This document shows positions 1-64,000 of a DNA stretch of 64,000 nt, piece after piece. The stretch covers positions 1-64,000 of the forward strand of contig NZ_FNLC01000004.1 in the NCBI RefSeq assembly GCF_900104065.1, read 5' to 3'. This DNA is from Natronobacterium texcoconense. GTDB lineage: Archaea; Halobacteriota; Halobacteria; Halobacteriales; Natrialbaceae. The stretch's first letter is position 1, and each line of letters starts with the position of its first letter. The notes beneath the pieces were generated by a model that saw only the letters and a program-made list of their open reading frames with translations, had not been told where the DNA came from and made no database searches. Both the position numbers and the translations under genes were made by a program.

Positions 1-398
1 CCGTTTACGGCGGGCGTGAATCCAACAACGCTGATACAATCACTGTTCGGCAGCAATACGGATATTTAAGGATCATCGTGTCGTAGTATGACGTACACCG
101 AGGCGGTCACCCCGCCACCTAAATGCACAATATTGGGACTCCGAGACCCAATACGTTCGAGACACCCATCTCGAACCGCTGTGGTGTCTCGGCCAACAAG
201 ATAACTCCGAGTCCCATGCCGGGATAGGAGTAACGGCGGTGTGGCCCCGCCATCGGCCCGTCATGCCGACGGGTCGTAAACCAGCAAATATCCCAACTCA
301 GCGGTGCGGTGCCGTGGGAAGCCTCGCCGTCGTCGGGCATAGCCCGACTGCCTGAGGGATCTTCGATCCCTCTCCGTTTACGGCGAGGAGGAGGTCAC
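1..398 (+). mobile_element. Remnant of an IS1341-type (TnpB) transposon, right part and clipped left hairpin
   Basis: From about position 199 to 398 the sequence matches the 3' end of the complete TnpB element at 60.8-62.3 kb: the tnpB tail, the motif CCAGCAAATATCCCAAC and the terminal hairpin closed by CCTCGCCG/CGGCGAGG with the GAGGAGG-GTCAC end. The tnpB frame is broken by stops soon after the shared KITPSP-coding stretch. Bases 1-23 resemble the element's left end (TTTAC loop, GGCGGGCGTGAATC), so the window starts inside the left hairpin. Almost all of the tnpB coding region is missing. The right hairpin is enlarged: between the outer arms (322-329/381-388) sit two further perfect stems (333-338/342-347 and 354-361/365-372). 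Positions 158-189 hold another inverted repeat. It is either a decayed copy or a short non-autonomous derivative (PATE-like); the sequence alone does not decide. Confidence 0.75.
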
Positions 399-517
399 TT
401 GTCTCTGAACGTCACGCCAGAACGACAGTCTATCGAGAGATACCGGAAGAAAGCGCCCAGTACTGAAGGGATACACTTTTGGTCTTCACCTCCAGACCGT
501 CGAGGGAACGAATAGCC

Positions 518-850
518 ATGCACGAACGCACACCCCCGTCGTCGCACTCGAGCCCATCCGCAGTCTACCGAGCGGTTCACGATCCGGACGGTCCAGCAAC
601 GCTCAGCACCACGGTCGTCCACGCGTTGGCCGACTGTATGGGGGTCGATCCGACCGACGGGCGAATCTCGCTGTACGACGCCGTCGATCCCGATGCTCTC
701 GACAAACTCTTTCGCCCGCGCCACGACGGAACGCCCCGTTCCAGTGGTCACGTCTCGTTCGTCGTCGCCGACCATCAGGTTACGGTCTACAGCGACGGAG
801 AAATCCTGATCGAACCGCCCGCAGCCGACTCGAGGTCGGACTGGCGTTAA
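518..850 (+). CDS. HalOD1 (halobacterial output domain) protein
   Basis: A 110-residue protein made of a single HalOD1-type domain. The signature is an N-terminal helix (VVHALADCMGVDPTDG) followed by LYDAVDPDALDKLF and a C-terminal beta hairpin (HVSFVVADHQVTVYSDGEILI). HalOD1 is a haloarchaea-specific domain, found alone or at the end of signalling proteins, thought to act in output/regulation; the ligand is unknown. The ATG at 518 is preferred over one 39 bases upstream because the family begins close to the ERTPPSSH-type linker. It lies about 120 bp downstream of the transposon remnant, so its promoter may lie in or next to the element's right end. A second standalone member is at 58.2-58.5 kb. 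Confidence 0.8.
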   Translation: MHERTPPSSHSSPSAVYRAVHDPDGPATLSTTVVHALADCMGVDPTDGRISLYDAVDPDALDKLFRPRHDGTPRSSGHVSFVVADHQVTVYSDGEILIEPPAADSRSDWR

Positions 851-873
851 CCGCGCTCGGACGTCTCTCCTTT

Positions 874-1614
874 CTACGCCGATAGCTCGTCGGCCAGTCG
901 CTCCAGGTGATCGACGCCGACGACGGCGACGACGTCGCCCTCGCTCCGTCGTAACTCCTCGAGTCGATCGATCATACACTGTTCTCGCGTATCGTCTCTG
1001 TAAGCGAGCGCACTCTCGCCGCCCTCGACGCTCCCGAGCAGCGCCCTGACGCCCGCGACGTGTGAGCGTTCGTGGGCCGCCTGTTGCTCCGGCGGATCGT
1101 CGTGGCTGCAGTCGTACTCGATCGGCTCGTGATCGTAGGCGACCGTCATCGAGGTCGCGTTCGTCACGGTCGCGGCAACGCGACAGGCCACTGCCTCGCG
1201 GGTCGCACCACTGAGACTCGAGACGACGCGGCGAGCGATCGCCGGCGAAACGCGGTCGGCGACCAGTCGCGCCAGAAGCCGCCGGAGGAACGACCAGTTC
1301 GGCGCGTCGATACCGACGACCTCCGACTCGGGTGCGGCCCGGATCGCGGCGCTCATCTCGCCGCCAAATCGGGGTCGGTCGTCGCCATCGCGGGCGTAAG
1401 CACGGTACAGCGGGACCGCTGCAGGGGGCAACTCGAGTGCGAGCGTGTCGGGGTCGATGGCGTCGAGGGCGCGTTCGACGCGGCCGACGCTGGCCGGGTG
1501 GTCGTGGACGACGCCGAGGAGGGTGACGTCGCCGTCCGCACCGGAGACCTGGCGGCAAAACCGCTCGGTGACGCGGGGATCGTCGATCGAGTCAGGGAAC
1601 TCGTAGCCGTCCAT
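874..1614 (-). CDS. TraB/GumN-like domain protein
   Basis: A 246-residue soluble protein. The N-terminal part contains LLGVVHDHPASVGRVERAL followed by PDTLALELPP, and the C-terminal part contains VVAVVGVDHLERLADEL; these paired segments (GxxHxxP-type start, ExPP, late GxxH) are the hallmark of the TraB/GumN/PrgY superfamily, whose members are proposed metalloprotease-like or signalling proteins. The middle is helical and less conserved. No signal peptide or membrane helix is visible, unlike the larger membrane-bound archaeal TraB proteins. It is transcribed convergently with the HalOD1 gene. Function in haloarchaea is unknown; assignment rests on motif recognition. Confidence 0.65.
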   Translation of the reverse strand: MDGYEFPDSIDDPRVTERFCRQVSGADGDVTLLGVVHDHPASVGRVERALDAIDPDTLALELPPAAVPLYRAYARDGDDRPRFGGEMSAAIRAAPESEVVGIDAPNWSFLRRLLARLVADRVSPAIARRVVSSLSGATREAVACRVAATVTNATSMTVAYDHEPIEYDCSHDDPPEQQAAHERSHVAGVRALLGSVEGGESALAYRDDTREQCMIDRLEELRRSEGDVVAVVGVDHLERLADELSA

Positions 1615-1845
1615 TGATCGCCTGGTAATACGGGACTACCGGTATAACCCTTGTGTTGTGGCCAGGTAGAAGTTCGTTACTCGACGTTACAGGCTTCCGA
1701 ACGGTCGTGTGACGGGGTATAAGCGAACTGGCGTCAGTTTCGGTCACCGTAACGGTCCAGTGGTCTGTACAACGGTTTCGGTCGTTTATTCTCCAGCAGT
1801 CCTAGCTGCTCGTAGCCCGGTTCCGATCGACGGGACTGACGATGC

Positions 1846-2091
1846 ATGACTCGGGAGAGGCTCACGAAAGACGACGAAGGGAAACGCGTACTGAACACCG
1901 ACGGGACCGAAGTCGGTCGCATCGTGGCTGTCGAAGACGACCGCGCCTACGTCGAGCCCGATCCGGGGATCACCGACACGATCAAGGCCAAACTGGGCTG
2001 GGGAGAGGCCACCGAGGAAGCTCACCTCCTCGACGAAGGCAGTATCGAGGAGATCACCGACGACGTCGTCCGCCTTCGGGGGACTCTCTGA
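1846..2091 (+). CDS. PRC-barrel-like small protein
   Basis: An 81-residue protein beginning MTRERLTKDDEGKRVLNTDG. The pattern of short beta strands (GKRVLNTDGTEVGRIVAVEDDRAYVEPD, then an acidic helix and a closing strand DDVVRLRG) is that of the PRC-barrel fold, a small beta barrel found in photosynthetic reaction-centre H subunits, RimM and many archaeal stand-alone proteins. It probably binds a partner protein or RNA; nothing shows which. The stop is separated by three bases from the GTG start of the hydrolase gene downstream, so the two are likely cotranscribed. The ATG lies in a GATGCATGAC context with a competing out-of-frame ATG four bases earlier. Confidence 0.6.
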   Translation: MTRERLTKDDEGKRVLNTDGTEVGRIVAVEDDRAYVEPDPGITDTIKAKLGWGEATEEAHLLDEGSIEEITDDVVRLRGTL

Positions 2092-2094
2092 GCT

Positions 2095-3063
2095 GTGGGG
2101 TTCGACACCGATCGTGTAAAGCCCGGACTCGCCACTCGAATCGCCGGAAGTCTCGTTCGATACGTTATTCATCCCTTCAGCCGAGCTATCGAACGACTCG
2201 TGTCGATCTACCGCTCTTCGACTGGCCGACGCGTGCTCGAGCGAGCCTATACTGACGCTCTCCGAGACCTCGAGGTCGACGTCGGGAAGCGACGGGTCGA
2301 GACGCGCCACGGCACGACGCACGTTCTTCTGGCAGGGCCTGCAGACGGAGAGCCGCTGCTCCTGTTTCACGGCGGCAACGCGACGAACCCGATGACGCTG
2401 TCGTGGTACACCGGACTGGCCGACGAGTATCGACTGATCGCACCGGATACCGTCGGCCAGCCGGGATACAGTGCGGAAAACCGCATCGATCCGAACGGTG
2501 ACGGCTACGGCGAGTGGGTCGTCGACCTCCTCGAGGCGTTCGGACTCCAACGCGTTCCGATGATCGGGACGTCGTACGGGAGCGGTATCGTCCTCCGGAC
2601 GGCGGCGATGGCACCGGATCGCATCGACCGTGCCGCGTTGGTTGTCCCCGCGGGATTCGGGACGGGATCGCTCGCCTCCCTACTGCGGGTCGGTCTCCCG
2701 TCCGTCCTCTATCGGTTTCTCGGAAGCGAGTGGCTGCTGGAGTACGTTCTGCAATCGATCGTCACGGAACCAACGCGCGATCCCGTCGTTCGCGACACCG
2801 TCGGCGCGTCGCTGCGACACGTGCAACTCGAGCGTGAGTTCCCCGAAGCCACCGCGAACGAACTGGCCGACTTCGACGCGCCAGTTGCGCTGTTCGTCGC
2901 CGAAAACGACCCGTTCTTCCCACCCGACGCGATCGTTTCGCGTGCTCGAGACCGCCTTCAGTCGCTCTCGACAGTCGAGGTACTTTCTGGAGAGAATCAC
3001 ATCCTCTCATCGGCCGCTCGAGACCACGTCATGGCGTCTCTTCGCGAATTTCTCGAGAAGTAA
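2095..3063 (+). CDS. Alpha/beta hydrolase
   Basis: A 322-residue alpha/beta-hydrolase fold protein read from a GTG codon. Visible elements are the oxyanion-hole HG pair (LLLFHGGN, residues 92-93), the nucleophile elbow GTSYGSG with Ser160, a probable acid in FVAENDPFFPPDAI, and the catalytic His in GENHILSS near the C terminus. The order and spacing fit the general alpha/beta-hydrolase family (esterase or lipase type); the substrate cannot be predicted. The first 60 residues are an amphipathic extension before the core. It sits directly behind the PRC-barrel gene and converges on the aRF1 gene with only 27 bases between. Confidence 0.85.
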   Translation: MGFDTDRVKPGLATRIAGSLVRYVIHPFSRAIERLVSIYRSSTGRRVLERAYTDALRDLEVDVGKRRVETRHGTTHVLLAGPADGEPLLLFHGGNATNPMTLSWYTGLADEYRLIAPDTVGQPGYSAENRIDPNGDGYGEWVVDLLEAFGLQRVPMIGTSYGSGIVLRTAAMAPDRIDRAALVVPAGFGTGSLASLLRVGLPSVLYRFLGSEWLLEYVLQSIVTEPTRDPVVRDTVGASLRHVQLEREFPEATANELADFDAPVALFVAENDPFFPPDAIVSRARDRLQSLSTVEVLSGENHILSSAARDHVMASLREFLEK

Positions 3064-3090
3064 AACGACTGCCAGGAGGAGCGCCCGTGA

Positions 3091-4350
3091 TTAGACGCCG
3101 GTCGAGTACCGTAGAAGGCCCGCGAAGCCGCCGAAGGCGTTGTAGAGCTGTTCGCCCTTCTCGAAGTCCGTGGAGATGAACTTCGTCTCGGTGCCGCGCT
3201 GTTCGGCGATCTCGATGAGGTGGTCGATGGCGTCCTCGCGGTCTTCTTCTGTCGCGTCGACGTCGCTGCCACAGTCGCTGCAGGTGTGGCCGGGCGTCGA
3301 CTTCCGCCGGTCGATCACCTCGTAGTCGGTGTTGCCACACTCCTCGCAGTCGAAGGTGACGACGTCCTTCCGAAGATCCTCGCTGATCAGCAGTCGGTCG
3401 ACCGACCCCATCACCAGGTTCTGTCGAGTCTGTTCGAACCCGTAGGTGGCGAGGTCGCCCGCGTTGAGTTCCTCGAAGAACTCCTCCATCTGCTTCTTGT
3501 CCTTCATCACCTCCGCGTCGGCCAGCGCGTCCTCGGCGTTGTCGACGAGGTCATAAAGCCCCGACTCGTCGGTGTAGGCGACGTCGAACTTGCCGATCAC
3601 GTTGTCCTGAATCTCGTGGTGAAGGTAGTCACCGTCGAGGAACTCGTCTTTGGTCGGCGAGGGGCCCCCGACGAGGATCCCGTCGAGTTCGTGTCGCTTG
3701 GCGACGAACAGGTCGTTCGCCATCCCCGCGACTTCCTGATAGAAGTTGTCGATCGCCTCGAGTCGCAGGCGGGCGAAACGCTGGGCGGACTGGCCACCTT
3801 TGCGCTGCTTGCCCGGTACCAGCGAGGAGGCGGACTTGACGGGTTCGACGCGTTTGCCCTTCAGCCAGCCGACGTTGGCCTCGCGGCGGTCGAGGACGAT
3901 CAGGCCGTAGAGACCCTTGTCCGCCATCATCTCCTCGAGCGGTTCGGTGAGGAAATCCGAGTCGCAGTGATAGCGGAACGACTCGACGGGCTGGGGTGGG
4001 CTCTCGAGTACCTTGGTGACCATCTCGGTCCGGCCGCCGCCGGAGTCGACGGCACCCGAGAACAGCACCATTCCGTTATCTGGTGGGTACGTGTCGTAGT
4101 AGCGCAGTCGGTCCTTGATGCTCGTCAGCGCGTCCTGCACTGCGGTGCGGGTCTGCTTGGACTTGATGTTAGCCGCTTCGCTGTGTTCCTGGGTGACGTG
4201 CTGGACGACGTCGCTGATCTGTCGGTCTTCGGGAACGTAGATCGAAACGAGCTGCGTTCCGGAGCCGTCGTAGTTCTTGAGGTCTTCGATGACCTTCCGA
4301 AATTCGTATTTCTTCCGGTCTGAGTGCTCCTGCTCGCCCTCCTGGCTCAT
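3091..4350 (-). CDS. prf1: Peptide chain release factor aRF1
   Basis: Archaeal/eukaryotic class I release factor that reads all three stop codons in the ribosomal A site and triggers peptidyl-tRNA hydrolysis. The 419-residue protein has the stop-recognition NIKS motif (residues 61-64), the YxCxxxF motif (127-133) and the universal GGQ hydrolysis motif (185-187). The C-terminal part carries a four-cysteine zinc-binding module (FDCEECG ... HTCSDCG) and ends in the aRF1-type FGGFAGLLRYSTG. An in-frame ATG 14 codons upstream exists, but MSQEGEQEHSDRKKYEF matches the family length of about 415 residues, so 4350 is chosen. It is a single-gene unit, divergent from minD. Confidence 0.97.
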   Translation of the reverse strand: MSQEGEQEHSDRKKYEFRKVIEDLKNYDGSGTQLVSIYVPEDRQISDVVQHVTQEHSEAANIKSKQTRTAVQDALTSIKDRLRYYDTYPPDNGMVLFSGAVDSGGGRTEMVTKVLESPPQPVESFRYHCDSDFLTEPLEEMMADKGLYGLIVLDRREANVGWLKGKRVEPVKSASSLVPGKQRKGGQSAQRFARLRLEAIDNFYQEVAGMANDLFVAKRHELDGILVGGPSPTKDEFLDGDYLHHEIQDNVIGKFDVAYTDESGLYDLVDNAEDALADAEVMKDKKQMEEFFEELNAGDLATYGFEQTRQNLVMGSVDRLLISEDLRKDVVTFDCEECGNTDYEVIDRRKSTPGHTCSDCGSDVDATEEDREDAIDHLIEIAEQRGTETKFISTDFEKGEQLYNAFGGFAGLLRYSTGV

Positions 4351-4510
4351 TGTCCCTAGAAAACGCTGCTGTGGGTAAGTATTCTTTGACACGCCCTCGA
4401 ATGTGTGAGATTCCCGGCCGAAGCGCCGACTTGTTTTCCCATGATTCGGGGACGGACGTGAGGTGACGATTTAAGGTCTAGCCGTTCCACTGTCCGGACA
4501 GTACTCGAGT

Positions 4511-5371
4511 ATGTCCCAAGAGACGGTGTACGCCATCGCGAGCGGGAAAGGCGGTGTCGGGAAGACGACGACGACGGTAAACCTCGGTACAGCGCTTGCT
4601 CAGGCGGACGAGCGCGTTGCCGTCGTCGACGTCGATCTCGGCATGGCGAACCTCGCCGGGTTCGTGAGCCTCTCGCCCGATTCGACGACCTTACACGACG
4701 TGTTGACAGACGACGCAACGATCGACGAGGCCACCTACCGGCTAGCGGATAACATCGTCGCCCTCCCGAGCGGAACCGGCTTAGACGATTACGCGAAAGC
4801 CTCCCCCGAGGGGCTTCGCGACGTCGTCGAAGAACTACGAGAGACCTACGACTACGTCTTCCTCGACGTCGGTGCGGGTATCAGCCACGAGACCGTCCTC
4901 CCGCTCGGACTCGCCGACGGCGTGCTCGTCGTCTCGACGCCCGAACCGGCCGCGATCCAGGACTCCCAGAAGACGGTCAAACTGACCGACCGCGCCGGCG
5001 GTACCGTCGAGGGACTCATCCTCACCCGAACCCACCCCAACAGCAGCATCGACTACACCGAAATCGCTGCACGACTCGAGGTTCCGTTGATCGGCACCGT
5101 GCCGGAAGATCCGGTCGCCCGCAGGAGCGTCTACGCCGGGACGCCGCTGGTGGTCTACAACCCCGACGGCCCCGCGGCGACCGCCTATCGAGAGATTGCA
5201 GCCGACCTTGCAGGAATCGACGTCGCACAAACCACGATCGACGACCCCGATTCCGAAGACGACGATGACGGTGACGACCCGGGTGACGCCGACGGCGACG
5301 GCGACGGTGGCTGGGAGGCGTCGCCGGACGAGGTCTCGAGCGCGATCACGGAAGCCGAATCCGATACCTGA
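4511..5371 (+). CDS. minD: MinD/ParA-type P-loop ATPase
   Basis: A 286-residue deviant Walker-A ATPase: GKGGVGKTTT at residues 13-22, the switch region VVDVDLGMANLAGFV, and DYVFLDVGAGIS. This is the MinD branch of the ParA superfamily; in haloarchaea MinD homologues help position motility and chemotaxis machinery rather than a MinC-based division inhibitor. No clear C-terminal amphipathic membrane helix is visible. Instead the last 45 residues are an Asp-rich acidic tail (DPDSEDDDDGDDPGDADGD). The first strong ATG at 4511 gives the standard N terminus. Haloarchaea encode several paralogues, so the exact one is uncertain. Confidence 0.88.
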   Translation: MSQETVYAIASGKGGVGKTTTTVNLGTALAQADERVAVVDVDLGMANLAGFVSLSPDSTTLHDVLTDDATIDEATYRLADNIVALPSGTGLDDYAKASPEGLRDVVEELRETYDYVFLDVGAGISHETVLPLGLADGVLVVSTPEPAAIQDSQKTVKLTDRAGGTVEGLILTRTHPNSSIDYTEIAARLEVPLIGTVPEDPVARRSVYAGTPLVVYNPDGPAATAYREIAADLAGIDVAQTTIDDPDSEDDDDGDDPGDADGDGDGGWEASPDEVSSAITEAESDT

Positions 5372-5678
5372 CCAGCGTTTCACGGGACGTACTCACTAAC
5401 TCGCCGGTAGGGGCCGCCTGTATCCCCCGTCTCGGCACTCGAGACTGCGTTTCTATCGAAAGCGATGACTACCCATCGTTCGGGAGAGTCCACGTTTCTG
5501 GACCGTATTCGGACGGAACAGATAGCTATCTGTGAACGAAACCGAAACGCCGATATTATAGCACTATAGGGCCTGTATCGGCCATTTATCCTCTAAACAA
5601 ACTGTCTTCGAAGTTCGGGTCAGATTGCAAGAGAGTACGAGCTAATTACTAATCCCTCCGTCTCTCGACCGCTCGACC
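5372..5678. other. Intergenic region with a 16-bp perfect palindrome
   Basis: No gene is seen in these 307 bases between minD and the lipoprotein gene. At 5518-5533 lies the perfect palindrome ACAGATAGCTATCTGT, followed by an AT-rich patch (GATATTATAGCACTATAG, 5553-5570) that could be a promoter or a decayed repeat. The palindrome is about 145 bp before the lipoprotein ATG, so a regulatory role is possible but unproven. Confidence 0.5.
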
Positions 5679-6191
5679 ATGGAGCGACGTAAGATCCTCC
5701 TCGGCAGTGGAGCCGCGCTCGCAACCGTCCTTGCGGGCTGTTCAAGTACCGAAACCGGCGAAGAAGACCCCGACGACGGAACCGACGACTCGGTCACCGA
5801 CGACAACGGTGACGATGACGACGACGGTGACGACGGCGACGACGGGGTTCCTGGATTCGACGACGACGCACTCGAATCCGACAGCGACGTGATGACCGTC
5901 ATGGACGTCGATCGAGACGACGATCGACTCTACGTCCTCACCCGAACCGAGACCACCGATCCAGAGGTCCTCTCGAAGGAACTCGAGACGGTCGCCCGCG
6001 ACATCGCGGACGCGGTCACCGACCCCGACTACTTCAAAGACGAAATCCGCGAGGTCGAGTGGGTGCTCGAGTACGACGGCAGCCACGTACTCGGCGTATT
6101 CGTCAACGTCGAGTGGGTCATCGACTACCTCGAGGGCGAACTCTCCGAAGAGGAACTCGCCAAGAAGGTCCGGGAGTCGAAAGAGGAGTAA
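5679..6191 (+). CDS. Predicted lipoprotein with acidic linker
   Basis: A 170-residue exported protein. The N terminus MERRKILLGSGAALATVLAGC combines a twin arginine and a lipobox (LAGC, Cys21), so it is probably a Tat- or Sec-exported lipoprotein anchored on the outer face of the membrane. Residues 25-60 are a very acidic Asp/Gly linker typical of haloarchaeal surface lipoproteins. The globular part (about 65-170) contains VMDVDRDDDRLYVLTRTETTDPEVLSKELETVARDIADAV and a second half DYFKDEIREVEWVLEY; I recognise it as a recurrent haloarchaeal domain of unknown function but not by a secure name. It is probably monocistronic. Confidence 0.75.
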   Translation: MERRKILLGSGAALATVLAGCSSTETGEEDPDDGTDDSVTDDNGDDDDDGDDGDDGVPGFDDDALESDSDVMTVMDVDRDDDRLYVLTRTETTDPEVLSKELETVARDIADAVTDPDYFKDEIREVEWVLEYDGSHVLGVFVNVEWVIDYLEGELSEEELAKKVRESKEE

Positions 6192-6428
6192 CCGCGTTCG
6201 ATTCCGTTCGACGACGCCTCGAGGGCTTGCGGCTCGATCCGACGCGGAACGCTGTCGGACGACGGCGTCTGCCTCCGTTTTCCCGACCGAAGCGGATACG
6301 AAGAGTACGGTGTCGCCCCGGTAGCACGGTGTGTCGAGAACGTTACGTCTCACGTTGCACGCCGTCTTCGGTCACGATCCTGCCGGATGCCCGTATTTGG
6401 CACACCGAGCCGACTACGGGACAAATAT

Positions 6429-6436
6429 TTTATATT
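6429..6436 (+). promoter_or_regulatory. TATA-like box for the Tat-exported protein gene
   Basis: The sequence TTTATATT is centred about 28 bp before the GTG at 6459. This is the spacing expected when transcription starts at or next to the start codon, so the mRNA is probably leaderless. It supports GTG 6459 as the start. Confidence 0.55.
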
Positions 6437-6458
6437 TCGTTAGCCGAGACTAGTTGTC

Positions 6459-7601
6459 GTGACAGCAACTTCCAGACGGACGTTTCTCGCAGCCTGCGTG
6501 GGGGCGGCTGTAGTGGGGTCCGGCACCACCGCTGCGGCCGAAGACGACCTCATGGACGACGCCATGGCCGAACAGGGTCGCTACCTCGCGAAATACGCCT
6601 CCGAGCGGCGGGAGTTATACGAGACGATGGGGCCGATCTTCGATCCACCCGAGCGCGAGGACTTCGAGGCGGAGTTCGTCGAAAGCCTCGCGCCGTCGGC
6701 GAGTTCGATGCTTCCAGGAATCGCCGGCGAAGCAGCCGAACTCCTCGAGACGCTCGAGTGGTACGGCGACATCATCGAGATGAGCGAGTTCGCCGACGTC
6801 GCCGATCAGGGATTGCTCGAGGAGTTCGACGACTCGCCTGGCCGGGGGAACGGCGGGCACGCGATGGACGAAGCCCACGGGGAACTCGAGGAACTGGCGG
6901 ACCGAGCCGACGCCGTGACCGACGCCGCCGAAGCCTTCGCCGACGATCCGTCGGCTGAGCGTGGCCACGCTCTCGTCGAGGCGCTCGAGGCCGAACGGGA
7001 CACCCTCGCGGCTGTCGAGTGGATCGACGCCTGGAGTGACGTCCATCCGCCGGCCTACGATTCGTGGCGGGTCGGAGACGCCGAGGAAGGGGCCGAACTG
7101 GTCCGGGACAACGCCGAGGCCGTCCTGACCGTCCTCGAGGCCGCCGACGACCTTCTCGCCGACCACCTCGAGACGGTTCGCGAGGGCGAGCTATTCGGCC
7201 TTCCGGAGATGGTGACGCTGTACAACCACAACGTCGACGACGTCAGGGCGAACGTCCCTGATGCCGCGCTCGACCTCTTCGCCGGCGACACGTACCACTT
7301 CCGCGTCCAGGAGGACGGCGAGGATCTGTCCGTGTACTGGATCGAAACCGAGGACTCCGGAACGATCGCCGACTACTCGATCACCGAACGGGACGGTGCC
7401 GACGCCGACGTCGTCGTCTCGGCCGACACCTACGAGACGATCCGGAACGCGGACGATCCTGTCGCGGAGGCCAGCGACGCTTACGGGCGCGACGACGTTA
7501 CAGTCAGCGGCAACGGGTTCAGAAACCGGTTCAAGTACGGAACGGCGGACGTACTCGGCTCGTTCGTCAGTGGAGCCGAAGACGCGCTCGGAGAGAACTG
7601 A
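6459..7601 (+). CDS. Tat-exported protein of unknown function
   Basis: A 380-residue protein starting at GTG with a twin-arginine signal peptide (TSRRTFLAACVGAAVVGSGTTAAAE, cleavage likely after Ala27). The mature protein begins with a long alpha-helical region (about 30-265) rich in Glu/Asp/Ala, including MDEAHGELEELADRAD and repeated LLE-type heptads. The final 110 residues are beta-rich (TYHFRVQEDGEDLSVYWI ... DADVVVSADTYETIRN ... VTVSGNGFRNRFKYGTAD) and weakly recall the SCP2 sterol-carrier fold, in which a substrate-binding sheet is followed by a DxxI strand; this is only a resemblance. It ends 14 bases before the argS stop, convergent. Confidence 0.75.
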   Translation: MTATSRRTFLAACVGAAVVGSGTTAAAEDDLMDDAMAEQGRYLAKYASERRELYETMGPIFDPPEREDFEAEFVESLAPSASSMLPGIAGEAAELLETLEWYGDIIEMSEFADVADQGLLEEFDDSPGRGNGGHAMDEAHGELEELADRADAVTDAAEAFADDPSAERGHALVEALEAERDTLAAVEWIDAWSDVHPPAYDSWRVGDAEEGAELVRDNAEAVLTVLEAADDLLADHLETVREGELFGLPEMVTLYNHNVDDVRANVPDAALDLFAGDTYHFRVQEDGEDLSVYWIETEDSGTIADYSITERDGADADVVVSADTYETIRNADDPVAEASDAYGRDDVTVSGNGFRNRFKYGTADVLGSFVSGAEDALGEN

Positions 7602-7615
7602 ACGGCTGCGTTCGG

Positions 7616-9406
7616 TTACATCGACCGCGGCGCTTCCACGCCGAGAATCGACAGCGCGTTCGCGACCGTGTACTTCGAGGCCGCCACGAGCGCGAGGCGG
7701 GCCTCGCGCAGTTCCGGATCGACGTCGTCGGCGAGCACCGGACACTCCCGGTAGAAGGCGTTGAACCGGTCGGCGAACTCGCGGGTGTAGGTCGCGATCT
7801 GGTGCGGTTCGAGGTCGTCTGCTGCTTCGTCGACGGCTGCCGGGAACCGGCCGATCGTCTCGAGCAGGTCGCGTTCCGCCTCGGTCTCGAGTAGTTCTGC
7901 GTCGAGGTCGTCTGCAATCTCGACGTCACCCGCAGCGATTTCTCTGGGTTCGAAGCCGGCTTCCTCGAGGATGCCACAGCAACGCGCGTGCACGTACTGC
8001 ACGTAGGGAGCGGACTGCGCCTCGAAGTCCAGCGCCTGATCCCACTCGAAGGTGATCGCCTTCGTCGGCTGTTTGGAGACGATGTCGTACCGGACTGCGC
8101 CGATGCCGACCTGGTGGGCGATACGTTCGACGTCCTCGTCGTCTAAGTCGTCGTCGCGGATGCGGTCGTCCAGGCGGTCCTCGACCTCCTCGCGGGCGCG
8201 GTCGATCGCCTCATCTAATAGGTCGTCCAGGTCGACGCCGGTGCCCTCGCGGGTGGACATCCCGAGGCCGCCGGGGAGGTTGACCCACGAGAAGATGACG
8301 TTCTCTAGCTGGTCGACGTCGTTGCCCAGCAGGTCGAGCGTCTGCTGGAGCTGGTTCGCCTGGAGTTTGTGGTCCTCGCCGAGGACGGTCACCGCGCGAT
8401 CGTAGTTCTCGAACTTCCACTCGTGGTGGGCGAGGTCGCGAGTCGTGTAGAGAGTGGTGTCGTCCGAGCGCAGGAACACCATCTTCTTGTCGATACCGTG
8501 CTCCTCGAGGTCGAGTTGCCAGGCGTCTTCCTCGTAGACCGCTTCGTCGAGTTCCTTCAGGCGGGAGACGAGGTCTTCGGTGTCGCCGTTTCGCATGAAC
8601 CGCGTCTCCTTGACGAACTCGTCGAACGCCGCGGGTAGTCGCTCGAGACACTCCGTCATGCCCGACAGCACCTGGTCGACGACCTCGCTGACGCGCTCGT
8701 AGGTCTCCTCGTCGCCTTCCTCGAGCCCCTGCATGATCGCCTCGATCTCGGCTTCGGCCTCGGCGACCTCGTCCTCGGGACCGTCCTCGAGGAAGGCGTT
8801 GCCCTTGCGGTAGTACCGCACCAGGTCGTACTCGATGCGGTCGCGCTCGGGTTCCGAGTCGAGATCCTCCTCGTCGAACGTCTCGTAGGCCCACGTGAAG
8901 ACGGCCATCTGCCGGCCGGCGTCGTTGACGTAGTAGTGGCGGTCGACGTCGTACCCCGCGTAGTCGAGCAGGCTCGCGACCGCGTCGCCGACGATCGGGT
9001 TCCGCGCACGGCCGACGTGAACCGGTCCCGTCGGGTTCGCGCTCGTGTGTTCGACGACGACCGACGTGTCGCGGTCCTCGAGCGCGCCGTAGGCGTCGTC
9101 GGTCGCGGTCTCGAGCGTCTCACCGAAGTAGGCCTCGCTCGGCAGGAAGTTGAGGTACGGCCCCTGCGTCTGGACTTCGGAGACGTAGGTCAATTCGTCG
9201 ACGTCGATCTCGTCTGCGACCTGTCCCGCGACCTGCGGCGGCGGCGCACCCGCCTCGCTCGCGAGTCGGAACGCGACGCTCGAGGCGAGCACGCTCTCGA
9301 CGTCGTCCGGCGGTTCTTCGATCCCGAGGTCGTCGGTGGGGAAGTCGAGTTCGGAGAGCGCCCCCTCGAGGGCGTCCTCGACCTCCGCGCGTAGGGAGAG
9401 GAACAT
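7616..9406 (-). CDS. argS: Arginyl-tRNA synthetase
   Basis: Class I aminoacyl-tRNA synthetase charging tRNA-Arg. The 596-residue protein has the N-terminal Add1 domain, the HIGH-type signature in [17 protein letters not shown], a KMSKS-equivalent GMSTREG, and the C-terminal DALR anticodon-binding domain ending in [21 protein letters not shown]. The length is usual for the archaeal enzyme. The 92 bases before its start lead straight into a large structured inverted-repeat element (9498-9759), which lies between argS and the YbjQ gene on the same strand and could be part of the argS leader or a transcription boundary. Confidence 0.97.
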
Positions 9407-9497
9407 ACCCGCTCGTATTCAGGGCGGGAGTAAAGGAATGTCGGGTTTGGTCGTTGATCGTGTTTGGGGCTACGTTGGGTTGTTCACAGTCGGATCG

Positions 9498-9759
9498 ACC
9501 ACCACGAAAGCCCCTGGCTCGCTCGACCCTCCGGGACTCGTTGCGGTCCTCGCTTCGCTGCGGTCCTTACGTCGCCCGGGAGGGATCGACCGAGCCAGCC
9601 CCTTTCATTCCCACCCCACTGTGACCAGTCGAGCAGCCGATATGGGTGGGAATGAAAGGGGCTGCCGGCTCCGGGAAGACGGGCGGAGTAAGCACGCGAG
9701 CAAAGCGAGCGCGCGCAACGAGACCTTCGACCGGAGCCGGCAGGGGCTTTCGTGGTGGT
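9498..9759. repeat. Cloverleaf-like double inverted repeat (262 bp)
   Basis: Perfect outer arms ACCACCACGAAAGCCCCTG (9498-9516) and its complement (9741-9759) enclose perfect inner arms AGCCCCTTTCATTCCCACCC (9597-9616) and its complement (9644-9663), with a 27-base centre. Between outer and inner arms each side has its own hairpin: a near-perfect stem GGCTCG...CGAGCC (9516-9532/9578-9596) on the left, and a perfect 11-bp stem GCCGGCTCCGG/CCGGAGCCGGC (9664-9674/9731-9741) on the right. The loops of the two side hairpins are themselves related in inverted orientation (CTCGTTGCG ... CTTAC ... CGCCCG). The element is therefore two diverged inverted copies of a structured unit of about 118 bases. 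No protein is encoded. Confidence 0.9.
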
Positions 9760-9802
9760 TTTGTTCGGCGTTAGGACAGCTGCCACTCCTTCGTTGTCGA
9801 GA

Positions 9803-10117
9803 TTATTCGAGCGTGACCGCCGTCCCGTACGCGATCACTTCCGACCCACCTTCGGTGACCTTCGAGGTCTCGAGGCGAACGTTGACGACGGCGTCTGCAC
9901 CCATCCGCTCGGCGTCGTCTTCCATCCGCGAAATGGCCTCGTCGCGGGCTTTCGTCAGCAGTTCGGAGTAGGCTTTCAGTTCGCCGCCGGTGATGTTCCG
10001 CAGACTCTGGGTGATGTCTCGGCCAACGTTGCGGGCTTCGACGGTGTTGCCGCGGGCGACGCCGAGGGCTTCGTCGATTTCGCGGTGCGGGATCGTTTCG
10101 GTCGTGACGATTTCCAT
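9803..10117 (-). CDS. YbjQ/UPF0145 family heavy-metal-binding-domain protein
   Basis: A 104-residue protein starting MEIVTTETIPHREIDEALGVARGNTVEARNVGRDI. The sequence matches the YbjQ (UPF0145) family: the TTETIPGREI-like first strand, GNTV helix, the ISR/NIxGGELKAYSELLTKARDEAI helix and MGADAVVNVRLETS. Members form pentameric rings and were named for a possible metal-binding role, but their function is not settled. The ATG at 10117 gives the family N terminus; the frame stays open far upstream, but the upstream sequence is not protein-like. It is followed on the same strand by the cloverleaf repeat and argS. Confidence 0.9.
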   Translation of the reverse strand: MEIVTTETIPHREIDEALGVARGNTVEARNVGRDITQSLRNITGGELKAYSELLTKARDEAISRMEDDAERMGADAVVNVRLETSKVTEGGSEVIAYGTAVTLE

Positions 10118-10209
10118 ACCCCACCGTTCGTTTCGGCTGACGTAAACCTGCCGCGGAGTTTCAGGGTGGGAAACCGTCGCTCCGGGACTCGAGCGGTGGC
10201 GACGCTCTC

Positions 10210-10746
10210 TCACTCGAAATGCGCGATAGCGGCCCGGAACCGCTCCTCGTGGACCGGCCGGAACTCCTCGCTCGAGTCGGTGAACTCGCTCGACGTCCAG
10301 AACCGGGCGTCGGCCGCGTCGCTGCCGGCCATCGGTTCGCCGGTCGCGTCCGCTCGATCGGCGACGTAGTACACCATCGTGACGTGCTTGCCGTTCCGCG
10401 GCGGTAATGCGGTCGCGTCCAGAATCTCGAGCGCGTCGGGATCGACCGAGACGCCGGTCTCCTCCTCGAGTTCGCGTGCGGCTCCGACCTCGGGTTTTTC
10501 GCCGACCTCCAGGTGGCCGCCGGGGATCGTCCACTCGCCGACGCCGGGCGGGACGGCGCGTTCGACACAGAGGACGGCTGGTTCGGGTTGGGAGCGGTCG
10601 ACGACGGCGACGCCGGCACAGGGAACTGGGTTGTGCCAGACGACGCGCTCGCAGGTGGGACAGTGGCTGCGGTTGCGGCCGTCGAACGTGATCCGCTCGA
10701 GGGCCGTACCGCAGTGAGGACAGTAGTCGGCTGGACGGCTGACCAT
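10210..10746 (-). CDS. Nudix hydrolase with N-terminal zinc ribbon
   Basis: A 178-residue hydrolase of nucleoside diphosphates linked to another moiety. The Nudix box lies at residues 77-99 with the required Gly77, Glu83, Arg91-Glu92, Glu95-Glu96 and Gly98. In front is a four-cysteine zinc ribbon (CPHCG at 9-13 and CPTC at 29-32), an arrangement seen in NudC-type NADH pyrophosphatases and related ADP-ribose pyrophosphatases. The NudC-specific SQPWPFPxS signature is not seen after the Nudix box, so the substrate is uncertain. It is upstream of and codirectional with the YbjQ gene, with an intergenic distance of 92 bases. Confidence 0.9.
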   Translation of the reverse strand: MVSRPADYCPHCGTALERITFDGRNRSHCPTCERVVWHNPVPCAGVAVVDRSQPEPAVLCVERAVPPGVGEWTIPGGHLEVGEKPEVGAARELEEETGVSVDPDALEILDATALPPRNGKHVTMVYYVADRADATGEPMAGSDAADARFWTSSEFTDSSEEFRPVHEERFRAAIAHFE

Positions 10747-10771
10747 CTACCCGCCTATCGGGGTGGGGGGT

Positions 10772-11902
10772 TCAAAGGGTTTTCAGTCCGCTGCCGGTCA
10801 GTGGAACGACGACGTCGTCGTCTGCTGTGAGCACCCCGGTCTCGCGGTACCGCTCCAGCGCCGCGGGAGCGACCGCGCTCGTCGGTTCGACGTAGAAGCC
10901 GTTGCGGTGGAGGCGATCGAGCGTGGCCTCGATTTCGTCGTCGTCGAGCGCGATGGCGTCGCCGTCAGTTTCGTCGATCGCTGCGAGGATGTCGTCCCGG
11001 CGGGCGGGTTCGGTGATCTGGATCCCGTCGGCGACGTCGGTTCCCTCGGGGCCGCCGTTACCGCCGAGCGTCTCGACGATCGGTGCGTAGCCGCCCGCCT
11101 GCGCGCCGAGCAGTCGCGGCAGGTCGTCGACGATGCCGGCCTCGTGCAGTCGACTGAATCCGAGGTACGTGCCCAGAAAGAGCGTGCCGTGGCCGAGCGG
11201 GAGCACGATGGCGTCCGGTGCAGTCCACCCACGCTGGGCGGCGACCTCGAAGGCGAACGTCATCGTCCCCGCGTAGAACGCCGGATTCCAGGCGTGACTG
11301 GCGTACCAGCCCTCGCCAGTCTGGTGGGGTGCGCCGTCGCTCGAGTCGGTCTCGCCTTCGACGGCCTCGATGCAGGCGTCGGTGACGTCCTGCCGGGAAC
11401 CTTCGATCCGGATCGGACGCGCGTCGGCCCGCTGGATCGTCATCAGTTTCGACTGTTTGACGTCCGCCGGAACGTAGATGTCCGCCTCGATCCCCGCTCG
11501 AGCGGCGTAGGTCGCGATAGCAGCGCCGGCGTTGCCCGAGGAGTCCTCGATGACCTTCTCGACGCCGAGTTCGACCGCCCGCGAGAGCGTCGTCGTCGCA
11601 CCTCGGTCCTTGAACGAACCAGTGGGGAAGACGTACTCGAGTTTGAACTGGGCGTCCCAGTCGGGAGCGTCCACGAGCGGCGTAAAGCCCTCGTGGAAGG
11701 TGACGTGCTTCTCGATCGGCAGAAACTCGAAGAACGTCCAGAGCCCGTCGCTGGTGTCCAGTTGCGAGAGCGGCAATGGATCGCCCGTCGGAAGCGGCTG
11801 ATCGACGAACTCGAGGGCGCGGCCACAGCCACAGCGCCACGGCTCCGACGGGCCGGCGTCGTACGCGGTCCCGCAGTCGGGACAGACGAGATCGGACGCC
11901 AT
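10772..11902 (-). CDS. thrC: Threonine synthase-like PLP-dependent enzyme
   Basis: A 376-residue fold-type II pyridoxal-phosphate enzyme. The PLP lysine is Lys98 in VFPTGSFKDRG; the phosphate-binding glycine-rich loop is DSSGNAGAAIA; the C-terminal GSGLK closes the active site. The N terminus carries a CPDCG...CGCG zinc-ribbon-like pair common in archaeal threonine synthases, which convert O-phosphohomoserine to threonine. Haloarchaea often hold several paralogues, and this one is somewhat short, so threonine synthase is the best but not the only reading. Its ATG overlaps the stop of the upstream AstE/AspA-like gene as TGATG, so the two are translationally coupled. Confidence 0.82.
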   Translation of the reverse strand: MASDLVCPDCGTAYDAGPSEPWRCGCGRALEFVDQPLPTGDPLPLSQLDTSDGLWTFFEFLPIEKHVTFHEGFTPLVDAPDWDAQFKLEYVFPTGSFKDRGATTTLSRAVELGVEKVIEDSSGNAGAAIATYAARAGIEADIYVPADVKQSKLMTIQRADARPIRIEGSRQDVTDACIEAVEGETDSSDGAPHQTGEGWYASHAWNPAFYAGTMTFAFEVAAQRGWTAPDAIVLPLGHGTLFLGTYLGFSRLHEAGIVDDLPRLLGAQAGGYAPIVETLGGNGGPEGTDVADGIQITEPARRDDILAAIDETDGDAIALDDDEIEATLDRLHRNGFYVEPTSAVAPAALERYRETGVLTADDDVVVPLTGSGLKTL

Positions 11903-12861
11903 CAGTAGGTGTCGACGTCGGTGCCGACCGAGCAGACGTACTCGCCGGTAGCGACCTGTGGCAGGCGTCGGGTCCGCCAGAGGATACCGTCGCTGTCGGC
12001 CGTGACGGTCTCTTTCGGTTCGCCAAAGGGCGTCGTCACCTCGTAGAGGGTGTCGCCGCGTGCCACCTCGTCGCCGAGTTCTTTCTGCAGGCTGACGAGG
12101 CCGCCACAGGGCGCGCCGTACTGTTCGAACCCGCTCGCACGGGTCTGGCTCTCGAGGTCGATCGATCCGTCGAGGAAGCCGTAGTAGGTGAGGACGTTCA
12201 GGACGCCCTCGACGCCCTTTCGGATGCTTTCCTCGTCCCAGCCGACGCAGCCGCCGAGTTCGGGATCGACGGTCGGGATGCCTTCGTCGGGGGCAGCGCG
12301 GGCGAGCTGGCCGTCCGGTCCTTTCTGGTCCAGAACGTAGCCACAGCCAAAGGCCTTCGCGAGTTCGAGACACTCGTCGTGGAGTCTGTGCCGCTGGCCA
12401 CAGCGAACCCGGACCTCGTCGATCATCCGGCTGGTCGATCCCTGGTGGAGATCGAGGATCAGGTCCGCACGCTTCGCCACGTCGAAGGTTGCGGCGGCGA
12501 TGCGCTCGCTCGAGGTGCCGTTCTCCGAACCGGGGTAGGCCCGGTTCATCTTCGTGTCGTCGATCGGGTTCCGGTGTTCGGCGACCTGGAACGCGTGGTA
12601 GTTGACGATCCCGACGATCAGGATCGTGCCAGCGATCTCGGTGGGATCGAGCTGTGGAACCACGCGCTGGAGCACGCCGACGCCGTTCAGTTCGTCGCCG
12701 TCGCTCGCTGCCTGCATGTAGAGCGTCTTGCCCGGTCGTTCGCCGTTTACGACGGCGACGGGGAGGCCGAACGGACTGCCGTCCCTGGTCTCACCGACCT
12801 CGAGTCGACCCGTATCGACCTCACCGGGGCCCGCGCTCGCCGTTCCGAGCCTCGTCGTCAT
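11902..12861 (-). CDS. Succinylglutamate desuccinylase/aspartoacylase family protein
   Basis: A 319-residue zinc carboxypeptidase-like protein (M14 fold, AstE/AspA family), which removes acyl groups from N-acyl amino acids. The family's first zinc motif is HGxE; here it reads ASDGDELNG, keeping Glu57 but with Asp54 at the usual His position. The second metal His is present in DLHQGS (His139), and MNRAYPG supplies the substrate-binding Arg. The C-terminal part has a lipoyl-like barrel (GDEVARGDTLYEV). The ATG at 12861 is preferred to one three codons upstream. It is coupled by a TGATG overlap to the threonine synthase gene, which hints at a shared amino-acid pathway. Confidence 0.82.
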   Translation of the reverse strand: MTTRLGTASAGPGEVDTGRLEVGETRDGSPFGLPVAVVNGERPGKTLYMQAASDGDELNGVGVLQRVVPQLDPTEIAGTILIVGIVNYHAFQVAEHRNPIDDTKMNRAYPGSENGTSSERIAAATFDVAKRADLILDLHQGSTSRMIDEVRVRCGQRHRLHDECLELAKAFGCGYVLDQKGPDGQLARAAPDEGIPTVDPELGGCVGWDEESIRKGVEGVLNVLTYYGFLDGSIDLESQTRASGFEQYGAPCGGLVSLQKELGDEVARGDTLYEVTTPFGEPKETVTADSDGILWRTRRLPQVATGEYVCSVGTDVDTY

Positions 12862-12951
12862 GTCACCCACGACGGACCCGCCGGCCTTTATTGATTCGGT
12901 CTGTTCGCACGCAGAGACGGTGGCCGGCCCGAAAAAGCGGCGACGGCCGCT

Positions 12952-14490
12952 CTAGAAGAACGGCTGGTAATAGTACGGACTCACGAACCCTTCCACGAAC
13001 GCAGCGATTGCGAGCAGGATACCGACCCCGACCAGTACCCAGAACGCCCGCTCGAGTTCGTCTGCGAAGGCCACGCGGCTGATCTTCCCGCGGGCCGCTC
13101 GCCAGAAGGTGACACCGAGCGAGATGCCGAGCGCGCTCGCGATCAGAATCGCCGGAATCTCGAAGATGCCGTGGGGGATCACGAACGCCAGCAGTTCCAT
13201 CGGCTCGACCTCGAATCGAGAGAGAACGCCCATGAATACCCCGTTGAACAGCAACGAGATGATGGCTGGAACGACGAGGGCGAGCCCCGAGAACGCCGTC
13301 ATTATCGCTACCATCCAGTTGTTTCCGAAGAACTCGAGCGCGGCCGCCGGCGGGATGTGTCCCTCGAGACGGGCACCGATCGAGGCCTCGAGCGCGCCGA
13401 TGCCAGTGTAGGGATCTGCAGCCCGCCAGCCGGCCCAGAAGCTGACGACTGCGAGCGCGACGACGACAGCGTGGGTGATCGGCGTTGCCCGGACGAACGA
13501 GGTCATCTCGCTCCATCCTCGTTCGACTCCGTCGCGGAACTGCGTCCGGACGGAGCGTTCGGGCGACGGCGGCGGCGTCAGCCGACCGCGATAGTCACAG
13601 TAGATCGCCGTCTTCAGCAGGTCGAGTGCGGGCCACAGGAGGAACACTGTGAGAAGCGAGACGGCTGCGGCAGCCTCGATAAACGCGAGAATGCCCGAGA
13701 CAAACACGAGCGAGACTATCGAGCCGACCGAAATCGCGTAGTAAAACAGTGCGCCGACCGGACGAGAGCGAACGAACGAGCCGGTCGCCGATAACGACCC
13801 GAAGACGCCTGCGTCGTCGACGACGACGGCGACCGGTGCGAACGCAAACACTGCCCGAACGACGGCGAACGCCGCGATAGCCACGAACGAGGCCAGCAGT
13901 GCGACGAGTACGCCGAGTATCGGGACGCCAGCGACGGCAAACCCACCGACGATGGCCATCATGACTGCGACGAAGCCGGCGCCGATGATCAGCCACAGGA
14001 TGACCTCGAGGAGATACAGCGCGAGAAACCGCAGGGAGTACCGGCGTACGCCGGCGATACCGGCGACGAGTCCGCGTTCGTCACGCAGCCGGCCGTAACT
14101 GGCCGATAGCTGGGCGGCCGAGACGATCGGTGACAGGACGATGAGAATGAGAATCATTCCGGCCAGCGACACGAGAAAGAGTGCGGCCACCGCCGGTGTC
14201 ATCAGTTGCTCCATGACGGGAACGAGCCCCTCGGCCCACGCTTCGAAGGCTTCCGGCTCGGCCTCGGGATCCGGTGGCGAGGTGTCGATCGCGGCGAGCT
14301 GGTCGAGTGCGGCGTCGAGTCGGCCGGTCGTCAAGAGGTATAGATAGCTGACGACAGCGGCCAGAAACGGAACGACGCGGGCGATGGCGGGGGTAGCAGC
14401 CCCGAGCAGATACACCGGGAGGAAGTCGCTCGGTCGGTTGCGAAACACCGCACCGACCGAAGCGACTGCGTCGGAAAGCGAACGGGACAT
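12952..14490 (-). CDS. SpoIIM-type stage II sporulation protein M-like membrane protein
   Basis: A 512-residue multi-spanning membrane protein. The C-terminal third (about 330-512) has the signature of the SpoIIM/DUF95 family: a helix pair followed by AFVIPHGIFEIPAILIASALG and a final hydrophobic segment before SPYYYQPFF. The N-terminal 300 residues form a separate block of about seven hydrophobic segments with a GxxxAxxR loop, resembling haloarchaeal DUF7544-type membrane domains; the two appear fused. Archaeal SpoIIM proteins occur widely without sporulation and their function is unknown. It is a single gene, codirectional with neighbours but not closely spaced. Confidence 0.78.
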   Translation of the reverse strand: MSRSLSDAVASVGAVFRNRPSDFLPVYLLGAATPAIARVVPFLAAVVSYLYLLTTGRLDAALDQLAAIDTSPPDPEAEPEAFEAWAEGLVPVMEQLMTPAVAALFLVSLAGMILILIVLSPIVSAAQLSASYGRLRDERGLVAGIAGVRRYSLRFLALYLLEVILWLIIGAGFVAVMMAIVGGFAVAGVPILGVLVALLASFVAIAAFAVVRAVFAFAPVAVVVDDAGVFGSLSATGSFVRSRPVGALFYYAISVGSIVSLVFVSGILAFIEAAAAVSLLTVFLLWPALDLLKTAIYCDYRGRLTPPPSPERSVRTQFRDGVERGWSEMTSFVRATPITHAVVVALAVVSFWAGWRAADPYTGIGALEASIGARLEGHIPPAAALEFFGNNWMVAIMTAFSGLALVVPAIISLLFNGVFMGVLSRFEVEPMELLAFVIPHGIFEIPAILIASALGISLGVTFWRAARGKISRVAFADELERAFWVLVGVGILLAIAAFVEGFVSPYYYQPFF

Positions 14491-14586
14491 GGTTGTCTGT
14501 CGACTTGTCCGTAGATAAAGAAATACGTTCCGGAGACGGATCGATCAGCGAAACGGGTCTCGAGACTGTGACTGTCCACTGCGCTC

Positions 14587-15054
14587 TTACGAGCCCCAGA
14601 AGTTGTCGCGGCTGCCGAGTCGTTCACGTCGGCTGGTGGAACCGCCTTCATCTTCGTCTTCGTCGTCCTCGCTGTCGACTGCCGGTTCGTCGCTGTCCTC
14701 CTCGCTGTCATCGTCTTCCTCCATCGGGAGCAACTCGAGTTTCTCCGCGCGGGCGTGATTACTGTGGACTCGAGAGATTTCGACTCGAGCGCGGGCCTCC
14801 GGCAGGACGCCGTCGACCATGACGATGAAACCGTCCTCGGTGCGGCCGACGCCGGCACCGCTTTCGTGCATGTCGACGACGTCGACGACGAGTTCCTCGC
14901 CGGACTTGACGGGCTGGGTCTTCAGATCCTCGATCGGCTGGCTGTAGTGGTTACACCACTCTTTGCCACCCCGATCACCGTAATGTTGACACCCCATTCC
15001 CGAGATTCGTTCGGAAAAACTCGGACAATCGTCGGCGAGTGGACAGTCTGCCAT
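14587..15054 (-). CDS. TRAM domain protein with Cys-rich N terminus
   Basis: A 155-residue protein with a TRAM domain at about residues 47-110 (PVKSGEELVVDVVDMHESGAGVGRTEDGFIVMVDGVLPEARARVEI), a small RNA-binding barrel first described in TRM2 and MiaB. The first 40 residues contain four cysteines (CPLADDC, GMGC, EWC) that could hold a metal. The last 40 residues are acidic and end in basic RRERLGSRDNFWGS. Archaeal single-TRAM proteins have been linked to RNA chaperone and cold-response roles; this larger Cys-containing form is common in haloarchaea. The ATG at 15054 is the most credible start. Confidence 0.85.
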   Translation of the reverse strand: MADCPLADDCPSFSERISGMGCQHYGDRGGKEWCNHYSQPIEDLKTQPVKSGEELVVDVVDMHESGAGVGRTEDGFIVMVDGVLPEARARVEISRVHSNHARAEKLELLPMEEDDDSEEDSDEPAVDSEDDEDEDEGGSTSRRERLGSRDNFWGS

Positions 15055-15209
15055 GGTCCGTAGTACCGTCGGCGTCGTTAAACCGTTTCCGTCTCGCGGG
15101 CACGGAGACGACGATATCGGCAATCGGCGCCAAAAACGATAAATGAACGACGACTCCGCGAATGAATGTTTCGAAAACGTTTACGGGAGGGACATCCGAC
15201 TTGTAGACG

Positions 15210-16001
15210 ATGAAAATCCTCGTTACGGTCAAAGAAGTCGCGACCGTCGAAGACGAGTTCGAGATCGAGGGTACTGAGATCGCGGATCAGTACCTCGGTG
15301 CCGACCTCAACGAGTGGGACGACTACGCCGTCGAAGAGGCCGTCCAACTCCAGGAGGCTGGCATCGCCGACGAAGTCGTCACGGTCACGATCGGTCCCGA
15401 AGACTGCGAACAGACCATCCGACAGGCGCTCGCGAAAGGCGCGGATCGTGCCGTCCGCATCTGGGACGACACGCTCGAGGGTGCCGACCTGCTCGACGTC
15501 GAGGCCAAGACGGACATCCTCACCGCCGTCGTCGAAGAGGAAGACCCCGACCTCGTACTGACCGGCGTCCAGGCCGGCGACGACGCATTCGGTGCGACCG
15601 GCGTCTCCGTCGCCGAGGAACTCGGTTTCGAGTGGGCTGCCGTCGTCAACCACCTCGAGCACGACCTCGAGGACGGCATCGCGTCTGTCCGTCGTGAACT
15701 CGAGGGTGGCGTCGAGGAGCTGACCGACGTCGAACTGCCGGCCGTGCTGACGATCCAGACCGGGATCAACGAACCACGGTACGCTAGCCTGCGCGGTATC
15801 CGTCAGGCCCAGCGCAAGGAACTGGACGTTCAGTCCCTCGCCGACATCGGCGTCGACGAGAGCGTCGCCGACTCCGACCTCGAACTGACCGACATGTACG
15901 AACCCGAGAGCGAAACCGACGTCACCGTCTGGGAAGGGAGTGCCGAGGAGACCGCCGGAGAGCTCGGTGAACTGCTCCGCGAGAAGGGGGTGGCACCATG
16001 A
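15210..16001 (+). CDS. etfB: Electron transfer flavoprotein beta subunit
   Basis: A 263-residue subunit of the heterodimeric ETF, which passes electrons from acyl-CoA and other dehydrogenases to the quinone pool. Characteristic segments are MKILVTVKEVATVEDEFEI, LNEWDDYAVEEAVQLQE, the AMP/nucleotide-binding GVQAGDDAFGATGVSVAEELG and TIQTGINEPRYASLRGIRQAQRKEL. An AT-rich, promoter-like patch precedes the gene at 15164-15185. The stop overlaps the ATG of etfA by four bases (ATGA), so the pair is an operon with coupled translation. Confidence 0.95.
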   Translation: MKILVTVKEVATVEDEFEIEGTEIADQYLGADLNEWDDYAVEEAVQLQEAGIADEVVTVTIGPEDCEQTIRQALAKGADRAVRIWDDTLEGADLLDVEAKTDILTAVVEEEDPDLVLTGVQAGDDAFGATGVSVAEELGFEWAAVVNHLEHDLEDGIASVRRELEGGVEELTDVELPAVLTIQTGINEPRYASLRGIRQAQRKELDVQSLADIGVDESVADSDLELTDMYEPESETDVTVWEGSAEETAGELGELLREKGVAP

Positions 16002-16951
16002 CGGACGTCCTCGCAGTCGCGGACCACCGTCGCGGCGAACTGCGTGACGTCAGCTACGAGATCGTCACCGCCGGCCGACAGCTCGCGGACGAGACCGGCG
16101 GCGACCTCCACCTGGCGGTCATCAGCGGCACCGTCGACGAGTTCGCCGAGAAGCTCGACCGCGAGGGCGTCGACGTCGTTCACACCGTCGACTACGGCGA
16201 GGAGTTCAACCACGGTGTCTACACCCAGTCGGTCACCCAGCTGTACGACGAACTCGCCCCACAGTACGTGCTGACGCCCAACAGCGTCAACGGCCTCGAC
16301 TACGCGCCCGCTGTCGCGAACGAACTCGGTCTGTCGATCGTCACCGACACGGTCGACCTCGAGACCGACGGCGACACGCTGGTCGCCACCCGCGAGATGT
16401 ACGGCGGCAAGGTCGAGACGACGACCGAACTCGAGGGTGACGTGGTCGTCACGATCCGCGGTGCCGAGTGGCCTGCGGCCGACGGCAACGGCGGTGCGAC
16501 GATCGAGGCGTTCGATGCCGACATCGACGAAGACGCGCTCGGGTCGACGGTCAACGGCTTCGAGGAGGTCGGCGGCGGCGACGTCGACATCAGCGAGGCC
16601 GACGTGCTCGTCTCGGTTGGCCGCGGTATCGAGGAAGAGGAGAACTTAGAGATCATCGAGGAACTCGCCGACGCGCTGGATGCGACGATGTCGGCCTCGC
16701 GGCCGATCGTCGACAACGGCTGGCTGCCGAAGAACCGGCAGGTCGGCCAGTCCGGGAAGGTCGTCACGCCCGACGTCTACATCGCGATCGGTATCTCCGG
16801 TGCGGTCCAGCACGTCGCCGGGATGAAAGGCTCCGATACGATCGTCGCGATCAACACGGACCCGAACGCGCCGATCATGGACATCGCGGACTACGCGATT
16901 ACGGACGACCTGTTCGACGTCGTTCCCGCGCTTACGGAAGAGTTTCAGTAA
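15998..16951 (+). CDS. etfA: Electron transfer flavoprotein alpha subunit
   Basis: A 317-residue FAD-binding subunit. The C-terminal FAD domain shows ASRPIVDNGWLPKNRQVGQSG, VTPDVYIAIGISGAVQHVAGM and INTDPNAPIMDIADYAITDDL, all hallmarks of EtfA. The N-terminal domain starts MTDVLAVADHRRGELRDVSYE. It forms the heterodimer with the etfB product. No FixC/FixX-type ETF:quinone oxidoreductase is adjacent, so the partner dehydrogenase and quinone link must be elsewhere. The stop is followed by a T-rich repeat that could terminate transcription. Confidence 0.96.
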   Translation: MTDVLAVADHRRGELRDVSYEIVTAGRQLADETGGDLHLAVISGTVDEFAEKLDREGVDVVHTVDYGEEFNHGVYTQSVTQLYDELAPQYVLTPNSVNGLDYAPAVANELGLSIVTDTVDLETDGDTLVATREMYGGKVETTTELEGDVVVTIRGAEWPAADGNGGATIEAFDADIDEDALGSTVNGFEEVGGGDVDISEADVLVSVGRGIEEEENLEIIEELADALDATMSASRPIVDNGWLPKNRQVGQSGKVVTPDVYIAIGISGAVQHVAGMKGSDTIVAINTDPNAPIMDIADYAITDDLFDVVPALTEEFQ

Positions 16952-17233
16952 GTGCGTGGTTCGAACGACGTGAGAACCACGGAGTAGCGAACGGGCGCGT
17001 TGCGCCCGCGAGCGACCGACGGGAGCGAGCGGCTTTTTGGTCCAGATTTTTTCGAGAGGGTGAGCGACCGACGGGAGCGAGCGTTTTCTTCGATTTTCGG
17101 AGCGAGAGCGCGGTGTCGTTGTGACCCGCACAACTGTAGCATAGCTGCTATCTCGTAACGAGCAGCCGACTCCTTTGATTCTCTATACCTAACCCAAATT
17201 AAAACATGCCAGACAGTAAATACGTTTGATCAA
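16952..17233. repeat. Post-etfA repeat region and probable terminator
   Basis: No gene is seen here. A small hairpin GGGCGC-GTT-GCGCCC lies at 16993-17007. An identical 22-base word occurs at 17010-17031 and 17062-17083 (it begins GAGCGACCGACGGG). Between the copies is GGCTTTTTGGTCCAGATTTTTTCGAG (17031-17056), with two T-runs of the kind that end archaeal transcripts. A near-identical T-rich segment follows the radical SAM gene at 25641-25669, so this is a dispersed gene-end repeat. Confidence 0.75.
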
Positions 17234-17243
17234 TAGTTATATG
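17234..17243 (+). promoter_or_regulatory. TATA-like box for the binding protein-transducer operon
   Basis: The AT-rich AGTTATATGT is centred about 27 bp upstream of the ATG at 17266, in a locally A/T-rich stretch. The spacing predicts a leaderless or near-leaderless transcript. Confidence 0.45.
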
Positions 17244-17265
17244 TTATCGGTTACGTTGTGAACGT

Positions 17266-18525
17266 ATGTCTAACCGATCGAGACGGCGTGAACTGCTGTC
17301 TGGAATCGGTCTTTCGGGTTTCGCGGCGCTCCCGGGCTGTCTCGAGAGCGTTGCGAGTCCGGAGACCGAGAGCGAAATCGGTGGTACCGACCGAACGCTG
17401 CGACTGGGGGTGTTGCTCCCGACGAGTGGTGATCTGGAATCGCTGGGTGTTCCGATGCGTGACAGTGCGGTGTTGCCGGTCGAGCAGGTCGAAGACGACG
17501 TCTCCTTCGAGTTCGACGTGCAAGTCGAGGACACCGAGACCAGTCCGAGCGCGGGAATCGACGCGGCGACGCGACTCGTCGACGCGGAGTACCCGATGGT
17601 CACGGGCCCCGCTTCCTCTGGGGCAACGCTGCAGGCGACCCAGCAGGTACTGATCCCACACCGAATCGCGAGTTGCTCCCCATCCGCAACCACGCCGACG
17701 ATCACGGCGTTGAACGACATCGGACTCGTCTACCGCACGGCGGTCTCGGACACGTTGCAGGCGCGGGTGCTCGCCGATCGAGCGGCCACGGATCTGGACC
17801 ACGAGCGTGCAGCGACGCTGTACGTCAACAACGACTACGGCTGGCAACTGAGTCAGGCGTTCACTCAGGCCTTCGAGACGGACCACGACGGGGCGGTGAC
17901 CACACAGGTCCCCTTCGAGGAAGCGCGTAACTCCTACGCCGACGAACTCGAGCGCGCACGGGAGGACGACCCCACGCTGCTGGTCGTCGTCGGCTACCCC
18001 GAGAGCGGCGCGCAACTCTTCGACGATTTCGCCGCAACCGGCGGCGAGGAGGACGTCCTCGTCACCGACGGCCTTCACGACGGCGGTCTTCACGACGCGG
18101 TCGACCACTCCCTCGAGGGGATTCGCGGAACGGTGCCGCTGTCGGACGGTCCCGGCACGGAGGAGTACCTCGAGATACTCGAGGATCACGGACACGAACC
18201 CGAACTCCGAACGTTCGCGGGTCACTCCTACGACGCGACGGCCGTCCTGTTGCTGGCAAACGCCTACGCCGGGCAAAACGACGGGCAGGCGATCGCTAAC
18301 GCCATCGACGTCGTGACGACCCGCCCCGGCCGGCCCGTCAGCCCCGCGAACCTCGCCGAAGGGCTCGAACTCGCGGGCGAGGGCGAACAGGTCGTCTACG
18401 AGGGCGTTTCGGGGCCGATCGAGTTCGACGAGAACGGAGACACGGTCGCAGCGACGTTCGAGTACTGGGAGTACGACGACGAGGCGGACGGCGGCATCCG
18501 CGAAATCGAACGGGTGAGCGTCTAA
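17266..18525 (+). CDS. ABC-type branched-chain amino acid/solute-binding lipoprotein
   Basis: A 419-residue periplasmic binding protein-like receptor of the Leu/Ile/Val-binding (ANF receptor) family. The leader MSNRSRRRELLSGIGLSGFAALPGC has a twin arginine and a lipobox, so it is Tat-exported and lipid-anchored at Cys25. The mature part starts with the typical LRLGVLLPTSGDLESLGVPMRDSA and later has AATLYVNNDYGWQLSQAF. No permease or ATPase genes are adjacent. Instead the stop overlaps the ATG of a chemotaxis transducer (TAATG), the same layout as the BasB-BasT and CosB-CosT pairs of Halobacterium. It is thus probably a chemoreceptor ligand-binding protein rather than an uptake component. Confidence 0.9.
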   Translation: MSNRSRRRELLSGIGLSGFAALPGCLESVASPETESEIGGTDRTLRLGVLLPTSGDLESLGVPMRDSAVLPVEQVEDDVSFEFDVQVEDTETSPSAGIDAATRLVDAEYPMVTGPASSGATLQATQQVLIPHRIASCSPSATTPTITALNDIGLVYRTAVSDTLQARVLADRAATDLDHERAATLYVNNDYGWQLSQAFTQAFETDHDGAVTTQVPFEEARNSYADELERAREDDPTLLVVVGYPESGAQLFDDFAATGGEEDVLVTDGLHDGGLHDAVDHSLEGIRGTVPLSDGPGTEEYLEILEDHGHEPELRTFAGHSYDATAVLLLANAYAGQNDGQAIANAIDVVTTRPGRPVSPANLAEGLELAGEGEQVVYEGVSGPIEFDENGDTVAATFEYWEYDDEADGGIREIERVSV

Positions 18526-20906
18526 TGTCGCGACTCGCACGACTGGTTCCGAAGGCGATCCGGAAACGGTACGTCGCGAAGTTCGTCGTGTCGATCCTCG
18601 TCGTTACGGTAGTCGTCGCAGCCGTGGGCTTTGCGGGATACGCGTCGATCGATGGAACGGTACGAGCCGACGCGAGCGAGCAACTCGAGTCGACGGCCGA
18701 GCTACAGGCCGACGGCATCGGTGACTGGGTCGAGACGATGCAGGTCCAGACGCGGACGCTGTCGGCGTCTTCCGAACTGGCAGCCGACGACACCCAGGAG
18801 GCACAGGGCAAACTCGTCGAGGAACAGGCACGCATGTCGGTCGACGTTCGGGCGATCCACTACGTCGACGCCGACGAGGAGACGGTCGTCACGAGTACGG
18901 ACGACCAGCTCCGTGGCGTCTCTCTCGAGGAGGTCGACGAACCGTGGGGCGATGGCGCTATCGTGGACGACCTCGCGTTCGACGATGCAGTGTGGCACTC
19001 CGAACAGGCCTACGAGTCGTCGACGGGATCGCTCGACGATCAGGTGATGGCGTTCGCGAGCCGGATCGAGGACCGGAACGACCGATTCGTCGTCCTCGTC
19101 GGCACCCTCGAGTATCGCGTCGACCAGCTCGATCAGCCGGGTGCCGGCTCCTCGACCGCGATCGTCGACGGGACCGACACCGTCGTCCTCCAGCCGGAAG
19201 ACGGCCAACTCGCCGCTGCAGACCTCGACGAGGAGGCGACGATGGCGGCACTCGGCGGTCGGATGAGCGTCGCCGAGGACGAGGAGTTCGTGCGAGCGTA
19301 CGTCCCCGTCGCGGACACCGACTGGGTGGCCGTCTCGACGGTCCCGACGGACGAAGCCTACGGTGTCGCCGCCGACGTCGGGGCGACGGTCATCGGCATC
19401 GTCGTGGTGAGTCTCCTGACGCTCGGCGTTGTCGGGACGGTCCTCGGCCGACAGACGGTCGTCCCGCTGGCCCGGCTCAGGGACCGCGTCGACGAGATGG
19501 AAGACGGCAACCTCGAGACGGCGGTCGAAAGCAACCGGATCGACGAGATCGGCCGGCTGTTCGACGGCTTCGAGAGCATGCGTCGGTCACTACAGACGCA
19601 GATCGAAGAGGCGAAATCCGCCCGGGAAGAGGCCGAACGCGCCCGTGAAGAAACCGAGGCCATGAACCGCCACCTCGAGCGGAAAGCCGACGAGTACAGC
19701 GAGGTCATGCAGGAGTGTGCGGCCGGCAACCTCACTGTACGGCTGGATCCGGAAAGCGAGAGCGAAGCGATGGCCGAGATCGCGGCCGAGTTCAACGAGA
19801 TGGTCGATGAACTCGAGGAGACCGTCGTCACCGTCAAATCGTTCGCGACGGAGGTCGCGACGGCTTCCGAGGAGGTGACGGCCTCCAGCGAGGAGGTTCG
19901 CTCGGCCTCCGTCCGGGTCAGCGAGTCGGTACAGGAGATCTCCGACGGCGCGACCCGGCAGAACGACCAAATACAGGCAGTCACCGACGAGATGAACGGT
20001 CTCTCGACGACCACCGAACAGATCGCCGCCTCCTCGAGCGAGGTCGCCGATCTCGCCGAACGGACTGCACGCACCGGCAAACGCGGACGCGACGCCGCAC
20101 AGAACGCGATCGAGGGGATGAGCGAGGTCGAGACCGAGTCGGAGACCGCCGTCGAGGAGATCGAACAGCTCCAGCAGGAGGTCGAACAGATCGACGAACT
20201 CCTCGAGTTCATCACCGAAGTCGCCGAACAGACCAACATGCTCGCGCTGAACGCGAACATCGAGGCCTCCCGGTCCGGGGAGTCGTCCGACGGGTTCGCG
20301 GCTGTCGCCGACGAGGTCAAGAGCCTCGCCGAGGAGACGAAGACCGCGGCCGACGACATCGAACGGCGACTCGAACGGATCCAGACCCAGACCGAACGCT
20401 CCGCCGACGCAGTACAGGGAGCGAGCGATCGGGTCTCGGAACACACCGACTCCGTCGAGGACGCCGTCGAAGCACTCGACGAAATCGCCGACTACGCGAC
20501 GAAGACGAACACCGGCGTCCAGGAAATCTCGGCAGCCAGCCAGCAGCAGGCGGCCTCGACCCAGGAAGTCGTCGCGATGGCAGACGAAGTCGCGACGATC
20601 GCGGCGGAGACGAGCGACGAAAGCGAGACCGTCGCTGCCGCGGCCGAAGAACAGACCTCGGCGCTGACGGAGGTCTCCCGGAACGCGAACGCGCTCGCGG
20701 AGCAGGCATCACAGCTCTCCGGGACGCTGAACCAGTTCGAGGTCGACTACGACCCTGCTATCGGCACGTCTCGGTCTGCAGAGTCGGTCGAAGTCGGGTT
20801 CGACGAACGAACGACGGCTACCGACGACGGCGGTGAGCCGGAACTCGAGGACGATTCATCGACCGATCGGTCCCTCGAGTCGGGTCCGGAACGGACCGAC
20901 GAGTAA
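18525..20906 (+). CDS. Methyl-accepting chemotaxis transducer (Htr, BasT/CosT-like)
   Basis: A 793-residue membrane transducer. One membrane helix lies near residues 25-45 and a second near 285-305; the roughly 240 residues between form a Cache-like extracellular sensor. HAMP regions follow, then a long coiled coil with Glu/Gln-rich methylation sites and the conserved hairpin tip EVAEQTNMLALNANIEAS at about 565-582. The last 50 residues are an acidic, flexible tail. It probably signals to CheA/CheW. The overlap with the binding-protein gene upstream indicates that this transducer reads out that lipoprotein. The extracellular domain is large, so it may also sense ligands directly. Confidence 0.93.
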   Translation: MSRLARLVPKAIRKRYVAKFVVSILVVTVVVAAVGFAGYASIDGTVRADASEQLESTAELQADGIGDWVETMQVQTRTLSASSELAADDTQEAQGKLVEEQARMSVDVRAIHYVDADEETVVTSTDDQLRGVSLEEVDEPWGDGAIVDDLAFDDAVWHSEQAYESSTGSLDDQVMAFASRIEDRNDRFVVLVGTLEYRVDQLDQPGAGSSTAIVDGTDTVVLQPEDGQLAAADLDEEATMAALGGRMSVAEDEEFVRAYVPVADTDWVAVSTVPTDEAYGVAADVGATVIGIVVVSLLTLGVVGTVLGRQTVVPLARLRDRVDEMEDGNLETAVESNRIDEIGRLFDGFESMRRSLQTQIEEAKSAREEAERAREETEAMNRHLERKADEYSEVMQECAAGNLTVRLDPESESEAMAEIAAEFNEMVDELEETVVTVKSFATEVATASEEVTASSEEVRSASVRVSESVQEISDGATRQNDQIQAVTDEMNGLSTTTEQIAASSSEVADLAERTARTGKRGRDAAQNAIEGMSEVETESETAVEEIEQLQQEVEQIDELLEFITEVAEQTNMLALNANIEASRSGESSDGFAAVADEVKSLAEETKTAADDIERRLERIQTQTERSADAVQGASDRVSEHTDSVEDAVEALDEIADYATKTNTGVQEISAASQQQAASTQEVVAMADEVATIAAETSDESETVAAAAEEQTSALTEVSRNANALAEQASQLSGTLNQFEVDYDPAIGTSRSAESVEVGFDERTTATDDGGEPELEDDSSTDRSLESGPERTDE

Positions 20907-20951
20907 TCGGTAACCGTCAGCTACTTTTTCACCCTCTTCTAAGCGCGGGTA

Positions 20952-21794
20952 ATGGAACTTCTGGAGCGCCGTCGGGCGCTGATCGAGGAGCGTCTCGTCG
21001 AGGTCGTCGACGGCGTCGAGCCCGAGACGCTCAACGAGGAAGTTCGCCACGTGACGCTTTCCGGGGGGAAACGCGTTCGACCGATGGTCACCCTGCTTGC
21101 CTGTGAGACGGTCGGCGGGGAGGCCGAAGACGCGGTCGGATTCGGCGTCGGGATCGAACTCGTCCACAACGCCTCGCTGGTCGTCGACGACATCATCGAC
21201 CGCTCGGAACTCCGTCGGGGAACGACGAGTGCCTGGTCTGAATTCGGTCACGGGCCGGCGATCGTCACGAGCGACGGACTGCTCGGCGAGGCGTTCGCGC
21301 TCTTCTCCGCGGATCCACAGGCCACCCAGGTCGTCGCGGAGGCGATGGTCGAACTCGGTATCGGCGAAGCGACGGAACTGTCCTCCCAGCCCACGAACGA
21401 AGACGAGTACATGACGCTAGCTCGACGAAAAACCGGCTCACTCTTCCGGGCCGCGGCCGAACTCGGTGCGATCGCCGCCGACTCGGACCCGCTCACCGTC
21501 GAGGCACTCGGCGAGTACGCCGAACGCGTCGGCGTCGCCTTCCAGATCCGGGACGACGTCCTGGACGCGGTCGCGGATCCCGACGAACTCGGCAAGCCAA
21601 CCGGCCACGACGCCGAGCTAGAGCGTCCCTCCGTCGTCCAGGTGACCGACCTCTCACCCGAAGAGGCAAACGCTCGCGCTCGAGCCGAAGCCGACCGAGC
21701 GCTCGACGCATTCGAGCGCGTCGACGTCGTCGACCGAGAAGCGAGCGACTACTTGCGAGAACTCGCGGAGTTCGTCGTCGAACGGGAACGGTAA
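20952..21794 (+). CDS. Polyprenyl (geranylgeranyl-type) diphosphate synthase
   Basis: A 280-residue trans-isoprenyl diphosphate synthase that condenses IPP with allylic diphosphates. It shows GGKRVRP (38-44), the first aspartate-rich motif DDIID (79-83), RRG, and the second motif DDVLD (201-205). The enzyme is shorter than typical haloarchaeal IdsA (about 350 residues) and lacks some of the C-terminal helices, so it is a paralogue whose product length (C20 or longer) cannot be read here. It could feed membrane lipid or quinone side-chain synthesis. It follows the transducer gene by 45 bases but is probably independent. Confidence 0.9.
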   Translation: MELLERRRALIEERLVEVVDGVEPETLNEEVRHVTLSGGKRVRPMVTLLACETVGGEAEDAVGFGVGIELVHNASLVVDDIIDRSELRRGTTSAWSEFGHGPAIVTSDGLLGEAFALFSADPQATQVVAEAMVELGIGEATELSSQPTNEDEYMTLARRKTGSLFRAAAELGAIAADSDPLTVEALGEYAERVGVAFQIRDDVLDAVADPDELGKPTGHDAELERPSVVQVTDLSPEEANARARAEADRALDAFERVDVVDREASDYLRELAEFVVERER

Positions 21795-21800
21795 TTCTGG

Positions 21801-22940
21801 TCAGGAACGGATTCTGTCGGCCGCGCGTGGCCCTTCTTCGGAATCGCCATCGGAATCGGCGTCTCGGTCCGAGAACCGCGACTCAGCGACGGCGAACGCG
21901 AGCGTACTCGTAATCCCGAGCAGCGTCCCTGCCGTCAGTGCCGTGGCGAGATAGCCGACGTCCGCTCGATCGAGTAAGAACCCGCTGACCCCGTGCAAGA
22001 CCAGTGCGATCGAGACGACGTACACCGGCGCGTTGAGGTAGCGCCACTCGAGCGAGCCAGCGATGTACTCGTCGGTAATCTGCCCGAGACTGGTGGTGAC
22101 GCCCGCAGCGGCGAGCCACTGGATCGAGCCGTAAACGAGCGCAGCCAGCATGACGGGAACGCCGACGTCGCCGGCCGCCGACTCCTGGATCGCCTCGAGT
22201 TCGTTCAGCCCGCTGACGCCCCCGAGGACGAAAAGCGCCGCGGCGACGACGTACGCGAGCAGGGTCGTCCGCCCGGCGTACAGCGACCGACGGGCCTGTG
22301 CTGCGGCGCTGTCGATCCGTTCGCCGAGTCCCAGTCCGCGCGAGATGAGATACAGGCCAAGCAGCGCGGAGGTCGTCCCGAGGACGAACCCCGGCCACTC
22401 CATGGCGCTGCCGATCAACGCGAGCGGATAGATCAAAAGCAGGATGCCAAGCGGGATCAGGACGGTCCCCCTTGTCTCGGGGTCGTTCAGCACCTGTTTG
22501 AAGGTGTAGTACATCGACTCTAAGTTCTGGGCCTGGCGGACGACGACGCGGCGGACGCCGTCGATGGGGACCCGCGAGCGGATGATCGGGATGACCGACT
22601 CGTCCTGTGCGCCGTCGGTGATAACGAGTGCGGTGACGTCCTCTGCGGTCGAGAGGCTCGCGAGGACGGTGTCGACCTCGTCGCCGACCTCGCGATTTGC
22701 TGCGACGTCGCTCTCCTCGTTGCCGGTGACGACCGCGACCTCGACGCTCTCGTCGCGCTCGTCGAGATCGTCGTAGACGTGTAGCCCCTGGAAGATCACG
22801 TTCACGTCGGAGTCTTCCGGGTCCGCGGTGGCGAGCGCGATGGCTGCCTCTTCGACGGGTTCGCGGCCGACGACGGGCGTCGAGAAGCCGGTCTTCCGAC
22901 CGAGGTCGTCGTCGAGGTCGACACAGAGGACCAGCAGCAT
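21801..22940 (-). CDS. DUF373 family membrane protein
   Basis: A 379-residue protein of the archaeal DUF373 family. The N-terminal 150 residues are soluble (MLLVLCVDLDDDLGRKTGFSTPVVGREPVEEAAIALA ... VITDGAQDESVIPIIRSRVPIDGVRRVVVRQAQNLES) and look like a Rossmann-type domain. The remainder has about six membrane helices and ends in an acidic Asp-rich tail. The family is nearly universal in euryarchaea; its function is unknown. It is convergent with the prenyl synthase gene with six bases between. Confidence 0.9.
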   Translation of the reverse strand: MLLVLCVDLDDDLGRKTGFSTPVVGREPVEEAAIALATADPEDSDVNVIFQGLHVYDDLDERDESVEVAVVTGNEESDVAANREVGDEVDTVLASLSTAEDVTALVITDGAQDESVIPIIRSRVPIDGVRRVVVRQAQNLESMYYTFKQVLNDPETRGTVLIPLGILLLIYPLALIGSAMEWPGFVLGTTSALLGLYLISRGLGLGERIDSAAAQARRSLYAGRTTLLAYVVAAALFVLGGVSGLNELEAIQESAAGDVGVPVMLAALVYGSIQWLAAAGVTTSLGQITDEYIAGSLEWRYLNAPVYVVSIALVLHGVSGFLLDRADVGYLATALTAGTLLGITSTLAFAVAESRFSDRDADSDGDSEEGPRAADRIRS

Positions 22941-23018
22941 CGTCCGGCCGTACGCTAGCCGAGTTTAATTGTTTTCGGGACGACGATCCTCGGGCCGGCA
23001 GTCGAATAGCGGCGACGA

Positions 23019-24437
23019 TTACTCGCCGCTCGTCACTGCGTCCGGCTGTTCGCCCGGGTCCGGCGAGTGAGTAATCTGCTCGTGGTCGTCGAGCGTTCGG
23101 AGTCGCTCGCGAAGATCGATCCCACGCCGTTCGAACTGGGTGAGTCGATATCGGAACACGGGGTAACCGAGAGCGATCCAGCCGAGAATGAGCAGTCCCA
23201 TCCACGGAAGCTGTGACGACAACAGGAGCCAGAAGACGACCGTCGAGACGCCGCCGCCGATCGCGACCAGCATGAGTGCGGTCCGCGGAAGCTTGACGTG
23301 GGCGTTCCGGTACCGGTCAGGGAACATCGCCGGTAATCGCCACGCGGCAACCGAGAGCAGGAAGAAGGCATACAGGAGGACCAGCCCCAGACCGGGAGCC
23401 AGAAGCGACGGAGAGGGAGTGAACGGAACGATAACCAACGGTGGCACGCCGAGCAGAAGCACTGCTCGGTTCGGGCTCTGGTGTTCGGGATGGAGCTTCG
23501 CCAGCGCCGCCGGGAAAACGTCGTCACGCGCTGCACGCATGATCTCGCGGGAGTAGGTGACGATGAGCGTGTTGACCGTCGTGAGTCCGCCGACCACTGC
23601 GGCCAGTGCGACGAACCCACTCGCCCACCACGGCAGGAACTCGAGGGCGACCATCGCGATGCCGGCTTCCAGTCCGGCGAGTTCCGTCCAGTGCATCACG
23701 CCGACGGCGATCACGACGATCCCGATCATGAGCGACATACCGACGACCATGCTGTAGACGAGCACTCGCGGAACGTTCCGTTCCGGATCCTCGAGTTCCT
23801 CGCCGATGTCGATCGCCAGGTTGAACCCGTACATCCCGATAAAAAGCGAGATCGTCGCGACGACGAACGGGCCGTACCCTTCGGGGAACACCGGCGTGTA
23901 GTTCGCGAAATCAACGTGGAAAGCACCGGGGACGATGAACAGCAGCATGCCACCGACGATGATGGACACGAGGGCGAACTGGACGGTAGTCACGATCGAG
24001 ATACCTCGAAGGTTCAACAGGACGAACGCGAGTAACACGGCTACGATCAACAGTTCCAGCGGAACGTCGACGAAAAACCGTGCGTATTCGGCGAACCCGT
24101 GGGCGGTGTACACCAGTCCGAACCAGATCGTGGGGACGACGACCCACGGGACGCTGAACCCCCAGAACGGGCCGATCAACCGCGAGGGATAGACGTATCC
24201 GCCCCCGGCGACTGGCAGCGCAGCGCCGAGTTGAATCATCACGATGACTCCAAACACCATCGGCAGTGCGGCAAAGACGACTGCCGGAACGATACTCGGA
24301 CCGACGCCGTCGGCCATGAGATGTGCTGGGAGCAAGAACATCGTCACGGAGATGGCGTTGCCGACGACGAGTGCCACTGCCCCGAGCAATCCAATTTTCT
24401 TCCCGACAATCGGATCTATTTCGTCTGTTGCTACCAT
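23019..24437 (-). CDS. APC-family amino acid permease
   Basis: A 472-residue secondary transporter with about 12 membrane helices. The first helix carries IGLLGAVALVVGNAISVTMFLLPAHL, matching the unwound glycine-rich helix 1 of APC transporters, and helix 6-8 segments (FIGMYGFNLAIDIGEELEDPERNVPRVL) contain the typical Glu-acidic loop. Amino acids or related amines are likely substrates; the specific one is unknown. The C terminus is hydrophilic. No dedicated regulator is adjacent. It is transcribed divergently from the radical SAM gene. Confidence 0.88.
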   Translation of the reverse strand: MVATDEIDPIVGKKIGLLGAVALVVGNAISVTMFLLPAHLMADGVGPSIVPAVVFAALPMVFGVIVMIQLGAALPVAGGGYVYPSRLIGPFWGFSVPWVVVPTIWFGLVYTAHGFAEYARFFVDVPLELLIVAVLLAFVLLNLRGISIVTTVQFALVSIIVGGMLLFIVPGAFHVDFANYTPVFPEGYGPFVVATISLFIGMYGFNLAIDIGEELEDPERNVPRVLVYSMVVGMSLMIGIVVIAVGVMHWTELAGLEAGIAMVALEFLPWWASGFVALAAVVGGLTTVNTLIVTYSREIMRAARDDVFPAALAKLHPEHQSPNRAVLLLGVPPLVIVPFTPSPSLLAPGLGLVLLYAFFLLSVAAWRLPAMFPDRYRNAHVKLPRTALMLVAIGGGVSTVVFWLLLSSQLPWMGLLILGWIALGYPVFRYRLTQFERRGIDLRERLRTLDDHEQITHSPDPGEQPDAVTSGE

Positions 24438-24631
24438 GTGAACACCTCACAATTCAATTCGTTCTAGAAAGTAGTTCCGTTTCAAACGAAGACGTGTTGT
24501 CTGCCGACTAGTGCTCGTTGTGTGACTTCGTGTGGTTCTCTGGCCGCCTCCAGAACAACAGTCTCGACCGGTCACCGACGACCTCGAGACGCACGACTTT
24601 TGCGTCTCCACCGGATAGGAGTGGGCAACTG

Positions 24632-25627
24632 ATGATATCTAAGGGCTGCGAGCAGTGTGCGAAAGGCGGGAAGATGGTGCTCTTCGTCTACGGCTACTGC
24701 GACCAGCGCGATTGCTTCTACTGTCCGCTCGGCGAAAACCGCAAGAACGTCACCGACGTCTACGCCAACGAACGACAGGTCGAGAGCGACGAGGACGTTC
24801 TCGAGCAAGCCCATCGGATGGACGCGCTCGGGACCTCGATTACGGGCGGCGAGCCACAGGAAGCACTCGATCGGACCTGCCACTACCTCGAACTGCTGAA
24901 AGACGAGTTCGGCGAGGACCACCACACCCACCTCTACACGGGTATCACGGGCGGCCGCGAGAACATGCGCCGCCTCTCGGAAGCCGGTCTCGACGAGATC
25001 CGGTTCCATCCGCCGCTCGAGCAGTGGGGTGACCTCCACGGCACCGAGTGGGAGGACATCCTCTACATCGCTCGCGAGGAAGGCTTGACGCCGGCCTTCG
25101 AGATTCCCGGCATCCGCGCCGAGGAGGAGTTCCTCGAGTTCCTCGATGAAGGCGCTGCGGAGTTCTGTAACGTCAACGAGTTCGAGATGTCCCAGGGGAA
25201 CTACCGGCGGATGCAGGAACAGGGCTTCGAACTCAAGGAAGATCACATGAGTGCCGTCGAGGGCTCCCGAGATGAGATCCTCGAGGTGATGGGCGACCAC
25301 GAGAAGGTCTACTTCTGTACCTCCGTCTTCAAGGACGCCGCCCAGCACCGCCGTCGCCTCAAGCGCATGGCCCGGAACATCCGTCGGGAGTTCGACGACG
25401 TCACCGACGATGGGACTCTCGTCTACGGAAAGACCCGTGCGGATCCCGAACGGTTCGTCGAACTGGGCGTTCCCGAGGAGTTCTACACGGTCAAGTCGAA
25501 TCACGTCGAGGTCGCCTGGTGGCTCTTAGAGGAGATGATCGAGGAGGGGGACCTCGAGGATGGCGAAATCGTCGAGCAGTATCCGAGTTACGACGGGCAG
25601 GTTGTGGAACGAACCCCACTCGCCTGA
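24632..25627 (+). CDS. Radical SAM protein
   Basis: A 331-residue radical SAM enzyme of unknown specific reaction. The cluster-binding cysteines lie in GYCDQRDCFYCPLG: Cys23, Cys28 and Cys31, a Cx4Cx2C spacing instead of the usual Cx3Cx2C. Two more cysteines (Cys6, Cys9) precede it. The GGE motif for SAM binding is in SITGGEPQEALDR. Conserved downstream segments include HLYTGITGGRENMRRLSEAGLDEIRFHPP and PAFEIPGIR. The ATG at 24632 is chosen because the protein-like sequence begins there (MISKGCEQCAKGGKMVLFV); a longer frame upstream lacks conservation features. Confidence 0.88.
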   Translation: MISKGCEQCAKGGKMVLFVYGYCDQRDCFYCPLGENRKNVTDVYANERQVESDEDVLEQAHRMDALGTSITGGEPQEALDRTCHYLELLKDEFGEDHHTHLYTGITGGRENMRRLSEAGLDEIRFHPPLEQWGDLHGTEWEDILYIAREEGLTPAFEIPGIRAEEEFLEFLDEGAAEFCNVNEFEMSQGNYRRMQEQGFELKEDHMSAVEGSRDEILEVMGDHEKVYFCTSVFKDAAQHRRRLKRMARNIRREFDDVTDDGTLVYGKTRADPERFVELGVPEEFYTVKSNHVEVAWWLLEEMIEEGDLEDGEIVEQYPSYDGQVVERTPLA

Positions 25628-25640
25628 CCGCGAGCGAAGC

Positions 25641-25669
25641 GAGCGGCTTTTTGGTGCAGATTTTTCGAG
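25641..25669 (+). terminator. T-rich gene-end repeat after the radical SAM gene
   Basis: Fourteen bases after the stop, GCGGCTTTTTGGTGCAGATTT (start of the segment 25644-25669) repeats the T-rich segment found after etfA (17030-17056) with one internal mismatch. Two T-runs preceded by GC-rich GCGAGCG suggest an intrinsic archaeal terminator. Confidence 0.6.
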
Positions 25670-25858
25670 GAGCGGTCGCGAACAACGTGAGCGATCCCGA
25701 CGAGAAAAAGGTGCACGTGGCAGGTCGTCGAGCGAACGCCGTTCGCCTAAAAATTCGTTTCTCGAGACGCCGTTCGAGCACTCGTTTAACTCGTCGAAGG
25801 CCGTTTGAGCCCTCTGACGGGGTGTGGGTGATCGGGTGGTACGAGAAGCAGTTGGGAG

Positions 25859-27121
25859 TCAATCCATCTCCACGGGGTCCACGTCCGGCAGCGTAATGAG
25901 GTTCTCCCGACCGATTCGGAGCTTTTCGATCTCGCCGTTCTCGTCCATCTTCGAGAGCAATTGCGAGACCTTCGCGTTCGACCAGCCGGTCTCCGTAACG
26001 ATCGAGGCCTGCTTCATCCGACCGCCGTTTTGCTTGAGCAGTCGACGGACGCGTTCTTCGTCGCTCAACAGTTCCGGATCGATGTCGTCCTCGGGTTCCG
26101 CTTCGTGTTGCAACTCGACGCCCGAACCGGTGGACGGCTCGTTTGCGGGTTGGCTGGAACTCGAGTCGCCGGCCTCGGCAGCGGCGACAGGTGGGTTGTC
26201 GGGACCGCTGTCGTCGTCGAAGTAGGCGTGATACAGCCGGTAGATGACGTATACGATGATACCGATGGTCAGGACGGCGAGCGCGCTGGCGAGATACCAG
26301 TCGGCCCCCGTTAGTGGCGCTGCACCGCGAACGAAGACGATCTCGAGTTCGCCGTCCTCGAAGTGATGTGGGCCGTCCCAGACGAGGTGTGTCGGCGTCT
26401 CGAGGGCGTAGTTGTCCGGCGATTCGATCACGAGCCGCTGATCCGAGGTCAGGCTCGGAAACCACGTTCCGTCCGGTGAGTCGAACGCGTCACCGAAGTA
26501 GATTCGTTCCTCGTCGGCCGTGGCGAAGTTCTCCCAGGTAAACGAGTACGAAACGACGCCGACTCGCACCGTCTCGTTCTCGACGTCGATGTCGTCCGCG
26601 AGATCCGCTTCGGTTTCCGGTTCTAGCGGTTCGGTTCGTGGCTCGTCCCAGCCAGCGTCGCCGATCGCCATCTCGCGGCCGGTCGTCTCTTCGGCAGCCT
26701 CGAGTTCGGTCTGGAACGATTGTGCGTCGTATCCGACTGATCGCTGCCCGGAGACGACTGCTTCGGACCACTCGTCGAACGTCTCGTTACCTTCTTCGCC
26801 GATCAGGAGGAATCGACTCTCGATCGACCAGTGGGCGTCACCGTCGTCCTGCACCTGAATTCGTATTACCTGTGCGGGGTCGGCAGGCGGGAGTGACGTG
26901 CTGTTCGAGGAGAGAGAGGCCGACTGTACGCGTGGCTCACTAGTAGCGGAAACTGATTGGAGATCCGAGTCGGTCTCTAGGGAAGGCTGATGAGTCGCCG
27001 CCGGGTCGGGATTGGAGTTGGACGTGAAACCCGATGCCGACGGTACAGCGGCCACCGCCCCCAAAGTAGACGTTGCGAGGAGGACTGTGAGGGCAAATGT
27101 GATGGCGGTGGATAACCGCAT
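25859..27121 (-). CDS. Membrane-tethered winged-helix regulator
   Basis: A 420-residue protein with a signal sequence (MRLSTAITFALTVLLATSTLGAVAA), a roughly 250-residue extracellular beta-rich domain (IRIQVQDDGDAHWSIESRFLL ... ETVRVGVVSYSFTWENF), one membrane helix near residues 280-300 (WYLASALAVLTIGIIVYVIYRLY) and a cytoplasmic end. The last 75 residues form a winged helix: EERVRRLLKQNGGRMKQASIVTETGWSNAKVSQLLSKMDENGEIEKLRIGRENLI. Such haloarchaeal proteins are thought to be one-component membrane regulators. It faces away from a secreted-protein gene and a pilin-like gene across a 149-bp region that may hold shared control sites. The ATG at 27121 opens the signal peptide. Confidence 0.85.
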   Translation of the reverse strand: MRLSTAITFALTVLLATSTLGAVAAVPSASGFTSNSNPDPAATHQPSLETDSDLQSVSATSEPRVQSASLSSNSTSLPPADPAQVIRIQVQDDGDAHWSIESRFLLIGEEGNETFDEWSEAVVSGQRSVGYDAQSFQTELEAAEETTGREMAIGDAGWDEPRTEPLEPETEADLADDIDVENETVRVGVVSYSFTWENFATADEERIYFGDAFDSPDGTWFPSLTSDQRLVIESPDNYALETPTHLVWDGPHHFEDGELEIVFVRGAAPLTGADWYLASALAVLTIGIIVYVIYRLYHAYFDDDSGPDNPPVAAAEAGDSSSSQPANEPSTGSGVELQHEAEPEDDIDPELLSDEERVRRLLKQNGGRMKQASIVTETGWSNAKVSQLLSKMDENGEIEKLRIGRENLITLPDVDPVEMD

Positions 27122-27240
27122 GCGTATCAACGGGTGGTTTCCCGGGGGAAAAAACACTTTCTATAGCAGATAATACGAGCTTTCCAGCCGTCAGACGATG
27201 TATCAGAGCGTGCAGTGGCCTTCCGACCGGTGCGACCGGC

Positions 27241-27248
27241 TTTTATAT
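27241..27248 (+). promoter_or_regulatory. TATA-like box in the divergent regulator/secreted-protein region
   Basis: TTTTATAT begins 30 bp before the ATG at 27271, giving the roughly 27-bp spacing of leaderless haloarchaeal transcripts. It is the probable promoter of the secreted-protein gene and, given the spacing to the pilin gene, perhaps of an operon. Confidence 0.5.
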
Positions 27249-27270
27249 CAGGAGCGCATACAGTGGCCCG

Positions 27271-28530
27271 ATGAAGGGTGTGACCCCCGTTTTCCTCGCG
27301 TTGCTTCTCGTCTGTTCGCTGCCCGCGATTGCCCTCGTCGCGGCGGATCCTGGTAGCGAAGCCCGGAGTCAGTTCGACGAGAGCGTACAGCCGACCGTCG
27401 CCCAGCAGTCCGACCCTGTTAACACTGTCAACACGACGAACCGTCTCTCCCTCCCCGGTGACCCCGAAACCGAGTATGCAGAGTACGGTTCCGACCTCGG
27501 TATCGCACTCGCGAGCAGCGACGATGCCCTCCGCATCGATCACGAAGTGTTCGCGCTCTCGGAACGGGAGTTCGATCAGGCGAACATGACCGAACAGGCT
27601 ACGATGGTCGAAGCCGCACACGAGCGGATCCAGGAACGGATCGACGACCTCGAGGAACGTGAGCGCGAGGCGGTTCGTGCTCATGCGAACGACGAACAAA
27701 CGACGGCTGAACTAACACAGACGTTGTTGCGAAACTACCACGAGGCCGACGAGCTAGAAACGACGCTCAACCAGCTCGAATCACGTGCAGAACGAATACC
27801 TGGCTACTCGCTCCCGAGTGATGAACTTCGGGCGGATCGGGACGCGCTGAGTGCGTACCAGACCCAGCCACGGACTGGCCTCGATATCGCGAGCGAAACG
27901 GCCGATGCCGACCAGCAGTACGAGTACGTAATTCAAACGACCGAGGAGGGATACAGTCTCGCGACGATCGAAGGCGACGTGTACCTCCTCGAAACCGCTC
28001 GGTTCGACAACCGTGACACGACCGAACCCGACCAATTCAGCGGGTTCGAACACATCGACCGTGCGAACGAACTGTATCCGTGGGCTGCGGACGATACGCC
28101 ACCTTCTCGACTCCACGGTGATACACGCGGTTTCTACTGGCTCGAGTACAGTCACGCTCAGGGCAACCTCGAAGTATATCTCGACGCCGGGACAGGCGAT
28201 GTTTACCGAGAGATACAGGAACTTTCGATCAGTTCGCTGCCCGTTACCGACCAAAACAGCTGGGCGAACGAGAGCCTCGAGATGTCGGTCAACCAGACGG
28301 CGGCGAACGGCCCGGTCGAAGTGACGGTTACCGACGAAGAGACCGGCGACCCCGTCCCGGCGACCGTTTCGATCGAGGATCTCGAGAACGAAGAAACGGA
28401 CCTGATCGAACTGGGAGAAACCGATCCGGAAGACGGTACGCTCCGGTTCGTGCCGCCGACGGGCGACTTCGAGATCACTGCGGAGACGGCAACTAACACT
28501 GTCAACGGGACCGTCTCGTCGACTGGATAA
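27271..28530 (+). CDS. Secreted coiled-coil protein of unknown function
   Basis: A 419-residue exported protein with a Sec signal peptide (MKGVTPVFLALLLVCSLPAIALVAA). After it comes a conserved region (EYGSDLGIALASSDDALRIDHEVFALSEREF) and a helical coiled-coil segment at about 105-180 (MVEAAHERIQERIDDLEEREREAVRAHA). The middle contains YVIQTTEEGYSLATIEGDVYLLETARFDN. The end (about 345-419) is a beta-sandwich-like carboxypeptidase-regulatory segment, EVTVTDEETGDPVPATVSIEDL. This architecture recurs in haloarchaea next to pilin-like genes; I do not know its function. It is followed at 69 bases by a type IV pilin-like gene. Confidence 0.75.
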   Translation: MKGVTPVFLALLLVCSLPAIALVAADPGSEARSQFDESVQPTVAQQSDPVNTVNTTNRLSLPGDPETEYAEYGSDLGIALASSDDALRIDHEVFALSEREFDQANMTEQATMVEAAHERIQERIDDLEEREREAVRAHANDEQTTAELTQTLLRNYHEADELETTLNQLESRAERIPGYSLPSDELRADRDALSAYQTQPRTGLDIASETADADQQYEYVIQTTEEGYSLATIEGDVYLLETARFDNRDTTEPDQFSGFEHIDRANELYPWAADDTPPSRLHGDTRGFYWLEYSHAQGNLEVYLDAGTGDVYREIQELSISSLPVTDQNSWANESLEMSVNQTAANGPVEVTVTDEETGDPVPATVSIEDLENEETDLIELGETDPEDGTLRFVPPTGDFEITAETATNTVNGTVSSTG

Positions 28531-28569
28531 CCGCCGTCGATTACGACACCTGCGTTCGTTCGCCTTCTG

Positions 28570-28578
28570 TTTATATAC
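28570..28578 (+). promoter_or_regulatory. TATA-like box for the pilin-like gene
   Basis: TTTATATAC lies about 27 bp before the GTG at 28600 (or 33 before ATG 28606). The spacing suggests an own leaderless transcript for the pilin-like gene, separate from readthrough from the upstream gene. Confidence 0.55.
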
Positions 28579-28599
28579 CATCACGACGCAGAGCGACGC

Positions 28600-29094
28600 G
28601 TGAGTATGCCGTCGGCGGCTGCCGAGTGCTGTGAGGCCGATCGAGGTGTCAGCCCGCTGGTCGGCGCGCTGGCCCTGATCGTAATTACGGTCTGTCTAGC
28701 TGCTGTCGTCGCCGTCGGCGCTGCCTCGTGGTCACTCGAGTCGACAGGCCCGAACGCGGCAGTCGAACTCGAGGTGGACGGCGACGGATCCGTACTCGTC
28801 TTCGATCACGTGGCTGGCGACTCGATCGACGTTCGCGAGTTGACGCTAACGATCGCGATCGACGGGACTGAGCTGTCGCACCAGCCTCAGCTCCCGTTCG
28901 TCGGGACGGAGGGGTTCGACGGTGCGCCGTCGGGACCGTTCAACGCCGAATCCGACCCGCACTGGCGGACCGGTGAGCGGGCGACGCTGACCGTCGCCGA
29001 CACGAACGAGCCGCTGCTCGAGTCCGGTGATACCGTTACAGTCGTCCTCGCTGTCGACGGACACGCGCTCGCGGAACTCGAGGCGACGGCGTAA
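28600..29094 (+). CDS. Archaeal type IV pilin N-terminal domain protein
   Basis: A 164-residue protein whose start (GTG 28600, or ATG 28606) is followed by a short leader and DRGVSPLVGALALIVITVCLAAVVAV, the archaeal pilin signature: a PibD peptidase site before a hydrophobic helix beginning SPLVG. The mature part is a small beta-rich domain (VELEVDGDGSVLVFDHVAGDSIDVRELTLTI). Such proteins assemble into adhesion pili or act as minor pilins. No secretion ATPase (PilB) or membrane protein (PilC) is adjacent, so it would use a system encoded elsewhere. The stop is immediately followed by the convergent methyltransferase gene. Confidence 0.88.
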   Translation: MSMPSAAAECCEADRGVSPLVGALALIVITVCLAAVVAVGAASWSLESTGPNAAVELEVDGDGSVLVFDHVAGDSIDVRELTLTIAIDGTELSHQPQLPFVGTEGFDGAPSGPFNAESDPHWRTGERATLTVADTNEPLLESGDTVTVVLAVDGHALAELEATA

Positions 29095-29718
29095 CTACTC
29101 GGGTGCGCGAGCGACCGTCGTGATCGCGACGTCGGGATCGTAGGACGGCCCCATGAAGGCGTGTTTCACGTCCTCGAAGCCGGCGGTCTTGAACATCTCG
29201 TCCGCCTCGTGTTCGTCGTAAAACAGCATTATCGAGTCGGCGAGTCGCTGGGCGAGGAAGTTGTCCGGGTAGTTCGGGCCGACGACCAGCACCTGCCCGC
29301 CGGGTTTCAGCACGCGGCGGAACTCCCGGAGCGCGAGAATCGGGTTCGGCCAGTACTCGATCGATCCCGAGGACCAGACGACGTCGAACGTGTCGGTCGC
29401 GAACGGTAGCCGTTCGGCGTCGCCCCGGTGGAAGTGGACCGGTGGCGCGCGCTTGCCGAACTTGCCGTAGGCTTTCTCGAGCTGGTGTTCGCTCTGGTCG
29501 AGCGCGTACACTTCGTCGATGTGTTCGAGCAGTCCTTCGGTCGCGAAGCCGGTGCCACAGCCGACGTCGAGGACGGTCATGTCCTCCTCGAGGTCGAGCA
29601 ACTCGAGGGCCTCGGCGCGCATCTCCTCGTTCCAGATGAAGGGGTTGACCTGGTCGTACACCTTCGAGAGGTACTTGTAGAACAGCCGGGCCCGGGCCTT
29701 GTTCTCGAGAACTCCCAT
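29095..29718 (-). CDS. SAM-dependent methyltransferase, quinone (MPBQ/MSBQ/VTE3-like) type
   Basis: A 207-residue class I methyltransferase with motif I VLDVGCGTG (49-57) and the run GRVLKPGG-like RVLKPGGQVLVVG. The segments LDQSEHQLEKA, GDAERLPF, SSGSIEYWPNP and GPNYPDNFLAQRLADSIMLF closely recall plant VTE3, the plastid MPBQ/MSBQ methyltransferase, whose closest relatives are known to be archaeal. In haloarchaea the likely substrate is menaquinone or a related quinone (methylmenaquinone). The ATG at 29718 gives MGVLENKARARLFYKYLSKVY; the upstream extension is not conserved-looking. It is transcribed away from the ATP synthase operon, consistent with a respiratory role. Confidence 0.85.
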   Translation of the reverse strand: MGVLENKARARLFYKYLSKVYDQVNPFIWNEEMRAEALELLDLEEDMTVLDVGCGTGFATEGLLEHIDEVYALDQSEHQLEKAYGKFGKRAPPVHFHRGDAERLPFATDTFDVVWSSGSIEYWPNPILALREFRRVLKPGGQVLVVGPNYPDNFLAQRLADSIMLFYDEHEADEMFKTAGFEDVKHAFMGPSYDPDVAITTVARAPE

Positions 29719-29907
29719 TGGACGGAAGTTTCGGTCGGATCGGGATATGTCTACTGTTCCGGTCTTCGTCCTCGGTAACGGATTCGATCGGCAGTTGCAG
29801 GGGGGAACGGAGCCGATAGGCTGGCTTTCGGCGGGGGAATCGGGGCCGAGTAATCGGAGTATACTGGCTCCGGAACCGACGGGACGGACCAGACGCTTTC
29901 GCAACTA

Positions 29908-29916
29908 CCATATACG
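29908..29916 (+). promoter_or_regulatory. Possible TATA box of the ATP synthase operon
   Basis: CCATATACG lies about 35 bp before the atpH ATG (29947), leaving a short leader if transcription starts about 27 bp downstream. It is the only AT-rich box in this 228-bp divergent region close enough to the operon. Confidence 0.4.
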
Positions 29917-29946
29917 CGCTCTTTCAAACGTTCGCTTGCTTAGAGT

Positions 29947-30279
29947 ATGCCGAGGCCACAGGTTCTCGAACGAATCAAGTCGGCGGAGCAAGAAGCCGAC
30001 GAGATCGTCGCAGAAGCGGAGGAGGATCGCGACGAGCGAATAGCCGAGGCCCGGGAACGAGCCGAGGAGATTCGCACGCAAGCACAACAGGACGCACAGG
30101 AACTCAAAGAGCGCCGACTCGAGGAGGCGCGCGAAGAAATCGACGCGGAGTGTGAACGCGTTCTCGAGGACGGCGAAGACGAGCGCGAGGAACTCGCGGG
30201 TCGCGCTCGGGATCGGATCGACGAAGTGACCGACCACGTCGTCGACCTGTTCCAGGAGGACGTCCATGCTCAGACCTGA
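29947..30279 (+). CDS. atpH: A-type ATP synthase subunit H
   Basis: A 110-residue, almost wholly helical and charged subunit (MPRPQVLERIKSAEQEADEIVAEAEEDRDERIAEARERAEEIRTQAQQ...). In A-type ATP synthases, H pairs with E to form the peripheral stalks that hold the catalytic head against the membrane ring. Coiled-coil repeats run over almost the whole length, as expected. It is the first gene of the operon and overlaps the start of atpI by 14 bases. Regular heptads and operon position make the assignment firm. Confidence 0.93.
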   Translation: MPRPQVLERIKSAEQEADEIVAEAEEDRDERIAEARERAEEIRTQAQQDAQELKERRLEEAREEIDAECERVLEDGEDEREELAGRARDRIDEVTDHVVDLFQEDVHAQT

Positions 30280-32527
30280 GAAGATGAGCAAGGTCTCGGT
30301 GACCGGCTCCAAGGGCGTCATGCCCACGGTCATCGAGACGATCCACGGACTGAACCTGGTCCACCTCTCGGACTACGACGGTTCCTGGGAGGGGTTCGAC
30401 AACGGTAACCCGATCGAAGGGGCCGACGACGCCTCCGAGAAGCTGGTGACGGTCCGTGCGCTCGAGAGTACGCTCGATCTCTCGGCGGACGAGGCCGACC
30501 CCGGTTCCGTCCGGCTCGCGGACGACTGGGAAGGGCGTCTCGAGGAGATCCGCACACAGATCAACGACCTCGATGACCAGCGCAGCGAGGTTCAGGAGGA
30601 ACTCCGGCAGGTCGACGAACGGATCGACCGTCTCGAGCCCTTCGCGGAACTGGGGATCGAACTGGACCTGCTGTCGGGCTACGACTCCGTCGACGTCAGC
30701 GTCGGCGAAGGGCCGACGGGACAGATCGAAGCCGCGCTCGAAGCGGCCGAGGAGATCCGTACGTTCGAGACGTTCACCGGTGGCGACGTCGTGGCTATCG
30801 TGGCCGCACCCGCCGAGGACGTCGACGAGGACGACGACCCGATCGCCGACGCGCTGGTCGGCGTCGAATTCACCCGCCACGAGGTTCCGGACACCGAGAA
30901 ATCACCGTCCGAGTACGTCGATGCGCTGGAACAGCAAAAGCGCGAACTCGAGGCGGAGATCGAGCGAATCGACTCGGATCTCGCGGAGATCAAGCGAAAG
31001 GACGGCGCGTTCCTGCTTCGCATCGAAGAGAAACTGACCATCGAGGTCCAGCAGGCGGAGGCTCCGCTCCAGTTCGCGACGACCGATCGGGCGTTCATCG
31101 CGGAAGGATGGATCCCGACGGCCGAGTACGACCGACTCGTTGCCGCACTCGAGGACGCCGTCGGCGACAGCGTCGAGGTCGAAGAGCTCGAGCAGGCGAG
31201 TTACGACCGCCACGGTGCTACGCACACCGAAGACGTTGCACAGGGTACGCAGGCGGCGAAAGACGACGAAGACGGTCCGAGTCCGGACGCCGACGAGCAG
31301 GAACAGCAAAAGGCCGTCACGGACGGTGGCTCGGTCGTCACGATGGACGACCAGCCGCCGACGATCCAGAACAATCCGAGAGGGGCCAAGTCGTTCGAGG
31401 CACTGGTCAAGGCAGTCAACCGGCCGAAGTACAACGAACTCGATCCGACGATCCTTCTGTTCCTGACGTTCCCGTTCTTCTTCGGGTTCATGATCAGTGA
31501 CGTCGGGTACGGACTCCTGTACGTGCTGGTCGGGTACTACATGTACCAGAGCTTCGAGAGTCCCGGGATCACGAGTCTCGGTGGCGTCGCGATGTGGTGT
31601 GGCGCTTTCACGATATTCTTCGGGATCCTGTTCGGTGAATTCCTCGGACTCCACGAACTGGGCTACATCGTCTTCGGTGACGCCGGTGCGCCCATGGGAG
31701 ACAAGGGTCTCACGCCAGCGACGGCTGAGTTCGTCAACGCCTGGCTGATCATCGCAATCGCGCTGGGCGTGCTCCACCTGAACATCGGCTGGATCCTCGA
31801 CTTCGTCGAGAACATTCAGCACGGCCACGGTGTCTGGGGTGCGATCACCCACAGTGGCTCGTGGCTCCTGATGCTCAACGGGATCTGGATCTGGGTGTTC
31901 TCGGCGCAGGCAGCAGACGTCAAGCCGGACTTCATCTACAACGCGTTCGACGGCCAACCGTTCGCGTTCGGCTTCAGCGGCTTCCCGCTGATGGACGTCT
32001 TCACCGTCCCGGCAGCGGCCGAAGCGATTCCCGCCGTCGGCGGGGCGCTTGCTGGCTTCGACGTCACGTTCCCGCTGCTGATGGTGATCGCTGGCTTCGT
32101 GCTGCTGGCAGTCGGTGATCCCGTCGAACTCGCCGAGTTCGCAATGCCGTTCGCACACGTCGTCTCCTACGCACGGATGACCGCCGTCCTGCTCGCGAAG
32201 GGTGGGATGGCGTTCGTCGTCAACCTGCTGACGTTCGGGGCCTACCAGACCCCCGAAGGGTATCGACCGTTCGCCGCTCCATGGAACGCCATTCCCGAAG
32301 GCTCGACCGAGATGTTCCCCGGCCTGTTCCACATGGGACCGGCCGAGTTCGTCGTCGGCATTCTCGTGTTCATCGTTGGACACATCCTGGTCTTGCTACT
32401 TGGTATCACAAGTGCCGGATTACAGGGGATCCGACTCGAGTATGTCGAGTTCTTTGGGAAGTTTTATGATGGCGGTGGAAAGAACTACGAACCGTTCGGA
32501 ACCGATCGAAACCACAGTGAGGATTAA
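30266..32527 (+). CDS. atpI: A-type ATP synthase subunit I (a-subunit)
   Basis: A 753-residue membrane subunit forming the proton or sodium half-channels beside the c-ring. The first 390 residues are cytoplasmic, with coiled coils (DQRSEVQEELRQVDERIDRL; EQQKRELEAEIERIDSDLAEIKRK) and an acidic insertion around 330-360 (DDEDGPSPDADEQEQQ), probably a haloarchaeal feature. The membrane part begins near residue 395 (ILLFLTFPFFFGFMISDVGYGLLYVLVG) with about eight helices. The essential channel arginine is Arg637 in AHVVSYARM. The first ATG (MLRPEKMSKVSVTG) overlaps atpH; a second ATG six codons on is possible. Confidence 0.95.
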   Translation: MLRPEKMSKVSVTGSKGVMPTVIETIHGLNLVHLSDYDGSWEGFDNGNPIEGADDASEKLVTVRALESTLDLSADEADPGSVRLADDWEGRLEEIRTQINDLDDQRSEVQEELRQVDERIDRLEPFAELGIELDLLSGYDSVDVSVGEGPTGQIEAALEAAEEIRTFETFTGGDVVAIVAAPAEDVDEDDDPIADALVGVEFTRHEVPDTEKSPSEYVDALEQQKRELEAEIERIDSDLAEIKRKDGAFLLRIEEKLTIEVQQAEAPLQFATTDRAFIAEGWIPTAEYDRLVAALEDAVGDSVEVEELEQASYDRHGATHTEDVAQGTQAAKDDEDGPSPDADEQEQQKAVTDGGSVVTMDDQPPTIQNNPRGAKSFEALVKAVNRPKYNELDPTILLFLTFPFFFGFMISDVGYGLLYVLVGYYMYQSFESPGITSLGGVAMWCGAFTIFFGILFGEFLGLHELGYIVFGDAGAPMGDKGLTPATAEFVNAWLIIAIALGVLHLNIGWILDFVENIQHGHGVWGAITHSGSWLLMLNGIWIWVFSAQAADVKPDFIYNAFDGQPFAFGFSGFPLMDVFTVPAAAEAIPAVGGALAGFDVTFPLLMVIAGFVLLAVGDPVELAEFAMPFAHVVSYARMTAVLLAKGGMAFVVNLLTFGAYQTPEGYRPFAAPWNAIPEGSTEMFPGLFHMGPAEFVVGILVFIVGHILVLLLGITSAGLQGIRLEYVEFFGKFYDGGGKNYEPFGTDRNHSED

Positions 32528-32532
32528 CTACA

Positions 32533-32790
32533 ATGAGTGAACTCGAACTCGTCAACGCAGTACTGCAGAATGGTGTCGAAGAATCGCCCTTCCTGACCGC
32601 TGAGGGTGCCGCAGCGATCGCTGTCGGCCTCTCCGCGCTCGCCGCAGGGTATGCCGAGCGAGGTATCGGTGCCGCCGCAATCGGTGCGATCGCCGAGGAC
32701 GACGACCTGTTCGTTCCTGGCCTGATCATGACCGTCCTCCCAGAGACGCTCGTGATCCTGGCTCTGGTCGTCGTCTTCATCGTCGGATAA
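32533..32790 (+). CDS. atpK: A-type ATP synthase proteolipid subunit K (c-subunit)
   Basis: An 85-residue two-helix proteolipid that forms the rotor ring. Helix 1 spans about 25-50 (GAAAIAVGLSALAAGYAERGIGAAAIGAI) and helix 2 about 62-84 (GLIMTVLPETLVILALVVVFIVG). The ion-carrying carboxylate is Glu71 in the second helix. The single-hairpin form with one carboxylate is typical of haloarchaea. Nothing in the short sequence indicates sodium rather than proton coupling with certainty. Confidence 0.96.
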   Translation: MSELELVNAVLQNGVEESPFLTAEGAAAIAVGLSALAAGYAERGIGAAAIGAIAEDDDLFVPGLIMTVLPETLVILALVVVFIVG

Positions 32791-32811
32791 CCTCCCTCCC
32801 CTTCTCTCACA

Positions 32812-33393
32812 ATGAGTTTGGAAACAGTCGTAGAAGACATTCGAGAAGAGGCCAACGCGCGTGCGGAGGAAATCCGTAGCGAGGCCGAGGCTCGCGCCGA
32901 CGAGATCGTCTCGGAAGCCGAGGCCGACGCCGAAGAGATCGAGTCGTCGGCCGAGCAGGAGGTCGAACGCGAGACCGAGCAGCTGCGCGAACAGCGACTC
33001 TCCAGCGCGAAGCTGGAGGCGAAACAGAAACGCCTGGAGGCCCGCCGTGACGTCCTCGAGGACGTCCACGAGCAGGCCGAATCCGAACTCGTTGCCCTCG
33101 AGGGAGACGACCGCGAGGAACTCACTCGCGCTCTCCTCGAGGCTGCAAGCGAGGAGTTCGAGGATGGCGACGACGTCAGCGTCTACGGTCGTGCGGACGA
33201 CCAGGAGCTGATCGAGTCGATCCTCGACGAGTACGACGACTACGAGTACGCCGGCGAGTACGACTGTCTCGGCGGCGTCGTCGTCGAGAGCGAGGGCTCT
33301 CGCGTTCGAGTCAACAACACGTTCGACTCGGTGCTCGAGGACGTCTGGGAGGACAACCTCCAGGAGATCAGTAATCGACTCTTCGACCAATGA
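32812..33393 (+). CDS. atpE: A-type ATP synthase subunit E
   Basis: A 193-residue peripheral-stalk subunit. The N-terminal half is a charged coiled coil (MSLETVVEDIREEANARAEEIRSEAEARADEIVSEAE) that pairs with H; the C-terminal half is globular (SVYGRADDQELIESILDEY ... LGGVVVESEGSRVRVNNTFDSVLEDVW), which contacts the catalytic head. The stop overlaps atpC's start by four bases. Length and both domain types fit the family. Confidence 0.95.
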   Translation: MSLETVVEDIREEANARAEEIRSEAEARADEIVSEAEADAEEIESSAEQEVERETEQLREQRLSSAKLEAKQKRLEARRDVLEDVHEQAESELVALEGDDREELTRALLEAASEEFEDGDDVSVYGRADDQELIESILDEYDDYEYAGEYDCLGGVVVESEGSRVRVNNTFDSVLEDVWEDNLQEISNRLFDQ

Positions 33394-34442
33394 GTCTAGG
33401 TGCCTCCAACACGGAGTACGTCAACGCTCGCGTCCGAGCACGACGAGCGTCGCTGTTTGCGGACGAAGATTACCGCAAACTGATCCGAATGGGGCCAAGC
33501 GGAATCGCGCGGTTCATGGAAGAGTCGGAGTACGAACGCGAGATCAACGAACTCGGGACGCGGTTCTCGGGCGTCGACCTGATCGAATACGCCCTGAACC
33601 GCAACCTCGCGAAGCACTTCCAGGACCTGCTCGACTGGTCCGAAGGCCGCATCGAGGACCTCATCGGTCGCTACCTCCGAAAGTTCGACGTCTGGAACCT
33701 CAAGACGATCATCCGCGGGATCTACACCGACACGCCCGCCGAGGACATCCGGACGGACCTCATTCGGGCCGGTGAACTCGACGACGCGACGATCGACCGG
33801 CTGCTCGAGGTCGACGAGATCGAGGACGCCATCGAGATCCTCGACGGGACGACCTACTACGAGCCGCTCCGTGAAGGCTACGAGGAGTTCGAGGAGACCG
33901 GCGTCCTCGTCCCTCTCGAGAACGCACTCGACCGCGAGTTCTACGAGCACCTGCTCGACGACCTCGGTCGCCCCCAGGAGGGGCCGGAAGCGAAGTACGT
34001 CGAGTTCCTGCAGGCCGAGATCGACTTCCGGAACGCCCGCAACGCACTGCGACTCGCTCGCAGCGGTGCCGACCTCGATCCGGCGACCTACTACATCGAG
34101 GGTGGCGTCCTGTTCGAGGAGTCGGAACTGAACCGACTCGTCGCGGACTACGACGAACTCGTCGATCACATCGCCGAGAACAAACGCTACGGCGACCGAC
34201 TCTCCGGAGCACTGGATCGGCTGCGCGATGCTGACAGCCTTATCCAGTTCGAGCACGCACTAGACGCTGCGTTGCTCGAGTACGCGGATACCCTCTCGAG
34301 TATCTATCCGGTGTCGGTGTCGGCCGTGTTGTCGTACATCCTCGCGAAAGAACGCGAGGTCGAGAACATCCGCGCGATCGCACGGGGCCGTGAGGTCGGT
34401 CTCGACGAAAGCGAAATCGAAGAGGAGCTGGTGATCCTATGA
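33390..34442 (+). CDS. atpC: A-type ATP synthase subunit C
   Basis: A 350-residue, all-helical subunit (vacuolar d homologue) that sits on top of the rotor ring as a funnel and couples it to the central stalk. Distinctive sections are NTEYVNARVRARRASLFADEDYRKLIRMGPSGIARFMEESEY and FDVWNLKTIIRGIYTDTP, and the C-terminal VLSYILAKEREVENIRAIARGREVGL. It overlaps both atpE and atpF by four bases. Confidence 0.96.
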   Translation: MSLGASNTEYVNARVRARRASLFADEDYRKLIRMGPSGIARFMEESEYEREINELGTRFSGVDLIEYALNRNLAKHFQDLLDWSEGRIEDLIGRYLRKFDVWNLKTIIRGIYTDTPAEDIRTDLIRAGELDDATIDRLLEVDEIEDAIEILDGTTYYEPLREGYEEFEETGVLVPLENALDREFYEHLLDDLGRPQEGPEAKYVEFLQAEIDFRNARNALRLARSGADLDPATYYIEGGVLFEESELNRLVADYDELVDHIAENKRYGDRLSGALDRLRDADSLIQFEHALDAALLEYADTLSSIYPVSVSAVLSYILAKEREVENIRAIARGREVGLDESEIEEELVIL

Positions 34443-34771
34443 GCCAGGAGATCGCAGTCGTCGGCAGTCCGGAGTTCACTACCGGTTTCCGCCTCGCGGG
34501 AGTCCGGCGCTTCGAGAACGTCCCGGACGACGAGAAAGACGACGAACTGGACGACGCAGTGACGGACGTCCTCGCGGACGAGGGCGTCGGTATCGTCGTC
34601 ATGCACGACGACGACCTCGACTACCTCTCACGGGGCGTTCGTCAGGACGTCGAGACGAGCGTCGAACCGGTCGTCGTCACCATCGGCAGCGGAACCGGTG
34701 GCGGCGGACTGCGCGACCAGATCAAACGCGCGATCGGTATCGACCTAATGGAAGAGGACGAAGACAGCTAA
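34439..34771 (+). CDS. atpF: A-type ATP synthase subunit F
   Basis: A 110-residue central-stalk subunit with a small Rossmann-like core (MSQEIAVVGSPEFTTGFRLAGVRRF ... VGIVVMHDDDLDYLSR) and a C-terminal extension that engages the rotor. It overlaps atpC by four bases and is followed three bases later by atpA. Sequence and length fit the family. Confidence 0.95.
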   Translation: MSQEIAVVGSPEFTTGFRLAGVRRFENVPDDEKDDELDDAVTDVLADEGVGIVVMHDDDLDYLSRGVRQDVETSVEPVVVTIGSGTGGGGLRDQIKRAIGIDLMEEDEDS

Positions 34772-34774
34772 ACT

Positions 34775-36538
34775 ATGAGCCAGGCAGAAGACATCGAATC
34801 CGTCGACGAAGACGGTGTAATCGAAAGCGTGAGCGGTCCGGTCGTGACCGCCATGGACCTCGACGCCCGGATGAACGACGTCGTCTACGTCGGCGACGAA
34901 GGACTGATGGGCGAGGTTATCGAGATCGAAGGGAACCTGACCACCATTCAGGTGTACGAGGAGACGTCCGGCGTCGGCCCGGGCGAACCCGTCGAGAACA
35001 CGGGCGAGCCCCTTTCCGTCGACCTCGGACCCGGTATGCTCGACTCTATCTACGACGGCGTCCAGCGTCCGCTGGACGTCCTCGAGGACAAGATGGGGAC
35101 GGCGTTCCTCGACCGCGGGGTCGACGCCCCCGGTATCGACCTCGAGAAGAAGTGGGAGTTCGAGCCCGAAGTCGAGGAAGGCGACGAAGTCGAACCCGGC
35201 GACGTCGTCGGGATCGTCTCCGAGACGGTCACCATCGACCACAAGGTCATGGTGCCGCCGGACTACGAGGGTGGCGAAGTCACCTCGATCGAGAGCGGCG
35301 AGTTCACGGTCGAAGAGACCGTCGCCGAACTCTCCTCCGGCGAGGAAATCCAGATGCGCCAGGAGTGGCCGGTCCGTGAGGCCCGACCTGCGGGCAACAA
35401 GGAGACGCCGACCGAGCCGCTCGTGACGGGACAGCGCGTCCAGGACGGACTGTTCCCGCTCGCGAAGGGTGGGACGGCGGCGATTCCCGGTCCCTTCGGT
35501 TCCGGGAAGACCGTCACCCAGCAGCAACTCGCCAAGTGGTCCGACGCGGACATCGTCGTCTACATCGGCTGTGGCGAGCGTGGCAACGAGATGACCGAGG
35601 TCATCGAGGACTTCCCGGAACTGCCGGACCCACAGACCGGGAACCCGCTGATGGCCCGGACCTGCCTCATCGCCAACACGTCGAACATGCCCGTCGCAGC
35701 CCGTGAATCCTGTATCTACACGGGTATCACGATCGCCGAGTACTACCGCGACATGGGCTACGACGTCGCGCTGATGGCCGACTCCACCTCCCGGTGGGCA
35801 GAGGCCATGCGTGAGATTTCGAGCCGACTCGAGGAGATGCCCGGCGAGGAGGGGTACCCTGCGTACCTCGCCGCCGCGCTCTCCGAGTTCTACGAGCGAG
35901 CCGGCAAGTTCCAGCTGATCAACGGCGACGAGGGATCGATTTCGGTCGTCGGTGCCGTTTCGCCGCCGGGCGGGGACTTCTCCGAGCCGGTCACCCAGAA
36001 CACGCTGCGTATCGTCAAGACGTTCTGGGCGCTGGACGCCGACCTCGCGGAACGTCGGCACTTCCCGTCGATCAACTGGAACGAGTCCTACTCGCTATAC
36101 AAGGACCAGCTCGACCCCTGGTGGGAGTCCGAGATCGCCGACGACTGGTCGGAGGTCCGCCAGTGGGCTGTCGACACCCTCGACGAAGAGGACGAACTGC
36201 AGGAGATCGTCCAGCTCGTCGGCAAGGACGCGCTGCCGGAAGACCAGCAGCTCACGCTCGAAGTCGCTCGCTACCTGCGTGAGGCCTGGCTCCAGCAGAA
36301 CGCACTCCACGACGTCGACACCTACTGTGAACCCGAGAAGACCTACCGGATGCTGACGGCGATCAAGACCTTCAACGACGAGGCCTTCGATGCGCTCGAG
36401 GCAGGCGTCCCGGTCGACGAGATCCAGGACGTCGACGCTGCACCGCGACTCAACCGGATGGGCACCTCCGAGGACTGGGAGGCGTTCATCGAGGACATCG
36501 AGAGCGATCTCGAAGAACAACTGCGAGCACTGTACTAA
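34775..36538 (+). CDS. atpA: A-type ATP synthase catalytic subunit A
   Basis: A 587-residue catalytic subunit that hydrolyses or makes ATP. The Walker A loop GPFGSGKT lies at residues 239-246, in the archaeal form, with the characteristic A-subunit insertion (the non-homologous region, about 110-195) ahead of it. Later motifs include RAESCIYTG-like [21 protein letters not shown] and [33 protein letters not shown]. No intein interrupts the P-loop, unlike in some archaea. The atpB ATG follows after two bases. Confidence 0.98.
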
Positions 36539-36540
36539 CG

Positions 36541-37950
36541 ATGAAAGAGTACCAGACTATCACGGAAATCAGCGGTCCGCTGGTGTTCGCCGAAGTCGAC
36601 GAACCCGTCGGCTACGACGAGATCGTCGAGATCGAGACACCACAGGGCGAGACCCTGCGCGGACAGGTACTGGAATCGAGCGAAGGTATCGTCTCGATCC
36701 AGGTGTTCGAAGGGACTGGCGGTATCGACCGCAACGCCTCCGTTCGCTTCCTGGGCGAGACGATGAAGATGCCCGTCACCGAGGATCTGCTCGGACGGGT
36801 GCTCGACGGCTCCGGGAACCCGATCGACGACGGTCCGGAGATCGTCCCCGACAAGCGACAGGACATCGTCGGCGAGGCGATCAACCCCTTCTCGCGTGAG
36901 TACCCCGAGGAGTTCATCCAGACCGGCGTCTCCGCCATCGACGGCATGAACACGCTGGTTCGTGGCCAGAAGCTGCCGATCTTCTCCGGATCGGGGCTGC
37001 CACACAACGAACTCGCGCTCCAGATCGCCCGTCAGGCGACCGTGCCGGAAGAAGAGGAAGGCGACGGCGAAGGCTCGGAGTTCGCAGTCATCTTCGGTGC
37101 GATGGGGATCACCCAGGAAGAGGCAAACGAGTTCATGGACGACTTCGAGCGCACCGGTGCGCTCGAGCGGTCGGTCGTCTTCATGAACCTCGCGGACGAC
37201 CCGGCAGTCGAACGTCAGGTCACGCCGCGACTCGCACTTACCACGGCCGAATACCTCGCCTTCGAGAAGGACTACCACGTGCTGGTCATCCTCACGGACA
37301 TGACCAACTACTGTGAGGCGCTTCGTGAGATCGGTGCCGCACGTGAGGAGGTTCCGGGCCGACGTGGTTACCCGGGTTACATGTACACCGACCTGGCTCA
37401 GCTCTACGAGCGCGCCGGTCGTATCGAAGGCAAGGACGGATCTGTCACCCAGATTCCGATCCTGACGATGCCCGGCGACGACGACACCCACCCGATTCCG
37501 GACCTGACTGGCTACATTACCGAGGGCCAGATTATGATGGATCGGGACCTGAACAGCCAGGGTATCGAGCCGCCGATCAACGTCCTGCCCAGCCTGTCGC
37601 GGCTGATGGACGACGGTATCGGTGAGGGCCTGACCCGCGAAGACCACGGCGACGTCTCCGACCAGATGTACGCCGCCTACGCTGAGGGTGAGGACCTGCG
37701 CGACCTCGTGAACATCGTCGGTCGCGAAGCACTCTCCGAGCGGGACAACAAGTTCCTCGACTTCGCCGACCGCTTCGAAACGGAGTTCGTCCAGCAGGGG
37801 TACGACACCAACCGTTCGATCGAGGAGACGCTCGATCTCGGCTGGGACCTGCTCTCGATGCTCCCCAAGACGGAACTCAACCGTATCGACGAGGACCTCA
37901 TCGAAGAGCACTACCGCGAAGAGGCAGTCGAAGCCACCGCGGACGACTGA
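36541..37950 (+). CDS. atpB: A-type ATP synthase regulatory subunit B
   Basis: A 469-residue non-catalytic nucleotide-binding subunit alternating with A in the head. The P-loop position reads [20 protein letters not shown], lacking GKT, as expected for B. Other signatures are [26 protein letters not shown] and [51 protein letters not shown]. It is the last gene of the contiguous H-I-K-E-C-F-A-B run; a T-run 35 bases downstream may end transcription. Confidence 0.98.
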
Positions 37951-37984
37951 GACGTCGACTGTAGCGATTTCGTCGTTTATCAGC

Positions 37985-37990
37985 TTTTTT
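37985..37990 (+). terminator. T-run after atpB
   Basis: A run of six T follows the atpB stop by about 35 bases, in CGTTTATCAGCTTTTTTCCC. Archaeal RNA polymerase terminates at such runs. If it works, subunit D, 1.1 kb further, needs its own promoter. Confidence 0.5.
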
Positions 37991-38213
37991 CCCGCCGTCG
38001 GAACGCCGTACTGTTTACCTGATAGGGGTTGCTGTACGCTCGGCCGGTCTGGTCGTCCTGCGGTGAATTACGCGATATCAGCCGTTAACAGGTACGGAAC
38101 GGTGCTTGTCGCGATGTAACTGTACTGTTCACGAACTTGCCGCCAGTTTCTCTCACTCGCTTCTATAGAACTCGGTCGTTCAGGGATTCGGACGTCGCGT
38201 TCGGCTGGAGACA

Positions 38214-38474
38214 TCAGGGTCCCTGCCACTGCAGCGACGTGAGGAACACGAGAATCATCACTGCGAGAATTACGAGTGCGTGATCCGTCGCCCACCGTTC
38301 GAACGCCGATGAGAGTACCACTCCAGCGGCGAGCATCCCGAAAATACAACCCATTAGGATTCTGTAGACTTCGCCAGTGACTACCCCGTGGACGAAGATA
38401 ATCGCGCCGAATGCTGCGAAGAACGCCATCGCCATGCGATTGGTAGCGGCCTCGTTCTCTCGAGCACCCGTCAC
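38214..38474 (-). CDS. Small membrane protein between atpB and atpD (1)
   Basis: An 86-residue protein with three hydrophobic segments (MAMAFFAAFGAIIFVHGVV, ILMGCIFGMLAAGVVLSSAF and ALVILAVMILVFLTSLQW). The GTG at 38474 overlaps the stop of the upstream gene as GTGA, which strongly supports this start over an ATG further upstream. Function unknown. It lies antisense to the atp genes, in the gap between B and D. Confidence 0.65.
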   Translation of the reverse strand: MTGARENEAATNRMAMAFFAAFGAIIFVHGVVTGEVYRILMGCIFGMLAAGVVLSSAFERWATDHALVILAVMILVFLTSLQWQGP

Positions 38475-38737
38475 TGTCGATCGTCGTCCCAGTTCGATTC
38501 GTCGACTCCCCATCCATACGCCTCGCTTCGTTCGTCACCGTTCGCGCCGGACCTGTCGTCGCGCTCGCTCGAGCGCGCTCGATCGAACCCGCGTCCTCCA
38601 CGTTCCCTCGCGAGTCGTTCGGCTTCGTCTCGGTCGAGGACGGTCGCGTTCGACGTCTCACCGAGGATGGCAGCCCACACCGCGATGGTGAGCAGGATAC
38701 CGAGCAGGAAGACGACGAAGACGGCGCCAGCGGACAT
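38471..38737 (-). CDS. Small membrane protein between atpB and atpD (2)
   Basis: An 88-residue protein with one N-terminal membrane helix (AGAVFVVFLLGILLTIAVWAAIL) and a charged, flexible C-terminal half rich in Arg, Glu, Asp (DEAERLARERGGRGFDRARSSERDD...). It overlaps the next membrane-protein gene by four bases, so the pair is one operon. It is divergent from the zinc-ribbon gene with 61 bases between starts. Function unknown. Confidence 0.65.
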   Translation of the reverse strand: MSAGAVFVVFLLGILLTIAVWAAILGETSNATVLDRDEAERLARERGGRGFDRARSSERDDRSGANGDERSEAYGWGVDESNWDDDRQ

Positions 38738-38798
38738 CGTTTCTCCTATCGTCGCTCCGAACACAAAGAATTTGTTACTGGGATGAGCAGAACGCGCC

Positions 38799-39002
38799 AT
38801 GCGAGACGACGACCGCGGCTGTCCGAAGTGTGGACACGAAGAGACCGAGATGGACGAGATCTCCACGACCGGCAGCGGAATGTCACGTTTCTTCGACATC
38901 CAGAACCGCCGGTTCATCGTCGTGAGCTGTACGAGTTGTGGCTACTCCGAACTGTATCGCGGCCAGTCTTCCGGTGAGATCGTCGACCTCTTCCTCGGGT
39001 AG
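38799..39002 (+). CDS. Zinc-ribbon nucleic-acid-binding-like protein
   Basis: A 67-residue zinc ribbon. CPKCG at residues 8-12 and CTSCG at 44-48 give the four ligands, with the typical knuckle spacing (GCPKCGHEETEMDEISTTGSGMSRFFDIQNRRFIVVSCTSCGYSELYRG). It matches the small archaeal/bacterial Zn-ribbon family (zinc_ribbon-13 type) of predicted nucleic-acid-binding proteins. It ends 65 bases before atpD and could share its transcript. Confidence 0.8.
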   Translation: MRDDDRGCPKCGHEETEMDEISTTGSGMSRFFDIQNRRFIVVSCTSCGYSELYRGQSSGEIVDLFLG

Positions 39003-39023
39003 AACGACCGGGTTCGCCAGCAA

Positions 39024-39037
39024 AACTGTAAACAGTT
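39024..39037 (+). promoter_or_regulatory. Dyad symmetry upstream of atpD
   Basis: AACTGTAAACAGTT, two perfect 6-bp arms around AA, ends 30 bases before the atpD ATG. It sits where a promoter or operator is expected, overlapping AT-rich sequence. No T-run follows, so a terminator role for the preceding zinc-ribbon gene is less likely. Confidence 0.4.
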
Positions 39038-39067
39038 ATCCGGCTGGGAGCGCAATCCACCGACAAG

Positions 39068-39781
39068 ATGGCCAAGGACGTAAAGCCCACCCGCAAGAAC
39101 CTGATGGAGATCGAAGACCGCATCGAACTCTCCGAACGCGGGCACGGCACCCTCGAGAAGAAACGGGACGGGCTGATCATGGAGTTCATGGACATCCTGG
39201 ACAAGGCCCAGGACGTCCGTGGCGACCTCGCCGACGACTACGAGCAGGCCCAGAAGAAGATCAACATGGCACGCGCCATGGAGGGCGACGTCGCGGTTCG
39301 CGGGGCTGCAGCCGCACTCCAGGAACACCCCGAGATCACCACTGAATCGAAGAACATCATGGGCGTCGTCGTCCCACAGATCGAATCCTCGCGCGTCTCC
39401 AAGAGCCTCGACGAACGCGGCTACGGTATCATGGGCACCTCCGCCCGCATCGACGAGGCCGCAGAAGCCTACGAGGACCTCCTCGAGAGCATCATCCTCG
39501 CCGCCGAGGTCGAGACGGCGATGAAGAAGATGCTCCGCGAGATCGAAACGACGAAGCGCCGCGTCAACGCACTCGAATTCAAACTCCTGCCCGAACTCTA
39601 CGACAGCCAGGAGTACATCGAGCAGAAACTCGAGGAGCAGGAACGCGAGGAGACGTTCCGCTTGAAGAAGATCAAGGACAAGAAAGAGCAAGAGGAGAAA
39701 GAAGCCGAACAGGAAACGACAGAAGACGAGGAGGAACCGGTCGAACAGGCCGCTGCGGGTGGCGTCGCCGGCGGAAACTAG
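39068..39781 (+). CDS. atpD: A-type ATP synthase subunit D
   Basis: A 237-residue central-shaft subunit, an antiparallel coiled coil that turns inside the A3B3 head. Typical sequence: [44 protein letters not shown] at the N terminus and [51 protein letters not shown] in the second helix. The C-terminal 40 residues are an acidic Glu-rich tail. It is separated from atpB by 1.1 kb with three small genes, two of them antisense, so it may be transcribed separately. Confidence 0.97.
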
Positions 39782-39787
39782 TCGCCG

Positions 39788-40201
39788 ATGTCCTGTTCGG
39801 AGTGTGGATCGCCGACGATCGACTTTTCCCTTCCCGAGCGGTACCGGGCGTCTCTCTCGACGGACGCCGCCGTCGCGAACTGTTGTACGCGCTGTCTAAC
39901 TGTCGAACCAGTTACGGACGCCGACACCGACGCGTCGACTCCCGAGTTCGGCCGGATCAGCGACGCCGTTCCGACCGATCAGGAGCAAGCGATCCCACTC
40001 CTGCTGGCGCTCGAACTCGCCGATTCACTCGCGACGAACCGAGACGCGATCGAATCGCTACTTCGGGACGTCGAACGGGCAGGCGCGGATCCGTTACTCG
40101 CGATCGATCGACTCGCGCGTGACCCCGACCTCGAGCCGCGGGTCGACCTCGAGAGGCGGAGTCACCAGATCGAACAGCTGTTGTACTATAGTAACAACTG
40201 A
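39788..40201 (+). CDS. Cys-rich haloarchaeal protein downstream of atpD (DUF6276-like)
   Basis: A 137-residue protein with four N-terminal cysteines in CSECG and CCTRC (residues 3-7 and 32-36), suggesting a zinc site, and a helical C-terminal part (LLLALELADSLATNRDAIESLLRDVERAGADPLLAIDRLARDPDLEP). I recognise it as a conserved companion of atpD in haloarchaea (DUF6276-like, name not certain). It starts six bases after atpD. Its last residues (YYSNN) and its TGA stop are encoded inside an inverted repeat at 40186-40271, so its C terminus may have been altered by repeat insertion. Confidence 0.75.
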   Translation: MSCSECGSPTIDFSLPERYRASLSTDAAVANCCTRCLTVEPVTDADTDASTPEFGRISDAVPTDQEQAIPLLLALELADSLATNRDAIESLLRDVERAGADPLLAIDRLARDPDLEPRVDLERRSHQIEQLLYYSNN

Positions 40202-40271
40202 AACTGTTTGCACACCGATCGCACCGCCGTCGTGCGATCGGGTGCACACTGACTTTCAGTGGCTACTATAG
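40186..40271. repeat. Imperfect inverted repeat, CTATAGTA family
   Basis: Arms 40186-40224 and 40232-40271 begin and end with CTATAGTA/TACTATAG and close on CGATCGCAC/GTGCGATCG, with a 7-base loop CGCCGTC; inner parts (ACTGAAA, GTGCAC) match imperfectly. It contains the last codons and stop of the preceding gene and lies between two converging genes. A short palindromic intergenic repeat of this type recurs in Natrialbales genomes as far as I remember. No transposase is encoded. Confidence 0.85.
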
Positions 40272-40291
40272 AAGAGAGCTAGTCGAGCCCG

Positions 40292-40684
40292 TTACTTCGC
40301 GGTCGGCGTTACGTTCTCGCCGATCGCCTGTTTGACCTGTAACGCCGCGGTCGCAGCCAGACCGCGGGCGACCTCGTCGCGTTCGTCAGCCGTGATAATC
40401 TCCTCGGAGACGTCCTCGAGGTCGGGAGTGAAGCCGGCACTGACCGCGTGGCCGACCGGCGGTCGAACGGCGACGGTCACCTGCGGGCCACCGACGCCGG
40501 TCGAGACGTCCGAGTCGACGACGTACTCGTTCGGGAGGTACTCGCGCGTGCGCGCGGCGATCCGCGTCACGTCCCGGTGGAGCAGCCGCTTTTGCGTCCT
40601 CGAGAGGTCCGGAACGTCGACCGAGGCACGCTGACCAGCGGCTGTTTCACCCGGCAGCCCGGCATACGGCGTATTTCCGTTCAT
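40292..40684 (-). CDS. Conserved haloarchaeal protein (DUF5811-like)
   Basis: A 130-residue protein without signal peptide or membrane segments, starting MNGNTPYAGLPGETAAGQRA. Conserved-looking features are LSRTQKRLLHRDVTRIAARTREYLPNEYVVDSDVSTGVGGPQVTVAVRPPVGHAVSAGF. I recognise it as the haloarchaeal DUF5811 family, of unknown function. The start at 40684 is chosen over an upstream in-frame ATG because the family begins with MNGNTPY. It is followed on the same strand, upstream, by pdaD after 69 bases. Confidence 0.7.
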   Translation of the reverse strand: MNGNTPYAGLPGETAAGQRASVDVPDLSRTQKRLLHRDVTRIAARTREYLPNEYVVDSDVSTGVGGPQVTVAVRPPVGHAVSAGFTPDLEDVSEEIITADERDEVARGLAATAALQVKQAIGENVTPTAK

Positions 40685-40753
40685 GAGAAGTCTGTACACT
40701 AACAAAGTGCCGATGAGTGAAAAGGGTTGGCCTCGATGCACTTGCGCCCGGAA

Positions 40754-41251
40754 TTACAGCAGCGGGTCGCTGTCGCCGTAAACCGCGACGACGACTGCTG
40801 TCGTGTAGGTGCCCGAGTCGGCCTGTCCGTTCTCGACTGCGACCTGCGTTTCGTCGAACTCCCAGTCGCGTAGCTCCTGGCCAGTGGCGATTCCTTCACG
40901 GACTCGTCGCTCGACGTCTTCGGGGTCGATCTCGCCGGCAGCCTCGTAGAAGAGTCCGGGTCCGAGTTTCGACGCGGAGTCGTCGGACCGGGACTGTGAC
41001 CACGCAAGTGCGGCGCTGACGCTTCCCGGGCCGGCGGTCGTCGCTCGCGCCTCGACCACGGTCAGCCGCTCTCCTGCCGGCCCGAGATCAGGTGCGGTGC
41101 CGACGGCCTCGACGTCGACGCCAGCCGGGATCACCGAGGAGACAGAGACGAGATTGTAGTTCTCGATGCCAGCGTCCGCAAGCGCGGCGTCGTAGGACGA
41201 CATCGCAGTCGGCGCAGAGGCAGAACCCCAGACGACTCGAATCGTGCTCAT
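40754..41251 (-). CDS. pdaD: Pyruvoyl-dependent arginine decarboxylase
   Basis: A 165-residue proenzyme that makes agmatine from arginine. It self-cleaves between Ser38 and Ser39 in NLVSVSSVIP, converting Ser39 into the pyruvoyl cofactor; the flanking IPAG matches the family. Other landmarks are GSASAPTAMSSYDAALADAGIENYN and AWSQSRSDD. In archaea agmatine is needed for polyamines and for agmatidine in tRNA-Ile2, so the enzyme is essential in many species. The start at 41251 is the natural one. It is downstream of pan on the same strand. Confidence 0.95.
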   Translation of the reverse strand: MSTIRVVWGSASAPTAMSSYDAALADAGIENYNLVSVSSVIPAGVDVEAVGTAPDLGPAGERLTVVEARATTAGPGSVSAALAWSQSRSDDSASKLGPGLFYEAAGEIDPEDVERRVREGIATGQELRDWEFDETQVAVENGQADSGTYTTAVVVAVYGDSDPLL

Positions 41252-41308
41252 GGTCGCTCTCGGGGATCGACGGCGTAAGGAGTTGCGGTTCGAGAGCGAA
41301 AAGAGAGG

Positions 41309-42544
41309 CTACTGGTAGAAATAGCCGGCCGACGAAATCACGTCGCTCGAGTCGTCGTCTTCCAGTTTCTCCAGTGCATCCACGAAGTCCTCGTGGCGGA
41401 CCTCGTCGCGTTCGTTGCGGATGGCGAACATGCCGGCCTCGGTTGCGAGGCTCTCGACGTCGGCACCGGAGTAGCCCTCGGTCTCGTCGGCGAGGTCGCC
41501 GAAGTCGATCTCGTCGGAGACGTTCATGCCACGGGTGTGGATCTCGAGGATCTGCTCGCGGCCGTCGCGATCGGGTTCGGGGACTTCGATGAGGCGGTCG
41601 AACCGGCCCGGACGCAGGATAGCGCGGTCGAGCATGTCGAAGCGGTTGGTCGCGGCGATGATTCGGATCTCGCCGCGGGCCTCGAAGCCGTCCATCTCGG
41701 AGAGCAGTTGCATCATGGTTCGCTGGACCTCGGCGTCGCCGGAGGTCTTCGACTCCGAGCGGGTGGTCGCGATGGCGTCGATTTCGTCGATGAAGATGAT
41801 GGCGGGTTCGCGCTCGCGGGCCATCTCGAAGAGGTCGCGGACGAGTCGCGAGCCCTCGCCGATGAACTTGCGGACGAGTTCGGAACCAGCCATCTTGATG
41901 AAGGTGGCGTCGGTCTTGTTCGCGACCGCTTTCGCGAGCATCGTCTTCCCGGTTCCCGGCGGGCCGTACAGAAGGACGCCGCTTGGCGGGTCGATGCCGA
42001 CCTCTTCGAACCGTTCGGGTTCGGCGAGTGGCTGTTCGACGGCTTCGCGAACCTCCCGGACCTGCTCGTTGATGCCGCCGATGTCCTCGTAGCTGACCTC
42101 CGGCCGCTCCGTGATCTCCATCGACTGGGCGCGGGCGTCGGTCTCCGCCTCCAGCACCGTCTGGATTGCAAAGGAGTCGTTGACAGCGACGCGGTCGCCG
42201 GCCTCGACGCGGTCGACGATTCGCGGAGAGACCTCGGTGAGGACCTCCTGGTTGTTGCCGTGCTGTTTGACGACGACCTCGCCGTCGTCGTCCATCACGT
42301 CCTCGACGGTCGCGATGTACAGCGACGAACTCTTGAGCGTCTCGTTTTCCCGTTCGACGCGATCGACCTTCTCCCGGAGGCGGCCGCGGCGGTCTTCGGC
42401 CTCCTCGAGCTGGGTCGAGAGCTGTTCGTTGACGTCCACGAGATCTTCGAAGTGGCCCCTGAGCGCCTCGAGCCGCTCGTCTTCGGGGAGATCGGGATCG
42501 ATATCGCGATGAGGTCGGTCGGGAATAGACGGGCTTCGAGACAT
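41309..42544 (-). CDS. pan: Proteasome-activating nucleotidase PAN
   Basis: A 411-residue AAA ATPase that unfolds substrates and opens the 20S proteasome. An N-terminal coiled coil (residues 30-72) and an OB domain precede the ATPase, with Walker A GPPGTGKT at 194-201, Walker B IIFIDEID and second-region homology arginine-finger segment. The C terminus ends in FYQ, a HbYX tail that inserts between proteasome alpha subunits. ATG 42544 (MSRSPSIPDR) gives the family start. It is followed by pdaD, codirectional. Confidence 0.96.
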   Translation of the reverse strand: MSRSPSIPDRPHRDIDPDLPEDERLEALRGHFEDLVDVNEQLSTQLEEAEDRRGRLREKVDRVERENETLKSSSLYIATVEDVMDDDGEVVVKQHGNNQEVLTEVSPRIVDRVEAGDRVAVNDSFAIQTVLEAETDARAQSMEITERPEVSYEDIGGINEQVREVREAVEQPLAEPERFEEVGIDPPSGVLLYGPPGTGKTMLAKAVANKTDATFIKMAGSELVRKFIGEGSRLVRDLFEMAREREPAIIFIDEIDAIATTRSESKTSGDAEVQRTMMQLLSEMDGFEARGEIRIIAATNRFDMLDRAILRPGRFDRLIEVPEPDRDGREQILEIHTRGMNVSDEIDFGDLADETEGYSGADVESLATEAGMFAIRNERDEVRHEDFVDALEKLEDDDSSDVISSAGYFYQ

Positions 42545-42633
42545 CCTGACGTTCCCGGGTACGGGGCCCACGATAAATGTGCCTTTGGGTCCCGGTCGGT
42601 TTTCGGGGAGGGCGAGATAGTTCCAGTAGCGAA

Positions 42634-42885
42634 TTAGTCGCGGTCGGTTTGCTCCGCCTTCAGTTGTCGGGCGACGTCTCGGACGCGTTGCTCGTGCTCA
42701 GCCGAGAGTCCTGTCTGCTGGGCACTCTCGAGTTGTGAATCGACGACTGCGTTCTGTTGCGGGCCCCAGACCTCGGGTGGATTCTCGGTAATGTAGTCGA
42801 CCCAGTCCGTGACGGCGGCTAATCGCTCTTCGTCGATTCGTTCGTGTTTCGCCGCCAATCTCTCAAATTTCTCTGAGTCGCTCAT
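42634..42885 (-). CDS. Small helical partner protein of the nucleotidyltransferase-like gene
   Basis: An 83-residue charged helical protein (MSDSEKFERLAAKHERIDEERLAAVTDWVDYITENPPEVWGPQQNAVVDSQLESAQQTGLS...). I do not recognise the family. Its ATG lies 23 bases inside the end of the nucleotidyltransferase-like gene, so the two genes form one translationally linked unit. By analogy with MNT/HEPN and AbiE-type pairs, one might be an antitoxin and one a toxin, but there is no motif in this small protein that shows it. Confidence 0.6.
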   Translation of the reverse strand: MSDSEKFERLAAKHERIDEERLAAVTDWVDYITENPPEVWGPQQNAVVDSQLESAQQTGLSAEHEQRVRDVARQLKAEQTDRD

Positions 42886-43465
42886 ACGTATCGAGAACGT
42901 CCAGTTCGGTAGCCCAGTGTTCGAGGTCCGTCTCCCTAAGCGTTTCTCCGAAGAGCGAATAGAGGTGAGCGGCGTCTTCGAAATCTTTCTGCCCGCCCAG
43001 GTAGAGTTTGTACGCGATCTGAAGTTCGAGCGGACCGATTGGGATCGTCTCACCGGCAACCCGTGCTTCGATCGCGTTCGAGAGCGAGGCACGGTCGAAT
43101 TCGTCAGTCGGGAACTTCACTTCCAGATGTGGCGTCGTTTGCCCGTCCGGGGCGACCCAGATGTTCGTCCCTTCGGAAAGATTTCCGTACATCTCCTCGA
43201 GCGGCATCGCCGGCCCCCAATAGTCGGCATCTCGGAGTTCTTCGACTACCGTCTCGATTTCGGTCTCAGAGAGCGGTTCGACGAGTACGTCGATGTCGTC
43301 CGTCGCTCGTGGACGGCCAGTGAGAATAGCGAGGTAGCCCGCAATGTAAACATGTTCGACGTCGAGATCGGATAGAACTGCGGAGAAGTCGATAGCGAGT
43401 TCATCGAGAGCGTTAGGTTCGCGATCAACGACGAGTGTATCGCCGCGAAGTTCGATTCCGCTCAT
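42863..43465 (-). CDS. Nucleotidyltransferase-fold protein (AbiEii/DUF6036-like)
   Basis: A 200-residue protein of the nucleotidyltransferase superfamily. The signature YIAGYLAILTGRPRATDDID carries Gly43, Arg53 and the DxD pair Asp57/Asp59 expected for metal binding; the usual glycine-serine turn is GY here. The segment LEVKFPTDEF gives a third acidic residue. It resembles AbiEii/AbiGii-type and DUF6036 proteins, several of which are toxins or phage-defence effectors. Gene-pair structure with the small protein behind supports such a role. The catalytic activity and target are unknown. Confidence 0.75.
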   Translation of the reverse strand: MSGIELRGDTLVVDREPNALDELAIDFSAVLSDLDVEHVYIAGYLAILTGRPRATDDIDVLVEPLSETEIETVVEELRDADYWGPAMPLEEMYGNLSEGTNIWVAPDGQTTPHLEVKFPTDEFDRASLSNAIEARVAGETIPIGPLELQIAYKLYLGGQKDFEDAAHLYSLFGETLRETDLEHWATELDVLDTYERLREI

Positions 43466-43527
43466 CGTCGGTACTTGTGTGACGTCGTCAATAAGTGTGT
43501 ACTACAGTTGGGGATCGGGTCAGCGTG

Positions 43528-43613
43528 TCATACGGATTGCTGTAACGATTTACCGGCGCAACCGCCGCCCGGGTCGCGGTTGCGCCGGAAATGACTTACA
43601 GTAAACCGTATCA
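43528..43613. repeat. Inverted repeat, ATACGG...CTGTAA family (copy 1)
   Basis: The left arm 43530-43566 (ATACGG, CTGTAA, ATTT, CCGGCGCAACCG) mirrors the right arm 43577-43611; the inner 12 bp CCGGCGCAACCG are perfect around CCGCCCGGGTCG. The right end contains the TGA stop of pepF on the minus strand. A diverged second copy with the same CTGTAA/TTACAG spacing lies at 52259-52336, again at a gene end. Confidence 0.85.
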
Positions 43614-45404
43614 GCCCAGCAGCGACTCCATCTCCTCGAGTCGCTGCCCGTACGTCTCGAGTGCACGCTCGATCGGTTCCGAACTGCTCATGTCGACGCC
43701 AGCAGTCTGCAGCAACTCGAGCGGGTACTCGCGAGAGCCCTGCCGGAGGAACTCGAGGTAGTCTTTGGCTGCGGTCTCGCCTTCTTCGAAGATACGGTCG
43801 GTGATCGCGAGCGCGGCGGAGATGCCGGTCGAGTACTGGTAGACGTAAAAGGCCCGGTAGAAGTGCGGGATGCGCATCCACTCGCGGGCGATGCGGTCGT
43901 CGACGGCTGCTGGTTCGTAGTACTCCGCCTTCAGGTCTCCGAAGAGTTCATCCAGTCGGTCGGCGGTGAGGGGTTCGCCTTCTTCCTCGAGTCGGTGGGC
44001 CTCGTGTTCGAACTCGGCGAACAGGGTCTGGCGGTAGAGCGTCGAGCGAACGCGCTCGAGGAATTCGTTGAGGACGGCCTTGCGGAACTCGGGATTGTCG
44101 ACGGTCTCGAGCAGGTGGTTCGTCAGCAAGGCCTCGTTGACGGTGCTTGCGACCTCGGCGACGAAGATTTCGTAGCTCGAGTAGACGTACGGCTGCTGTT
44201 CTTTCGTGAACTGGGAGTGCATCGAGTGGCCGAGTTCGTGGGCCAGCGTGTACATCGAGGCGACGTCGTCCTGGTAGTTCATCAGGATAAACGGCTGGGT
44301 GTCGTAGGTGCCACTAGAGTAGGCTCCCGACTGTTTGCCCTCGTTCTCGTAGACGTCGACCCAGCGCGACTCGAGGCCCTCGGCGACGCGGGACTGGTAT
44401 TCTTCGCCCAGTGGTTCCAGTGCGTCGACGACGTATTCGGTTGCCTGGTCGTACTCGAGGTCGGGGCCCTCGTCGCCGGTCAGGGGCATGTAGAGGTCCC
44501 ACATCTGGAGGTCGTCGACCTCGAGGGCCTCGCGTTTCAGTTCCGCGTGGTGGTGGAGCTTCTCGAGGTTGTCGTTGACGGTTTCGACGAGGTTGTCGTA
44601 GACGGAGACGGGGACGTTCGGACCGTCGAGCGCGGCTTCGCGGGCGGTGTCGTAGTTGCGCGCCTGCGCCGTCTTGACGTCTGCCTTGACGCTGTTCTTG
44701 TAGGCCGCGGCGACGGTGTTTCGCATGGACTCCCACTCGTCGAAGTAGTTCTCGTAGACGCGCTGGCGGAACTCCCGGTCGGGGCGTTTGAGCAGGTTGG
44801 TGAAGTTGCTCTGGGTGATCTCGACGGCATCTCCGTCGGGGTCTTCGACAGTGGGGAACTCCATGTCCGCGTTCGAGAGCATGTTGTAGACCTCCCCGGT
44901 CGCACCCGTGACCTCGCTCAGGTCCGCGAGCAGTTCCTCGACCTCCGCCGACCGCGTGTGCGGTTTCATCCGGAGCACGTCGTCGACGTAGTGGTCGTAC
45001 GTCTCGAGGTCGGATACGTCGTCGATCATCTCGTCGAACTCCTCGCGGGTCAGTTCCTGCAGTTCGGGTTCGATGAACGACGACGCAGACTGGGCGTCGG
45101 CCGCGAGCGACTGTGAACGGGCAGTCAGCGCCTGATAGTGCTGGTCCGTGGTGTCCTCGTCCCGTCGCATTCGGGCGTAGGCCGCGACGGTCGACACCTC
45201 GCGCATGATCTCGTCGCGCAGCTCCAGCACCGACAGCAACGTCTCGGCGTCGTCGGTAACCTGTCCCTCGTAGTTCGAGAGTTCCTCGACGCGTTCGGCG
45301 ACGTTCTCGTAGGCCTCCTCCCAGTCGTCGTCGGTCGCGTAGATGCTCTCGAGATCCCAGGTGTACTCCTCGTCGATTTCCGAGCGTTCGGGGACTGAAC
45401 TCAT
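43611..45404 (-). CDS. pepF: Oligoendopeptidase F (M3B)
   Basis: A 597-residue zinc metallopeptidase that degrades medium-length peptides in the cytoplasm. The metal site HELGH is in YTLAHELGHSMHSQF near residue 387, followed by the downstream Glu in FVAEVASTVNEALL. The N-terminal helical domain (LDSIYATDDDWEEAYENV-like) and the C-terminal substrate-loop (GISAALAITDRIFEEGETAAKDYLEFLRQGSREYPLELLQTAGVDM) fit the PepF/M3B family and its usual length of about 600. The stop codon lies within the inverted repeat at its 3' end. Confidence 0.95.
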   Translation of the reverse strand: MSSVPERSEIDEEYTWDLESIYATDDDWEEAYENVAERVEELSNYEGQVTDDAETLLSVLELRDEIMREVSTVAAYARMRRDEDTTDQHYQALTARSQSLAADAQSASSFIEPELQELTREEFDEMIDDVSDLETYDHYVDDVLRMKPHTRSAEVEELLADLSEVTGATGEVYNMLSNADMEFPTVEDPDGDAVEITQSNFTNLLKRPDREFRQRVYENYFDEWESMRNTVAAAYKNSVKADVKTAQARNYDTAREAALDGPNVPVSVYDNLVETVNDNLEKLHHHAELKREALEVDDLQMWDLYMPLTGDEGPDLEYDQATEYVVDALEPLGEEYQSRVAEGLESRWVDVYENEGKQSGAYSSGTYDTQPFILMNYQDDVASMYTLAHELGHSMHSQFTKEQQPYVYSSYEIFVAEVASTVNEALLTNHLLETVDNPEFRKAVLNEFLERVRSTLYRQTLFAEFEHEAHRLEEEGEPLTADRLDELFGDLKAEYYEPAAVDDRIAREWMRIPHFYRAFYVYQYSTGISAALAITDRIFEEGETAAKDYLEFLRQGSREYPLELLQTAGVDMSSSEPIERALETYGQRLEEMESLLG

Positions 45405-45510
45405 AGCACGTGCTTCGAAACGAAAGTGGTAAAACGTATCGGACGACGAGCGCAGCCACTCGGCCGTCGACGTTTGTCAAGACCTACGGAAGGCTCTCTG
45501 GCGGACGACG

Positions 45511-46050
45511 TCACGGCATAGAGATGGTGACGTCGGCCGTCGCAACGGTTTCGCCGTCGGATCGGACGTCGATGGTCACGCTGTTTTGGTCCGGATGAAT
45601 CCAGTCCCAGTGGATGTCGGCCGTCTCCGTCTGATTCGGTGGCACGACCAGTTCGTCTTTCGGCGTGGTTTTCTCTTCGTCCCCGTCGAAGGTGAGGGTT
45701 ATTCGAGTCACTCGTAGCGGCGTATCACTCCGATTTTTGATGCGTACTTCGAACGTCTCGACGGCGTATTTCGTCCCGCGTTCGTCGAGTTCCAAGCGAG
45801 TATCCACGATTTCGGCTCTCGAACGCGATTCGCCGGGGATGGAGGGGGACTCTTTCAGCGGATCCGACGACGTAGGCATGCTTCGTTTGGTGCCGTCGCC
45901 GGACGGCTCGCCGTCCGGAGCGAATTTGGTGAAACACCTGTAACACCGGTAGTATCTCTCGGACGGTGGAAACATCGCCCCACCCGTCCGAATCCTCCCC
46001 ACGAGGAACCTGCTCTCGCAGTTCGGACACGACGGCCTTCCGAGTACCAT
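45511..46050 (-). CDS. Zinc-ribbon and beta-sandwich protein
   Basis: A 179-residue soluble protein. The N terminus has a four-cysteine zinc ribbon (CPNC at 8-11 and CYRC near 36-39), then a linker and a C-terminal beta domain (EIVDTRLELDERGTKYAVETFEVRIKNRSDTPLRVTRITLTFDGDEEKTTPKDELVVPPNQT), similar to CARDB/FxLYD-type immunoglobulin-like domains that add protein-protein contacts. I do not recognise the protein itself. ATG 46050 is used; the frame is open far upstream but the extension is not protein-like. It lies between pepF and the M28 peptidase. Confidence 0.6.
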   Translation of the reverse strand: MVLGRPSCPNCESRFLVGRIRTGGAMFPPSERYYRCYRCFTKFAPDGEPSGDGTKRSMPTSSDPLKESPSIPGESRSRAEIVDTRLELDERGTKYAVETFEVRIKNRSDTPLRVTRITLTFDGDEEKTTPKDELVVPPNQTETADIHWDWIHPDQNSVTIDVRSDGETVATADVTISMP

Positions 46051-46244
46051 ACCCAAAGGTAATCTCGAGTACGTATGGGTTTTTGGAAAGTGACTGTCAT
46101 CGAACGAAACCGGCTCTCGCCGTCGGCGGGCGGCAGGCGTTCGCTCGACGATCCTCAGTCGGTGTGCAAACAGGTTCGGTGGCTCCTGTAGCCGCCGGGA
46201 TTCGTGACCATCAACGTATTCTGTCCGAGCGTGTACGAACGTGT

Positions 46245-47609
46245 ATGGACGACGGATTCGCTGACGACGAACGTCTCGAGCGGGCGCTCGGTCGAGCCTG
46301 GCGTGACGACCTGCCGTGGGAGTTGCTGACCGAACTGACGCAACTCCCACACCGAATGGGTGGCTCCGAGCACGAAGCGCGTGCGGCCGAAATCGTCGCC
46401 GAGACGTTTGCGGAAGCAGGCCTCGAGGACGTCGAACAGCGGGAGTTCCCGATGCACCACTGGCAGCGAGGTCACACCGAATTCGAGGTGGTACGCGAGG
46501 ACGGCCCCGATCGTACGTTCGCGGCGATTGCGCTTCCATACTCGCCTGCTGGCGACGTCGAGGGCCCGCTGGTCGACGTCGGCTACGGTACGCCCGAGGA
46601 GATCGCCGAGGCCGATCTCGAGGGGGGAATCGCCGTCGCGAGCACGACCACGCCCGCCGAGAAGCGGTTCGTTCACCGCATGGAGAAGTTCGGCCACGCC
46701 GTCGACGCCGGTGCGGAAGCGTTCGTCTTCGTCAATCACGTCGACGGGCAGCTTCCGCCGACGGGTGCACTCGAGTTCGCCGGCGAAGCAATTGCGCCGG
46801 GGATCGGCGTCAGCGCGGAGACTGGCGACTGGCTCAGGGAGTACGCCGAACGCGGAGCCCACGGCCGAATTACGGTCGATGCGACAACCGACGAGGGCTC
46901 GAGTCGCAACGTCACCGGCGTCGTCGGTCCCGACACCGACGAAGAGATTCTCGTGGTCGCTCACTACGACAGCCACGACGTCGCCGAAGGCGCACTCGAC
47001 AACGGCTGCGGGATCGCGACGGTCGCCGGCGCAGCGTCGACCCTCTCGGAAGTCGCCGACGAACTCGACCGTCGGGTCCGGATCGCCGGCGTCGGCTGCG
47101 AGGAGATCGGGCTGCTCGGCGCGGAGGCGCTGGCCGAGGGCCTCGACCTCGAGTCGGTCCGCGCGGTGGTCAACGTCGACGGTGCTGGCCGGTTCCGGAA
47201 CCTGGTAGCGATGACCCACGGCTCCGACGATCTCGGTAACCTGGCGGAGCGGGTAACTGACGCGGCCGGGCAACCGGTCGTCCGCGACGACGACCCCCAT
47301 CCGTTCAGCGATCACTGGCCGTTCCTCCGGGCGGGCGTCCCGGCGCTGCAACTGCACAGCGATCCACCGGAGGGCGGCGAACGCGGCCGTGGCTGGGGCC
47401 ACACTGCAGCCGACACGCGGGACAAGGTTGACCCGCGAAATCTGCGGGAACACGCCATGCTGACGGCACTGCTGGTGCTCGAGTTGACGGACGAGGACGA
47501 ATCGGTCTCGCGGATCGACGTTGCGGATCTGCGGGAGAAATTACGAGCGCAGGACTACGAGCCGGGAATGCGAGCCGCTGGAATCTGGCCCGACGGCTGG
47601 AACAGTTAG
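46245..47609 (+). CDS. M28 family zinc aminopeptidase
   Basis: A 454-residue zinc peptidase of clan MH. The metal ligands lie in AHYDSHDVAEGALDNGCGIATVAG (His, Asp), GCEEIGLLGAEAL (catalytic Glu pair) and NVDGAG, with a later His near HTAADTRDKVDP. A PA-type domain insertion occupies about residues 115-215 (GDVEGPLVDVGYGTPEEIAEADLEGGIAVAS). The lack of a signal peptide suggests a cytoplasmic aminopeptidase, though some haloarchaeal relatives are exported. ATG 46245 is the first good start after a promoter-like stretch. It converges with and overlaps the NifU-like gene by four bases. Confidence 0.88.
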   Translation: MDDGFADDERLERALGRAWRDDLPWELLTELTQLPHRMGGSEHEARAAEIVAETFAEAGLEDVEQREFPMHHWQRGHTEFEVVREDGPDRTFAAIALPYSPAGDVEGPLVDVGYGTPEEIAEADLEGGIAVASTTTPAEKRFVHRMEKFGHAVDAGAEAFVFVNHVDGQLPPTGALEFAGEAIAPGIGVSAETGDWLREYAERGAHGRITVDATTDEGSSRNVTGVVGPDTDEEILVVAHYDSHDVAEGALDNGCGIATVAGAASTLSEVADELDRRVRIAGVGCEEIGLLGAEALAEGLDLESVRAVVNVDGAGRFRNLVAMTHGSDDLGNLAERVTDAAGQPVVRDDDPHPFSDHWPFLRAGVPALQLHSDPPEGGERGRGWGHTAADTRDKVDPRNLREHAMLTALLVLELTDEDESVSRIDVADLREKLRAQDYEPGMRAAGIWPDGWNS

Positions 47610-47929
47610 AACGGCGTATCCGGCGGCACGTCCCGCGAAGACCCCTCTCCCAGACCGTCGAAGCCGGTCGTGACAGCGACCGAATCGATCGCCTCGACGT
47701 CTCCCGGAAGCCGTCGCTGGATCGCCTGGGTCGTCATCGGACTCACGCCACAGCCGGTACACGCGCCACTGAGGTTGATCTCGACGTGACCTGCCTCTAC
47801 GTCGACGTCGACGATCGAGAAGTCACCGCCGTGGCCCTGGATCTGCGGAAAGTTTCGCGCGAGAAACGACGAGACGTCGTTTCGAACCTCGTCTTCGCGG
47901 TCCGCGTCGGCGCGCCGGGAATCACTCAT
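47606..47929 (-). CDS. NifU C-terminal domain iron-sulfur scaffold protein
   Basis: A 107-residue protein built on the NifU C-terminal domain (about 15-90). The conserved CxxC that carries a [4Fe-4S] cluster is in NLSGACTGCGVSPMTTQAIQRRL. Such Nfu-type proteins pass iron-sulfur clusters to target enzymes. The last 25 residues are a short extension. The gene converges with the M28 peptidase gene, sharing four bases at the ends. Confidence 0.9.
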   Translation of the reverse strand: MSDSRRADADREDEVRNDVSSFLARNFPQIQGHGGDFSIVDVDVEAGHVEINLSGACTGCGVSPMTTQAIQRRLPGDVEAIDSVAVTTGFDGLGEGSSRDVPPDTPF

Positions 47930-47972
47930 GTGAGTCGAGAGGGACTCGAGCGTGGTATACCTGTCTCTCCAC

Positions 47973-48215
47973 CTACCCGCGCATCTCGGCGTCGACCGCC
48001 GTCCGAACGACTCGAGCGACGCCGAGCATGACGGCGAAACAGCCGGCGAAGACGAGCGCGGCGAACAGGAAGAGACCGAGACCGACGGCTCCGGCGTTCG
48101 GGTGGGTGAGCAACGGCGACGAGATGCGGACGGCGAGCGCGAGGAGCAACACTCCTGCGGCGACGCGGATCGACGCACGCCAGTATGCACCGTACTCTTC
48201 CGGCGACAGTTCCAT
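47973..48215 (-). CDS. Small two-helix membrane protein
   Basis: An 80-residue protein with two clear membrane helices (SIRVAAGVLLLALAVRISSPLL and GLGLFLFAALVFAGCFAVMLGVAR) and a short cytoplasmic tail RTAVDAEMRG. No recognised family. It lies between the NifU-like and truA genes on the same strand, 54 bases downstream of truA, and may be cotranscribed. Function unknown. Confidence 0.65.
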   Translation of the reverse strand: MELSPEEYGAYWRASIRVAAGVLLLALAVRISSPLLTHPNAGAVGLGLFLFAALVFAGCFAVMLGVARVVRTAVDAEMRG

Positions 48216-48269
48216 GCGCCGAACTGTGTACTGGGGGTAAAAAGCCTCTTCGTCCGCCGTCGGCCGCCG

Positions 48270-49178
48270 CTACGAATCGCTGGTCTCGACGCCGTCGGCT
48301 AACTCCCTCGCGACTCGTGCTCCCGTCTTTCGTTCGAGCGCCCGCTCTCCGAACACCGCTCGTGCGCTCGCGGCAGCCGCCTCGTCGACGGTAAACTCGA
48401 GGTCGGGGTACGCGACGGCGGTCAACACCAGCGGCTCGGGCGCTGCAGGGGCGACGCCCTCGGGCCCCGGCAACGGCTCGGGCGAGAACACCCGGTCGAC
48501 CTTCTCGAGGCTCGACGTTCCGGCCCCGATTTCGCGGACGAGAGAGACGAGTCGTCGGACGAGTTGGTGGGCGAAACCGCCGGCAGCGACGGTAAAGACG
48601 AGGTAGTCGCCGTCCCGACTCGCCTCGATCGACAGCGAGCGTTCGGTGCGGTCGGGGTCGTCGTCGGGCGTGAGGTTGTGGTAGTCGTGGCTGCCGGAGA
48701 GTTCCCGGCAGGCTTTCCGGACGAGTTCGTCGTCGACGCGGGCGACGGACTCGAGCGAGAGGGGAGTTTCACCGTCCGCAGGTGGCGCGTACAGCTGGTA
48801 GGTGTACTCTCGACGGGTCGCGTGGTGGGTCGCGTGGAACCCCTCGGGTGCGTCGGCGCTGGCCCACGCCCGAACGTCTGCAGGTAACTCCGCGTTGAAC
48901 GCACGCGGCGTGAGCCAGTCCGGAACCTCGAGTCCGATCGTCTGGGCGAGCGCGGAGACGCCCCTGTCGGTTCGTCCCGCGGCGGCGTAGCCGGCCGGCT
49001 TCTCGGCGTCGGGGGCGAGCACCTCGAGCGATCGAAGCGCCTCGAAGACCGCGTCCTCGACGGTCGGGACGGACGGCTGGCGCTGGTAGCCGTAGTAGTC
49101 GGTGCCGTCGTAGGCGATCCGGAACGCACGCAGCTTTCTCTCGTCCGGGGTCGACGACGGTGTCCGGGGCGCGGGCAT
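48270..49178 (-). CDS. truA: tRNA pseudouridine synthase A
   Basis: A 302-residue pseudouridine synthase that modifies positions 38-40 of tRNA anticodon arms. The catalytic aspartate is Asp71 in AAAGRTDRGVSALAQ; other family segments are RIAYDGTDYYGYQRQP, HATRREYTYQLY and AGGFAHQLVRRLVSLVREIG. The end is rich in Ala/Glu. Length is normal for the archaeal enzyme. The start at 49178 is followed by a low-complexity N-terminal extension of about 15 residues. Confidence 0.95.
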   Translation of the reverse strand: MPAPRTPSSTPDERKLRAFRIAYDGTDYYGYQRQPSVPTVEDAVFEALRSLEVLAPDAEKPAGYAAAGRTDRGVSALAQTIGLEVPDWLTPRAFNAELPADVRAWASADAPEGFHATHHATRREYTYQLYAPPADGETPLSLESVARVDDELVRKACRELSGSHDYHNLTPDDDPDRTERSLSIEASRDGDYLVFTVAAGGFAHQLVRRLVSLVREIGAGTSSLEKVDRVFSPEPLPGPEGVAPAAPEPLVLTAVAYPDLEFTVDEAAAASARAVFGERALERKTGARVARELADGVETSDS

Positions 49179-49312
49179 CGTTCGTACTCGACGATTCGCG
49201 CCACGGAGTTAGAGGCGTCGTTACTCCGTCGGCCTCGAGGCCGATGTGACTACGTTCGACGTCGAAATTTCTAGAGAGTAAAATTAATTCTCCTCAATCA
49301 ATGTCATTTCGT

Positions 49313-49903
49313 ATGAGCTTGCCCTCCACACGACGAAGCGTATTGCTGACTTTCGCCACAGCTACGAGTATCAGCCTTTCAGGATGCCTTTCCGGGGATC
49401 TAACCTCAAACGTGGAGGAGATTTTGAACGAGGACGAAGATAGACAGCTGTTATTTATCGTCCTGAACAACAATACAACCGACGAACAGCAGATCGACGT
49501 TCGGGTCGAGAAAGACGGGGAGCCCGTCGTCGAGGCGTCGTACGAACTTCCTCCAGCTGGAACCTCGAGAGCGGACGTTGCTGGAACGACGCCAGCGTCC
49601 CAGTACATGATCGAACCGAACTGGTCGGACGAACCTGCAGCGTATGGCATCCGGGTACGATATCCGGAGTCGGACTCCTGGGTCGAAAAGACGGTCGCCG
49701 AAGGCGATCACGAGCACGTCGGGGCCTGGGTTACTCTATGGCCCACTCCAGAAGTTGGAATTATCGGATATCCAGAAAGCGAGACCGAGGTAGCGGAAGG
49801 GGACCGTGCAGAGAGACGAGTGACAGTACCAGAGGTCGAAGACTGGATCGAGTCGTTTCTCGAAGATCAAGGCGAGCGTGAGTATCACGTCGAAAGCGGC
49901 TAA
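49313..49903 (+). CDS. Predicted Tat lipoprotein
   Basis: A 196-residue exported protein. The signal MSLPSTRRSVLLTFATATSISLSGC contains a twin arginine and lipobox LSGC, so it is lipid-anchored outside the cell. The mature part starts with a polar linker and a beta-rich domain (RQLLFIVLNNNTTDEQQIDVRVEKDGEPVVEASYEL). An AT-rich box (AAAATTAA, 49280-49287) lies about 29 bp before ATG 49313; an ATG at 49301 is a possible alternative start. The coding sequence is visibly less GC-rich than its neighbours, which may mean recent acquisition. No family recognised. Confidence 0.7.
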   Translation: MSLPSTRRSVLLTFATATSISLSGCLSGDLTSNVEEILNEDEDRQLLFIVLNNNTTDEQQIDVRVEKDGEPVVEASYELPPAGTSRADVAGTTPASQYMIEPNWSDEPAAYGIRVRYPESDSWVEKTVAEGDHEHVGAWVTLWPTPEVGIIGYPESETEVAEGDRAERRVTVPEVEDWIESFLEDQGEREYHVESG

Positions 49904-49976
49904 ACTACTGTAATTTGCTTTCCCGACACAGCGAAGCAGATCCGCCCAGTAGTTCGAAATGCATATTCTCGAGGCG

Positions 49977-49998
49977 AAAAATCACGGCTTTAGCCGTG
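49977..49998 (-). terminator. Stem-loop plus T-run terminator
   Basis: On the minus strand, 7-bp arms (CACGGCT/AGCCGTG, 49983-49998) are followed by TTTTT (complement of 49977-49981), the layout of an intrinsic terminator. It ends about eight bases after the stop of the small gene at 50006. The CACGGCT hairpin also resembles some IS1341-type right-end hairpins, so a relic is possible. Confidence 0.5.
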
Positions 49999-50005
49999 GA
50001 GAACG

Positions 50006-50203
50006 TTACTCGTCGATCCAGGATATCGCGGCCATCGCCTTCGGGAAGCCGACCGTCGGGATCTGGAGGGCGGCGACGTGTCGCAGCGGCTCCGGGTCGA
50101 CGTCCTCCTCGAGCGCCCACCGGACGTGGGAGTGGACGGCTCCCTCCGACTGGGTGCCCGACGGCAGTTCCGTGAGGTCGTCGATTTCGTCGACCATGCT
50201 CAC
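50006..50203 (-). CDS. Small conserved-looking hypothetical protein
   Basis: A 65-residue acidic protein (MSMVDEIDDLTELPSGTQSEGAVHSHVRWALEEDVDPEPLRHVAALQIPTVGFPKAMAAISWIDE) with predicted helices and no membrane segment. No family recognised. A second ATG two codons in (MVDEIDD) is an alternative start. Support for it being real comes from its haloarchaeal composition and a stem-loop with a T-run just behind the stop. Function unknown. Confidence 0.5.
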   Translation of the reverse strand: MSMVDEIDDLTELPSGTQSEGAVHSHVRWALEEDVDPEPLRHVAALQIPTVGFPKAMAAISWIDE

Positions 50204-50375
50204 GTAGCTTCCAGACCGCCGGTGTTAACGATCGGGTGTGGTTCTATGAGGTTCGAGAACGGCTCCGTCAGGTCGACTCGAGGCCGATTTTCCGGGGTGG
50301 TGCATCTCGATATCGTGAATCACCTGCATAATCCGGGCTGACGACCTTCCCCGTGAGGGGTGGAGTTGTCCTATC

Positions 50376-51881
50376 ATGGCGGAATCCAACGGACGTGACG
50401 TGGAGTCACACGATACTGTGCGGAACGTCGTTCTCGTCGTTCTCGATACGGCCCGCGCTACCAGCGTGGGTGAGCGAACGACCCCGACGTTGACGGGGCT
50501 GGCCGAGGAAGGAACGACGTTCGACAACGCTTTCGCAGCGGCTCCCTGGACGTTGCCTTCTCACGCGTCGATGTTCACCGGCACCTACCCGTCCGAACAC
50601 GGAGCTCACGGCGGCCACACCTATCTCGACGCGGAGTTTCGAACGATCCCCGAGGCCTTCGCCGACGCTGGCTACCGAACCATCGGCGTCTCGAACAACA
50701 CCTGGCTCACCGAGGAGTTCGGATTCGACCGCGGGTTCGACGAGTTACGCAAGGGCTGGCAGTACATCCAGTCGGACGCAGACATGGGCGCAGTCGTCCG
50801 GGGCGAGGACCGACGCGAGAAGATTCAGGCAGCCCGCGAGCACCTCTTCGACGGAAACCCACTCGTCAACGCAGCCAACATCCTCTACAGCGAGGTCTTC
50901 CAGCCGAGCGGTGACGACGGGGCCGACCGATCGACCACCTGGATCGCGAACTGGCTCGAGAACCGCCGCGAGGACCGGCCGTTCTTCCTCTTCTGTAACT
51001 TCATCGAACCCCACGTCGAGTACGATCCACCACGCGAGTACGCCGAGCGGTTCCTGCCCGACGGAATGAGTTACGACGAGGCGACCGACATTCGCCAGGA
51101 CCCTCGCGCCTACGACTGTGGCGACTACGGACTCTCGGATCGCGACTTCGCCGCTCTCCGCGGACTGTACCGCGCCGAACTCGCGTACGTCGACGATCAA
51201 CTCGCCGAGATCCGGACGGCCCTCGAGGACGCCGGCGAGTGGGAGGACACGATCTTCGTCGTCTGTGGCGATCACGGCGAACACATCGGCGAGCGCGACT
51301 TCTTCGGTCACCAGTACAACCTCTACGACACCCTGCTCGACGTTCCGCTGGTCGCCCACGGCGGGCCGTTTACCGACGGCGGCCGACGGAGCGAACTCGT
51401 CCAGTTGCTCGACCTGCCAGCGACACTGCTCGAGGCGGCCGGCATCGACGACCCGGAACTGCTCGAGCAGGGTTCGGGACAGTCACTGGTACCGTTGGTC
51501 TCGGACGCTCACACGACGCGAACTCGAGACGCCGTCTTCGCCGAGTACGTCGCCCCGCAGCCGTCGATCGAGCGTCTCGAGGCTCGGTTCGGTGAAGACG
51601 CGATTCCCGACCGCGTCCGCGAGTTCGACCGCCGTCTCCGGGCGATCCGGACGAACGAGTACAAGTACGTCGAGGGCAGCGACGGCTTCGAACGGCTTCA
51701 CGACGTCTCAAGCGACCCCTCCGAGACGACGAATATAGTCGCGGACAAACCGGAACGAGCCAGGCGACTTCGGAACCGACTCGAGGAACGATTCGGTCCG
51801 CTCTCCGAGGACGCCGCTCACGACGAGGTCGAGATGCGAACCGACACGAAAGAACGGCTCGCAGACTTGGGATATCTCTGA
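50376..51881 (+). CDS. Sulfatase-fold (alkaline phosphatase superfamily) enzyme with Thr at the nucleophile position
   Basis: A 501-residue protein with the alkaline-phosphatase/sulfatase fold: first metal Asp24 in VVLVVLDTARAT, PTLTGLAEEGTTFDNAFAAAP, and late metal ligands in VVCGDHGEHIGERDFFGHQ. True sulfatases have Cys or Ser (CxPxR) that is converted to formylglycine; here the site reads WTLPSHASMFTG with Thr59. A Thr nucleophile is typical of phosphoglycerol or phosphoethanolamine transferases and some phosphodiesterases, so sulfatase activity is doubtful. No signal peptide is seen. The neighbours do not indicate the substrate. Confidence 0.85.
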   Translation: MAESNGRDVESHDTVRNVVLVVLDTARATSVGERTTPTLTGLAEEGTTFDNAFAAAPWTLPSHASMFTGTYPSEHGAHGGHTYLDAEFRTIPEAFADAGYRTIGVSNNTWLTEEFGFDRGFDELRKGWQYIQSDADMGAVVRGEDRREKIQAAREHLFDGNPLVNAANILYSEVFQPSGDDGADRSTTWIANWLENRREDRPFFLFCNFIEPHVEYDPPREYAERFLPDGMSYDEATDIRQDPRAYDCGDYGLSDRDFAALRGLYRAELAYVDDQLAEIRTALEDAGEWEDTIFVVCGDHGEHIGERDFFGHQYNLYDTLLDVPLVAHGGPFTDGGRRSELVQLLDLPATLLEAAGIDDPELLEQGSGQSLVPLVSDAHTTRTRDAVFAEYVAPQPSIERLEARFGEDAIPDRVREFDRRLRAIRTNEYKYVEGSDGFERLHDVSSDPSETTNIVADKPERARRLRNRLEERFGPLSEDAAHDEVEMRTDTKERLADLGYL

Positions 51882-51992
51882 GCCGCGACTCGAGTGCGAA
51901 CGTCAAACGTACAGTCGTTCACGGGGACGGGTTTCCGCTTCCGCTGGAAACACGAACTCGTGTCCCCCTCCCTCCACGCGCGACCGGTTCCG

Positions 51993-52244
51993 ATGCAGGC
52001 CGTTCACGATCGGTCCGACGGACGCCTCTCGATTGCCGTCGACGCAGCACCGGCAGCACTCGAGGACGTCTCGGTCGAAGTCGGCACTCGTCGCGTCCGG
52101 ATCAGTATCGACGCCGGGGACGACCAGCACGAACGGACGGTCGTCTCCCCTCTCCCGATCGGTGACGATCGGAGTGCTGTCTACCACAACGGAATCCTGA
52201 CGGTCACGCTCGAGACCGAAGCGGAGCGACTGTCGCGTCGCTGA
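51993..52244 (+). CDS. Hsp20/alpha-crystallin-like protein
   Basis: An 83-residue protein (from ATG 51993) made of a small beta-sandwich: SIAVDAAPAALEDVSVEVGTRRVRISIDAG and ERTVVSPLPIGDDRSAVYHNGILTVTLE. The closing YHNGILTVTLE matches the end of alpha-crystallin domains, so it is a minimal Hsp20-like protein of the haloarchaeal type. A longer frame from 51894 exists but its extra residues look non-homologous. Function as chaperone or binding partner is unproven. It ends 14 bases before the second ATACG-type inverted repeat. Confidence 0.65.
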   Translation: MQAVHDRSDGRLSIAVDAAPAALEDVSVEVGTRRVRISIDAGDDQHERTVVSPLPIGDDRSAVYHNGILTVTLETEAERLSRR

Positions 52245-52258
52245 GTTCCGGCGCTCTC

Positions 52259-52336
52259 GTACGAAACGCTGTAAAGTTTACTGGTACTCCCGATTCCGAC
52301 GGTCGCGCCAGAAATGCCTTACAGCGATTCGTATCA
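52259..52336. repeat. Inverted repeat, ATACG...CTGTAA family (copy 2)
   Basis: The left arm (from 52259: GTACGAAACGCTGTAAAG...TTTACTGG) mirrors the right arm (CCAGAAATGCCTTACAGCG ATTCGTAT, ending 52333). CTGTAA and TTACAG sit at matching distances, as in the copy at 43.5 kb. The core (CCCGATTCCGACGGTCGCG) has diverged. The right end contains the TGA stop of the cupin gene on the minus strand. Confidence 0.8.
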
Positions 52337-52837
52337 CTCGTCGACAGCTATCGACGCACCGCAGTCGGGACAGACGAGTCCCTCGTCGCCGATGCGTGCG
52401 TGATCGTGCCCACAGTCCGGGCACGTAACCGAATCCTCTCCGAGGACCGGAATGCGATCGACTCTGACGTCCTCCGACTCGCGGGGTGCACCGAGCGCCA
52501 GCGCGACGAGTCGGTCGTCCACGTCGTTCCATCCCGTCTGGAACTCACCGGGTGCGAACCGTATCGCCTCGTTCTCGCCGATCCGAACGGTCCGTGGGCC
52601 GTCGTCGTCCGCTGCTCGACCGACCTCGAACGTCGCCTCGCCTTCGAGGACGACGAACACCTCCTCCTGGTCCGGGTGGGCGTGAGCCGCGCCGCTGAAT
52701 CGCTCGCCGGGTTCGAGGGCATACTGAACCATCGAGACGCCCTCGAGCGACAGCGGCTCCGTCAGATCCCGACGGTCGGTGTGGAGGTTTTCGTCGTACG
52801 GTTCGGCGGGCAGGTCGTCGATCGAGATCCGTTCCAT
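52334..52837 (-). CDS. Cupin domain protein with C-terminal zinc ribbon
   Basis: A 167-residue protein. Residues 20-110 form a cupin barrel (AGAAHAHPDQEEVFVVLEGEATFEVG, where the two His and Glu are metal-ligand candidates; RIGENEAIRFAPGEFQTGW). The end (about 135-160) holds two CxxC pairs (CPDCGHDHARIGDEGLVCPDCG), a zinc ribbon. ATG 52837 (MERISIDDLPAEPYDENL) is chosen because the frame upstream is not conserved. Substrate unknown; similar cupins bind sugars or act in regulation. The stop codon lies inside the repeat described at 52259-52336. Confidence 0.8.
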   Translation of the reverse strand: MERISIDDLPAEPYDENLHTDRRDLTEPLSLEGVSMVQYALEPGERFSGAAHAHPDQEEVFVVLEGEATFEVGRAADDDGPRTVRIGENEAIRFAPGEFQTGWNDVDDRLVALALGAPRESEDVRVDRIPVLGEDSVTCPDCGHDHARIGDEGLVCPDCGASIAVDE

Positions 52838-52921
52838 GGCCAGATTCCGTTCGCCTGACACAAATAGGTCCCCCGCAACCTCGCCGCCAACGTTTATCCT
52901 CGCCACCGGTGTCCGTCGCCC

Positions 52922-53716
52922 ATGACGAGATCACCGCGGCTCAACGCACTCCGTCGAACGCTCGAGGCCGGAGACGTCGCACTGGGCATTCTCGAGAGTA
53001 CTTACTCGCCGGCGCTGATCGAACTGTACGGCGAACTCGGCCTCGATTTCGTCTGGATCGACCTCGAACACGGCGGTCCGAGTCCCCGTGACGGCGATCG
53101 TCTCGAGGAACTCCTGCGGGCCGCGGACGTCTCGGGGACGGAACTACTCGTTCGGCTGCCAGATCCCGATCCCGGCGCGGTCCGGAAGGTCCTCGACGCG
53201 GGCGTCCGGAACCTGTTCGTCTCGCGGATCGAGACGGCCGAGGACGTCCGGCAGGCAGTCCAGGCGGCCCGATTCGAGTACGACGGCGAGCCGGGGCAAC
53301 GTGGATTCGCGAATCCCCGTGCGAGTCGCTGGGGAACCACGAACGACTACGCGGCCACCGAGGACGAGGAGATCGTCGTCGGTGCGACGATCGAACACCC
53401 GACCGCAGTCGAGAACCTCGAGGAGATCCTCGCAGTGCCAGAACTCGGCTTCGTCTTCGCCGGCCCGCTGGACCTCGCCGTCGCGACCGGCCATCCCGGC
53501 GAACCGGACCACGAGGACGTCGAGGAACTGGTCGAAGAGATTCGGACGAAGGCGCTCGAGGCCGACGTTCCCCTCGGCGGTCTCGGTTTCGGGATGGACG
53601 ACGTCAACGAGAAGGTCGATGCGGGCTATCAGATATTGAACCTCGGAAGCACGACCGGCGCGTTGCAGGGGGTCGTTCGCTCGTGGTTCACCGAATACGA
53701 GGGCGAACGCGAGTGA
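52922..53716 (+). CDS. HpcH/HpaI aldolase family protein
   Basis: A 264-residue class II aldolase of the HpcH/HpaI family (4-hydroxy-2-oxovalerate or 2-dehydro-3-deoxyglucarate aldolase type). Characteristic pieces are LGLDFVWIDLEHGGPS (metal-site start), LVRLPDPDPGAVRKVLDAG, RGFANPRASRWGTTNDY and ATIEHPTAVENLEEI, where a Glu coordinates the divalent metal, and GFVFAGPLDLAVATGHPG. Reactions in the family split or join a pyruvate unit and an aldehyde; the specific substrate is not predictable. It is a separate transcription unit, divergent from the cupin gene. Confidence 0.9.
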   Translation: MTRSPRLNALRRTLEAGDVALGILESTYSPALIELYGELGLDFVWIDLEHGGPSPRDGDRLEELLRAADVSGTELLVRLPDPDPGAVRKVLDAGVRNLFVSRIETAEDVRQAVQAARFEYDGEPGQRGFANPRASRWGTTNDYAATEDEEIVVGATIEHPTAVENLEEILAVPELGFVFAGPLDLAVATGHPGEPDHEDVEELVEEIRTKALEADVPLGGLGFGMDDVNEKVDAGYQILNLGSTTGALQGVVRSWFTEYEGERE

Positions 53717-53777
53717 TCCGTGGCCATCGCAGCTGAAAATCCACGACTTTATCCGCCGGAGCCTGTCAGCGTCCCGT

Positions 53778-55238
53778 ATGCTTCACGGCGAGGAGTTCTG
53801 GCTCGTCCGGTTTCTCTTCCAGCGGGGGCTGGCTATCCTCTATCTGCTCGCCTTCCTCGTCGCCGCCTTCCAGTTCCGGGCGCTGGCCGGCGAGGACGGT
53901 CTCCTGCCGCTCGAGTGGTACGCCGAAGGTGCGTCGTTTCGCGAACGGCCGAGCCTGTTCTACGTCTATCCCGACGATCGGGTCGTCGGGCTGGCGGCCT
54001 GGAGCGGCGTCGTCCTCTCTGCGATGGCGGTGCTTGCGGTACCGTACTGGCTGCCCGACGCATACGCGACGCCCGCATCGATGGTCCTGTGGGCCACGCT
54101 GTGGCTGCTCTACCTCTCGTTCGTCAACGCCGGGCAGACCTTCTACGGCTACGGCTGGGAGTCGATGCTGCTCGAGACCGGCTTCCTCGCGATCTTCCTC
54201 GGAGCAGGTCCCGTCGAGCCGCCGGTCGTCGTCTTCCTGTTGCTTCAGTGGGTGCTCTTCCGCAATATGTTCGGTGCAGGGCTGATCAAACTCCGCGGGG
54301 ACGACTGCTGGCGCGACCTGACCTGCATGGACTACCACTACGAGACCCAGCCGATTCCGAACCCCGTCAGCTGGTTCGCCCACCACCTCCCCGATCGGTT
54401 CCACCGCGGCGAGACGTTCGGAAACCACGTCGTCGAACTGCTGATTCCGTTTCTCTACTTCGCGCCTCAGCCCGCCTCCTCGTTCGCCGGCGTCGTGACG
54501 ATCGGCTTCATGGGCTGGCTGATGCTCACCGGGAACTTCGCGTGGCTGAACGCCCTGACGATCGTGCTCGCGATCGCGACCTTCAGCGACGGGATCCTCG
54601 AGGCCGTTCTCCCCGTCGCCGCACCCGAAACCGTCGCGACGCCGCTCTATCTCGAGGGCACGGTGATCCTGATCGCGGTCGTCGTCCTCGCGATGAGCAT
54701 CCGGCCCGTCGAGAACATGCTCTCGGAGAGCCAGACGATGAACACGGCGTTCGACCCGCTGCACCTGGTCAACACCTACGGCGCGTTCGGTTCGGTGACG
54801 AAGGATCGCTACGAGGTCGTAATCCAGGGAACGACCGACGAACGGCCCGACGAGGACGCGGAGTGGCGAACCTACCGGTTCGAGGGGAAACCGACCGATC
54901 CGAGCCGTCGGCCGCCACAGATCGCGCCGTACCACCTGCGACTGGACTGGCAACTCTGGTTCGCCGCCATGCGACCGACGCCGCGTCGCCAGCCGTGGTT
55001 CTACCGCCTGCTCGTGAAACTGCTCGAGCGCGACGAGCGAACGGAGTCGTTGCTCGCCGAAGTGCCGTTCGAGGACGGCGAACAGCCGACCCACGCTCGG
55101 GCGATCCGCTACCGGTACCAGTACACGACGCCCGAAGAACGCGAGGAGACCGGCGACTGGTGGCGCCGCGAGCGGGTCGGCACCTACGTCCACCCGGTGA
55201 GCCTCGAGGAACTTCGAACGCGAGCACCGGCGGCGTAA
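53778..55238 (+). CDS. Lipase maturation factor (LMF1)-like membrane protein
   Basis: A 486-residue membrane protein. It has about eight hydrophobic segments in the first 320 residues and a soluble C-terminal domain. The family markers are the conserved YGYGWESMLLETGFLAIFL, GLIKLRGDDCWRDLTCMDYHYETQPIPNP, FHRGETFGNHVVELLIPF, and WQLWFAAM in the C-terminal part. In animals LMF1 helps lipases fold and dimerise in the ER; bacterial and archaeal members have no proven role. It converges with a DCC thiol-disulfide oxidoreductase-type gene, six bases between. Start ATG 53778 follows soon after the aldolase stop. Confidence 0.85.
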   Translation: MLHGEEFWLVRFLFQRGLAILYLLAFLVAAFQFRALAGEDGLLPLEWYAEGASFRERPSLFYVYPDDRVVGLAAWSGVVLSAMAVLAVPYWLPDAYATPASMVLWATLWLLYLSFVNAGQTFYGYGWESMLLETGFLAIFLGAGPVEPPVVVFLLLQWVLFRNMFGAGLIKLRGDDCWRDLTCMDYHYETQPIPNPVSWFAHHLPDRFHRGETFGNHVVELLIPFLYFAPQPASSFAGVVTIGFMGWLMLTGNFAWLNALTIVLAIATFSDGILEAVLPVAAPETVATPLYLEGTVILIAVVVLAMSIRPVENMLSESQTMNTAFDPLHLVNTYGAFGSVTKDRYEVVIQGTTDERPDEDAEWRTYRFEGKPTDPSRRPPQIAPYHLRLDWQLWFAAMRPTPRRQPWFYRLLVKLLERDERTESLLAEVPFEDGEQPTHARAIRYRYQYTTPEEREETGDWWRRERVGTYVHPVSLEELRTRAPAA

Positions 55239-55244
55239 CCCCGG

Positions 55245-55658
55245 TTATCGATCGCTCGAACTCGAGTCGTCGTCTTCGCGGTCTCGTCTCACTGGTGGGG
55301 TCTTCGAGACGACCTGGCCCCACTGTGCCCGGTGGTCGGCGACCGACCGGTAGCCCCACTCGCGGAGGCGGCCATAGTCCTCGAAGTTCCTGAGGAACAA
55401 GACGCCGTCCCGGAGCGGCTTGGCGACGTCGGAGCGGACGAACGCCTCCTCGATCGAGGCGCCACAGGAGTAAACCCACTCGTCCGTTACCAGATGCGAG
55501 CAGGCCTCGTAGTTCTCCGGCAGTCGCTCCCGTAGCTCGGGCGTCAGATCGCTGAAGCCGACGATCCGGAGGTCGGTGCGCTCGTCGAAGAACTCGGCCC
55601 ACCAGGTACAGAACCCGCAGTCGTCGTCGAAGACGAACGTGTCCTGGGTGTGGCTCAC
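55245..55658 (-). CDS. DCC family thiol-disulfide oxidoreductase-like protein
   Basis: A 137-residue DCC (DUF393) protein. The name-giving motif DDDCGFCTWW gives Cys14 and Cys17, a CxxC redox pair in a thioredoxin-like fold; ALRGDGVLFLRNFEDY-type helices follow. DCC proteins are often encoded beside membrane proteins of the HTTM and vitamin K-dependent carboxylase-like groups, and here the neighbour is LMF-like. GTG at 55658 gives the family-like start MSHTQDTFVFDDDCGFC; an ATG 15 codons upstream is less likely. Confidence 0.85.
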   Translation of the reverse strand: MSHTQDTFVFDDDCGFCTWWAEFFDERTDLRIVGFSDLTPELRERLPENYEACSHLVTDEWVYSCGASIEEAFVRSDVAKPLRDGVLFLRNFEDYGRLREWGYRSVADHRAQWGQVVSKTPPVRRDREDDDSSSSDR

Positions 55659-55738
55659 GTGAGAACAGACGGCCTCGAGGTACAAAATACGCCACCCCGA
55701 CACGCGGAATACTTCCGTCGGACTCGAGAAAGATCGAT

Positions 55739-55930
55739 ATGGAGCGATTCGTGCAGGCGATCGTGGCCGGCGGAATCGCGCTCGTCGCCGGGCTCTGGCT
55801 CGTCGAACTGTTCGAGTGGTGGTCGCTCGCGTGGCTGGCTGGAGTCGTCCTCGCCGTGGTCGGTACTGGTAGTGTCTTCGCCGGGATTTTCAGCGAACTC
55901 GAGAGTGAGCTAGTTCGTGGTTCTGAGTGA
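55739..55930 (+). CDS. Small two-helix membrane protein
   Basis: A 63-residue protein with two membrane helices (FVQAIVAGGIALVAGLWLVELF and SLAWLAGVVLAVVGTGSVFAGIF) and a charged tail. No family is recognised; it is likely real because it has haloarchaeal composition and clean helices. It sits divergently after the DCC gene and upstream of the winged-helix gene; function unknown. Confidence 0.55.
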   Translation: MERFVQAIVAGGIALVAGLWLVELFEWWSLAWLAGVVLAVVGTGSVFAGIFSELESELVRGSE

Positions 55931-56003
55931 TCACTTCTTTCGGTATTTTCGTAGTTTTCACTCCTAACGCTCTTTACGGTAGATACTGTAGTTCCATTCG
56001 ACG

Positions 56004-56375
56004 ATGTCCATCGATCGAGACACCTTCGAGAACGCGAGCGAGGAAGAGCTTTCGGGACTTTCGGTTCCGGAGCAAGTTCTCGGGTTCCTCGCTGCAAACG
56101 AAGATCGGGCATTCAAGGCCAGGGAAATTGCCACCCAGATCAGCGTCGACGAAGGCGCTGTTAGTACAGCACTCTCGCGGTTGAAGGACCGCGATCTGGT
56201 CGAACACAAAGCGACGTACTGGGCAATCACCGAAGACGCCGACCGCCTCGAAAGATACAGCGGCTACGAGCGGGCAACTGCCCTGTTCAACGAACAGTTC
56301 GGTACGGAAGATAGGGACGCTTGGCGTGAACACGCTCCCAGCGAACCACATCCGAACGTGGAGAACGAACAGTGA
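56004..56375 (+). CDS. Winged-helix DNA-binding protein (candidate antitoxin)
   Basis: A 123-residue protein with a MarR-like winged helix at residues 22-80 (VPEQVLGFLAANEDRAFKAREIATQISVDEGAVSTALSRLKDRDLVEHKATYWAITED). The C-terminal 45 residues are polar. Its stop overlaps by four bases the GTG start of the PemK-like gene, a translationally coupled pair with a DNA-binding protein first, as in toxin-antitoxin operons where the antitoxin autoregulates. Base composition is lower in GC than neighbours. Role as antitoxin is inferred. Confidence 0.75.
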   Translation: MSIDRDTFENASEEELSGLSVPEQVLGFLAANEDRAFKAREIATQISVDEGAVSTALSRLKDRDLVEHKATYWAITEDADRLERYSGYERATALFNEQFGTEDRDAWREHAPSEPHPNVENEQ

Positions 56376-56722
56376 CTGACGAAGAGTCCCCGATCTTCGA
56401 GCGAGGCGATGTCGTCTACGGCGACGACCCGTTCAAAGGTGACGGAGCTGCTCGACCCTGGCTCATTCTCTCGAATCACGAAGGTCGTCCGTTCCACGGT
56501 GAGCAGTACATCGTACTAACGTTAACGTCGAAGTCCTGGATGGATGACCTCATCTATATCTCCGAGGAGAGTTGGATTCGTGGTGGAACGCCGGACGAGA
56601 GCCGAATAATTCCATGGGGTGTCCAATCGATCGACCACGGCGACATCGATTTTTGGCAGGGCCGACTGAAAGAGTCTCTCGTCGACGAGGCGGTTTCTGC
56701 CCTCGTCGACGAATTGCAGTAG
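56372..56722 (+). CDS. PemK/MazF-like protein (candidate toxin)
   Basis: A 116-residue protein whose N-terminal half matches the PemK/MazF fold: GDVVYGDDPFKGDGAARPWLILSNHEGRPFHGEQYIVLTLTS, with the family's opening GDVV and the RPWLILS strand. MazF/PemK proteins are mRNA interferases, but some are regulators. The second half (SWIRGGTPDESRIIPWGVQSI) has the SxxxPW element. It begins at GTG 56372, overlapping the winged-helix gene. Cleavage specificity and toxicity are unknown. Confidence 0.72.
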   Translation: MTDEESPIFERGDVVYGDDPFKGDGAARPWLILSNHEGRPFHGEQYIVLTLTSKSWMDDLIYISEESWIRGGTPDESRIIPWGVQSIDHGDIDFWQGRLKESLVDEAVSALVDELQ

Positions 56723-56801
56723 TCCCACGCACGTTTCTCTTAACGGGGTGGCTCTCGGTCGACGACAACCACCACGAAATTCCGAAGTTCCCCACTGCCG
56801 G

Positions 56802-56811
56802 AAAATTATTG
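56802..56811 (+). promoter_or_regulatory. TATA-like box for the nuclease-like gene
   Basis: AAAATTATTG is centred about 28 bp upstream of the ATG at 56836, indicating a leaderless transcript and supporting that start. Confidence 0.45.
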
Positions 56812-56835
56812 CATCCCGTCGCCTATTCCGCTCGT

Positions 56836-58074
56836 ATGAGCAGTGCGGCCGGGTCGCTGTCGGAACCGCAGGTACTTGCCCACACCAAGCGGCGGCTCTT
56901 TCCGGGCGAGGAGGACGACTCCTACGTCGTCGCCGACACGCAGTTCTCGAAAGACGAGTGGCTCCCCGGACAGCCCATCGAGCCGTCCGTCCGGGATCGG
57001 CTGGCACCGTTCAACCACGTGCAGGTCGGCGGCGGCTATCCCGACCTCGTCGGCGTTCGCAACCTCGAGTCGGATCTGCTGGCGGTCGAACGACTCGGCG
57101 ACGAACCGCCGCTGATCGCTATCGAGGCGAAGGGGTACACGAGCAGCGGCGTGGATACGGAACTCGGGATCGTCCAGGCGTACGACCGTCTCAACGAGGC
57201 GAACGCGGCCTACGTCGCCGCACCGGTCGACGTCATCTCCGAGACGGACCGGACGCTCGCGCGGGAACTCAACGTCGGCGTGCTGGGCGTCGACGCGGCG
57301 GGGACCGTCGAGGTACTCGAGGTGCCACGCGTCGTCGGCAACCGGACGACGACCGAGGCGCGAGCGTTGCGATTCCAGGCCGGGGCCCAGGGCGTCGCGG
57401 ACGCTTCGTTCGGGCTCAACCACCCGAAAAACTACCTCGGCTATCCGCTGGCCCATTACGCCGACGGCGATACGGCGACGCTACTGTCGGAGTACGAGGT
57501 GGTCAACGCCGTCACGGACGCCCGCCGTGGCGCTGCCTTCCTCGGACTGATCGAGGACGGCACGAGGGTCGAACTGACGTCGCTCGGCGAGGAAGTGATC
57601 CGGTTCGGGAAGGCCCGCTACGGGAGCGTCGAGTCGGCACTCGAGCAGTTCGAGAACTGGCACGGCTCGCCGAAACGGTTCGTCGACCTCGCGCCGGCGT
57701 GGGGGCAACTGGCTCGTCGCGTCGTCTTCGACTACGAGGCGACGGAACTACTCGTCGGCGAACTCCAGGCGATGCACGACCACGGTATCACGAACCCGTC
57801 GCTGGTCGATACCGTCGAGTGGCTCCACGAGCAGTTCCCCTCGTTCACCGTCGAACTGTTCGTCCGCGGGGACGACGACGTTCGCAGGCGAGTCCTGACA
57901 GAAGACGGCGACCTCCGTCCGTCGGCACTCGAGGACGGGACCGTCTACCACTCGCCGACAGTGTTTCAGCTGAAAGCGATGCTGTACCACGCCGGCATTC
58001 TGACCGAACGCGGGGCCGAGCCGAGCAACCTCGAGCCGACCGAGGACGTCTGGGCTCTCCGTGAGCCCGTGTGA
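56836..58074 (+). CDS. PD-(D/E)xK nuclease-like protein
   Basis: A 412-residue protein. Residues 64-130 fit the PD-(D/E)xK restriction-endonuclease fold: Pro69-Asp70 in GGYPDLVGV, then Glu97-x-Lys99 in LIAIEAKG, with Gln114 in the following helix (GIVQAYDRL) and YVAAP. The gap of 26 residues between Asp70 and Glu97 is normal. The C-terminal half (about 230-412) looks like winged-helix repeats (AAFLGLIEDGTRVELTSLGEEVIRFG). This fits a nuclease or nuclease-derived repair/defence protein, target unknown. ATG 56836 is preceded by a TATA-like box. It directly follows the winged-helix/PemK pair. Confidence 0.72.
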   Translation: MSSAAGSLSEPQVLAHTKRRLFPGEEDDSYVVADTQFSKDEWLPGQPIEPSVRDRLAPFNHVQVGGGYPDLVGVRNLESDLLAVERLGDEPPLIAIEAKGYTSSGVDTELGIVQAYDRLNEANAAYVAAPVDVISETDRTLARELNVGVLGVDAAGTVEVLEVPRVVGNRTTTEARALRFQAGAQGVADASFGLNHPKNYLGYPLAHYADGDTATLLSEYEVVNAVTDARRGAAFLGLIEDGTRVELTSLGEEVIRFGKARYGSVESALEQFENWHGSPKRFVDLAPAWGQLARRVVFDYEATELLVGELQAMHDHGITNPSLVDTVEWLHEQFPSFTVELFVRGDDDVRRRVLTEDGDLRPSALEDGTVYHSPTVFQLKAMLYHAGILTERGAEPSNLEPTEDVWALREPV

Positions 58075-58184
58075 CTGTCGTGGCCGTGTCGTCGCTGGCT
58101 GAAGACTGTCTCTCGAGCGATACTGGCGTTCGAACCTCGAGCGATTCGACTACCCGGCGACGATTGGACTGGAAAAGAGTCTCC

Positions 58185-58496
58185 CTACAGCGACGGCGAC
58201 GAACCGGTGTCGACGGTACGTGGCTCACTGTCGGCAGTGACGCTTCCGTCTGCGAACGAAACGCGGAGATCACCGTCGACGTCTTCGACCCTGATGGTCC
58301 GGCCTTCGTAGGCAAACTCGAGACTGGTAAATCCGTCGGATTCGACTAGCGCGTCGATCACGTCGGGATCGATCGTGTCGTAGAGCGGCTCGAGTTCGAG
58401 CGGGTCAGTACCGGTTTCGTGAGCGACGAGGTCGATGACCACCATACTGAGTCGTCGCTCCTCGTCTACTACCGTCGTTGCTCGTGAAGCACTCAT
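58185..58496 (-). CDS. HalOD1 (halobacterial output domain) protein
   Basis: A 103-residue single-domain HalOD1 protein: VVIDLVAHETGTDPLELEPLYDTIDPDVIDALVESDGFTSLEFAYEGRTIRVEDVDGDLRVSF. The LYDTIDPDVIDALV core and the two beta strands match the other HalOD1 gene near the left end. ATG 58496 is taken as start because it includes the usual 20-residue lead-in; other ATGs at 58514 and 58445 are possible. Role in regulation is presumed from the family, ligand unknown. Confidence 0.75.
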   Translation of the reverse strand: MSASRATTVVDEERRLSMVVIDLVAHETGTDPLELEPLYDTIDPDVIDALVESDGFTSLEFAYEGRTIRVEDVDGDLRVSFADGSVTADSEPRTVDTGSSPSL

Positions 58497-58734
58497 TACC
58501 CACGTCCATGGCACCAGTGGTAAAGTAAATATCCCAAAATTCCGGCCGGTACTGTTACGGTGGAATTACAGTCCAGATCGCTATCTAGCACGAATTAATG
58601 AGTGATATAACTCCGAAAAGAGCGTCGTAATTCCTTGTCTGGCCCGTTAGCGTTGTTCTCTCCAGAAAAAGGATTCGGGCAAATCGAACGTTAGTATTTC
58701 GCTACTCGAACATTTCTGCCTCGCACAGAGACGG

Positions 58735-59640
58735 CTACTCCCGTCGCGGGACGTCGTGACGACCGAACCCGTACCGAAGCCGACTGGCCAGCCGTCGCGA
58801 GAACCGGCCGTCGTCGGCCCGCGAACCGAAGCGTTCGCCCAGTGCAGTGTAGATCAGCGGCAGCGGTACTTCCTGCTCGAGACCCTCCTGGACCGTCCAG
58901 GTACCCGTCGAACCGCCCTCGACGCGGTCGGCGACCGTCCCGAGGTCGTTGCCCTCTTCGCGGAACGCCTCCTCGCAGAGTTCGAGCAGCCACGAGCGGA
59001 TCACCGAACCGTTGTTCCAGACCGAGGCGACCGACTCGAGGTCGAGGTCGTACCGGCCCTCGTGGAGCAGTTCGAATCCTTCGCCGTAGGCCTGCATTAA
59101 CGCGTATTCGACGCCGTTGTGGATCATCTTCACGTAGTGGCCCGAGCCCGCGGGCCCCAGCCGTTCGTGGCCGTTCGGACCCGTTGCGACGGCGTCGAAC
59201 GCGGGCGTAAGTCGCTCGTAGGCTGCTTCGGGGCCGCCGACCATCAGCGAGAAACCTAGTTCCGCACCTGCGGGCCCACCCGACGTCCCGCAGTCGAGGT
59301 ACGCCGCCGGACAGGACTCGGCGCGCCGAACAGAGTCCTCGAAGTAGGAGTTGCCGCCGTCGACGACCACGTCGTCGCTCTCGAGGTGTGGCTCGAGTTC
59401 CTCGAGTGCCGCGTCGACGGGGTCGCCGGCGGGAACCATCAGCCAGACGTGCTTGCCGTCCTCGCTGTCCAACTTTTCGGCGAGAGCCGCGATCGAGTCG
59501 GCCGGTCGCGCGCCCGCGTCGGCCGCCGCGTCGACGGCGTCGTCGTCGATGTCGAAGGCGACGACGTCGTGGTCTGCTGCGAGCAGTCGATCGACGACGA
59601 TCCGTCCCATGCGTCCGAGTCCGATGACGCCCAGTTGCAT
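58735..59640 (-). CDS. gnd: 6-phosphogluconate dehydrogenase (decarboxylating), short type
   Basis: A 301-residue NAD(P)-dependent dehydrogenase of the 6-phosphogluconate/beta-hydroxyacid family. The Rossmann GLGRMG lies at residues 7-12; the substrate motif is CGTSGGPAGAELGFSLMVGG; the catalytic Lys is in HYVKMIHNGVEYALMQAYGEG. The short (about 300 residues) form is the archaeal/bacterial GndA-type lacking the long C-terminal domain. It supplies NADPH and ribulose 5-phosphate in the oxidative pentose pathway of haloarchaea. The last residues (RYGFGRHDVPRRE) are typical of this type. Upstream lies a 238-bp region without a gene. Confidence 0.93.
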   Translation of the reverse strand: MQLGVIGLGRMGRIVVDRLLAADHDVVAFDIDDDAVDAAADAGARPADSIAALAEKLDSEDGKHVWLMVPAGDPVDAALEELEPHLESDDVVVDGGNSYFEDSVRRAESCPAAYLDCGTSGGPAGAELGFSLMVGGPEAAYERLTPAFDAVATGPNGHERLGPAGSGHYVKMIHNGVEYALMQAYGEGFELLHEGRYDLDLESVASVWNNGSVIRSWLLELCEEAFREEGNDLGTVADRVEGGSTGTWTVQEGLEQEVPLPLIYTALGERFGSRADDGRFSRRLASRLRYGFGRHDVPRRE

Positions 59641-59696
59641 GGCAGTGGTTCCGCTGGGGAGGGAGGTAGTGGTTGTGATTCCCCGCGCGGGTCGTG

Positions 59697-60134
59697 TCAG
59701 TGGCGTGCTTGCTCGAGACGTGCCCAGCCGATCGCGTCGAGGACGACGATCCGGTCGTTACAGAGAACGTAGACGCCGTTGTACTCGGAGCCGTTGCCGT
59801 CGTAGTACGGAAGCGAATCGCGGATTCTGTCGACGACCGACCAGGCACCCTCTCGGTCGATCGTGACGTGTTCCCACTCTTCGCGGGCGTCGTTCCGGAT
59901 GGCCCGGATGATCGCCCGTTGTGCGCCAGGAATCTTCGACAGGCGTTCCGACGAGGCGTCGACGATCGTCGCGCCGCTTGGAACGTCCGTCTGGTCGACT
60001 ATCCGCGCACCGAGATCGGCTTTCGACTGTCCGCTGCTCGCGCGCGACCGTCGCGACCGGAGCCAGTAGCCAGCAGCCGCTGCCGTCCCGACGGCGAGCA
60101 ACGGGAGTGTCATGTCTTTCCCCCTGAGCATCAT
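59697..60134 (-). CDS. Single-helix membrane-anchored protein of unknown function
   Basis: A 145-residue protein with an N-terminal hydrophobic segment (MTLPLLAVGTAAAAGYWL) and a basic patch (RSRRSRASSGQSK), followed by a soluble domain (TIVDASSERLSKIPGAQRAIIRAIRNDAREEWEHVTIDREGAWSVVDRI) and a conserved-looking end (YNGVYVLCNDRIVVLDAIGWARLEQA). I recognise no family. The first ATG (60134) or ATG 60110 may be the start. It is codirectional with gnd, 57 bases upstream. Confidence 0.6.
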   Translation of the reverse strand: MMLRGKDMTLPLLAVGTAAAAGYWLRSRRSRASSGQSKADLGARIVDQTDVPSGATIVDASSERLSKIPGAQRAIIRAIRNDAREEWEHVTIDREGAWSVVDRIRDSLPYYDGNGSEYNGVYVLCNDRIVVLDAIGWARLEQARH

Positions 60135-60223
60135 GGGGAGTACGTTACAGTAACTGACTAAGTATCTTTCGCAAGAATTTTCGTTTCTAAGAAGTCAAGT
60201 CTGAAAGGTGATGGGAACCCGGA

Positions 60224-60688
60224 CTACAGCACCGCGGCAACGTTCGACGTGATCGCGCCGGCGACGACGAGCAACGCGATCGCGACCACGGCGGCGATCC
60301 GATACAGTCCGAGTGCGTCGGCGGCGGGTTCGCGCAGTTTCTTCCCGTTGAGACCGGCCTCGAACCGCTTCGAGCCGATCTCGACGAGGGCGGCAAGCGC
60401 CAGCCAGAGCGCGACCATCACGAGCACCAGTTGCCCGTTGATCGTGCCGAACAGCGAGTCGGCGGTGTAACGAGCCTCTGCAAGGTGAGCACCGGTCAAC
60501 AACAACACCAGCGCACTCACTCTCGAAATCGTCGTCAGTTTGCTCGAGATCGTCTCGAGCGGTGCCGTCGTGTTGAACGCACCGTCACGAGCCAGTGGAA
60601 GAACGACGAACGCGACGTAGACGACGCTACCCGCCCAGATAGCGGCGAAGACGAGATGGAGCGTCTGTGTGATGAACGCATCGACCAT
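60224..60688 (-). CDS. CopD-like membrane protein
   Basis: A 154-residue four-helix membrane protein. The first helix TQTLHLVFAAIWAGSVVYVAFVVLPLA has the His and Trp pattern of the CopD/DUF4149-like group of copper-resistance or cytochrome-related proteins. Other helices are VSALVLLLTGAHLA, LVLVMVALWLALAALVEIGS and LYRIAAVVAIALLVVAGAI. A role in copper handling is possible but is only suggested by the fold. It lies 35 bp after the TnpB element's left flank, codirectional with gnd. Confidence 0.65.
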   Translation of the reverse strand: MVDAFITQTLHLVFAAIWAGSVVYVAFVVLPLARDGAFNTTAPLETISSKLTTISRVSALVLLLTGAHLAEARYTADSLFGTINGQLVLVMVALWLALAALVEIGSKRFEAGLNGKKLREPAADALGLYRIAAVVAIALLVVAGAITSNVAAVL

Positions 60689-60949
60689 ACCCTTGGGTTA
60701 GAGAGGGATGGTATCAGCGTTCCGACTTACAGCCGTCAGTAACAGTCATCGCTACTATCTTCTTACAGCGAGAGAATCCCGGCGTTTACGCCGTCATCAG
60801 AAATCTTCGATTTCTGATTGCCCGTCAGACGTAGTCTGACGACCGGGCGTGAATCGCGTCACTCAACTACGCGAACCACCGCTCGACAGCAGACCGGATC
60901 TTCCACGCTAATCCACACCATTAAGTAGATTTCTCTACATAGGCTATGT

Positions 60950-62200
60950 ATGGCGATTGAGGTCACGCGCACCTACGTTGGTTCCATCCAGAACCAGCAA
61001 CAGGTCAGCGATGGCCTCGATTCGCTCGGCGACTCCGCCTCGAAGATCTGGAACATCGCACGCTGGACAGTTGATCGTATCTGGGAGGTAACCGGCGAAA
61101 TCCCCGATGAAGGAACGCTGAAATCGTACATGAAGAACCAAGCGTGCTGGAAAGACCTGAACGCACAATCCAGTCAGAAAGTCATCGAAGAACTTTCTGA
61201 CGCTTTCCAGTCGTGGTTCGACCTGCGACACAAAGACGACGAGGCGAATCCACCCGGCTACCGCAAACATGGCGACACACGCCCCAAGAGTACGGTCACG
61301 TTCAAGGCAGACGGCTTCAAACACGATCCAGAGAACAACCGCGTCCGCCTCTCGAAAGGTTCGAACCTGAAAGAGAACTGGTCGGACTTCATCCTCTGCG
61401 AGTACCAGACACGCCCAGACGTTGACCTCACAGAAGTCAACAGCGTGCAGAACGTTCGAGCCGTCTGGAACGGCGACGAGTGGGAACTGCACTTCGTCTG
61501 CAAAGTCGAACTCGAAACCAACGACTCAGCAGGAGACGGCGTGGCAGGGATCGACCTCGGCATCAAGAACATCGCCACGGTCGCGTTCCCTGACGAGTAC
61601 GTCCTGTACCCCGGCAACTCGCTCAAACAGGACAAGCACTACTTCAAACGTGCCGAGTACGACACCGAAGGGGAGAACGGTCCTTCGGAGAAGTCGAGGT
61701 GGGCACGTCGGAAACTCGCTGACCGAGAGACACACTTCTACCACGTTCTCACGGACACCATTATCACGGAGTGTGTCGAACGGGGTGTTGGAACACTCGC
61801 GGTGAGTTGGCCCAAAGACGTGCGAGAGTCCGACTGGGGCAAGACCGGCAACAAGAAACTCCACTCGTGGGCGTTCGACCGTATCTACCAGTATCTCGAA
61901 TACAAGGGCGAGATTCGTGGTGTCGAGGTACTGAAAGAGAACGAGTGGGAGACATCGAAGACCTGCTCACGGTGTGGAGACGACACGAAATCAAACCGGG
62001 TCGAACGTGGGCTGTATGTCTGCTCGTCGTGCGAGTTGGTCGGGAACGCGGATTGTAACGGGGCGGAGAATATGCGTCAGAAGATAACTCCGAGTCCTCA
62101 CGGTGAGGATAGGAGTAACGGCTGTGTGGCACAGCCATCGGTACACCTGTTCGACCGCGAGAGCGGGACGTTCAACACGAGAGAACAGGTCGTGTCGTAG
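60950..62200 (+). CDS. tnpB: TnpB-family RNA-guided endonuclease (IS1341-type)
   Basis: A 416-residue TnpB of the IS200/IS605 group. RuvC-I shows Asp202 in GIDLGIKN; the zinc finger is CSRCG (339-343) and CSSC (358-361); RuvC-III is NADCNGAEN with Asp368. At the place of RuvC-II the sequence is TLAVSWPKDVRESDW (282-296); aligned by position, the usual acidic residue is Trp287 and only Asp290 is nearby, so catalytic activity is uncertain. The N-terminal part has the helix-turn-helix/beta-barrel typical of TnpB and the ending HLFDRESGTFNTREQ is common in haloarchaeal copies. The gene is complete, without frameshift. TnpB cleaves DNA guided by the omega RNA made from the element's 3' end. Confidence 0.92.
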   Translation: MAIEVTRTYVGSIQNQQQVSDGLDSLGDSASKIWNIARWTVDRIWEVTGEIPDEGTLKSYMKNQACWKDLNAQSSQKVIEELSDAFQSWFDLRHKDDEANPPGYRKHGDTRPKSTVTFKADGFKHDPENNRVRLSKGSNLKENWSDFILCEYQTRPDVDLTEVNSVQNVRAVWNGDEWELHFVCKVELETNDSAGDGVAGIDLGIKNIATVAFPDEYVLYPGNSLKQDKHYFKRAEYDTEGENGPSEKSRWARRKLADRETHFYHVLTDTIITECVERGVGTLAVSWPKDVRESDWGKTGNKKLHSWAFDRIYQYLEYKGEIRGVEVLKENEWETSKTCSRCGDDTKSNRVERGLYVCSSCELVGNADCNGAENMRQKITPSPHGEDRSNGCVAQPSVHLFDRESGTFNTREQVVS

Positions 62201-62263
62201 ACCAGCAAATATCCCAACCTACGGTACGGGAAGCCTCGCCGTTTACGGCGAGGAGGATGTCAC
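62085..62263 (+). ncRNA. Probable omega (guide scaffold) RNA of the TnpB element
   Basis: In the IS200/IS605 group the guide RNA scaffold spans the tnpB 3' end and the right end, and the guide lies immediately past the right end. Here the tnpB tail from about 62085 and the terminal hairpin at 62234-62253 are also kept in the decayed copy at 1-398 while the rest of tnpB is lost, in line with an RNA role. Sense transcripts over haloarchaeal tnpB 3' ends (sotRNAs) are known. The 5' limit is a guess; the guide would start near 62264 (CATGCGGACCACTG). Confidence 0.5.
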
Positions 62264-62344
62264 CATGCGGACCACTGTACGTCGTTTCCAGGACAACCGC
62301 AGACAATTCGCGGTCGTCCCGGTCAATCGTTACAGCGGACCGTC

Positions 62345-62899
62345 TCATTCGAGCCACTCGGGAAGCCAACCGACGACCCGTCGGCGAACGAGCGCGTACC
62401 CCAGCGAAACGACGACGGCACCGACGACGAGGGTTGCGATCCAGCCGTCGAAGACGACCAGTGCGGGAATCGCGAGTGCAACGGCGAGTGCGGCGTCTTC
62501 GGGTGCGCCGTCGTAGCGAACCCAGCGTCGCGGCCGAATCCACTGCCCGCGAGCGTGGTCGTACACCGCCCGATCGGTCGGATCGTTCCACGGGTCCATC
62601 TCCGGACCGCCGCCGAGGGCGTCGCTGGCGGCGTGAAGCCAGGCTGCGACGGCAAACGCAGCGAACGCGACGGAGACACTCGAGGGGACGGCGACGGCAA
62701 TCGAAACTGCAGGGACGGCGACTGCGAGTCCGAGAACCGGGAAGTGGAGGGTTCGACGATGCTCGAGAATCATATCGAGATCGGGCGCGAGTCCGCCCAC
62801 TATCGCACCGATAGCCAGCGGCACGCGGAACTCGGGCAGAGCCATCGCTACGGGGGCGACTGCAGCGAGCGCGACGAAAACGTGCGTGGTCGCCATCAT
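62345..62899 (-). CDS. YdjM-type membrane-bound metal-dependent hydrolase
   Basis: A 184-residue membrane protein of the YdjM (LexA-regulated, DUF457-like) family. Markers are the first helix MATTHVFVALAAVAPVAMALP, the metal-ligand cluster GGLAPDLDMILEHRRTLHFPVLG and HAASDALGGGPEMDPW. About four to five helices are predicted. The family is widespread in archaea with a proposed hydrolase role but unknown substrate. Start is 62899 or the next ATG. It is convergent with the tnpB element's right end, 82 bp away. Confidence 0.85.
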   Translation of the reverse strand: MMATTHVFVALAAVAPVAMALPEFRVPLAIGAIVGGLAPDLDMILEHRRTLHFPVLGLAVAVPAVSIAVAVPSSVSVAFAAFAVAAWLHAASDALGGGPEMDPWNDPTDRAVYDHARGQWIRPRRWVRYDGAPEDAALAVALAIPALVVFDGWIATLVVGAVVVSLGYALVRRRVVGWLPEWLE

Positions 62900-62953
62900 C
62901 GGCCCCGATCACCGGTCATACCGGTCGTTCGAACCGGAACGGGAAAAACGGGA

Positions 62954-64000
62954 CTACTCGCGGACGTCCCCGGTGGCGACCGCGACGGCCTCGTCGATCC
63001 GCTCGAGGATTCCTCTTGCGAGTAGGTAGCGTGCATATCCGTTGGCCTGGCTCCAGCGCCAGTCTTCCTCGTCGTCGTCGAGCCCGGAACGTTCGATGCC
63101 GCGGTCGCCGGATTCGATCCACGACTGTGCTTCCTCGGCGAAAAACAGCGTGAGTGGATCCGGATCGTCGGCGAGGACATCCTCGAGTCGTTCGACCGCG
63201 TCGCGTTTGGCGGCGTCGATCGCGCCGCTGTCGAGTACGTCTACCTCCTCGGCCTCGATGCGCTCGCGTTCGGCGCGGCCTGCAGCCAGGAAGAGCCATC
63301 CTTTGGCGAGTTCGACGGTGCCGTAGACGGCGTACCCACCGTCGACGCGTCGGTCGGAATCCCCGACCAGCGAGTCGCCGTAGCTGGATCGAGAGTACAG
63401 CGCGCTGTGAACGTCACGACGGCCGGTTTCGGATTCTCCGACGTCGTCGCCCTCGAACTCGCCGATACGATCGGACCACTCCTCGCGGTCCTCGAGCAGG
63501 TCCTCGACGCGGTCGTGGAAGACTGCTCGAGCGTCGGCCATCGTCTCGGCGAAGTGGTCGCCGTCGGAGACGGGGTCGCGTTCCCGGAGCACATCGCGGT
63601 AGGTCTCCGCAGTGTCGACCCGAGCCCGATTCTGTTGGACCCCTCCGTACAGGCTTCCGATCCGTTCGGCGCGGCTAGTGTCGTCGTCTCGGTCGTCCAC
63701 GTCGGCATCCACCCGACGCGACAGGAGCGCCCGTGCCTGGTGGAGATCGTGTTCGACGTATCGGCCGTACGCGAGAAACGTCGCGGGATCGGCGGTCACG
63801 TACTCGAACTCCGCGTGTCGATCGCGGGCCCGTTCGAGGTACGACTCGGCGTCGGCGGTCGGATCACGGTCGAACTCGCCGACACGTGCCATCGCGTACG
63901 CGTAGCCGCTAGCGGCCTGCCACTGGTGGCCTCGAACCGTCCGAACGGCGTCGGCCGTCGGCGCCTCCCAGGGCCGGTCTTCGGCGTACTCGGCGGCGTG
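62954..64000 (-). CDS. Unknown helical protein, 5' end beyond the window
   Basis: The reading frame continues past 63892 to the window edge without a stop, so the gene is partial and an ATG at 63892 is probably internal. The visible 348 residues are acidic and helix-rich. Two segments resemble each other: GHQWQAASGYAYAMARVGEF near the visible start and WRWSQANGYARYLLARGIL near the C terminus, suggesting an internal duplication. The region ALSRRVDADVDDRDDDTSRAERIGSLYGGVQQ and AVERLEDVLADDPDPLTLFFAEEAQSWIE lie between. I do not recognise the family. No signal or membrane segment is visible. It is 54 bases from the YdjM-like gene. Confidence 0.7.
   Translation of the reverse strand, partial: HAAEYAEDRPWEAPTADAVRTVRGHQWQAASGYAYAMARVGEFDRDPTADAESYLERARDRHAEFEYVTADPATFLAYGRYVEHDLHQARALLSRRVDADVDDRDDDTSRAERIGSLYGGVQQNRARVDTAETYRDVLRERDPVSDGDHFAETMADARAVFHDRVEDLLEDREEWSDRIGEFEGDDVGESETGRRDVHSALYSRSSYGDSLVGDSDRRVDGGYAVYGTVELAKGWLFLAAGRAERERIEAEEVDVLDSGAIDAAKRDAVERLEDVLADDPDPLTLFFAEEAQSWIESGDRGIERSGLDDDEEDWRWSQANGYARYLLARGILERIDEAVAVATGDVRE

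Follow-up and report, generated by a model that had tools for sequence, protein, structure and literature searches.

The window, meaning the whole 64-kb stretch of DNA analysed (64,000 nt), carries an intergenic structured element at 9498-9759. On one side of it is argS (7616-9406, minus strand; TIGR00456, 464.8 bits), whose ATG is 91 nt away, and on the other, at a distance of 43 nt, is the end of a ybjQ-like gene (9803-10117, minus strand; NF002989, E 9e-32 but under the curated cut-off). The placement given by an earlier, sequence-only reading of this DNA, upstream of argS and beside the YbjQ gene with both genes on one strand, is therefore correct apart from its argS gap of 92 nt.

That reading had also described the element as a double inverted repeat, and its description was accurate to within a base or two. 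There are two inverted units, each with its own paired side arm. The outer arms, ACCACCACGAAAGCCCCTG at 9498-9516 and CAGGGGCTTTCGTGGTGGT at 9741-9759, form a perfect 19-bp inverted repeat, as had been claimed, and the inner arms, CAGCCCCTTTCATTCCCACCC at 9596-9616 and GGGTGGGAATGAAAGGGGCTG at 9644-9664, are likewise perfect, although they measure 21 bp rather than 20 bp. Between the inner arms lies an apical loop (9617-9643), in which, as read off the copies, elements of the window type (class I, below) have a near-palindrome around TGACCGGTCAGCCGACA in common. The side arms differ in sequence yet pair within each half, again as proposed: 79% of the 24 nt of 9506-9529/9583-9606 are paired, and 86% of the 21 nt of 9654-9674/9731-9751. 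The stems named P1 are formed in the first unit (A) by TGGCTCGCTCGA (9515-9526) with TCGACCGAGCCA (9586-9597), and in the second (B) by TGCCGGCTCCGG (9663-9674) with CCGGAGCCGGCA (9731-9742). An RNA fold of the 301-nt stretch reached -179.9 kcal/mol, compared with -125.6 +/- 5.2 for shuffled sequences (z = -10.4), and none of 100 shuffles folded as low as the window element. ARAGORN found no tRNA or tmRNA gene in 9300-9900. No terminator was predicted at the element, nor was a promoter of the sigma-70 type, a type of scan that does not cover archaeal promoters.

Based on its position, 5' of the argS start and between two same-strand genes, the element might be a cis-regulatory leader or a transcript boundary of argS, as the sequence-only reading had suggested. 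This suggestion did not survive comparison with relatives. Across the family a block, AAACCCGACATTCCTTTACTC, occurs just before the argS ATG in genomes that have no upstream element, and in the window the same block (AAACCCGACATTCCTTTACTCCCGCCCTGAATACGAGCGGGT, 9407-9448, minus strand) directly precedes argS; from its position and composition we read it as a putative promoter. Since relatives carry this conserved block at the ATG without the element, an argS leader is not supported. In addition, the other copies of the element adjoin unrelated genes and a terminator-like site was not predicted, so that a boundary or leader role is very improbable. The window element appears instead to be an extra in this species, upstream of the argS promoter block. 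In three of four genus relatives (G001-G003), no match at E <= 1e-50 was obtained for this type of argS. Elsewhere in the window, ~40185-40270 forms a hairpin of ~86 bp whose ends are of the CTATAGTA type, and related hairpins occur at locus L034 and upstream of argS in genome G004 (L138).

The conserved unit and its covariation

Each of the two window units represents a hairpin of ~105 nt with four helices. Its core consists of the conserved flanks GAAAGCCCC and GCCCCTTTC and the hypervariable stem P1 (11-12 bp), followed by three short helices with conserved purine-rich internal loops between them. We built a covariance model, R1, from 16 units aligned on the strand reading GGAMTGAAAGGGGC, with a 25-pair, four-helix structure set by hand. 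Both window units are full-length R1 matches and members of its training set: unit A at 9506-9611 on the minus strand (102.7 bits, E 8e-24 in the 64-kb window) and unit B at 9649-9751 on the plus strand (94.9 bits, E 8e-22).

In the 16-unit alignment, 18 pairs change on both sides and 93% of cells are paired, compared with 27-47% in slid controls. Because this structure was fitted to its own rows, it was retested on 98 separate units, these being R1 matches at loci that came from a separate pattern search of named genomes. In this independent set 22 of the 25 pairs change on both sides, there are 540 double-change cells (157 in shuffles) and 91.8% of cells are paired (28-40% in slid controls), in an alignment which, being built by R1 itself, leans toward the structure; none of 500 shuffles reached any of the covariation measures. 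A model-free test used 68 nonredundant units chosen without any pairing filter, whose 11-bp arms pair at 88.6%, versus 39.8 +/- 2.8% when arms were re-dealt among copies. The covariation therefore exceeds both column make-up and slid controls, the standard expected of a structured RNA class, and the many copies with compensatory changes that the sequence-only reading had proposed searching for were found among the aligned units. On sequence evidence, matched base changes maintain the fold as the stem sequences go on changing, and some folded single strand of the unit appears to matter, though not as part of the argS gene.

The wobble pairs bear on which strand this is. In P1 of the independent set, G.U outnumbers A.C by 25 to 7 on the GGGTGGGA strand, and in the first set the corresponding counts are 29 and 7 on the opposite reading; in the inner helices the two are equal, at 16 to 16. 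Wobble is low overall, at ~4% of P1 cells. This P1 asymmetry lends moderate support to a folded strand that reads GGGTGGGA-TGAAAGGGGC..GGGGCTTTC, and it fits RNA and single-stranded DNA alike.

Distribution, larger forms and same-place copies

Matches to R1 (E <= 0.001; at most 13 per genome among the matches listed) occur in 251 of 293 Halobacteriales genomes, representing 68 of 78 genera, and most of these genomes have several copies. When 295 genomes were sampled from the phylum, nothing outside the order matched: the 48 genomes with a match all belong to the same order or closer. The core pattern GCCCCTTTCANTCCCACC was present in 101 of 125 family genomes, with a maximum of 43 in one, while the backward control was near zero. 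The genome of the window has 11 R1 matches and about ten related intergenic places, and the window element is thus not a chance structure, nor is it the lone copy which the earlier reading had held would count against a structured element. Within this genome the copies are modular, with two side arms in the window copy and at L033, one at L031 and L032, and none at L036; the side arms are flanked by two copies of GCCCC, and the arm differs from copy to copy but pairs. A different palindromic repeat of ~93 bp lies at 43528-43620 of the window, is 86% identical to part of L031 (1691-1790) and is repeated some 30-40 times in each of the genomes G000 and G001.

Copies are dispersed between unrelated genes, with no consistent neighbour or orientation, and copy number varies widely among related genomes. 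Elsewhere the elements are mostly located between genes pointing away from them, according to heuristic gene calls. A distant blastn search of the window element against 50,697 phage records, made with a phage origin in mind, returned no match. Searches of Rfam 15 gave no hit at the gathering threshold for the element or for the plasmid loci described below, the window producing below-threshold chance hits only, and no earlier description was located in a literature search that mostly excluded subscription journals. The unit family is absent from Rfam 15 and, as far as we found, from the literature, which agrees with the earlier statement that no named family fits.

These data bear on whether the units form a family of structured noncoding RNAs that work in trans or in the processing of RNA. 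Each unit would then be transcribed and protein-bound, the copies would be retained genes, and their dispersal would be incidental. Four helices that covary, with purine-rich internal loops conserved between them, are a feature of many RNAs, and the one-strand G.U excess in P1 and the nearly order-wide presence are consistent with this explanation. Against it stand the wide differences in number between related genomes, the lack of a consistent neighbour and orientation, the absence at same-place loci of some relatives, the low wobble in P1 and the tRNA, Rfam and terminator searches without a match. We consider a noncoding RNA family a serious but minority explanation.

The elements occur in two larger forms. 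In class I, the window type, two inverted units are separated by a short apex that is nearly palindromic, and the copies are near-perfect large palindromes. Class II consists of a single unit and, after it, another 150-300 nt rich in hairpins. In genome G015 the class II copies are ~550-700 bp long, share ~20-nt terminal inverted repeats (CGATTTCGGGTGTGAATTGATC) and are closely similar or near-identical at several loci, which indicates that class II probably spread within that genome. In a search of G015 with 3 mismatches allowed, these repeats occurred only at element copies and no transposon carrying them was present, which rules out, within G015, an autonomous partner sharing the class II ends. 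Many class II copies in G007 (L097-L116) are preceded, to the left of the unit, by degenerate 45-bp tandem repeats ending GAACAGCCAGAAAGCCCC. Nested hairpin cassettes are present within class II at L106/L133, L098 and L112 (e.g., CCGGAAATC..GATTTCCGG and CACGAGACG..CGTCTCGTG), and at L106/L133 two sister species have different cassettes at one place. A class II-like sequence also lies upstream of argS at L148, in a genome of another family (G128), possibly by chance.

Copies at the same place in related species show how the stems change. At L110/L136 (G007 versus G008) the flanks are ~90-95% identical and the loop is largely kept in both units, whereas one 12-nt P1 arm retains only 6/12 letters in one unit and 5/12 in the other, with pairing intact. 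The P1 arm retains 8/12 letters at L105/L132 and 12/12 at L106/L133. All of these identity figures refer to the 3' arms and flanks, since the 5' arms are confounded in some pairs by the upstream 45-bp repeats. In this small same-place sample the P1 changes look near all-or-none, and for this reason replacement of the whole hairpin by another copy would fit better than stepwise compensation. As arms at the same place in sister species appear to have been replaced whole, the two arms of the window element need not have diverged from a single arm, as the sequence-only reading had supposed in addition to their inversion.

Other same-place comparisons revealed further rearrangement. G015 and G028 have collinear flanks with the element inverted in one relative to the other, and once it is turned over its P1 shows paired substitutions (CCTCGC/GCGAGG to CCGCGC/GCGCGG). 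L069 and L070 differ by gain or loss of arms, the hairpins nested inside the element differ between G007 and G008, and contig C1 is not collinear between these two genomes. Three relatives have no element at the L031 site. Upstream of ychF one relative keeps a decayed copy, from which we conclude that inheritance, and not fresh insertion, accounts for some copies. No empty site with clean ends and a target duplication was found in G007/G008 or in the own-genus relatives, the junctions of polymorphic sites not being clean.

Whole-stem replacement and in-place inversion are expected traces of recombination, and they raise the question of whether the element is a palindrome acting at the level of DNA, either extruding a cruciform or bound as DNA, with its pairing maintained by hairpin-templated repair rather than by selection on RNA. 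The near-perfect palindromes of class I and the scarcity of G.U pairs would agree with this. Nevertheless, repair that corrects arms would not on its own account for the conservation of the purine-rich internal loops or for paired changes across genera in the inner helices, and the wobble asymmetry of P1 implies that the two strands are not equivalent. A purely DNA-level palindrome is therefore unlikely in our opinion.

A plasmid gene, the preferred reading and related systems

BLAST searches identified the unit in 46 haloarchaeal plasmid records. In the six plasmids inspected first it is located ~0.5 kb upstream, on the same strand, of a gene for a ~290-aa RPA-like protein that has a C-terminal OB fold resembling replication factor A, and in the eleven records common to both searches the unit and the gene are within ~0.7 kb on one strand. 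Of seven further loci chosen by their RPA-like protein, three have a clear unit, one a remnant (Halobacterium salinarum pNRC100, 16.5 bits) and three none. The region between unit and gene is conserved, and the gene together with ~650 nt upstream looks like plasmid backbone; this ~650-nt noncoding region is conserved across haloarchaeal families and is rich in long hairpins (L196-L201, L334-L341). TnpA/TnpB genes have no consistent linkage to the element, with one pair ~2 kb from one plasmid unit. On this positional evidence, the plasmid RPA-like OB-fold protein is the only candidate partner found.

We believe, with a probability of roughly 0.5, that the window feature is made up of two head-to-head copies from a family of dispersed, non-autonomous elements, located between genes in the Halobacteriales, whose unit acts as a folded single strand, either RNA or single-stranded DNA. 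Its transcription, mobility and protein partner are what we infer. A protein supplied in trans would recognise the unit in its folded, single-stranded form, most likely during copying of the element, and this recognition would serve the element's own spread. Conversion between copies through their common flanks would replace stems, and selection would keep the stems paired. Of the roles proposed by the sequence-only reading, that of a mobile structured repeat is the one to survive, although a clean empty site with target duplication was not seen. This counts against our preferred reading, as do the lack of an autonomous partner with the G015 terminal repeats, the RPA-like loci without a unit, the equality of G.U and A.C in the inner helices and the inherited decayed copy near ychF.

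A broader proposal, which we consider doubtful, is that these elements constitute an order-wide class of archaeal mobile elements, so far undescribed, whose end is recognised as a large folded single strand, in which both arms of a stem are rewritten whole at once by exchange between copies, and a megaplasmid link leads to an RPA-like ssDNA-binding candidate partner. Order-wide structured repeats this rich in covariation are unusual for Archaea, and R1 is a ready model for annotating many haloarchaeal intergenic sites. Whole-stem replacement with pairing kept makes it testable whether selection or templated repair keeps palindromes paired. If the plasmid RPA-like protein does bind the unit, a mobility or plasmid-maintenance pathway based on single strands would exist in haloarchaea.

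None of the known kinds of repeat that we compared matches the element in its full defining set. IS200/IS605 elements have strand-specific hairpin ends, and structured RNAs are known at mobile elements; the haloarchaeal unit is far longer than the IS605 end hairpins and lacks a consistent TnpA/TnpB linkage. Parvovirus terminal repeats, palindromes with side-arm palindromes that are found in both orientations, are alike in shape only, as here the repeat is archaeal and genome-internal and no replication protein is linked to it. REP sequences are also intergenic palindromic repeats with many copies per genome (PMC12306157, PMC3733652), but they are 20-40 bp long (PMC3733652), unlike the ~105-nt unit with its four covarying helices.

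Two known kinds come close, the MITE/PATE/SMR repeats of haloarchaea (PMC3119063) and the hairpin elements of mitochondria (PMC2800124). The latter, repetitive hairpins and double hairpins considered potentially mobile and with no known adaptive function, are by description similarly dispersed and intergenic, but are mitochondrial, and the word "compensatory" is absent from that paper (PMC2800124). The Haloquadratum MITEs, PATEs and SMRs are, like our element, short, intergenic, transposase-free haloarchaeal repeats with palindromic ends (PMC3119063). The 19-bp outer arms of the window copy are terminal inverted repeats as in MITEs, and so are the separate ~20-nt repeats of the G015 class II copies, although ends common to an autonomous transposon were not found when the G015 terminal repeats were compared. 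PATEs are related to IS605-type transposons (PMC3119063) and, as in IS200/IS605, are defined by near-terminal palindromes akin to IS605-type ends and by having no terminal inverted repeats, which class I does have. In SMRs, terminal inverted repeats occur but target duplications do not, and how they are mobilised is unknown; SMR-A, at ~110 bp, insert into other mobile elements (PMC3119063). Strain-specific insertion is a mark of SMRs, and the absences seen for the present element are between species. What distinguishes the element described here from all three is an order-wide, four-helix covarying unit with a hypervariable stem and no relationship to a transposon that we could find.
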